25,772 nucleotides of DNA from a virus: positions 1 through 25,772 of the IMG/VR virus record IMGVR_UViG_3300028790_000097; one strand, written 5' to 3'. Position numbers and translations under genes: made by a program. This document shows, piece after piece, positions 1 through 25,772 of this stretch. The number at the start of each line of letters is the position of its first letter. Within the stretch, counting starts at the first letter, position 1. The notes beneath the pieces were generated by a model that saw only the letters and a program-made list of their open reading frames with translations, was not told the origin of the DNA and made no database searches.

Positions 1-312
1 CGCGAGGTGGTTCCCGAACCCCGGGCTCACCCCATTCCACCAGAGGACGTCGGTGACGACCCCACCGAGCGGGGCGACCACCGCCGCGCCCAGATCTGCG
101 TCTCCCCCGCCGAGGCTATTCGCATCAATCGCCTCGTGGAACGCGCCACCGGCGTCACTCCATTGCAAGTAGCTGTAGCCGCCCATGAGGACGGCCGCTT
201 CGCCGCTGCCGGCGGTGACGCCCTGGAGGACGACGTAGACGCCCGACACCTGGTCCACGGCGGGGATGGTGGTCGGGGTGAACGTCGGCGGCAGGTCGTT
301 GGGGTGGGGCAT
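1..312 (-). CDS. M23 peptidase-like virion protein, 3' end outside window
   Basis: The reading frame starts at the ATG at 312, two bases beyond the stop of the upstream gene, and stays open for 104 residues to the window edge, so the C-terminus is missing. Two segments resemble the start of a peptidase M23 (LytM-type, zinc metallo-endopeptidase) domain: an H-x-x-x-D pattern (FHEAIDA, about residues 58-64) and, further on, VVAPLGGVVTDV followed by GFGNH. In M23 enzymes the first His and Asp bind zinc, and the VAP..G.V strand and G.GN turn follow. The remaining ligands (a second His and the HxH pair) would lie outside the window. It is the last visible gene of the virion operon, just after the tail fibre and two small proteins, so a tail-associated wall hydrolase is likely. 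The family call is tentative because only the N-terminal half can be seen. Confidence 0.55.
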   Translation of the reverse strand, partial: MPHPNDLPPTFTPTTIPAVDQVSGVYVVLQGVTAGSGEAAVLMGGYSYLQWSDAGGAFHEAIDANSLGGGDADLGAAVVAPLGGVVTDVLWWNGVSPGFGNHLA

Positions 313-313
313 C

Positions 314-559
314 TCACGCCTTCGGCGCCACCGGCTCCAAGTGCGCCTCAGAAATAACCAGGGTGTACTCCTGCCCCTCGGGGACGCCGCTGGTCTCCAG
401 CAGGGCCAGCAGCACCACGCCCATGCTGCGCTCGAGCTGGGCGGCGAACTGCTGCCGCGTGCGCGGGCCGATCACCAGCCACTGCCCGGGGGGGCGGTCG
501 GGCGGGAGCGGGGCCACGGCCTGCCCGTTGGCGGGGGGCGCTTCGGGGAGCGCGGCCAT
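314..559 (-). CDS. small hypothetical protein (81 aa)
   Basis: I chose the ATG at 559 because GGGGGAG lies a few bases upstream and it starts two bases after the preceding stop. An earlier in-frame ATG at 589 would overlap the preceding gene by 28 bases. The N-terminus is Pro/Ala-rich. The remainder (GQWLVIGPRTRQQFAAQLER, then a hydrophobic stretch and EYTLVISEAHLE) looks like a small alpha/beta fold. I do not recognise a family. It lies between the tail-fibre module and the M23-like gene, so it may be a small virion or tail-assembly protein. Confidence 0.6.
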   Translation of the reverse strand: MAALPEAPPANGQAVAPLPPDRPPGQWLVIGPRTRQQFAAQLERSMGVVLLALLETSGVPEGQEYTLVISEAHLEPVAPKA

Positions 560-561
560 CC

Positions 562-837
562 CTAACTCCCCCAGGTCTTCGACAGCCATTCCAGGGCCTG
601 CACCGCGTCCGTGATGGACGGGATCTCGCCGCACGCGGACTTGAAGAGGTTGGCCTCCTCCGGGCTGTACCCGTAGAGGTCGGTGAGCTGCTCGGCGGTG
701 TACGCCGCCTGCCACTCGTAGAGGCTCGCCAGCCCGGCGGCGGACTTCTTCAGGGTCTGGGCGTTCCCGCCGATGGCGGCGTCCAGACTCGCCTTGTTGA
801 CCGGGACGCCGACCTGGGGCGGGCTGCTTGCGGCCAT
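562..837 (-). CDS. small hypothetical protein (91 aa)
   Basis: The ATG at 837 overlaps the TAA of the tail-fibre gene by one base (TAATG), a typical coupled junction. The product is acidic and mostly helical (QLTDLYGYSPEEANLFKSA; ITDAVQALEWLSKTWGS) and has no signal peptide or membrane segment. No family is recognised. Its place directly behind the fibre gene is typical of small fibre-assembly or accessory structural proteins, but nothing in the sequence proves that. Confidence 0.65.
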   Translation of the reverse strand: MAASSPPQVGVPVNKASLDAAIGGNAQTLKKSAAGLASLYEWQAAYTAEQLTDLYGYSPEEANLFKSACGEIPSITDAVQALEWLSKTWGS

Positions 838-2069
838 TACGCTGCTCCTTCTAGGCTCTGCACACGCTGATCGAGCTGCTGCAAGGCAGCCAGTAAGACG
901 CCGATTGAGCTACCGGGGCTGGTCTGCCCCTCCCCCACCAGAAAGAGGGGGTCGCAGTCCTCCGCAATGAAGCCGTGCTGGTGGAGGGCGGCGGCCACCA
1001 GGGGCGCCGCCGTCAGGCGCTGCTGGAGCACCGCCTCGGCCTGCTCCGGATCCTCCGGCAGGTCGTACCACTCCGGCCCCCGCCTGGGGGCCACGTAATC
1101 GAAGGTCACGGCGGGCGTGTCCCTGACCGCTTGCATCGCTCGCGCCGGGTCGAGGGGGGTGATGCCCTCCTTGGCGTCACGGGATGACGTGTTGATCGCC
1201 CCGGCCACGGCGGCCACGAGCACCCATCGGGTGGAGGGGTGCCCGCAGTACGCCTGGTTATCGAGCGTCGGCCCAAACCCCCAGGCGTTGTTGGCTTGGA
1301 CGGCCCAGTTGCTGCTCATATCCTGGTGCGGTCGGAGGTACACCACGCCGACCCCGCTGCCGCCCGCTCCGAGGTCGAGGTTGTTCGTGGCCGACCGGAT
1401 GGCCGCCTGTCCCCCATCCGGGGACAGGGTAAGTGTCCCGGTGGGGGCGAGCTTGAACCGCTCCACGCCCAGGCTGACCGGGTTCGCCCCGGCCGGGGCG
1501 CTGTTCATCGTGATCTGCCCGCCGCCGATGGTGAGCATCGCCGCCGGGCTGCCGGTCGCGTCCCGCACCCAGTTGGTGCCGTCGTGCCAGATGTTGCTCG
1601 TGAGGTCGAGGCGTTCGCCGCCCGCGATCTGGCCGATCCGTGCCGGAGACGGGGAGCCGGTTGACCACATCGCCAACGAGGCCCGCGTGCCGTCCACCCG
1701 CAGCGCCCCCGCCCCCGTGCGCTGCAGGGTGGCGTCGGCCACGCCCGCCGGCTTCGCCCCGAAGTAGAGGTGGTCGCGGATGATGGCGTCGCTGTTCATC
1801 GCCACCTGCCCCGTGAACGGCTTGCTCCCGTCCACCAGGGCGTAGGGCAGCAGCACGGCCGGGTCGAGCTTGTCCACCGTGATCGACCCGGGCGGGATGG
1901 AGGCCACGGAGATGGGGGCGCCGTTCACGCCCCCGGTGTGGTTGTGGTCGCTCAGGCGGCGCAGCGCCGTCCACAACCCGCCGTCGGGCAGGGTGCCCGT
2001 CTCGTAGCGGCGGATACTGTCCCCGTCCACCGGGGCGGGCACGCTCATCACGCCAAGGGCGACCGTCAT
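837..2069 (-). CDS. tail fibre/spike protein with C-terminal peptidase S74 chaperone domain
   Basis: The product has 410 residues. The start at 2069 has AAAGGA about 11 bases upstream. The N-terminal third contains DHNHTGG (residues 41-47), a His-rich turn common in phage fibres, followed by PPGSITVDKLDP. The middle (about 90-270) is a beta-rich repetitive shaft. The C-terminal 120 residues match the S74 intramolecular chaperone: TSSRDAKEGI around 294-303 corresponds to the autocleavage motif S-D-x-x-x-K (Ser295 and Lys300 here), then HGFIAEDC around 365-372, and a final amphipathic helix ALQQLDQRVQSLE. In this family the chaperone trimerises the fibre and then cuts itself off. The protein probably mediates host recognition. 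The adjacent genes upstream and downstream are also tail-module genes. Confidence is high for the S74 domain and moderate for the exact fibre role. Confidence 0.88.
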   Translation of the reverse strand: MTVALGVMSVPAPVDGDSIRRYETGTLPDGGLWTALRRLSDHNHTGGVNGAPISVASIPPGSITVDKLDPAVLLPYALVDGSKPFTGQVAMNSDAIIRDHLYFGAKPAGVADATLQRTGAGALRVDGTRASLAMWSTGSPSPARIGQIAGGERLDLTSNIWHDGTNWVRDATGSPAAMLTIGGGQITMNSAPAGANPVSLGVERFKLAPTGTLTLSPDGGQAAIRSATNNLDLGAGGSGVGVVYLRPHQDMSSNWAVQANNAWGFGPTLDNQAYCGHPSTRWVLVAAVAGAINTSSRDAKEGITPLDPARAMQAVRDTPAVTFDYVAPRRGPEWYDLPEDPEQAEAVLQQRLTAAPLVAAALHQHGFIAEDCDPLFLVGEGQTSPGSSIGVLLAALQQLDQRVQSLEGAA

Positions 2070-2080
2070 TCCCGCGTCCT

Positions 2081-4231
2081 TTACAAGTCGTCGGCGTCGA
2101 GGTACGTGAACGTATCGGCCAGGTCGGAGTACACCCGCTCGAAGTAGCGGCTGAACAGCCCCCTGACCTGGTTGGTGCGGTAGGCCACCAGGGTGACGTC
2201 GATCAGGCCGCTCAGCCCGTAGCGGCGCCCCCTGCCGCTCTGGGGCATCCGGTCCTGGTAGGTGACGAAGGTGAAGTCGCCGGCGGTCTCGTCCGGCAGC
2301 ACCAGGCGCACCGTGCTCGGCGCGTCCGCCGCCTCCACCAGCAGCGCCCGGATGGCGCCGGCGGTCAGCCGCGAGGTGGCGCCGTCCCGGCGGGGGGCCC
2401 AGTCCGTCGCCCGGAGGGTGAGGGCGTACTCGGCCCGGAAGGCCGGGCGCAGCTGCTCGCGGAGGATGAGGGAGGCGACCACCGGCGTCTGCAGCTTCGT
2501 CCACTCGGCCAGGGTGGGGCCCGGGGGGTACGGGCCCGGCTGCGGGCCCGGGGCGGCGGGGGGCGCCTGGGCCCCGTACAGCTCCCGCACCTCCACCACC
2601 TTGCCGAGGGTGGGGGCGGGGAACATGACCCGCTCGGCGGTCTGCCACAGGGGCCGGGCGAGCTGGTTCCAGGGCGCCGTCTCCCCGTCCGGGTCGACGC
2701 GGTACTGCACGTCCACCCAGCGGTAGGGGTCGAGGTAGGGCCCGGTCACGTCCGCGGACAGGTAGCCCTTCAGGTCGGCCGGGGCGTCCATGCTGTGCCG
2801 GGGCCAGCGCAGGAAGGACAGGGCGGTGGTGTACTCGTAGCCGCTGTTGGGGTCGAAGGGGTTGGGGCCGCTGCGGGGCTGGGTGATCCACCCGTACCCG
2901 CCGTCGGCGAAGCCGGCGTACAGCCGGGGCACGGCGGTGGCGGGGTCGCTGCCGGCCACGCTGGGGGTGTTGACGTACTTCAGGGAGGTGATCTCCCGCC
3001 CCTCCCAGACCACCTGCGCCCCGTCGTAGGCGTCGACGAACTGGGCCGCGCCCTCCTCGTCCCCCTCGGACGGGGCCCAGTTGCCGTACCGCAGCAGGAA
3101 GCTGCAGGGGCCCACGAACCCGTCCGGCGCGGTGCAGGCGGGGTTGTACTGGCCGGCGAAGGCGTAGTAGCCCAGGGCGCCGGCGAAGGCGCCCACGGGC
3201 CCCCGCACGGGGGAGGTGTTGGTCTGCACCCGCTCCGGGCCGATGGGGTCGAACTGGGCGGTCTCGGTGCCCGTCAGGCGGTAGAAGCTGTTGCCCGAGC
3301 GGAAGTAGAGCTGGTTGAGCCAGGGGGTCGGGTTGCGCCCGTTGCGGGGGTCGCGGGTGCTCTCCAGGCCCCGGAAGAGGCAGACCGTGGTGGTGTCCGC
3401 CTGCATGGCCCACACCAGCCCGTCGTCGGTGAAGAAGTACATCCGCCCGGCCACGTCGGCCATCCCGCTGATCGGCGCGAGGCCGTCGCCGCAGGACACC
3501 GGGAGCGTCCAGTCCGCGTTGGCGGACGGGTCGCCCTCGCACTTGGTCACGAACTGCCCGTCGGCGCCCCACAGCTCGTCCCGCGTCGTCCACAGGAGGG
3601 AACGGGTGCCGATGGTGGTGACCTGGTTCCACACGCTGCCGTTGTAGCGCCAGATGCGGGACAGGTTGTCCGTGACGTACAGGTGCTCGAGCGGGGAGGG
3701 GCCCCGGGTGCGCCACCGCGCGGCGCTCCGTGCGTAGTTACCGGCCCCCAGGTCGAGGGAGACGGGCTGCTGCCCGGGCAGGTCGCCGGCGTGGCGCCGC
3801 ACGTAGCGCCCGGCCAGGATGAACAGGGCCGAGGCCCCCGCGTGGGTGCCCTCCACGAAGCCCAGCACCGCGCCCTCGGCGACGCCCCCGGTGTCTGCCG
3901 GGTGCCACGCCGGGCCCCGCCCCCGCATGGTCAGATAGGTCTGGCAATTCCAGCCGTAGAAGTACCTGGGCGTGGTGCTCCCGTTCTGGGTGCGCTCCCC
4001 CATGCCGAGGTAGGGGCGCCGGTAGACGAACGCGCGCTCCTTGTAGACGTCCGAGGTGGCGTACTCCTGGCTCTCCGGGAAGGTGTTCGCCCCCAACGGA
4101 TCGACCCGGCGCGAGACGTGGCCGTCGTTCGTCATCAGCCCGTACTCGCGGCCCGCATCGCCCGGGTTCACCGGGTCGCCCTGGGGGTCGAAGACCTGCC
4201 CGCCGCCGGGGCCACCGAGGGCGGGCGCCAC
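2081..4231 (-). CDS. large beta-rich tail structural protein
   Basis: The product has 716 residues counted from a GTG at 4231 and ends 11 bases before the fibre start. The first 450 residues are rich in Trp, Tyr and Gly and contain repeated short strands with turns (for example LYVTDNLSRIWRYNGSVW, ELWGADGQFVTK, RMYFFTDDGLVWAMQ, QLYFRSGNSFYRLTG). This pattern is expected of a beta-propeller-like or multi-sheet virion protein. A Pro/Gly linker (PPAAPGPQPGPYPPGP) precedes a C-terminal alpha/beta part. Its position between an adaptor-like gene and the fibre suggests a tail hub, tail-stabilising or fibre-anchoring protein. I do not recognise a named family. The start is uncertain: the only good ribosome-binding site (AGGAG) is in front of an in-frame ATC 17 codons upstream, treated under findings. 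Confidence 0.75.
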   Translation of the reverse strand: MAPALGGPGGGQVFDPQGDPVNPGDAGREYGLMTNDGHVSRRVDPLGANTFPESQEYATSDVYKERAFVYRRPYLGMGERTQNGSTTPRYFYGWNCQTYLTMRGRGPAWHPADTGGVAEGAVLGFVEGTHAGASALFILAGRYVRRHAGDLPGQQPVSLDLGAGNYARSAARWRTRGPSPLEHLYVTDNLSRIWRYNGSVWNQVTTIGTRSLLWTTRDELWGADGQFVTKCEGDPSANADWTLPVSCGDGLAPISGMADVAGRMYFFTDDGLVWAMQADTTTVCLFRGLESTRDPRNGRNPTPWLNQLYFRSGNSFYRLTGTETAQFDPIGPERVQTNTSPVRGPVGAFAGALGYYAFAGQYNPACTAPDGFVGPCSFLLRYGNWAPSEGDEEGAAQFVDAYDGAQVVWEGREITSLKYVNTPSVAGSDPATAVPRLYAGFADGGYGWITQPRSGPNPFDPNSGYEYTTALSFLRWPRHSMDAPADLKGYLSADVTGPYLDPYRWVDVQYRVDPDGETAPWNQLARPLWQTAERVMFPAPTLGKVVEVRELYGAQAPPAAPGPQPGPYPPGPTLAEWTKLQTPVVASLILREQLRPAFRAEYALTLRATDWAPRRDGATSRLTAGAIRALLVEAADAPSTVRLVLPDETAGDFTFVTYQDRMPQSGRGRRYGLSGLIDVTLVAYRTNQVRGLFSRYFERVYSDLADTFTYLDADDL

Positions 4232-4292
4232 GAAGGCGAGGCGGACGTCGTACGGGTGCGGGCGCGTCCTCGAGGGGGGGATGGCGCGGCTC

Positions 4293-5270
4293 CTACCAGG
4301 CCCCGTAGGGGTCGTTCTGATTCACGACCGCGCCCGCCAGTGCCCCGGTCCCGCCCAGGCCGCTCGGGCTGCTCGAGGCGCTGCGACCCCAGGGGGCGCG
4401 CGGGCGGTCGGGGCGCTCGTTGCTGGGCCGGAACAAGAAGTCGGCGTAGATGGACGCGCAGCGGGTGGCCTCGGCGGCGGCCTCCTCGTGGGTGGGGAAG
4501 CGCCCCTCCGCGGCGCTGGCCTCCAAGCGGTCGCGGTGGCGCCGCCAGCACTCGGCGTGGGCCAGCGCGGCGACGTAGTCCAGGGGCACCGCCAGCTCGT
4601 CGGCGTCCTCCGCGGGCCCGGCGGGCGCGTCGAGGTCGTCGACCAGCCCGAAGGCGTCCCGGTAGGCCCGCACGGTCAGCCCGGCCGCGGGCACCCCGGC
4701 GGGGAGCGCCAGGTAGAGGCGACCGCGGGTGGCGTAGCACGACCAGCCCCCCGGCCCGGGGTCACCGTACCGCCCCGGCGGGGCGACCCCCGTCCCCCCC
4801 GCGGCGACGGACAGCACCTGGCGGGGGGCGGTCAGCCAGAACGCCTGGGCGGTCAGGTCGAGCAGCACCCCGCCCTGCGGGGGCACCACGGGGACGGCCG
4901 GCGCGACGACCGGCAGCTCGTCGACGACGTAGCAGCGGCGCAGGCCGGCGCGCACGTCCGCCCGCAGCTGCAGGTCGGGGTGCAGGTGGTGCAGCTCGAC
5001 CGCCTCGCCGGGGGCGGGCGTCCCGGTGTACGGGTAGTCGACCAGCAGGCCGCCGCTCGGGCCGTCGACGCGGTCGACGGTGCGCACCCGGTCGGTGGCC
5101 TGGGTGGCGTCCCGGCGCAGCAGGTAGAGGCCCTCGTAGCCCCCCAGCTCGGCGCTGGTGCGCAGCCCGGCGACGACCACCGCGTCGGCGGTGCCCCCGG
5201 TGGCGGTCAGGGCGTAGAAGGGCCCGACCCGGCTCGCGGTCTCGGCCTCGGCCTCGGCGAGGGTTACCAT
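4293..5270 (-). CDS. putative head-tail connector/adaptor-type virion protein (325 aa)
   Basis: The ATG at 5270 overlaps no upstream coding, and the preceding gene stops five bases away. The N-terminal two thirds form a beta-rich segment starting TLAEAEAETASRVGPFYAL. The C-terminal third is helical and charged (LDYVAALAHAECWRRHRDRL, then HEEAAAEATRCASIYADFL) and ends in a flexible Gly/Ser tail. An N-terminal beta part with helices near residues 225-285 is reminiscent of podovirus adaptor or gatekeeper proteins that sit below the portal, and the position between capsid-associated genes and the tail protein fits. That role is inference; no catalytic motif is visible. It could instead be another tail structural protein. 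Confidence 0.7.
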   Translation of the reverse strand: MVTLAEAEAETASRVGPFYALTATGGTADAVVVAGLRTSAELGGYEGLYLLRRDATQATDRVRTVDRVDGPSGGLLVDYPYTGTPAPGEAVELHHLHPDLQLRADVRAGLRRCYVVDELPVVAPAVPVVPPQGGVLLDLTAQAFWLTAPRQVLSVAAGGTGVAPPGRYGDPGPGGWSCYATRGRLYLALPAGVPAAGLTVRAYRDAFGLVDDLDAPAGPAEDADELAVPLDYVAALAHAECWRRHRDRLEASAAEGRFPTHEEAAAEATRCASIYADFLFRPSNERPDRPRAPWGRSASSSPSGLGGTGALAGAVVNQNDPYGAW

Positions 5271-5274
5271 CGGG

Positions 5275-5889
5275 TCAGGCCGTCAGGAAGGTCTGCAAGC
5301 CGCCCACCGTCGCGCCCCCGACCACCCCGGGCTGGACGATCCGGTAGTAGTACCGCGTCGCCGTGGTCAACCCGGTCAGCGGGCGCGTGTGGGTGGTCAC
5401 GGTGCCGCCCGTCTCGGTGGCGCTCAGGAGGGGCGACAGGCTGGGGCTCACGCTGTACTGCACCGTCCCCGGCGGCTGCGCGGGGCTGGTCGTCCAGTTG
5501 ATCGTCGCGGTGGTCGCCGCCAGCCCGGTGATGGGCTGGTTGACGATGGTCGGCCCCGGGGGCACGTCGTCCGGGGGCTGGGTGAACGTGTAGTCCTGGC
5601 TGTACGTCGGGGTCGGGACGTCGGTGGGGTCGGTCGCCTTCACCCGGAAGTGGTAGTAGCCCCCCGGGGTCAGCCCGCTCACCGGCATGGCGTGGTAGCC
5701 CGCCGTGGGCGTCCGCGGGGTCGTCGTGCCGTAGGCCGCCGTGGTGCCGTACTCCACCTCGATGTAGCAGGGCGTGGCCGCCCGCCCGGTGTAGCAGGTG
5801 ACCACGGCCTCGGTGACGCGCCCCTCGCTGCCGGCGGCGCCGGAGCGGGGGACGGTGAGCTGCACGTCGCGCAGCAGGGGGGCGGCCAC
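5275..5889 (-). CDS. virion decoration protein with two fibronectin type III domains
   Basis: The product has 204 residues from a GTG at 5889, with GGAGG seven bases upstream. Two beta-sandwich units can be seen. The first (about residues 20-107) has YIEVEYGTTAAYG, the SGLTPGGYYHFRVKATD turn-strand signature and a closing YTFTQPP. The second (about 112-204) has ITGLAATTATINWTT, VQYSV, and the same TGLTTATRYYYRIV signature. Fibronectin type III repeats on phage heads and tails are known as surface-exposed modules thought to help weak adhesion to cell envelopes or glycans. It lies between small head genes and the adaptor-like gene, so it is probably a head-decoration or tail-surface protein. 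The domain call is firm; the location in the virion is inferred. Confidence 0.85.
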   Translation of the reverse strand: MAAPLLRDVQLTVPRSGAAGSEGRVTEAVVTCYTGRAATPCYIEVEYGTTAAYGTTTPRTPTAGYHAMPVSGLTPGGYYHFRVKATDPTDVPTPTYSQDYTFTQPPDDVPPGPTIVNQPITGLAATTATINWTTSPAQPPGTVQYSVSPSLSPLLSATETGGTVTTHTRPLTGLTTATRYYYRIVQPGVVGGATVGGLQTFLTA

Positions 5890-5891
5890 CG

Positions 5892-6164
5892 CTACGCCGC
5901 CTCCGGGGGCGGGTCGAACTGGCCGGGGATGATGGTCGGGTCGAGCGGCCCGCCGGGGAGGGCCGAGACGGCCCCCTCGGTGGTGTAGGCCACGTGCCCG
6001 GTCTCCAGCAGGATCGTCCCGCCCGCCTGCTCCCCCGTCACCGTCACCGGCGTGGTGGTGAGCCGCGGGTCGGAGGAGAGCTTCGGGGTCGCCCCCAGCG
6101 TGCCCACGATGGGGCGTAGGGTGCCCGCGTCCTTCTCGTGCTCGGCGTCCTTGCGCGCGGCCAC
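5892..6164 (-). CDS. small hypothetical virion-operon protein (90 aa)
   Basis: It starts at a GTG at 6164 that overlaps the upstream TAG by one base (TAGTG), and stops two bases before the next GTG. The N-terminus is highly charged (AARKDAEHEKDAG). The rest is Thr/Val-rich with short beta strands and ends PPPEAA. No family is recognised. In position it corresponds to a small head-decoration or head-completion gene just downstream of the capsid gene, but the sequence gives no direct support. Confidence 0.65.
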   Translation of the reverse strand: MAARKDAEHEKDAGTLRPIVGTLGATPKLSSDPRLTTTPVTVTGEQAGGTILLETGHVAYTTEGAVSALPGGPLDPTIIPGQFDPPPEAA

Positions 6165-6472
6165 TACTTCTTTCCGCCCTTCTTGTACCCGCCCTTGGGC
6201 TTCTCAGCCATCTCTTTGAGCGTGCTCTCGCTCATGCCGGTGCGGGTCTTCTGGCCCTTCTCGGCGCGGGCCAGGTCGGCTCCGAAAAACTTCTGTTGTT
6301 TGGCGCTCTTTGCCGGGGACACGTCAACCTCCGGTTCCCGCGGGGCGAGGCGATAGGGGGGCTCGTTGAACGGCGGCAGGCCGACAAGGAAGTCCAGCTC
6401 GTCGTCCGTGAGCGTGGAGGGAGGGGCCAGCTCCGGCCACCGGCGGCGGTCGTACCTCCACTCCACGCTCAT
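6164..6472 (-). CDS. small Lys-rich protein resembling DUF3008
   Basis: The product has 102 residues with an ATG at 6472, and follows the capsid gene after four bases. Residues 54-90 (AKSAKQQKFFGADLARAEKG, then MSESTLKEMAE) resemble the pattern of DUF3008-type small proteins, which carry an S-K-x-Q-Q-x-F-x-G core followed by a short helix. The C-terminus is a Lys/Gly tail (GGYKKGGKK). The very basic end could contact DNA or the capsid interior. The N-terminal half (WRYDRRRWPELAPPS, then DDELDFLVGLPPF) is acidic and unrelated. Function is unknown. Confidence 0.65.
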   Translation of the reverse strand: MSVEWRYDRRRWPELAPPSTLTDDELDFLVGLPPFNEPPYRLAPREPEVDVSPAKSAKQQKFFGADLARAEKGQKTRTGMSESTLKEMAEKPKGGYKKGGKK

Positions 6473-6476
6473 CGTC

Positions 6477-7631
6477 CTAGCTGGTGCGCGCGTCCCGGGC
6501 GTCGGTCGTCGCGCGGCGGGCGGTCGCGCGGGACGCGCCGTCGTCGGCCCGGTCGCCCGAGGCCAGGGCGCGCTGCGCGTTGGCCTCGAGCACCCGCGAC
6601 TTGTCGCCCGAGAGGGCCAGGGTCTCCTCCTCCGTGGCGCCCAGCGCCCCGACGAAGGTGCCCTGGGTCAGCACGGCGGCCGGGTAGCTCGCCGCCCGCG
6701 AGGGCTGCTGGAGCGTCACCGGGTTGGCCGCGACCCACGCAAGTCTAAAGGTCACGCGGAGCGCCTTCAGGTCCTGCTGCATCAGGTTGGCCACGACCAA
6801 ACCGCCGGCGTCGGTGATGACCCCCTCGGTAAAGATCCGCATGTTGATATCGTCCCGCACGGCAATCTTGAAGCAGGACGTGTCGAGGGCGAACGCGAGC
6901 GCGTTGGCCGCGCCGGCGGCGAAGCCGGTGAGCCCCATCTTGGAGACCTTGGCGGGGATGTTCCACACCTCCCCGGCCCACTTCCCGCTCTGGGCGCCGC
7001 TGGCGGCGGGCCCGGCGTTGGGGTAGAGGAACCCGCGGTTGCCGTCGCGGGCGTTCCGCAGCACCCCCCGCATGGTCTGCCGGAGCAGCCAGGCGTCCGC
7101 CTCGTAGCCGTCGCTCTCCAGCAGCATGAGCGCCGCGTTGAGGTCGTCGAAGATGTCGTGGGTGGCGCTGGCCACCGCGCCGGTCACGACGTTGCCCGCG
7201 GAGGTGGCGTCGGTCAAAATTCCGTTCGGCCACAACGAGGGCTTCCCCGTCCCGAAAAGCACGGCCCCATCAATAGCCGCCCCCATGCTCTCGGTGATCT
7301 GCGGCTTCAGGAGCGTCCAGAGGTCGTAGTCGGCGTCGTCGTAGATGGTGTCCGGGATGGGCACCAACACGGCCAGCTCCTCGGCGTTCAGGTAGAGATT
7401 GTCGAATTTGGCGTCGGACGTCTGCTTCAGTCCCGAGTCACCATTGACAAAGTAAGCCAGCGGCTTCCGGTCCAGGATGGGCAGGCGGCGCTGCTTGCGG
7501 GACATCGGCACCCGGTCGAACGTGGAGAGGGCGAAGGACTTCTCGGTGGTGGCGGTGATGATCTCGTGGGCGGCGTCTTCCGGGATCAGCGGGCCCGCTT
7601 CGGTCCGGTCGATCATGGCGCTGTACGACAT
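6477..7631 (-). CDS. major capsid protein, HK97 fold
   Basis: The product has 384 residues and lies directly downstream of the scaffold-like gene, the classical order. Typical HK97-type features are visible: an N-terminal segment ending in an ATTEKSFALSTFDRVPM strand, the SDAKFDNLYLNAEELAVLVP region (E-loop and start of the P-domain), DADYDLWTLLKPQITESMGA (spine helix), LFGTGKPSLWPNGIL, and a C-terminal part with DTSCFKIAVRDDINMRIFTE and FRLAWVAANP. The last 70 residues are a charged Ala/Arg-rich tail that looks disordered. It forms the icosahedral shell. The ATG at 7631 has GAAGG nine bases upstream. The gap to the scaffold gene holds G/C-rich hairpins that could adjust expression. Confidence 0.92.
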   Translation of the reverse strand: MSYSAMIDRTEAGPLIPEDAAHEIITATTEKSFALSTFDRVPMSRKQRRLPILDRKPLAYFVNGDSGLKQTSDAKFDNLYLNAEELAVLVPIPDTIYDDADYDLWTLLKPQITESMGAAIDGAVLFGTGKPSLWPNGILTDATSAGNVVTGAVASATHDIFDDLNAALMLLESDGYEADAWLLRQTMRGVLRNARDGNRGFLYPNAGPAASGAQSGKWAGEVWNIPAKVSKMGLTGFAAGAANALAFALDTSCFKIAVRDDINMRIFTEGVITDAGGLVVANLMQQDLKALRVTFRLAWVAANPVTLQQPSRAASYPAAVLTQGTFVGALGATEEETLALSGDKSRVLEANAQRALASGDRADDGASRATARRATTDARDARTS

Positions 7632-7682
7632 ATCGGGCTACCTTCGGGGGCGCACCCCCAGGGGGTCAGGGGCCGGGGGCGT
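7632..7682 (-). other. G/C-rich leader with alternative hairpins between scaffold and capsid genes
   Basis: This 51-base gap contains ACCCCC-A-GGGGGT (7654-7666) and an overlapping alternative pairing of the G run 7646-7650 with the C run 7655-7659. Both cannot form at once. A Shine-Dalgarno-like GAAGG (7645-7641) follows immediately for the capsid gene. It may stabilise or separate the capsid message; no terminator-type U run follows. Confidence 0.4.
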
Positions 7683-8693
7683 CTACCGTTTGGTCAACTC
7701 GCCTCGCAGCCAATCGTTCATGGAGGGCACCCCGTTGCGTCCCCGCCCGATACCGGCGACCAGCTCGGGTTCTCCGTCGTCTTCGGCGCGCTGGGCCCGG
7801 CGCTGCGCGTTGTCGCGCTTGCGCTGGGGCCCCCCGCGCAGCTTGCGCGCCTCGTCGGCGCGCCACACCTGCTCGAGCCGGCGCAGGGCGGCGCGCACCA
7901 GCTGCAGCCGCCCGTCGAGGCCCTCCGGCAGGTCGGCCAGGAGGGGGGCGCGGTCGGCCTCCGGCAGGGCACTCATGATCGGGTCAATCGATACCCGGTC
8001 GTAGTGCTCGACCAGCCCCCGGACGAAGCCCTCCTGCTGCTGCAGGGCGTCGACCTGCTCCTCCAGCTCGGCCGCCTTGTAGACGTCCGTCTGGCGCAGC
8101 TCCCGCGCCTGCTGCTTGAGCCCCTCCACCCGCTGCTGGCGCGTGAACCGGCCCTGCTCGTCGCGCTGCTTGTTGGCCCGCGCCACGCGCCGGTCGATCT
8201 CGCTCTGGATGGCCCGCGAGAACGGGCCGTCCGCCTGGGCCAGCTCCTGCAGCTCGTCCCCGGAGAGGGACGCCAGCTGCTGGCTGATCGCCCCGGCCCG
8301 CTCGCTCAGGGGTTGAGCGGGGGGCGCGTCGGGGCGTGGGGGGGAGGGCTCCCGGCCGTCTGCGTCGGGGCGCGAAGCGGGCTCACTCCGCGGGCCCTCC
8401 GGCGCGCCGGCCGCCCCGTCGCTGCGAACCCCCTGCCGACCGAAGAGGCGGTGCAGGAAGTCCGACGCCGGTGACGCGCGCTCCGCGGGGCCCTCGGCAC
8501 CGCTCTCGGCCCGCCCGTCGGCGGGGGGAGGGGGAGGGTTCGGGGAGCCACCCGCAGAGCGGCCGTCCTGAGGGCGGCTCGGCGGCCGCCACCCGGTGTC
8601 GGGGGTGCGCGAACGCGCCGGTTCCGGCGGCGCTTGGCCCGCTTGGGGCGCTGGGGCTGCCGGTGCGGCCGCGTCCTGACCCGTCTCGCTCAC
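7683..8693 (-). CDS. capsid scaffold-like protein
   Basis: I chose the GTG at 8693 (VSETGQ..., 336 residues). GGGAG lies 12 bases upstream, and a more upstream TTG at 8747 would put the start inside a promoter-like repeat. The first 130 residues are Pro/Ala/Arg-rich and look disordered. The rest is strongly helical: QLASLSGDELQELAQA, EIDRRVARANKQRDEQGRFT and a coiled coil LKQQARELRQTDVYKAAELE, followed by a Lys/Arg-rich segment. The C-terminus ends NDWLRGELTKR; basic C-terminal ends are used by scaffolds to bind capsid subunits. Position immediately before the major capsid gene supports a scaffold role. Sequence identity in this class is low, so the assignment rests mainly on context and architecture. 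Confidence 0.75.
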   Translation of the reverse strand: MSETGQDAAAPAAPAPQAGQAPPEPARSRTPDTGWRPPSRPQDGRSAGGSPNPPPPPADGRAESGAEGPAERASPASDFLHRLFGRQGVRSDGAAGAPEGPRSEPASRPDADGREPSPPRPDAPPAQPLSERAGAISQQLASLSGDELQELAQADGPFSRAIQSEIDRRVARANKQRDEQGRFTRQQRVEGLKQQARELRQTDVYKAAELEEQVDALQQQEGFVRGLVEHYDRVSIDPIMSALPEADRAPLLADLPEGLDGRLQLVRAALRRLEQVWRADEARKLRGGPQRKRDNAQRRAQRAEDDGEPELVAGIGRGRNGVPSMNDWLRGELTKR

Positions 8694-8718
8694 GGTTGCG
8701 GTGGGCTCCCTGCGGGCG

Positions 8719-8752
8719 ATGGTAGGCCCTGTCAAGCAAGTAGTCAAGCAAT
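8719..8752 (-). promoter_or_regulatory. promoter-like site with tandem TTGCTTGAC repeat upstream of scaffold/capsid genes
   Basis: On the minus strand TTGCTTGAC occurs at 8751-8743 and again at 8739-8731. The first copy supplies a -35-like TTGACT (8747-8742), which is 17 bases from a -10-like TACCAT (8724-8719). The predicted transcript would begin about 20 bases before the scaffold GTG at 8693. A near-identical motif stands in front of the terminase copy at 21083-21117, which suggests a phage-specific promoter or operator. Confidence 0.6.
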
Positions 8753-8785
8753 GCGACTGAGCGTGTAAAGAACGGGGACCACCGG

Positions 8786-8829
8786 AACGCCCCCGGCGGG
8801 AGGTCGCCGGGGGCGTTTAGGCCAAACGC
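8786..8829 (-). terminator. strong hairpin with overlapping alternative hairpin (terminator or attenuator-like)
   Basis: A perfect 13-base-pair stem AACGCCCCCGGCG (8786-8798) pairs with CGCCGGGGGCGTT (8805-8817) around a six-base loop. A second stem, GCGTTT (8813-8818) with AAACGC (8824-8829), shares bases 8813-8817 with it, so the two are mutually exclusive. It lies between the 590-residue protein and the scaffold promoter, a sensible place to end or attenuate transcription from the portal side. No clear U run follows, so this may be a pause or processing site instead. Confidence 0.6.
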
Positions 8830-8847
8830 GGGGGGCTGCGGCGGGCG

Positions 8848-10620
8848 CTAGCTCTGGGGGATATCCCAGTCCTGGTAACGACCATTGGACCAGACGGTGC
8901 GGGCCCGGCCCGGCTGCCCGGACGGCCCCAGGTCTTGCGCCGCGATCTCCGGCACCTCGCTCTGGGGCGCCGCGGACAAGGGCCCGGAGTAGCGCACCTG
9001 GTTCATCAGGCTCGTCAGGTCCGGCCCGGTGGGCAGCGCCGGCAGGGGGACGTTGACGTCGCGCGCCGTGGCGGGGCTGACCCGGGCCAGCAGGCGGTTC
9101 ACGGCGGCGTCGGCCAGCTCGTTGACGTTGGGCACCACCTTGCGGAAGTTGGCCGGGTCGAACGCCCCCGCGCTGAACTGGAACGGCGCCGCGGCGTTGG
9201 GGCCGCCCATGGGCCCGGCCGCCATGCGGTTGGCCAGCCCGCCGAGGTCGCTGATGTACTCGGTGGCCCGGGTGCCCTGGCCCAGGGTGATGGCCTCCTG
9301 GCGGCCCGCCTCGCCCGCCGCGTGCGCCAGCTGCTCCCGCTGCCGGTTGAGGGTGTCGACCCGCCCCTGCTCGGCGGTGGTGCGGGTGAGGTTCTCCTGC
9401 TCGAGCTTCCGGCGCTCCTCCTCGGCGGCGGCCTTGTAGCCGGCGAGGGGGCCCTCCACGTTGAGCTGCATCCAGCGGTCGAACTGGGCCTCGGCCTGGT
9501 CGGGGCTGATCTGCCCGGACTTCTGGAGGTCGGTGAGCCGCTTCAGCTCCGTGCGGGCCAGGTCCTGCCGGCGGGACGCCTCCGCCTGGTACTGGGCCCC
9601 GGCGCCCCCGAACTTGGGCTGGTTGGCCAGCTCGGCCGCCTCCACGGTGGCCTTCTGCAGGCGGTCGGCCAGGGCCCGCCCCTCGGGGGTCTGGGTGTCG
9701 AGGTTGAAGATCTGCTGCCCGGTGCGCTTGTCGTAGCCCACCAGGCGGCCGTCGGTCGTCTGGAGGGTCTGGGGCAGGCTCTCGAAGAGCTTCTGCCCTT
9801 TGGTGCCGTCCGGCTTCTGGAGGTAGACGCTGCCGTCCGGGTCGGTGACGGTCTTGGCCGCGGCGGCCGGGCCGTTGATGGCCGTGATCTGCTTGGTGTA
9901 GGGGTCGAAGGCCCAGTAGGCGCCCTGCCCGTCGGTGATGACGCTGCTCGAGGTGCCCGGCCCGGAGGGCTGCCCGAGGATGCCCGTGTCCGGCTTGGCG
10001 CTGCCGGGGACGTAGCTCCACTGGCCGTTGTTGTAGGTCTCGGTGATGACCGCCGTGTAGTCCCGCCCCTGGGCGTCCTTCCAGGTGGTGCGGGTGGTGC
10101 GGCTGTCCCCGTTCTTGGCCTTGTCCTTCTCGGCCGCCTTGGCCTTCTCGTCGTCCCGGATGCGGTTCTCCTCGGCCGCGATCTGGGCGGTGACGGTGGT
10201 CAGGAGGGTGCGCAGGGCGGGGAGGGCCTTGCTGGCGTTGACGCCCGCCTCGGAGTTGGGGTCGGCGGAGATGGCCGCCTCGGCGGCGGCGATGGCGTTC
10301 TCCACGTCCCCGCGCTGCTTGTTGAAGTGCTCGAGCGTGGACGGGGGCGTCGCCGGCGCGCCCGGCGCGGCCGCCGCCGCCGCGGGCGCCGCGTCGGGCG
10401 CGGCCGGGGGGCGACCCAGCTCGGTCGTGCTGCCGCCGCTCCCGCTCGGCGCAGCGGGCGGCGCGGGCGGGGGCACGTAGCCGGGGGCGCCGGGGGGCGT
10501 CGACCCGGGGAGGATCGCCTCGCCCCCCCGGTTGAGGGCGCCGGCGCCGGCGGCGCTCGTGCGGTTGAGCCAGTCCGCCGCCGCCCGGCTCAGGCTGCCG
10601 ATCTCGTCCCACCAGGCCAT
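8848..10620 (-). CDS. putative internal virion protein with coiled coils (590 aa)
   Basis: The ATG at 10620 directly follows the upstream TAG. Layout: a short N-terminal helix (MAWWDEIGSLSRAAADWLNR), a Pro/Ala linker (40-95), a coiled coil (about 95-170) rich in Lys/Glu/Ala, a beta region with repeated short units (GQGAYWAFDPYTKQITAING at 231-250; DGRLVGYDKRTGQQIFNLD at 290-308), a long helical region (about 340-445), and a C-terminal flexible part ending WSNGRYQDWDIPQS. The short D-G-x-x-x-x-x-D-x-x-T-x-x-x-I units resemble ones in the 675-residue gene product further upstream in the same operon. No enzyme motif is seen. Placement among lysozyme and ejection-type genes suggests an internal or ejected protein. 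The name is inference. Confidence 0.65.
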   Translation of the reverse strand: MAWWDEIGSLSRAAADWLNRTSAAGAGALNRGGEAILPGSTPPGAPGYVPPPAPPAAPSGSGGSTTELGRPPAAPDAAPAAAAAAPGAPATPPSTLEHFNKQRGDVENAIAAAEAAISADPNSEAGVNASKALPALRTLLTTVTAQIAAEENRIRDDEKAKAAEKDKAKNGDSRTTRTTWKDAQGRDYTAVITETYNNGQWSYVPGSAKPDTGILGQPSGPGTSSSVITDGQGAYWAFDPYTKQITAINGPAAAAKTVTDPDGSVYLQKPDGTKGQKLFESLPQTLQTTDGRLVGYDKRTGQQIFNLDTQTPEGRALADRLQKATVEAAELANQPKFGGAGAQYQAEASRRQDLARTELKRLTDLQKSGQISPDQAEAQFDRWMQLNVEGPLAGYKAAAEEERRKLEQENLTRTTAEQGRVDTLNRQREQLAHAAGEAGRQEAITLGQGTRATEYISDLGGLANRMAAGPMGGPNAAAPFQFSAGAFDPANFRKVVPNVNELADAAVNRLLARVSPATARDVNVPLPALPTGPDLTSLMNQVRYSGPLSAAPQSEVPEIAAQDLGPSGQPGRARTVWSNGRYQDWDIPQS

Positions 10621-12423
10621 CTACCCTGTCCTTCCCAGCTGCAGCAGGTCGCGCACCCAGGCCGGCATGGGCCCGGCGTCGCCCGCGGGGGCGCCCGCGC
10701 CCGGGGCCACCGTACCACCCCGGCCGGCGGCGATATCGACGAAGTGCCCCGGACGGTCGAACTTCTCGGCGTCCAGGTGCGGGCCGGTGGTGTTCCCCGA
10801 CACGCCCACCTGCTGCAGCCGCTGCCCTTGCTCCACCCGCTGTCCGGGGCGGGTGGCGATGGAGCCCGGCTGGGCGTGGGAGAGCCGGTAGTAGTAGCCG
10901 TTGTCGCCCCGCAGGAGGGTCATCCCGCCCCAGCCGTGGTTGGCGTTGCGGTCGCGCTCGTCGGGCGCGTCGAAGACCTCCACGACGGTGCCCGAGACGG
11001 GGGCCACCACCGGCGCGCCGTAGGGCGCGGTCAGGTCGGCGCCCACGTTGCTCGAGGGCAGGGCCACCGTGGCGCCGGCGCTGCGCGCCTGGGTGCCCCC
11101 GAACGGGTTGTTCACCGCCCCCCACTTCTGGCCCGCGACGGGCCACACCTCGTCGGTCTGGGTCGCCCCGCCCGCCTCCGGTCCACCGGCGCCGCGGCCG
11201 GCCGCCAGCAGGTCGCGCACCCAGGGGGGCGCGTCGCCGGGCGCCGCGGGGGCGGCGGACGTGAGGCGGCCCCGTTCGGGCGCGTCCGGGGCCACGGGGG
11301 CGGCGCCGGTCAGGGTCGACCGCAAGTAGGACACGGCGTCGAAGTTGCGGCCCAGGCCCCCCTGCGCCCCGGCGCCGGTCTGGATGCCCTCGCCGATCCC
11401 GATGTGCAGGTGCGCGGGCGTCCCCGCCGCGTTGCCCGTGCGCCCCACGTCGCCGAGCTGCTGCCCGGCGCCCACCCGCTGGCCGGTCTTCACCTGGGGG
11501 GCATTCTTGAAGTGGGCGTAGTAGTACGTCCGACCGTCGTCCCCCAGCACGCCGACGTTGTTGCCCCCGAGGGCGTCGTCCGTGCTCGCCCACTGCACCA
11601 CCCCGGGCACCATCGCCACCACCGGCGTGCCCTCGGGCGCGAACAGGTCGCTCCCGCCCACCCCGGCCTCGGCCCCGTGGTGCAGCTCGACCTTGCCCGT
11701 GTAGCCCGCCACCGGGAACACCGCGCGGGGCGCCGCCCCCGCCTCCGCCCCCCCGCGGCGTCCGCCGCTCGCGGGGACGGGGGCCTCGGACGGTGCGCCG
11801 CCGGAGAGCAGATCGCGCACCCACGGCGGGGCGTCGCTCGGGGCGTCCGCGGCCGGGCGGGCGGCGGGGGTGGGCGCGGAGCTGGCCCCCGAGGTGCCGA
11901 ACAGGTCGCGCACCCACGGGGGCGCATCGGGCGGCGCGGCGCCGCCGGGGGCGCCGGCGTCGACCGGTGCCGAGCCGATGCCCTGGCGCCCGGTGACGCC
12001 GACGGTGCGGGCCCCGTACCAGGCGCCCCAGCCGTTCTTCGCCGCCGCGTCGAGCGCGTAGTCGGTGGCGGCGCGCCACGCGGCGGGGTCGCCCGGCTGG
12101 TAGCCGGTCTGCGCCGTGAAGGCGTTGCCCATCCCGGCGGTGGTGCCGAACTGCTCGTACCCCGGCCCGCCGTAGTGGAGCTGGTACGGCCAAAAGGACT
12201 TGCCCGTGGCGAACGACCCGGTGCGGTTGGGCACCAGCCCGCCCTCGCTCTGGGCCACCTTGATGGCCACCTCGGGGTCGATCCCCCGCTTGCTCGCCGC
12301 CGCCCGGATGTAGCCTTCTACGTCGTCGCCGCCGGTGTCGCCGCCCCGCTGCTCGGGCGCGCGGTAGCTCGTCGCGCTCGAGCCCAGCAGATCGGCCACC
12401 CACGGCGGTGTGGCCGCCATCAC
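10621..12423 (-). CDS. virion peptidoglycan hydrolase: lysozyme-like domain plus two M23-like domains
   Basis: The start is a GTG at 12423 or the adjacent ATG at 12420; GGGAG lies upstream of both. Residues about 35-150 are a lysozyme/transglycosylase-like domain: YIRAAASKRGIDPEVAIKVA, then the probable catalytic Glu60 in QSEGG, SFWPYQLHYGGPG, TGYQPGD, and GWGAWYGA. Residues 235-345 form an M23-like domain with DLFAPEGTPVVA, YYYAHF (His304) and HLH (338-340). Residues 430-560 form a second M23-like domain with DLTAPYGAPVVAP, but HLD (549-551) stands where HxH is expected. Both M23 copies lack the usual first zinc His (Val255 and Asn459 are in its place). Five PPWVRDLL-type motifs separate the modules. 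Such proteins ride in the virion and open a hole in the wall for DNA entry. The lytic role is known for the families; its placement in the virion is inferred from the operon. Confidence 0.87.
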   Translation of the reverse strand: MMAATPPWVADLLGSSATSYRAPEQRGGDTGGDDVEGYIRAAASKRGIDPEVAIKVAQSEGGLVPNRTGSFATGKSFWPYQLHYGGPGYEQFGTTAGMGNAFTAQTGYQPGDPAAWRAATDYALDAAAKNGWGAWYGARTVGVTGRQGIGSAPVDAGAPGGAAPPDAPPWVRDLFGTSGASSAPTPAARPAADAPSDAPPWVRDLLSGGAPSEAPVPASGGRRGGAEAGAAPRAVFPVAGYTGKVELHHGAEAGVGGSDLFAPEGTPVVAMVPGVVQWASTDDALGGNNVGVLGDDGRTYYYAHFKNAPQVKTGQRVGAGQQLGDVGRTGNAAGTPAHLHIGIGEGIQTGAGAQGGLGRNFDAVSYLRSTLTGAAPVAPDAPERGRLTSAAPAAPGDAPPWVRDLLAAGRGAGGPEAGGATQTDEVWPVAGQKWGAVNNPFGGTQARSAGATVALPSSNVGADLTAPYGAPVVAPVSGTVVEVFDAPDERDRNANHGWGGMTLLRGDNGYYYRLSHAQPGSIATRPGQRVEQGQRLQQVGVSGNTTGPHLDAEKFDRPGHFVDIAAGRGGTVAPGAGAPAGDAGPMPAWVRDLLQLGRTG

Positions 12424-12445
12424 ACTCGCTCCCGCAGAGGCGCCC

Positions 12446-12451
12446 TATACT
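12446..12451 (+). promoter_or_regulatory. -10-like box for the lone plus-strand gene
   Basis: TATACT matches the -10 consensus at five of six positions. It stands out in GC-rich DNA, 14 bases before the ATG at 12466. GGGAG (12456-12460) is the ribosome-binding site. No good -35 is seen. The predicted transcript would have only a very short leader. Confidence 0.4.
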
Positions 12452-12465
12452 CGACGGGAGACCCC

Positions 12466-12771
12466 ATGACCACCGCTCGCGTCCCCCGCCCCCGCCCCGA
12501 GGCGTACACCGCCCCGGTGAGCCCGCTCCTCCCGGGCGCACCCGGGCGCCTCGAGACCGCCGTCGCCCTGCTGTACCTGCCCGTCGGCGTCTTCGCCGTG
12601 TTCGGGGGGGCCATCTCGTTCCTCGTGCTGACCGCGGTGGGGATCGACGTGATGGGCGGCGCCGGGTGGTGGGAGCCCGCCCCCTTCGTCATGTGGTTCG
12701 GGGGCACGCTGGGGTTCTCCTGGGGCGTTGGCCGGCTCGAGCGGTGGCTGCGCCGCGTCATCCGAGGCTGA
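12466..12771 (+). CDS. small two-helix membrane protein (holin-like or exclusion-type), unknown
   Basis: The product has 101 residues, encoded opposite to every neighbour. It fills the 334-base gap between two minus-strand genes, and its stop overlaps the 3' end of the 1130-residue protein gene by 14 bases. The N-terminus is Arg/Pro-rich (ARVPRPRPEAY). Two hydrophobic segments follow: about 31-60 (a long LLYLPVGVFAVFGGAISFLV stretch) and about 73-88 (FVMWFGGTLGFSWGVG). The end is basic (RLERWLRRVIRG). A GGGAG with five-base spacing supports the start. Small phage membrane proteins of this type include holins, antiholins and superinfection-exclusion proteins. The separate orientation and own promoter-like box resemble a moron gene. 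There is no family match I can name, so the function is open. Confidence 0.7.
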   Translation: MTTARVPRPRPEAYTAPVSPLLPGAPGRLETAVALLYLPVGVFAVFGGAISFLVLTAVGIDVMGGAGWWEPAPFVMWFGGTLGFSWGVGRLERWLRRVIRG

Positions 12772-15700
12772 CCCCGTACTTCTTCTCGATGGCCTTGCGC
12801 TGACGGGCGAGCGCATCGGCATCGCGCCGCGTCTTGTTGACCAGGGCGAAGGCGTCCGGCTCCTCCTCGCGCAGCTTGGCCCGCCAGCCCCCCTCACCGT
12901 ACTTCTTCTTGTACTCCGTCTCGAGCGACTGGGCCCGGGAGATGGCCGCGTTCTGGGTGCGCACCTCGTCCGGGGTGCCCTGCACCCCCACGTACTTGGG
13001 GACGGCGTCCCACTCCCGCTGGGCCTGCTGCTTGGTGCCCCGGGTCACGCCCTCGCCCAACACCACGTCGGCCCGGTCGGCGGCGGTGCGCAGCGCGTCC
13101 TGCAGCGCGCTCTTCTTGCCCGCGTCGTCGAGCTTGGCGTACCCCGGCTTGGCCATCGCCTCCCGCACGGTTTTGCCGGTCTCGCTCCCCAGGGCGCGCT
13201 GCGCGGCCCGGCGCTGTTCGGGGGTCGGCTTCGCCCCCTCGTACGCCTCGGTGCGCCCCAGCACGCGGGGTTGGAGGCCGAGGCGGGCCAGCTCGAGGCC
13301 CTCGTCGGTCTGCACGTCACCCCGCTCGCCCCAGTACCGGGAGAGGCCGGTCCCTTCCCGGCGCTGGTCCTCCCCCGTCACCGGGTCGATGCGGGTGGGC
13401 ACCAGCGCCCGCAGCCCGGTGCGGCTCGCCACCTGCTCGGGGAACGTCTCCGCCTGGCGCTCGTAGGGGTCGGCGGCGCCGATGATGGTGGTGAGGGGCC
13501 CGGTGAAGCGCGAGGGCTGGCCGGCCAGGAGCGACCGGGTGGCCCCCGCCGCGCCCTGGGGGCCGTTGACGGCGTCGACGAAGTCGACCATGTCAGACAG
13601 GTAGCTGGCCTTCAGCCCCCACCGCCAGGCCGCGTTGTAGCCGTTCTCGAGCACCGCGCCGGGGTCGCCCCCCTCCGCCTGCGCCTTGCGCGCGGCGTCC
13701 AGCGTGGTGGCGATGGCGCTGGCCTGCATCCCCAAGGAGCCCAGGTAGCGGCTGGGGATGCGCTGCCCGGTCGGCGTCGCGACCGTGTTCCACTGCTCGC
13801 CCTGGGCCTCCCGGCGCCGGCGCTCGTTGGGGTCGGCCGGCGGGTCGCCGGTGACGCCGCCGTTGAAGTAGGCGATGGTCAGGGCCGTGGTCGCCGCCAT
13901 CCCGGCCGCGGCCCGCCCGGCGAACTCCCGCGCCGCGGCCGTGTCGCCCCGCTTGAGCGCGCGCACGAGGCCGACCCCCGCCTCCGCCGGCACCAAGGAG
14001 CCGATGGTGGCCCGCAGCAGCCGTTCGGGCATCAGCACGTAGGGGGCCATGCTGGTCACGGCCGCGGCGACGCCCTTATCCAGCAGGCTGGCGTTCGGGT
14101 CGCGGATGGCCCCCTTCAGCTCGGTCAGCTTCTTGGCCACCGCCGAGTTGGGCCCGCCCCAGGTGGCGAAGTCGCCGGCGGACTGGGTCATCCGGGCCGT
14201 GTCGGCGGCCCCCAGCCGGTGGCGGGCGGCCCGGGCGCCGGCGCCGGCCTCGTTGACCGTGCGCCAGAACTCGTCCAGGGCGGCGTTGGCGCGGGTGCCG
14301 GCGGTGAGGACGGTGGGGGCCAGCCCGCCCCGGGAGAGCAGGTCGCCGCTGGTCTGGGCGCCGGTCATCCCGGGGTTGAACTGGGTGGGGCCGGCGCCGA
14401 ACGCCTCGCGCACCTTGCGGCCCGCCCCGGGGAGGGAGCGCACCATCCCGCCGAGGTCGACGAGGGCGTCGATGGGGCGCCCCTCGAACGCCACGCCCGC
14501 AACGCGCTCCACCGTCCGGGCCATCCCGGAGGTGAAGTTGGCGAGCTGCGACGTCGGCGCCGCCAGCGGGATCGCCCCCATCAGCTCGGGGATGTCCCCG
14601 AGGGTGATCCGGCCCCGTCCCGGCGGCGCCCCCCGGCCCGCGGCCCCGGCGGCGGCCCCCAGCACGTCGTCCGCCAAGGTGCCGGAGGCGACCCGCCCCA
14701 GCTGGCGCAGGTTGGCCCCGCCCAGGGCGCCCGCGGCCGACCCCAGGGCGAAGCGCCCGGCCCGCTCCTGCCACGTGGCGTCCTCGTCCGCCGTCGCGGC
14801 GGCGGCCACGCCCCCGGCCGTGCCCGCCGCCAGGTCGAAGGCCCGCTCCCCGGTCGTCTGCGCCCCCCGGGCCAGGAAGGGGTCGGTGGCGCGCGTGGCC
14901 GCCCCGAGGAGGCCGTCGCCGGCAGCGGCGCCCTCGGGCACGACCCCGGCGGGCAGCACGTCCTCCAGCCCCTTGGCGGCGAGGTACTCCCGCGCCGCCC
15001 GCTCGCCCTCCGCGCCCTTGCCCACGGCCAGCAGGCGCAGGTCGTCGGCCGCGGCCTCGCCGTCGGCCCCGCGGCGCCAGAGCCGCTGGATGGCGTCGAA
15101 CACCCGCTGCTCGGCCTCGCCGTCCACGGCGCGCTGCGCCTGCTGCTCCGGCGTGAGCCGGGGCATGCGGAAGCGTTGCCCGCTGCGGATGCCCAGCCCG
15201 CCGGCCTCGTCCGCTTCCGCCGCCGCCGCCTGCCCGAAGCGGTACGGGACGCGCCCCAGGACGTCGCCCACGCCGCTCAGCACCTGGGGGGCGGCCGTGG
15301 CCAGCTCCCCCACGCCCGCGCCCATGTTGGCGCCCTCGAAGCCCCGGGTGACCACCCCCGCCGGTGGGGCGCCGGCCGCGATCCCGGTGCCGATCCCGAG
15401 GGCCGCGCCGGCGGGGGCGAGGGCGGCGGGAGCGGCGCGCAGCCAGCTGGGGGCGTTCGCCGCCAACCCGCCCTCGATGGAGCCGATGGTGCCCCCCGGC
15501 CCCACCGTCGACATGACGCCCTGCGCCGCGGCCTGCGTCTCCGGGAGCCCGCCGGCCGCCCCGGCCAGCTCGCTCGCCACCTCCCCCGGCGCCGTGAAGG
15601 GGGTCGTGCCCACCTGGAAGGCGCCCGCGGCCTGGGCCGGCAGGTCGGCCCCCTGCGGGCCGAACCCGGTCATCGCCTGGACGGCCTGCCCGGTCTTGTT

Positions 15701-16150
15701 CTGTACCCGCCCGAGGCCCTGCCACGCCTCACCCCCGGCGCCGGCCAGCACGCCCAGGGGCATGGGCAGGTCGGGGCGCTCGGCGGCGTAGCGGTCGGCG
15801 GTGGCGTTCAAGTTCGCCGCCTGCCGGTCGGAGAAGTCCTGCAGCCCGGCGGCGCTGGGGATGGCCCCGGCCACGTCGCTGCCGATCTGCCCGATGCGCG
15901 CCAGGGCCCCCTGCGCCCAGTCCCCCACCCCCTCGAGCGGGGAGGGGGCCGGCAGGGGCGGCGGGGCGGGCGGCGGCGGTGGAGGCGGGAGGTCCGGCAC
16001 CAACCCGTCGAGGGCGGAGGTGGCCCGGCCGATCCAGTCCCCCGCGGTGGCCCCGGCCGCGGCGATGCGCTGCCGGGCGACCTGCTCGGCCCGGCGGCGC
16101 TGGAAGTCGAGCCAGCTCCCGGCGTCTACGGGCGGTAACGCGCCGTCCAT
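12758..16150 (-). CDS. large internal/ejection-type virion protein (1130 aa)
   Basis: The product is a giant Ala/Gly-rich protein from the ATG at 16150. The N-terminus is a charged helix (WLDFQRRRAEQVARQRIAAA) followed by a poly-proline stretch (about 54-70). Several Ala/Gly-rich, weakly hydrophobic helices follow. A conserved-looking helical block at about 585-880 contains TPFARTP-like counterparts (MAPYVLMPERLLRATIGSL near 700), LVRALKRGDTAAAREFAGRA, an AYFNGGVTGDPP turn and GQRIPSRYLGSLGMQASAIA. This arrangement resembles the C-terminal domains of large polyvalent/internal virion proteins of short-tailed phages (LPD-type). The C-terminal 200 residues are Lys/Arg/Glu-rich helices. Such proteins travel with the genome and form or line the channel through the envelope. 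The assignment rests on pattern resemblance and operon context. Confidence 0.7.
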   Translation of the reverse strand: MDGALPPVDAGSWLDFQRRRAEQVARQRIAAAGATAGDWIGRATSALDGLVPDLPPPPPPPAPPPLPAPSPLEGVGDWAQGALARIGQIGSDVAGAIPSAAGLQDFSDRQAANLNATADRYAAERPDLPMPLGVLAGAGGEAWQGLGRVQNKTGQAVQAMTGFGPQGADLPAQAAGAFQVGTTPFTAPGEVASELAGAAGGLPETQAAAQGVMSTVGPGGTIGSIEGGLAANAPSWLRAAPAALAPAGAALGIGTGIAAGAPPAGVVTRGFEGANMGAGVGELATAAPQVLSGVGDVLGRVPYRFGQAAAAEADEAGGLGIRSGQRFRMPRLTPEQQAQRAVDGEAEQRVFDAIQRLWRRGADGEAAADDLRLLAVGKGAEGERAAREYLAAKGLEDVLPAGVVPEGAAAGDGLLGAATRATDPFLARGAQTTGERAFDLAAGTAGGVAAAATADEDATWQERAGRFALGSAAGALGGANLRQLGRVASGTLADDVLGAAAGAAGRGAPPGRGRITLGDIPELMGAIPLAAPTSQLANFTSGMARTVERVAGVAFEGRPIDALVDLGGMVRSLPGAGRKVREAFGAGPTQFNPGMTGAQTSGDLLSRGGLAPTVLTAGTRANAALDEFWRTVNEAGAGARAARHRLGAADTARMTQSAGDFATWGGPNSAVAKKLTELKGAIRDPNASLLDKGVAAAVTSMAPYVLMPERLLRATIGSLVPAEAGVGLVRALKRGDTAAAREFAGRAAAGMAATTALTIAYFNGGVTGDPPADPNERRRREAQGEQWNTVATPTGQRIPSRYLGSLGMQASAIATTLDAARKAQAEGGDPGAVLENGYNAAWRWGLKASYLSDMVDFVDAVNGPQGAAGATRSLLAGQPSRFTGPLTTIIGAADPYERQAETFPEQVASRTGLRALVPTRIDPVTGEDQRREGTGLSRYWGERGDVQTDEGLELARLGLQPRVLGRTEAYEGAKPTPEQRRAAQRALGSETGKTVREAMAKPGYAKLDDAGKKSALQDALRTAADRADVVLGEGVTRGTKQQAQREWDAVPKYVGVQGTPDEVRTQNAAISRAQSLETEYKKKYGEGGWRAKLREEEPDAFALVNKTRRDADALARQRKAIEKKYGVSLG

Positions 16151-16171
16151 GGTGCCCTCGCTGGCGCTCCC

Positions 16172-18199
16172 TTACCGCTGGAAGAAGTTGTAGGACGCGC
16201 TCGAGGCCCCGGCCGCGCGGGGAGCGGCGCCCTTCATCAGGTTCTCGACGTCGTTGGCGTCCCAGCCCTGGTCCTCGTACTGGCCGAGGATCATCTCCCG
16301 CTGGGAGGGCTGCATCCGGGCCCAGTTGGAGAGGTCGGCCTGGCGCGGGTTGCCCAGCGTCTGCTGCGCGGCGGGGTCCTGCCCGTAGGTGCCGGAGAGG
16401 ATGTCCCCGGCCAACCCGGCGGCGCTGGCCCGGCCGCCCTGCGCCTGCCCCTGGGCCCCCTGCCCGGTCGGCAGCTGGTAGCGCCCCTGGTAGGCCGCCA
16501 GCACGTCCTGCAGCCCCTGGGGGGTGGCCCCGAAGGTGGACTGGTAGCGCGCGTAGTCGCGGGGCCCCTTCATGCTGGCCTGGAGGCTGAGCAGGTACTG
16601 CGCCTGGGCGTTCTCCTGGGCGATGGCCTGCTGCGTCTTCTGGCCGTTGTACATCCCCGTCAGCCCCGCCTCGCTGACCCCTTGGGCAAACCGCTGCTGC
16701 TGCATCGACTGCGTGTCCGCCCCGCCGAACTGCCCGGTGAGGCCCGCCGTCTGGTACGCCTTGCTCCAGGCGTCGCGGGCCTCTTCCAACGCGATGCGGG
16801 TGTCCCCCTGGCGCAGAAGGGCCTGCTGGTACGCCCAGTAGGCGGCCCGGTCGGCGGCGTCCGCCGCGTTCTTGTTGGCGATGGCGTCCTCGGTGCTGCT
16901 GCCCGTCCCCGGCGCCCCGCCCGGCTGGACGTTCCGCCCGCCCAGGGCGGCCCCGCCGATCTGCTGCTGGGTGAGCCCCGTCTTCTCCTGGATCATCTGC
17001 CACGCCTGCGGGTCCTGGACGAAGATGCGCCCGGCGCGGATCTCGTCGAGCAGCCCCTGCCACATGGCCGGCGGCGCCGACCAGGCGGGGGTGCCGATGC
17101 CGGTGGGCGTGTCCGAGCGCAGGAAGAGGGTGGCGAGGTAGTCCTTGCCCGCCGTCTCCGGGGTCTGCCCCCAGTTGGACGTCACCGTCGACCCGAAGAA
17201 GCCGCCGCCCATCCCGCCCCCACCGCCGCCCGTCGGCGCGTAGGCGTAGGGGGGCGCCGCCGCGGCCAGGGCCGGGTCGAAGCCCCCGCCGCCCCCGCCC
17301 AGCCCGTGCTCCCGGCGCCACCGCGCGTCGCCCTGCAGGGCCTGCGTGCCGTCGGTGGCCTTCCCGGTGATCCACCGCTGCGGGGTCTGCACCTCGGCGC
17401 CCGTGGTCGGGTCGCCCGTGCCCCCCAGCCCGTACCGGCTGTTGACGACCTCGTTCCCGATCTTCTGGAACAGCCCCTGCGGCGCGCCGGGGAACCGGGG
17501 CGTCTGGTCCTGGGTGTTCAGAGCGAACTGGTTGTAGGTGCCGCTCCCCGGGATGTAGCCCGGGGCCAGCTTGGGGTCGAAGAGGTAGGGGAGGTCGGCC
17601 TCGTTGATCTTGATGGGGGCCTGGTTGAAGCCGGGCACGCCCCAGCCGTAGGGCTGGCCCTCCGTGCCGGCGCCGATGGTGCCCCAGCCGGCGCCGCGCC
17701 CCTGGGTGGGGTCGGCCGCGTTCCAGGTCGACGGGGCCACCGTCGAGCCGAACGGGACGTCCGTCGGCCGCCCCGGGACGGTCTGCCCGGGCATGGCGCC
17801 GGGGTAGCGCCCCGTCCCGGGGCGGGTGGGGCCGTAGTTGAAGTCCTCGCCCGGGCGCCCAGTGCCCACCGGGCCGGTCGGCGCGCGGGGGTTCACCGGC
17901 GCACCGGGCGCCGCCGGGCCCGCGGCCGGGGGCGCGCCCTGGAGCTGGGGCGGCGGGTTGGCGATGTCGAAGGCGGTGAGGCTGCCGTCGGGGTTGATGA
18001 CGGCGGCGCGCCCGCCCCCCAGGTCGGCGGGGTCGGGGCGCCCGGGGTTGATGTAGGCGACCTCCTGCTCCGTGTTCGCGTCCCAGACGACGTAGCTGCC
18101 GTCGCTGTAGCGCGTGCCGATGAGCCAGCGCCCCTGGGCGTCGCGCCCCAGGTCGAGCGCGTCGTAGTCCGTGACGGGGGTGGCGCCGGGTGCGGGCAT
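16172..18199 (-). CDS. putative internal virion protein (675 aa)
   Basis: The ATG at 18199 begins three bases after the preceding stop. The N-terminal 80 residues are short strand-turn units (GRWLIGTRYSDGSYVVWD, GRAAVINPDGSLTAFDIA) like those in the 590-residue protein of the same operon. The middle is Gly/Pro-rich and contains WRREHGL (294-300) and Gly runs (301-306, 324-333). The C-terminal 320 residues are helical and Gln/Ala-rich, with two copies of an AGLTG-[QM]-[FY]-x-G motif (485-493 and 511-519) of a kind seen in large phage structural proteins. It ends SYNFFQR. No enzyme signature is visible. Placement between the portal and the 1130-residue protein suggests a core or ejection protein, inferred only. 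Confidence 0.62.
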   Translation of the reverse strand: MPAPGATPVTDYDALDLGRDAQGRWLIGTRYSDGSYVVWDANTEQEVAYINPGRPDPADLGGGRAAVINPDGSLTAFDIANPPPQLQGAPPAAGPAAPGAPVNPRAPTGPVGTGRPGEDFNYGPTRPGTGRYPGAMPGQTVPGRPTDVPFGSTVAPSTWNAADPTQGRGAGWGTIGAGTEGQPYGWGVPGFNQAPIKINEADLPYLFDPKLAPGYIPGSGTYNQFALNTQDQTPRFPGAPQGLFQKIGNEVVNSRYGLGGTGDPTTGAEVQTPQRWITGKATDGTQALQGDARWRREHGLGGGGGGFDPALAAAAPPYAYAPTGGGGGGMGGGFFGSTVTSNWGQTPETAGKDYLATLFLRSDTPTGIGTPAWSAPPAMWQGLLDEIRAGRIFVQDPQAWQMIQEKTGLTQQQIGGAALGGRNVQPGGAPGTGSSTEDAIANKNAADAADRAAYWAYQQALLRQGDTRIALEEARDAWSKAYQTAGLTGQFGGADTQSMQQQRFAQGVSEAGLTGMYNGQKTQQAIAQENAQAQYLLSLQASMKGPRDYARYQSTFGATPQGLQDVLAAYQGRYQLPTGQGAQGQAQGGRASAAGLAGDILSGTYGQDPAAQQTLGNPRQADLSNWARMQPSQREMILGQYEDQGWDANDVENLMKGAAPRAAGASSASYNFFQR

Positions 18200-18202
18200 G
18201 GC

Positions 18203-18844
18203 CTACTCCTCTTCCTGCGTCCCGGGCGGCACCAACGCGCCCGGGCCCGGCTGTCCCTGCGGGGTGAGCGCCGGCCAGCCGCCGGCGGGCGTGGTGTCGA
18301 CGACGCCGCCGGGCGTGGGGCCCACGGGCGTCTCCTGGAAGCGGGACACCGGCAGCGCCACCGGCAGCCCGTGCTGGCGGCGCCAGGCGGCCCCGCCGTT
18401 GATGGCCGTGGCCAGCCCCTCCGGCCCGAGGCGCTGGTACTCGGCCCACCACTGCTTGGGGTCGACCTGGCCCTGCGGGGTGAACAGGGTCTCGCCGTAG
18501 TAGCGGGCCTGCTCCTGGGGCGACACCCGGGCCGAGAAGGGCGCGTACACCCCGTCCATCATGGCCCCGGCCACGTCCTGCGCCGTGCTCTCGACCCAGT
18601 GGGTGACGTCGTCCGCCACGCTCTCCAGGCTGTTGGGCGCGACCCGGGGCGCGCCGCCGCCCGGCCACGCCCCCGTGCGCCGGCGGTTGCCGCTCGAGCG
18701 CGCCCGGCCGATGGTCGCCGGGGGGCCGCCCAGCACCTCTTGTGCAGCCGCCGGCGCGTCCTCTCCCAGCGGCCCGGGCATCCCCTCGGGCAGCCCCACG
18801 GGCTCGGACGGGACACCGTTGGCGGGGGACTCGGGGGCGGCCAC
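18203..18844 (-). CDS. hypothetical portal-proximal virion protein (213 aa)
   Basis: It starts with a GTG at 18844 that directly follows the TAG of the portal gene, so coupled translation is likely. Both ends are Pro/Gly-rich and probably flexible. The structured core (about 70-165) has SVADDVTHWVESTAQDVAGA, ARVSPQEQARYYGETLF and a final WRRQHGLPVALP. The WRRQHGL element (154-160) also occurs as WRREHGL in the next gene's product, which suggests a shared small domain. Family and function are unknown. Its location suggests a portal-associated or internal head protein. Confidence 0.65.
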   Translation of the reverse strand: MAAPESPANGVPSEPVGLPEGMPGPLGEDAPAAAQEVLGGPPATIGRARSSGNRRRTGAWPGGGAPRVAPNSLESVADDVTHWVESTAQDVAGAMMDGVYAPFSARVSPQEQARYYGETLFTPQGQVDPKQWWAEYQRLGPEGLATAINGGAAWRRQHGLPVALPVSRFQETPVGPTPGGVVDTTPAGGWPALTPQGQPGPGALVPPGTQEEE

Positions 18845-21061
18845 CTAGGTGCCCATCTGCTGGCCCGGGAGGGGCCGCATGTTCGGCGGCGGCCCCTGCA
18901 CGTTCGGTCCCCCGCCGGGGTTGCTCGGCAGGCCCCCGGGCGCCATGTTCGGCCCGGTGCTGCCGGCGCCGCCGACGCTGCCCGGTGTGGGCGGCGCGAA
19001 GGGCATGCCTTGGCCGGGGGCCATGGCGTCCGGCGCGCCGAGCTGCAGCCCCCCCGGCCCGGGCATCCCGGGCGCCATCCCTGGGGGGGCACCCGGGGGC
19101 ATCCCGGGCGGCCCCGGCGGACCGGGGGCGCCGCCCAGCTCTTCCATGGCCTGGGCCTGCTGGATGCCCAGGAGCTGGAAGATGCGGTCGGTCAGGCGCT
19201 TCTGGATCTCCGGGCTCCGCTTGAGGTTCTCCACCAGGAGCTGCCGCTCGACGGCGCCGGGGTCCTGCCCCAGCTCCTCCATGGCCTGCGTCCGGGAGGT
19301 GAGCCCCGCCTGCAGCATCTCGACCTGGGTGCGCACCTCGAGCACGCGGTTGGAGGGCACCTCCGCGTCCAGGGCCACCCGGTAGCGGTGCACCCCCTTC
19401 AGCTCGTCGGGGCCCACCGCCAGCCAGCCCTCCCGCGCGCCCCGGACGCCGGGGTTGTACCCGCGGCGGGGGGACACCGTGGGCAGGTTGCCCCAGCAGT
19501 ACACCTTCTCCCCGATGCACTCGTCGATCAGGTAGCTCTCGAAGCCCACCCGCTCGCTCAGGGCGAACTGGGCGTTCCCCAGCAGGGGCGAGTAGCGCAG
19601 GCTCCCCAGGTAGGCGCTCTGGTTGAGGGCGTAGCCGCTGGCCCCGGTGTCGGCGCCGGCGAGCGCGTCGGGCAGGATGCGCTTGAAGATGTTGACCGTG
19701 TCCTCCTTGGCCTGCTGGAGGTCGATCCCGGTGCGGGGCGGCTCGATGGGGGACACGTCGAAGGGCAGCACCTCGCCGGGCACCACCTGCACCGGGCGCT
19801 GGGCGTCCCGCTCCCCGCCGTCGATGCCGAAGGGGGCCACGCCCGGGCCGGCCGCGGCGCCGATGGCGCTCACCATGTTGGCCCCCGGCGGGGCGTTGCG
19901 CTTCCAGGAGGGGAAGCCCGTCATGAACGCCGCGTTCGAGGTGAGCGTGAGCAGCTGGTCGTAGAGCTGGAACAGGTTCAGGTAGCCGAAGAGGACGCCC
20001 AGGGACATCAGCTCGGGCTCGCGCTGCCCGGTGGTGATGCCCCCGGCCCGGAAGTAGGGGCCCCGCAGGGTGCGCGTCTCCGCGACCCCGTAGTGGTGGC
20101 GCACGCTCTTGACGATGGTGCCCTTCCCCAGCGCGGCCCCGCCGCGGGAGGCGCCCTGCCCCGGCCCCACCAGCGAGTAGTGCACGTCCTGCCAGTCCCA
20201 CAGCTCCACCAGATCGAGGCTGGCGACGCCGGACATGACCTGGCCCCACTGGGAGCGGGGCAGGCCCAGGTGCTCCTCGGGGACGACGCGGCCCCCGGAG
20301 CCCAGCCCGGCGCCGAAGCGGGTGAGCGCCTCGAGGTAGGGGATGGACTTGATCTCCGCCGCCAGGGTCATCCCGCCGGCCTCGGAGGCCCAGTGGTAGA
20401 AGGTGCTGGGGGGGATGTCCGTCGACTTGATGGGGTAGGCCGCGGCCCGCTTGGCCTCGTCGGTCAGCTGGTCGTACGCCTGCTCCCGCTGGTGGGCCTT
20501 GCCCCGCCCGTCGGCGTACTCGCCGTACTCGGCGTCCTCCGGGTCACGCATCCGCCGGTCGAGGTCGCGCACCGTGCGGGAATACGCACGCCACGCGGAT
20601 TGACTCCGTTCGACGGTCTTCATGATCGCTTCGCCGTAAGCGACCAGCGACCACATGTAGCTGCGGAAGAGCTGCCGGCCCGCCTCCTGCTCCTGGCGCG
20701 TCCACGACGCCGAGAAGAATTTCTCTCTGAGCTCGGCGTTGTTCTGCGCCTCGCTCCCGCTGGCGACCGGCTCGAAGTTGACCTCCGGCGCGTTCACCGT
20801 CAGGGCCGCGGTGATGGAGTTCACCATGTCCAGCGCCAGGGGCGCCTTGGTGACGATGGTGCTCTCCTCGTACGCCTTGGGCACCTTGACGTCGTAGCGC
20901 CCGAAGAGCACCCGCTCCGTGGCCTGGAGGTTCTTGTCCCGCAGCGCGAAGTCGCTGAGCAGCTGCTGGGCGACGTCGGTGACGTAGCCCTCCGCGGCGG
21001 GCACGTAGGACTTGCCGCGGCCGCGGACGCGCTCGTCGTCCGGGCGCTTGCGTTGGGCCAT
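18845..21061 (-). CDS. portal protein with Gly/Pro/Met-rich collagen-like C-terminal tail
   Basis: The product has 738 residues from the ATG at 21061, with GGGGG upstream. Portal-type features: an N-terminal helical segment, SYMWSLVAYGEAIMKTVERS (about 134-153), YHWASEAGGMTLAAEIKS, a central block (LMSLGVLFGYLNLFQLYDQL, then TSNAAFMTGFP), IDLQQAKEDTVNIFKRILPD and SGYALNQSA, as in large portals of short-tailed phages, then a helical C-domain (LEVRTQVEMLQAGLTSRTQA, then LLVENLKRSPEIQKRLTDRI). It forms the dodecameric vertex through which DNA enters and exits. The last 110 or so residues are rich in GPPG, PPGM and APGM triplets, an unusual collagen-like extension. It is the first gene of the minus-strand virion operon and diverges from the terminase side. 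Confidence 0.88.
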   Translation of the reverse strand: MAQRKRPDDERVRGRGKSYVPAAEGYVTDVAQQLLSDFALRDKNLQATERVLFGRYDVKVPKAYEESTIVTKAPLALDMVNSITAALTVNAPEVNFEPVASGSEAQNNAELREKFFSASWTRQEQEAGRQLFRSYMWSLVAYGEAIMKTVERSQSAWRAYSRTVRDLDRRMRDPEDAEYGEYADGRGKAHQREQAYDQLTDEAKRAAAYPIKSTDIPPSTFYHWASEAGGMTLAAEIKSIPYLEALTRFGAGLGSGGRVVPEEHLGLPRSQWGQVMSGVASLDLVELWDWQDVHYSLVGPGQGASRGGAALGKGTIVKSVRHHYGVAETRTLRGPYFRAGGITTGQREPELMSLGVLFGYLNLFQLYDQLLTLTSNAAFMTGFPSWKRNAPPGANMVSAIGAAAGPGVAPFGIDGGERDAQRPVQVVPGEVLPFDVSPIEPPRTGIDLQQAKEDTVNIFKRILPDALAGADTGASGYALNQSAYLGSLRYSPLLGNAQFALSERVGFESYLIDECIGEKVYCWGNLPTVSPRRGYNPGVRGAREGWLAVGPDELKGVHRYRVALDAEVPSNRVLEVRTQVEMLQAGLTSRTQAMEELGQDPGAVERQLLVENLKRSPEIQKRLTDRIFQLLGIQQAQAMEELGGAPGPPGPPGMPPGAPPGMAPGMPGPGGLQLGAPDAMAPGQGMPFAPPTPGSVGGAGSTGPNMAPGGLPSNPGGGPNVQGPPPNMRPLPGQQMGT

Positions 21062-21125
21062 GTGGCCCCCATCATACGCCACATTGTTTGACAATCGAGC
21101 GGCGATTGCTTTACAGGATGACGCG
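21062..21125. promoter_or_regulatory. divergent control region between portal and terminase-side genes
   Basis: These 64 bases are markedly AT-richer than their surroundings. On the plus strand there is a perfect -35-like TTGACA (21088-21093) and a weak -10-like TACAGG (21112-21117). On the minus strand TATGAT (21076-21071) lies only nine bases from the portal ATG, as in leaderless or near-leaderless transcripts. Two overlapping inverted repeats sit on the plus-strand -35: ATTGT-TTG-ACAAT (21083-21095) and CAATCG-AGCGG-CGATTG (21092-21108). These look like operator arms for a dimeric regulator. ATTGTTTGAC (21083-21092) and TTGCTTTACAGG (21106-21117) match the motif found before the scaffold gene. 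Confidence 0.6.
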
Positions 21126-21206
21126 ATGACCACCGCTGCGCCGCCGCTGCCCGCCGCGTCCTGGGACGCCGTCGCGCTCGAGCTGGCCCGGCGGCGTCCG
21201 GAGGCG
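21126..21206 (+). pseudogene. duplicated 5' fragment of the large terminase gene
   Basis: The ATG at 21126 has AGGA seven bases upstream and opens a frame whose first 27 codons resemble the start of the intact terminase 674 bases downstream: SWDAVALELARRRPEA here against SWEAVALELARRDPAC there, with a shared 12-base DNA core GTCGCGCTCGAG. The ribosome-binding contexts also match (TACAGGAT...ATG here, TACAGGGT...ATG there). The similarity stops where the antisense HNH gene ends (21207). The frame happens to stay open to 21809 through the HNH gene, but that part has no terminase similarity. The likeliest reading is a remnant of the terminase start left by insertion of the HNH gene. Confidence 0.65.
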
Positions 21207-21710
21207 TTACTCCCCGAGCATCTCCATGTACTGCCGCCGTGCTTCAACCGCCTCCTCAAGGGTGTCGAAGCGGCCGATATGGACCTGCTTGTACATGACG
21301 TGGACGCGAGCAATCCAGCGACCGTTCGGGGTCTGTCGCACCCCAACGAACCCACTTCTGCCTCGCGCGTCCTGGTTCCGCATGTTGGTGGGGTGGCTCA
21401 CCAGTCGCAGGTTGCTGCGCCGGTTGTCCAGCTTGTCGCGGTTGATGTGGTCAACCACGAGGTCGCCGCGGCGCCAGACGCGCAGGGGCTGCTCAGGCAA
21501 GCCCAGAACCTCGCGGTGCATGTAGACGACCCATTGGCGCACGACGCCCGGGGCGACCGCCCGCGTAATGCGCCGCGCGGCGTACCCGCTCCCCTGGAAG
21601 TACCACCGATGCGCCAACAGCCGGCGGTAATCGGCCGCGTCGACCAGGGCGTACTTCCCTCGGGTGAGGGGGATCACGCAGGGGCCGAGGGTAAACTTAG
21701 GCGGCGCCAT
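21207..21710 (-). CDS. HNH homing-type endonuclease with AP2-like DNA-binding domain
   Basis: The product has 167 residues. The ATG at 21710 was chosen because AGGAGG (21726-21721) lies ten bases upstream. HNH motif: MHREVLG (64-70), VVDHINRDKLDNRRSNLRLV (85-104, with the Asp87-His88 pair and Asn100) and N109 in PTNMRNQ. An AP2/integrase-like DNA-binding domain follows: SGFVGVRQTPNGRWIARVHV (119-138) and IGRFDTLEEAVEARR (145-159). This is the standard layout of free-standing phage HNH homing endonucleases, which cut intact alleles to spread their own gene. It is antisense to terminase, lies between a terminase 5' fragment and the full terminase, and is visibly less GC-rich than its neighbours. 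All three point to recent acquisition. Confidence 0.93.
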   Translation of the reverse strand: MAPPKFTLGPCVIPLTRGKYALVDAADYRRLLAHRWYFQGSGYAARRITRAVAPGVVRQWVVYMHREVLGLPEQPLRVWRRGDLVVDHINRDKLDNRRSNLRLVSHPTNMRNQDARGRSGFVGVRQTPNGRWIARVHVMYKQVHIGRFDTLEEAVEARRQYMEMLGE

Positions 21711-21775
21711 GGGAGCTGGTCCTCCTGTGGTGAAGTGGGCGGCGGGGTGTTGACGCACCTCGCCGCCTGCGCCTC

Positions 21776-21782
21776 TATTTTA
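21776..21782. promoter_or_regulatory. AT-rich box between HNH gene and terminase
   Basis: TATTTTA is the only AT-rich patch in this gap. It reads as TAAAAT on the minus strand (21782-21777, towards the HNH gene) and TATTTT on the plus strand (21776-21781, 18 bases before the terminase ATG). A plus-strand TTGACG stands upstream, but its spacing to the box (20 bases) is too long for a standard promoter. It is a candidate -10 element for one or both genes. Confidence 0.35.
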
Positions 21783-21799
21783 CCGGCTACAGGGTACGC

Positions 21800-23308
21800 A
21801 TGGCCGTGACGGTGGCCGCCGAGGCGCCCTCGTGGGAAGCGGTCGCGCTCGAGTTGGCGCGCCGCGACCCCGCTTGCTACGCCCTTGTGGCGCACGGACT
21901 GCGCCCGGCGCCGCACCACCGGCGCTGGCTGGCGGCGCTCAGAGAGACGGTGGAGACGCCCGGGGGGCGGCTGCTGCTCATCGCGCCGCCGGGGACGGCG
22001 AAGAGCACGTACACCAGCCAGGTGCTGCCCCTGTGGTATCTGGGCAACCACCCCGACCGGGCGGTGTTGGCCACCACCAGCAGCGACGTGATGGCCAGCG
22101 AGTTCGGCGGGGTGATCGACCTGGCCCTGCGCCAGAACGAGGCGCACGGCGCGGTGTTCCCGGACGGGGCGTGCCGGCCGGACCCGGCGCGGGGGTGGAG
22201 CAGCGACGGGCTGTACCTCAAGGGCGTCCCGCCGGAGACCAAAGACCCCAGCTACCGGGTGGCCGGGCTGGGCTCGAGCGTCATCGGCTCCCGGTGCCAC
22301 CTGCTGCTGCTCGACGACCCGGTGACCCAGGAGACGGCCCAGAGCGAGGCGGAGATGCGCCGCACCCGGCGCTACCTCGACCTGACCCTGCTGACCCGGC
22401 TGCACCCCGGGGGCAGCGCCGTCGCCATCATGACCCGGTGGGGCGAGGCGGACGTGGCCGCCCACCTCATCGCCCAGGGGTGGCGCGTGGAGGTGTGGCC
22501 CCAGCTCTCGGAGGACTACGCGGGGGACGAGCGGGACGGGGAGGGGCGCGCCGCGCTGTGGCCGGGGCGGTACCCGCTGGCCTGGGTGCAGGCGGAGCGC
22601 CAGCGGCTGGGGACGGCGCAGTTCGAGCTGATCCACCAGGGCAACCCCTTGCTCATGGGGGGCGCGGTGTGGCGCGCCGCCGGGTGGTTCCGCGATCTGC
22701 CCCCGCACACGCAGCAGCTCACCGCGCGGGGGACGCCCTTCCTCGAGGAGTGCGTCCGCTGCACCTACATCGACACGGCGTGGAGCGAGAAGCAGACCGC
22801 GGACTGGACGGCTGCCGTCACGTGCGCCTACCACCCGAGCGACCCGGCGCGCTGCCTGTACGTGCTGGGGGCGTGGCGCCGGCGGGTGGACGAAGACGGG
22901 CTGGCGGAGGCCCTGGCCGAGCACCTGCTGGCGGTGCGCCCCCACGTGGTGGGGGTGGAGCAGGCGGCCTACAAGCAGGCGGCCACCGGCGCGCTGGTGC
23001 AGGAGCTGGTGTACCGCACCAACGGCCGGCTGGCGACCACCGTGCGGGCCATCCCCAGCGTGGTGGACAAGGTGACCCGCGCCCGGCCGGCGGCGGCCAA
23101 GGGCGAAGCGGGGCTGCTGTGCGTCGACCGCGACGTGCCCGAGATGGAGGCACTGATCCGGGAGTGCCTGGCGCTGCCCGTGGGCGCCCACGATGACCTC
23201 TGCGACGCCCTCTCGGGGGCGGCGGCCATGTGCCTCTACGGGGCGGAGACGCTCACCGCGGGGCAGGTGACGGCCGGCGGGCCGCCGCAGCGGCTGCGCT
23301 TCGGGTAG
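21800..23308 (+). CDS. terL: terminase large subunit
   Basis: The product has 502 residues. The ATG at 21800 has AGGG five bases upstream. ATPase domain: Walker A PPGTAKST (63-70), Walker B LLLLDDP (168-174), and a TRWGEAD coupling motif (212-218). Nuclease domain: YIDTAWSEKQTADWT with Asp325, VGVEQAAYKQ with Glu387, and HDDLCDALSG with Asp465/466 and Asp469. These supply the acidic residues that bind metal in the RNase H-like fold. TerL powers DNA translocation into the prohead through the portal and cuts the concatemer. It is unusual in lying on the strand opposite to both the portal operon and the putative small terminase. Its 3' end overlaps the convergent gene by 56 bases. A fragment of a second copy of its 5' end lies upstream of the HNH gene. 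Confidence 0.97.
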   Translation: MAVTVAAEAPSWEAVALELARRDPACYALVAHGLRPAPHHRRWLAALRETVETPGGRLLLIAPPGTAKSTYTSQVLPLWYLGNHPDRAVLATTSSDVMASEFGGVIDLALRQNEAHGAVFPDGACRPDPARGWSSDGLYLKGVPPETKDPSYRVAGLGSSVIGSRCHLLLLDDPVTQETAQSEAEMRRTRRYLDLTLLTRLHPGGSAVAIMTRWGEADVAAHLIAQGWRVEVWPQLSEDYAGDERDGEGRAALWPGRYPLAWVQAERQRLGTAQFELIHQGNPLLMGGAVWRAAGWFRDLPPHTQQLTARGTPFLEECVRCTYIDTAWSEKQTADWTAAVTCAYHPSDPARCLYVLGAWRRRVDEDGLAEALAEHLLAVRPHVVGVEQAAYKQAATGALVQELVYRTNGRLATTVRAIPSVVDKVTRARPAAAKGEAGLLCVDRDVPEMEALIRECLALPVGAHDDLCDALSGAAAMCLYGAETLTAGQVTAGGPPQRLRFG

Positions 23309-23633
23309 TCGCCCGCTGCCGGCGGCGCTCCCGGATGGCCCGGGCGGCCCGGGTGACGGGGTCGAGGCACTCGAAGTTGCGCTGGTGGGAGGCGATGAGG
23401 TGGCCGCAGCGCGGGCAGGCGAAGGCCTCCCGCTCGAGGCGCGCCCGCAGGGCCAGCACCTGCTCCCGGGTGGCGGTGATGACGGCCTGCGCCGCCGTGC
23501 AGCAGGGCAGGGCGCAACAGGGGCGGGCCGCCTCGGGATCGAGGGTGGCCCACAGGCGGCGCCGGGTGGGGCAGGTGCAGCGCACCGCACCGGCGGGGGC
23601 CGCCCGGTTCCAGCCGCCCCGGGGGGTGGTCAC
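23253..23633 (-). CDS. small Cys-rich zinc-binding-type protein (126 aa)
   Basis: The GTG at 23633 overlaps the upstream TGA by four bases (GTGA), indicating coupling. Cysteines cluster as C19-x-C21 and C39-C40-x3-C44-C45 near the N-terminus, and as CPRCGH (73-78) with Cys89. The second cluster looks like a zinc ribbon after a charged helix (REQVLALRARLEREAFACPR). The C-terminus is Arg/Ala-rich and overlaps terL on the opposite strand. No family is recognised. A small nucleic-acid-binding or regulatory protein is plausible but inferred from the Cys pattern alone. Confidence 0.65.
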   Translation of the reverse strand: MTTPRGGWNRAAPAGAVRCTCPTRRRLWATLDPEAARPCCALPCCTAAQAVITATREQVLALRARLEREAFACPRCGHLIASHQRNFECLDPVTRAARAIRERRRQRATTRSAAAAAARRPSPAPR

Positions 23634-23962
23634 GGCAACAGCCACCAGGGGTGCTTCCCGCGGAGCGCGGCGCCGGCCGCCGGCTCCCCTCCCCTCCAGG
23701 CAGGACGATACGGGAAGTGCCGACGGATCTCGGCCATCCCCCCTGCCCCGAGGCCCCGCGTCGCCCTGAGGACCGCGTCCGGGGTCGTCGTGACCTCCGC
23801 CGCGCTGAAGTACCCCCCACGGGCGAGGGTGTTCGCCGTCCGCGCGCTCAGCCGCTCCAGCAGCACGCGCTCGACCGGAGGCCACGCCCAGTGCCCCCCG
23901 CCTCCGTCGAACGCGCCATGGACCCACCGCGCATGCCGGTCGGCAGGTAACGCCCCGGCCAC
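23630..23962 (-). CDS. small protein with RNA polymerase alpha-CTD-like helix-hairpin-helix domain
   Basis: The product has 110 residues. The GTG at 23962 begins just after the preceding stop (23964). Residues 31-84 (ERVLLERLSARTANTLARGG, then FSAAEV, then LRATRGLGAGGMAEIRRHF) match the alpha C-terminal domain pattern: LS.R..N.L...G, a connecting L/V, then the R.LG..S..EI helix-hairpin-helix. In the host enzyme this domain contacts UP-element DNA and activators. Small phage and bacterial proteins with only this domain are often found, mostly without a known function. The N-terminal 30 residues and the Trp-rich end (KHPWWLLP) are extra. A DNA-binding or RNA polymerase-modulating role is possible. 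The domain resemblance is good; the function is inference. Confidence 0.72.
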   Translation of the reverse strand: MAGALPADRHARWVHGAFDGGGGHWAWPPVERVLLERLSARTANTLARGGYFSAAEVTTTPDAVLRATRGLGAGGMAEIRRHFPYRPAWRGGEPAAGAALRGKHPWWLLP

Positions 23963-23963
23963 G

Positions 23964-24251
23964 CTAGTGCCCGCCCTCGTCGGCCCCCTGCTCAGCGTCC
24001 AGCGTCCCCAAGCACCAGCCGTCGGCATACCCGGCGCAGTAGTCGCAGACGAAGCGCGCCCCCTCCGGGAACCGCTCGCGCCACTCCAGGGCGGTGCCCC
24101 GCTCCCAGGGGGGCACATCCGCCCGCCAGGTGCACGCTGCGAGATCGCGGTCATCGCCGGGGAAGCCGGGGCGGACGACGTGCCAGAGCGCCACGCGGGC
24201 GCCGTTCAGCGCCCGCCGCCGCGCCCAGCGAGGGGCGGCCTGGCTACCCAT
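23964..24251 (-). CDS. hypothetical protein with CxxC...C motif (95 aa)
   Basis: The ATG at 24251 overlaps the end of the preceding gene by eight bases. The N-terminus is basic (APRWARRRALNGARVALWHV). The remainder is acidic and aromatic, with CDYCAGYADGWC (about 69-80), three cysteines that could bind metal with a further ligand. No family is recognised. It belongs to the tightly packed minus-strand operon with the nuclease and putative small terminase. Confidence 0.6.
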   Translation of the reverse strand: MGSQAAPRWARRRALNGARVALWHVVRPGFPGDDRDLAACTWRADVPPWERGTALEWRERFPEGARFVCDYCAGYADGWCLGTLDAEQGADEGGH

Positions 24252-24594
24252 CGTCGGCCCCCAGCAGGGCGCGGGTGAGGCGCTCGACGTCGGCCTCCTC
24301 GACGTGGGCGCGGAGCAGCTCCCGGTGGGTCACCTGGGCGTCGACGGTGATGTCCGCCTCGAGCACGGCGACGGCCTTGCCGAACCCGCGGTCGGCCAGC
24401 CACTGCGCGGCGGCCATGCGCAGGGCGGTGGGCTGCTTGGGGTGGCGCAGGACGTTCAGCATGTACGCCACCAGCTCGGCGCCCTCTCGGGTCTCCTCCC
24501 GCACCAGCGCGGCCAGGCCCTTGGGGCGACCCCCGGGGTTGGGCGACGGCCGGCCGGGGAGGAAGCGACCTGATGGCCCCCTGTTCTCAGGCAT
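24244..24594 (-). CDS. DUF5681-like protein, putative terminase small subunit
   Basis: The product has 116 residues. I chose the ATG at 24594 because it overlaps the previous stop by only eight bases and removes a shadow N-terminus. The beginning GPSGRFLPGRPSPNPGGRPKG (split here: GRFLPG at 9-14 and NPGGRPKG at 19-26) is the signature of DUF5681-type phage proteins. Helices follow: ALVREETREGAELVAYMLNV, ALRMAAAQWLADRGFGKAV and a C-terminal ELLRAHVEEADVERLTRALL. In many phages such proteins stand near terL, and a DNA-recognition role as small terminase has been suggested. Here it is on the opposite strand, about 0.9 kb from terL. The family call is fair; the terminase role is inferred. Confidence 0.68.
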   Translation of the reverse strand: MPENRGPSGRFLPGRPSPNPGGRPKGLAALVREETREGAELVAYMLNVLRHPKQPTALRMAAAQWLADRGFGKAVAVLEADITVDAQVTHRELLRAHVEEADVERLTRALLGADDG

Positions 24595-25021
24595 CACCGA
24601 CCAACCCCTCGCGCAGGAACGTCCGCAGCCGCCCCAAGCACGGCAGGTCCTCCCGTGGCCCAAACTGCAGCAGCTCGGCCACGTCCTGCCGGTCGGAGGG
24701 CCAGACGAGGTAGGCCTCGTTGCCGGCCTCGAGGAGGTCGAGGAGCCAGCCGTCCTGCCCGTCCCGCCAGCGCCCGTTCACCTTGCGGCGGCGGGTGGGC
24801 CACTTCCCCTCCCGCTTCAGCTCCATCCAGACGGTGCGCCCCTGGCCCGGGTGCAGCAGCGTCAGGTCGGGGTAGCCGCTGTCCGACCCGATACTGTACT
24901 TCTCGTGGTGGACGCGCCAGCCCAGCAAGCGGGCCGTCCGGCGGACGAACGCCTGCAGGTCGGCCTCGCTTACCTGCGCGAGCAACCAGGTGGCGGGGTC
25001 GGCGGGCGCGGCGGCGGTCAC
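24587..25021 (-). CDS. VRR-NUC domain nuclease
   Basis: The product has 144 residues from the ATG at 25021, which overlaps the upstream stop (ATGA). PD-(D/E)XK-type VRR-NUC features: a leading helix SEADLQAFVRRTARLLGWRV, GSDSGYPDLTLL with Asp52, VWMELKREGK with Glu67 and Lys69, and a following QDGWLLDLLEAG with Gln89, then AYLVW. These are the metal-binding and catalytic positions of the family, which includes small phage resolvase-like and structure-specific endonucleases. The substrate is probably branched or recombining DNA, perhaps in processing replication concatemers before packaging; that is inference. The length is normal for phage members. Neighbouring genes are coupled by four-base overlaps. 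Confidence 0.9.
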   Translation of the reverse strand: MTAAAPADPATWLLAQVSEADLQAFVRRTARLLGWRVHHEKYSIGSDSGYPDLTLLHPGQGRTVWMELKREGKWPTRRRKVNGRWRDGQDGWLLDLLEAGNEAYLVWPSDRQDVAELLQFGPREDLPCLGRLRTFLREGLVGDA

Positions 25022-25266
25022 GCGGCCACCTCCCCCTCCTCGGGCAGCAGGGGCAGCTGGTACGCGGGTTGGGCTTCGACGGCGAGCAGCAACCTGACCA
25101 CGGCGTCACCGCTCAGCGTACACCGTTCCGTGCACCGGAGGGGCTCGTCCACCCAGACGCTGCGGCGCCAGAAGGGGCCGTCGCGCCACTCCCGCTCGTG
25201 GACGACCACGCCGCTGAGGAGGCAGCGGGGGCAGCGCACGGAGCGGCCGGGAAGCAGCAGCGTCAT
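25018..25266 (-). CDS. small putative zinc-ribbon protein (82 aa)
   Basis: The ATG at 25266 overlaps the upstream TGA (ATGA), and the 3' end overlaps the nuclease start in the same way. CPRC (12-15) and CTERC (45-49) are spaced as two zinc knuckles around a charged, Trp-rich segment. The C-terminus is hydrophobic and then acidic (LPLLPEEGEVAA). No family is recognised. It is probably a metal-binding structural or regulatory protein. Confidence 0.65.
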   Translation of the reverse strand: MTLLLPGRSVRCPRCLLSGVVVHEREWRDGPFWRRSVWVDEPLRCTERCTLSGDAVVRLLLAVEAQPAYQLPLLPEEGEVAA

Positions 25267-25520
25267 CGCCGCTCCCGCTTGGGGCGCGTCCCGCGGCCCG
25301 ACCACGCGCGGCCCATCGGGCGGGTCTGCCGCCGGGAGCCCTCGGCGTGCAGGAGCCCCGTGATGAGGGCGAGGTAGTGCCGCTCGCACAAGCGGTAGGT
25401 GAACCCGTAGGGGTCGACGTACAGGCGCAGGTTGGTGGGCAGGGGGTGGTGGTTGTCGATGCGCCCCAGCTCGCAGCAGGCGTCCGGGGCGTGTTCGGCG
25501 TGCACGTCCCCGGTGGGCAT
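25263..25520 (-). CDS. small hypothetical His/Cys-containing protein (85 aa)
   Basis: The ATG at 25520 overlaps the upstream TGA by one base (TGATG), a coupled junction. HAEHAPDACCELGRIDNHH near the N-terminus and LCERHYLALI further on could coordinate zinc. RIDNHHPLPTNLR and YVDPYGFTYRLC recall recombination endonuclease VII/HNH-like zinc regions, but the catalytic pattern is incomplete. The tail is strongly basic (GRGTRPKRERR), consistent with nucleic-acid binding. I leave it as unknown. Confidence 0.6.
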   Translation of the reverse strand: MPTGDVHAEHAPDACCELGRIDNHHPLPTNLRLYVDPYGFTYRLCERHYLALITGLLHAEGSRRQTRPMGRAWSGRGTRPKRERR

Positions 25521-25772
25521 CAGCACCACTGCCAATGGCGGAGTCCGCCCGTCCAGGGGTGCGCGATGGTGAAGGCCGCCACGTGCGCCGCCGCCCACGG
25601 GTCGTACGGCGAGGCGCCCTCGTAGCCCGCCCAGCGGGAGAGCGTCCGCCAGGTCGACGGGAGGTACTGCATCAGCCCGGCCGCCCCGCTGCTGCGGTTG
25701 GTCGCCCACGGCTGGTAGCGACTCTCCCGGTAGGCGATGCGGTAGAGGCACCCGACGCTCACCCCCTGCTCG
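25520..25772 (-). CDS. transglycosylase/lysozyme-like protein, 5' end outside window
   Basis: The visible 84 codons run from the window edge to the stop at 25520. They show a lysozyme-superfamily SLT domain: YRIAYRESRYQPWATN, with the probable catalytic Glu in RES; SGAAGLMQYLPSTW; DPWAAAHVAAF; and a final GLRHWQWC. A Cys before the catalytic helix (VGCLYRIAY) and the terminal W-x-C are typical of actinobacterial and actinophage members, where they form a disulphide. An in-frame GTG at 25762 exists, but it has no spaced ribosome-binding site and the domain appears to extend upstream, so I treat the gene as 5' partial. It cleaves peptidoglycan glycan strands. Placed with nuclease and regulatory genes, it might be the lysis enzyme instead of a virion protein. 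Confidence 0.85.
   Translation of the reverse strand, partial: EQGVSVGCLYRIAYRESRYQPWATNRSSGAAGLMQYLPSTWRTLSRWAGYEGASPYDPWAAAHVAAFTIAHPWTGGLRHWQWC

Follow-up and report, generated by a model that had tools for sequence, protein, structure and literature searches.

The window analysed here is the whole stretch of 25,772 nucleotides that makes up positions 1–25,772 of the IMG/VR virus record IMGVR_UViG_3300028790_000097, from an uncultured phage. An open frame on its minus strand starts with GTG, has ATG as its second codon and encodes a virion lysin-like protein, hereafter the lysin. Hydrolase domains are recognisable in this virion-module gene, which is syntenic with the portal, scaffold-like and capsid genes. 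The scaffold-like protein, which owes its name to an earlier note on this DNA, and g8848 matched no family in Pfam or PHROG. A terminase-like gene (PF17289, 21800–23308) lies on the plus strand, opposite to the virion genes; its homologue in the related contig L067 is located upstream of the portal gene and on the same strand.

Table 1. Features of the window that are discussed in the text, with nucleotide positions and strand.
Feature	Positions	Strand	Residues or length	Remarks
Virion lysin-like protein, five tag copies	10621..12423	-	600 aa	
Tag copy 1, PPWVADLL	12385..12408	-	residues 6-13	N-terminal
SLT/lysozyme-like domain	11971..12324	-	~residues 34-151	relatives in phage tape-measure/internal proteins
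Tag copy 2, PPWVRDLF	11899..11922	-	residues 168-175	linker
Tag copy 3, PPWVRDLL	11806..11829	-	residues 199-206	linker
First M23 domain	11395..11655	-	residues 257-343	PF01551
Tag copy 4, PPWVRDLL	11206..11229	-	residues 399-406	linker
Second M23 domain	10744..11061	-	~residues 455-560	PF01551
Tag copy 5, PAWVRDLL	10642..10665	-	residues 587-594	6 residues before C-terminus
g8848, coiled-coil + beta protein	8848..10620	-		candidate tag partner; next gene downstream of lysin
g12758, internal-virion-protein-like (phrog_6651)	12758..16150	-		upstream of lysin
g16172	16172..18199	-		second-best tracker of tag type
Scaffold-like protein	7683..8747	-		C-terminus NDWLRGELTKR

The earlier note had reported a PPWVRDLL motif repeated five times in the lysin. 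All five copies were borne out, starting at residues 6, 168, 199, 399 and 587, and the Pro/Ala-rich context that it described for them is correct. Five 8-mers that share six of eight letters exceed every one of 200 residue shuffles of the protein, in which the largest 8-mer family had one copy in 67 cases, two in 127 and three in 6. An AlphaFold2 model of low confidence, built on seven sequences (mean pLDDT 48.1, linkers below 50), predicts short helices at all five tags (residues 7–14, 169–172, 200–206, 400–407 and 588–595), each standing alone in its linker. The same model also contains two beta-rich M23 domains and disordered linkers.

Pfam recognised two M23 (PF01551) stretches in the lysin and gave no match for the N-terminal SLT-like domain; the N-terminal third of the protein resembles SLT-like domains of tape-measure and internal proteins in PHROGs and phage records. 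The M23 zinc motif is described as Hx3D and HxH (PMC9662197), and this canonical site is incomplete in both domains of the window. The first zinc histidine is replaced by V255 in the first domain (V255-x3-D259 with H338-x-H340), while in the second (N459-x3-D463 with H549-x-D551) it is also replaced and H-x-D stands instead of H-x-H. Judged from these residues, the M23 domains of the window may be degenerate and non-catalytic, and the SLT-like domain could be active. The second type of M23 domain also occurs without canonical zinc residues in L002, L003, L004, L043 and L065; the M23 domain of L005 has them. The lysin profile had its best PDB match, through M23, in the cyanophage A4 pre-ejectosome, namely the internal protein (9k2v, E 2.3e-11). 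A single-sequence search found 9k2v at E 2.3e-7, below four other M23 sequences of which EnpA (6smk) was first. The match to 9k2v fits a location of the lysin inside the head, which is proposed from the position of its gene, but does not prove it.

We searched IMG/VR with the lysin, the capsid, g8848, the portal and g12758. The lysin gene was found at the same locus in nine uncultured viruses, including the window. Eight copies are full length (window, L002, L003, L004, L005, L043, L065 and L067) and that of L064 is partial, comprising the C-terminal part. The gene lies between g12758 and g8848 in all eight full-length cases, and the better covered contigs have the genes arranged as portal, g18203, g16172, g12758, lysin, g8848, scaffold-like, capsid. 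The last two IMG/VR viral scans gave no new contigs, and no relative was found in bacterial genomes. Among records of cultured phages the lysin was matched by single domains only (seven records, below 60% identity), all capsid matches were likewise below 60% identity, and the portal and g12758 had no match.

Tags accompany the lysin throughout this set. The C-terminal tag was found in nine of nine proteins (one of them partial), linker tags in all eight full-length proteins and the N-terminal tag in seven of those eight, L065 having no in-frame N-terminal copy. In 8/8 full-length proteins, 0 to 6 residues separate the last copy from the C-terminus. Beside the five of the window, the tags are PDWVKDLL, PDWVRDLM, PDWVRDLQ and PDWVRDLM in L002; PPWVDELL, PTWVRELL, PAWAAELL and PAWVRELM in L003; EPWAQDLL, EPWAQDLL, EPWAEDLL and GAWVDDLL in L043; PAWYRDLT, PAWYRELL and PQWYRDVL in L065; PDWLRGYL, PAWYRAYT and PEWFRAYA in L004; PDWWNAIG, PAWYAAIP and PAWWSAV in L005; and PEWWSAVS, PAWWTALA and PAWWSAVT in L067. 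The C-terminal tag of the partial L064 protein is SAWARDAL. The 29 copies in the eight full-length proteins, the window counted, have the common pattern P-x-W-Φ-x-x-Φ. Column 4 is V, Y, W, A, L or F and column 7 is L, V, Y or I in all of them, and one of the first two positions is P in 28 of the 29. As the copies were chosen by eye and by Trp-centred scans, the conservation of W is by construction. The remaining letters are lineage-specific (WVRDLL, WAQDLL, WYRDL, WYRAY, WWSAV).

The domains between the tags are exchanged while the tags stay. The first M23 domain is an extra domain of the window lysin, missing in the other seven full-length orthologues, and the window lysin has one more tag than its nearest relatives. 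L067 carries PF01464 SLT and PF00877 NlpC/P60 domains between its tags in place of M23, L005 a different M23 domain and L004 a different, weakly matching SLT-like domain. The SLT-like domain was also present in 45 other fetched loci (26 + 19), for the most part, among the loci that were read, as a portion of tape-measure or large internal proteins, and no P-x-W-Φ family was reported in these 45. Since the tags are kept across domain swaps and none was reported from the other SLT-like loci, they belong to the locus and not to the domain. Loss of the motif with the catalytic domains kept, which the earlier note had named as counter-evidence to its docking proposal, was not seen; the reverse was. 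A docking role, as that note proposed, is supported at the level of sequence by copies that are kept as domains swap, while the exact PPWVRDLL gives way to P-x-W-Φ-x-x-Φ as the only universal form.

Copies of the tag resemble each other far more within a protein than between proteins. Outside P and W, identity was 0.64 within and 0.28 between proteins, a difference that 0 of 10,000 label permutations reached, although such a permutation ignores the dependence among related copies. First and last copies of one protein are 52% alike, whereas first copies across proteins are 24% and last copies 30% alike, and an exact permutation of the pairing of N- and C-terminal copies gave 4/5040. Two copies of one protein that agree in a residue also agree in its codon 104 times out of 185, and the codon usage of the gene predicts 103.4. 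This sharing at chance level indicates that the copies are kept alike as protein and not by recent DNA copying, and recent gene conversion, considered as a source of the homogeneity, is not supported by it. Two observations point the other way: the flanks of the tags are 0.21 alike, against 0.09 expected from composition, which partly reflects richness in Pro, Ala and Gly, and the first two copies of L043 are identical beyond the tag (EPWAQDLLAAVG).

We compared the pairwise similarity of the virion proteins, six genes in all, with the similarity of the tags. The comparison covers seven full-length orthologues; L003 was dropped as its contig is without scaffold and capsid. g8848 followed tag type best, with a rho of 0.81 (6/5040 permutations, seven genomes) in a first run and of 0.67–0.77 (11 to 22 of 5040) over four tag measures in a second run with column filtering. 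In both runs g8848 alone was trimmed to its start; the second applied column filtering to the other genes. Values for g16172 were 0.63 (six genomes, 20–21 of 720) and for the portal 0.42 (five genomes, 24/120). On the main measure the capsid (0.11–0.12), the scaffold (0.19–0.21) and g12758 (0.12–0.16) did not track tag type. Individual pairs of genomes behave accordingly: L004 and L065 have capsids 95% and scaffolds 78% identical and differ in their tags, the capsid of L005 is 79% identical to that of the window and its tag differs, and L004 and L067 have close g12758 proteins (56%) and no common tag. Among the capsids compared, those of L004 and L065 also diverge most. Within g8848, residues 90–170 and 170–310 track best (0.75 each) and the first 90 poorly (0.37), in few genomes. 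Linked inheritance could contribute to the g8848 correlation because this gene adjoins the lysin downstream; g12758, the upstream neighbour, is without tracking signal despite its adjacency. The best computational candidate for a partner is g8848, and not the capsid or the scaffold.

The predicted model of g8848 (pLDDT 63.6) combines an extended helical part with a beta part and a helix at the N-terminus. A fold search with it gave 0 PDB matches at E ≤ 0.001, and at E ≤ 0.1 the PDB held no relative of g8848, g12758 or the portal. We also scanned other virion proteins for the tag, and in all eight genomes the best scores did not exceed the maximum of 20 shuffle rounds, a result that is weaker for g8848 of L003 and L005 (open reading frame extended upstream or in the wrong frame) and for g18203 of L067, where the scan fell on the portal frame. 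Borderline cases were PAWWNAPT in g16172 of L005 (score 34, shuffle maximum 35) and PDWARSAS (28) and PDWAKEEA (27) in g12758 of L002 (shuffle maximum 30). The scaffold C-terminus NDWLRGEL, in which the earlier note saw a loose likeness to the tag and a possible common partner, is really there. A role of scaffold or capsid as that partner was dropped, since tag type follows neither of them and the scaffolds of L004 and L065, whose lysins keep their tags, end without the Trp (DALIRR). A C-terminus of the form N[DAS]WLR is kept in the scaffold-like proteins of six contigs.

We give about an even chance to the explanation that the repeated P-x-W-Φ-x-x-Φ elements are helical docking tags, which tether a modular peptidoglycan-degrading protein to a neighbouring internal protein, for example g8848. 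We infer that the tags would act as short helical docking elements within disordered linkers, that inside the head they would bind a partner, an internal ejection-type protein such as g8848 being the most likely one, and that the lysin so tethered would be packaged and delivered along with the ejection apparatus. Avidity may come from the presence of several copies in a chain, for instance if a ring-shaped or coiled-coil oligomer offers the same site several times. As a single pocket would have to accept every copy, the copies would evolve in concert within one virus and diverge from one virus to another, and the enzyme domains between them would be freely exchangeable. The stronger version, in which the short Trp tag, repeated around every domain, forms a private docking code of this phage group that is read by one internal g8848-like protein of the ejection apparatus, so that any peptidoglycan-degrading domain can be slotted in as injectable cargo, is less likely than not; tag and reader would then coevolve, giving each lineage its own tag.

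The strongest rival is self-association, in which the tags would be short amphipathic helices that bind one another, in the same lysin chain or from chain to chain, since this would also make the copies uniform. Their mutual compatibility would explain both the homogeneity within a protein and the drift between lineages, as well as the finding of the tag in the lysin alone. Self-association does not, however, predict that tag type tracks g8848, and the low-confidence model has five isolated helices and no bundle. We regard it as rather unlikely, and it is the g8848 signal that makes us favour a separate partner. A second rival is binding to the membrane or envelope after ejection, where Trp-rich amphipathic helices would anchor the lysin at the membrane or wall surface. 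Trp is typical at membrane interfaces and the W-Φ-x-x-Φ pattern fits an interfacial helix, but such binding would not give all copies in one protein the same letters (WVRDLL in one, WWSAV in another), and the tag has only about eight residues, so that we consider this reading quite improbable.

Two further readings were weighed. The repeats may have spread by recombination or may serve as stiff spacers, with no partner, to which the identity past the tag in L043 and the likeness of the flanks would lend some support, the latter in part by composition. Codon sharing at the level expected from codon usage stands against this by-product of the linkers, as do the copies kept at the very ends of the chain, where a spacer would serve no purpose, and this reading appears improbable. 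That the tags are sites at which a maturation protease cuts and frees the domains would suit copies that flank each domain, and a site that differs by lineage could reflect a protease that does so too. Cuts at the copies of the extreme ends would release nothing, though, and a scan of part of the open reading frames of the window recognised no maturation protease; processing is the least credible of these readings and very unlikely.

Docking to a partner such as g8848 would have parallels in known systems. The capsid targeting sequence of phage T4 brings internal proteins into the head; it is a single N-terminal copy that is cleaved, whereas the lysin tags occur in multiple copies that include the C-terminus. 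Encapsulation peptides of bacterial microcompartment cargo are described as short amphipathic helices, joined to the enzyme by a flexible linker, that target cargo into the shell (PMC11157265, PMC12339742). They are given there as 15–20 residues long and located at the N- or C-terminus, while the lysin tag has about 8 residues, is centred on Trp and occurs in 3–5 copies, also between domains. The tag is likened to these peptides by function only and is not a member of their class; any binding of the tag to a shell would be hypothetical, and the tag pattern is present in 29/29 sequences that were selected as copies, with helices predicted at low confidence. CsoS2 of alpha-carboxysomes is reported as a disordered protein whose helical repeats, four of them in the N-terminal domain, bind Rubisco weakly and multivalently (PMC11365436). 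CsoS2 is a scaffold, whereas here the tagged chain is the enzyme cargo, and the likeness lies in the way of working, with no homology claimed.

Among phage systems, the ejection proteins and DNA ejectosomes of T7, PhiM1 and cyanophage A4 are described as internal proteins between whose components peptidoglycan-degrading domains swap (PMC8954989, PMC11440229), and mosaic exchange of such domains among ejection proteins is known (PMC8954989). The internal protein of A4 (9k2v) has an M23 domain similar to that of the lysin. Descriptions of podophage ejection proteins drawn from these two papers mention no linker tags in repeated form; in the present case the enzymes reside on a distinct protein that bears the tags. 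Phage polyvalent proteins are presented as multidomain, probably packaged proteins with lysozyme-type domains (PMC5512222), and the term 'linear motif' is missing from the main text of that paper. We found no description of repeated linker tags in virion lysins in the open papers searched.

Other repeated motifs were observed in related phages, in all cases on the plus strand. A protein of 1532 amino acids in L140 (9192–13787) with weak GH19 and C39 matches has seven G[ML]SRADEW copies, mostly in a Pro-rich linker, a repeated tag unrelated in sequence to that of the lysin. A neighbouring L140 protein (7830–9188) contains four LTGxYxG copies, and g16172 of the window contains LTGQFGG and LTGMYNG. 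Large proteins adjoining a related portal in L091 (10853–18628) and L095 (13712–19315) have three PT[SP]S[DE][SA]LTNP copies each, kept between both contigs. Proteins of L052 (9896–12373) and L054 (5364–7706) start with an SLT-like domain that is followed by two [TS]HDNFL[DN] copies in a Gln/Pro/Ala-rich linker. A shorter protein of L044 with a C39-like domain (9380–11047) has four QI[AS]QLQ copies before its SLT-like domain. Three [MPT]DW[IL]G elements surround enzyme-like domains in a large protein beside a related portal in L089 (13646–21196), and these are possibly a distant cousin of the lysin tag.

Little is known of how short-tailed phages choose the enzymes that they package and deliver in order. 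Tags that outlast the exchange of the enzymes provide a concrete hypothesis of cargo loading with a named candidate partner, g8848, and may offer a means of bringing proteins of choice into phage heads. They also suggest a route to finding partners, by looking for motifs in linkers that are uniform in one protein and lineage-specific between viruses and then for the neighbour that tracks them. Should the private code hold, phages with SRADEW, SDSLTNP or HDNFLDD linker tags may use the same principle with unrelated tags.

Follow-up and report, generated by a model that had tools for sequence, protein, structure and literature searches.

Mobile open reading frames (mORFs) of fungal mitochondria duplicate the ends of the genes in which they reside, as described for atp6 of Allomyces and for atp6, atp9, cox2 and nad3 of Glomus (PMC3630166). 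These mORFs encode LAGLIDADG or GIY-YIG endonucleases and lie within essential genes, which then possess two diverged copies of their 3' end; of these, the native one is stranded and agrees with relatives, while the one in use is foreign, and hybrid mRNAs have been shown. In T-even phages, the free-standing homing endonucleases of the seg and mob types are stand-alone genes located in or near essential genes, some of which, such as mobE and mobA, split their host genes, and leader hairpins are present in mobE, segB and seg43(25) (PMC2988022). Homing endonuclease genes have also been found to bound regions of exchange between phages, where they flank large islands (PMC10448857). In the methylase gene of phage ShiLan, an HNH gene is inserted out of frame, without an intron or intein, and reading of the host gene continues across it (PMC11855218). 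No report of a phage homing endonuclease with a replaced 5' end was found in the open-access literature.

A related arrangement is present in the window, that is, the whole stretch of 25,772 nucleotides analysed here, which is a linear IMG/VR fragment (25.8 kb, a metagenomic contig, 74.6% GC) of an uncultured phage. An ORF-composition screen revealed that its main genes are located on the minus strand, with the exception of terL, which is split close to its start by an antisense HNH gene (Table 1). A homing nuclease that splits an essential gene has to leave its host alive. The terL gene of the window possesses a complete replacement start past the insert, whereas the host genes of Aeh1 mobE and T4 mobA are present as two coding pieces (PMC2988022). 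As in ShiLan, neither an intron nor an intein is apparent; however, terL restarts past the insert instead of reading through it (PMC11855218). The nuclease is found at a junction of ancestries beside an essential gene, as are those that bound phage exchange, but here one gene whose start is duplicated is concerned, and not a large flanked island (PMC10448857).

Table 1. Features of the terL region and related elements (positions refer to the window unless a contig is named).
Feature	Position	Strand	Remarks
Second HNH insertion site, empty in the window	16150..16172	-	occupied in L113, L114, L117, L121, L145
Portal gene	18845..21061	-	assigned by position and homology; left neighbour of the old terL start
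Divergent gap, portal to old terL start	21062..21125		TTGACA 21088-21093, AGGA 21115-21118
Stranded old terL 5' end, ATG + 26 codons, MTTAAPPLPAASWDAVALELARRRPEA	21126..21206	+	abuts the HNH stop codon
HNH endonuclease, 167 aa, HNH_3 + AP2-like C-terminal domain	21207..21710	-	antisense to terL
HNH leader: GGTAAAATAGAGGCGCAG - hairpin - CCACTTCACC - AGGAGG - ATG	21695..21804	-	covarying; precedes unrelated HNH genes
Leader hairpin, 15-16 pairs	21735..21770		covariation
Live terL, 502 aa, own diverged start	21800..23308	+	inverted relative to terS and portal
Live terL codons 21-26, RRDPAC	21860..21877	+	the six codons that precede the homologous insertion point; RRRPE[AV] in relatives
terS-like gene	24244..24597	-	85-90% identity to clade B, 71-72% to clade A
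Leader copies	L117 9168-9275; L121 3449-3556; L114 4024-4132; L141 4873-4980; L145 12477-12583; L147 484-554		

The initial annotation had described a terL-like start with its own AGGA in front of the HNH gene, and this start could be confirmed. It consists of 27 codons with the shared stretch WDAVALELARRRPEA, while the second, diverged start reads WEAVALELARRDPAC; the N-terminus of the live gene reads MAVTVAAEAPSWEAVALELARRDPAC, with the longer opening MAVTVAAEAPSWEAVALELARRDPACYALVAHG. The likeness between the two ends, as had been proposed, exactly at the HNH stop codon, the last base being 21206 and the antisense TAA occupying 21207-21209. The copies also differ at about one third of the bases (30 of 45 match from the W to the last shared codon, 67%), although these 45 are the only alignable bases of the duplicated stretch. 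A local alignment of leader and 5' end of both starts scored above all 2,000 Markov shuffles. The similar TACAGG(A/G)T context claimed for both starts, by contrast, did not hold up: the TACAGGRT..ACGC likeness alone was equalled by 720 of 2,000 shuffles, and it was dropped as evidence for a common origin, since it is not significant by itself and the downstream leader is that of the HNH gene. A long open frame, which runs from the old ATG through the antisense HNH gene to 21809 and over the terL ATG, was likewise discarded as a chance expectation; it stays open in 94-100% of synonymous HNH versions. Because no k-mer of at least 11 bases spanning the 21206/21207 junction is repeated in the window, an assembly error is an unlikely source of this junction. 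For the portal gene on the left, no PHROGs or Pfam match was obtained, and the divergent gap contains a TTGACA, yet a sigma-70 scan passed no match there.

Seven IMG/VR contigs, whose terL is 55-69% identical to that of the window, were used as relatives and comprise clade A (L109, which equals L001, and L110) and clade B (L111, L112, L116, L117 and L121). Scans of genome contigs yielded only unrelated alpha/beta-hydrolase-like proteins. As predicted for HNH-free relatives, all seven carry a single terL 5' end and no HNH gene beside terL, and none carries both 5' segments. Their terL starts all read WD.VALELARRRPE[AV]Y, and one of the two 5' ends of the window was expected to match them. Indeed, the stranded one does: it equals the family consensus at 15 of 15 residues over WDAVALELARRRPEA, and blastn places it closest to L110, L116 and L111 at the start of terL (87-91% over 44-47 nt). 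At the DNA level, the relatives share 35-40 of 45 positions with the stranded fragment and 28-33 with the live start. Over the same 15 residues, the live start shows four replacements and several synonymous changes, and the N-terminus of live terL is unalignable. Because all seven relatives carry RRRPE, it is the stranded fragment that is family-like and the live copy that departs.

Two origins had been offered for this pair, namely arrival of a diverged 5' end together with the endonuclease or decay of the old start; the former fits, given the family consensus kept by the stranded copy and the departures of the working one. It is also conceivable that HNH insertion duplicated the terL start in place and that the copies then drifted, with the live one selected to lose the cut site. 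A run of 12 bases, GTCGCGCTCGAG, is common to both starts and exact in no relative, as might be expected of such a duplication. However, a non-coding dead copy should drift fastest, and a drifting dead duplicate would yield the reverse of the observed pattern, in which W..A is fully preserved in the disused copy and the replacements, the synonymous changes and the unalignable N-terminus are all found in the live one; in-place duplication is therefore unlikely. Since the disused copy is family-like and the working copy departs, the live terL start most likely arrived with the endonuclease.

The nuclease domain of the HNH protein belongs to HNH_3 (PF13392, 37 bits, cut-off 24.8), and the protein matches phrog_99 (4.9e-30). 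Its C-terminal region resembles AP2 (PF00847, E 1.5e-6) with 28.8 bits, which is under the cut-off of 33.3. As noted initially, the gene is less GC-rich (66.5%) than terL (75.2%) and the window as a whole. Its start is likely ATG 21710 behind the AGGAGG, rather than GTG 21758, because of the leader it shares with other HNH genes. The claim that a homing-type HNH gene split terL is supported, as terL is uninterrupted at the same codon in all seven relatives. HNH proteins of the gp74 type are common beside terminases, and the HNH gene of the window adjoins terL; it might thus encode a packaging partner as in HK97 and no homing enzyme at all. This is very improbable, given that the seven relatives lack an HNH gene beside terL, that the domain match is to HNH_3 with an AP2-like tail and that further HNH_3 genes are found at several sites in related contigs. 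The location of the endonuclease within a coding region would also be compatible with an unspliced intron or an intein remnant. Yet no Rfam match (group I/II intron ribozyme) was obtained in the window and the HNH gene is flanked on either side by the first terL codons, which makes an intron unlikely; as the HNH gene is, in addition, antisense, the probability of any such remnant is close to negligible.

The terminase genes of the window are of mosaic ancestry. While terS is nearest to clade B (Table 1), live terL is 68-69% identical to clade A and 55-57% to clade B. Furthermore, terL of the window is opposite to terS and portal, and all three are co-oriented in every relative that could be checked, so that the supposed joining of terL to a divergent portal promoter in the relatives was not borne out. 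Because terS and terL are nearest to different clades and the terL orientation is unlike that of the relatives, terL has evidently been replaced, inverted, or both. The stranded fragment has the same inverted orientation, and the inversion would thus have preceded or accompanied the HNH event. This order of events is one that we infer, because no HNH-free phage with the inverted terL layout came to light, nor any donor-like phage in which an HNH gene precedes a single terL start. The interval between terL and terS (23300-24240) contains several small minus-strand ORFs, two of which were tested and had no family match; blastn detected no remnant of a clade B terL in it. The mosaic state of terL relative to terS, and the usual location of HNH cassettes of this group upstream of complete genes, would also be explained if an inverted terL and its upstream HNH cassette had been swapped by ordinary recombination, with a chance breakpoint at codon 27 and an idle endonuclease. 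However, the breakpoint coincides with the HNH stop codon and with a codon altered in the live copy, and homing nucleases have been found to delimit exchanged segments (PMC10448857); such passive transfer is quite improbable.

The favoured explanation, to which a probability of roughly 0.6 is assigned, is that a free-standing homing HNH endonuclease cut the resident terL and that one-sided repair from a related phage left the old start stranded. The HNH protein, as a free-standing homing endonuclease, would have cut the resident gene at around codon 27, and a related phage with the HNH gene just upstream of an uncut, diverged terL start would have served as the repair template. On the right side, homologous repair inside terL would have copied the HNH gene of the donor together with its leader and the diverged terL start, whereas the left end would have been closed by non-homologous joining, thereby stranding the old start of the resident as a 27-codon fragment. 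One-sided repair would account for the precise point at which the stranded copy stops as well as for the complete second start. Cleavage, the direction of transfer, immunity of the live copy and one-sided repair are steps that we infer from sequence comparison.

The divergence of live terL beside the insertion point bears on this proposed immunity. Over the six codons before that point, live terL matches the relatives at 6-11 of 18 bases, compared with 20-22 of 27 over the preceding nine codons, and it is family-like again over the 15 codons past it (35-40 of 45). Between residues 12 and 300, 160 columns are invariant among the relatives; live terL departs at eight of these, three of which are residues 13, 23 and 25 (hypergeometric P 0.011-0.019). 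An escape from cleavage is a plausible reason for these clustered departures, but it is not proven, because 6-codon windows of equally low identity make up 6% of residues 12-300.

It had been suggested that the insert supplies terL with a replacement promoter. However, the interval between HNH and terL turned out to be the leader of the HNH gene itself, which is also seen before unrelated HNH genes. In HNH orientation, it consists of GGTA...AT.GAGGCGCAG, the hairpin, CCACTTCAC, usually a purine-rich ribosome site, and the start. The 90 bases from HNH to live terL have counterparts of 77-80% identity in L117, L121 and L114, which separate the start of a different antisense HNH gene from the structural gene that follows; further copies are found in L141 and L145. 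Among six sequences, both partners have changed in 7 of 15 hairpin pairs, and pairing is kept in 97.8% of cells, a level that none of 500 shuffles reached. The HNH proteins encoded behind the leader can be aligned only in the vicinity of the HNH motif (27%, E 7e-4; 33% over 36 residues) and differ in their accessory domains, which are AP2-like in the window and NUMOD4 in L117 and L145. When a covariance model was run over 0.2 Mb of related contigs, no further convincing leader emerged, and 0.8 Mb of other loci yielded none. A pattern scan revealed a diverged leader in two non-related contigs, L147 and L151 (covariance model E 0.086, weak alone), directly upstream of an HNH gene whose product is 39% identical to the window HNH over 77 residues, but no such leader in eight annotated phage HNH regions. 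In L147, which derives from an unrelated phage of lower GC, the leader precedes the HNH gene between co-oriented genes, and the idea of a promoter unit for the downstream gene was therefore abandoned. The G-U pairs of the hairpin lie on the terL strand; the independent cases are too few to assign the hairpin to a strand by G-U polarity.

The leader is thus evidently that of the HNH gene, and a cassette whose main role is to supply a terL promoter becomes less likely; terL may be transcribed by read-through from the region of the old start or from a promoter in or near the leader. In T4-type homing endonuclease genes, leader hairpins restrict expression (PMC2988022), and an expression-limiting role of the window hairpin would be reasonable by analogy. 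As one covarying leader fronts sequence-unrelated HNH genes, comparison of these loci suggests that control region and nuclease move or are exchanged as modules.

Other insertion sites were found in related phages. At the second site, the flanking genes of the window (12758-16150 and 16172-18199) are about 20 bases apart, and L109 is empty there, too. Where the site is occupied, at least two types of HNH gene are present, those of L113 and L114 versus those of L117, L121 and L145, and the leader accompanies all of them except that of L113, where the contig ends; it looks as if nucleases had replaced one another behind one leader. HNH gene and leader behave as a unit, the second site being found both occupied and empty. 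Gene ends are not duplicated at this site. The insert lies between genes there and inside a gene at terL, so that the stranded start is specific to terL. A third site is found in L141. The 41-kb contig of L117 (G008) carries four HNH_3 genes at about 1.8, 21.6, 31.4 and 34.5 kb, two with the shared leader and two without, and L111 has a NUMOD4/HNH-like gene without leader in sense orientation near terS (8112-8804). More tentatively, the terL locus might represent a phage home-and-rescue drive, in which an antisense HNH cassette travels with a cleavage-resistant 5' end and the modular hairpin leader lets unrelated HNH genes swap across sites.

Like the fungal mORFs, the HNH gene lies in an essential gene between two diverged copies of one gene end, of which the stranded native one is nearer to the relatives and the working one appears foreign (PMC3630166). 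In contrast to the mORFs, whose duplicated 3' end is in phase with the resident gene, the terL case concerns a 5' end, an antisense HNH gene and a phage, is known from sequence alone, and terL restarts at 21800. The arrangement would thus work like the mORF type, but it is not counted as a member.

Taken together, the terL case looks like a phage counterpart of the fungal carriers of foreign gene ends, at the 5' end and in antisense. It yields a concrete prediction for the target site, at around codons 21-27 of terL, and links an HNH gene to the replacement and inversion of terL, on which phage classification often relies. By analogy, such an element would resemble a natural gene drive equipped with its own repair copy.
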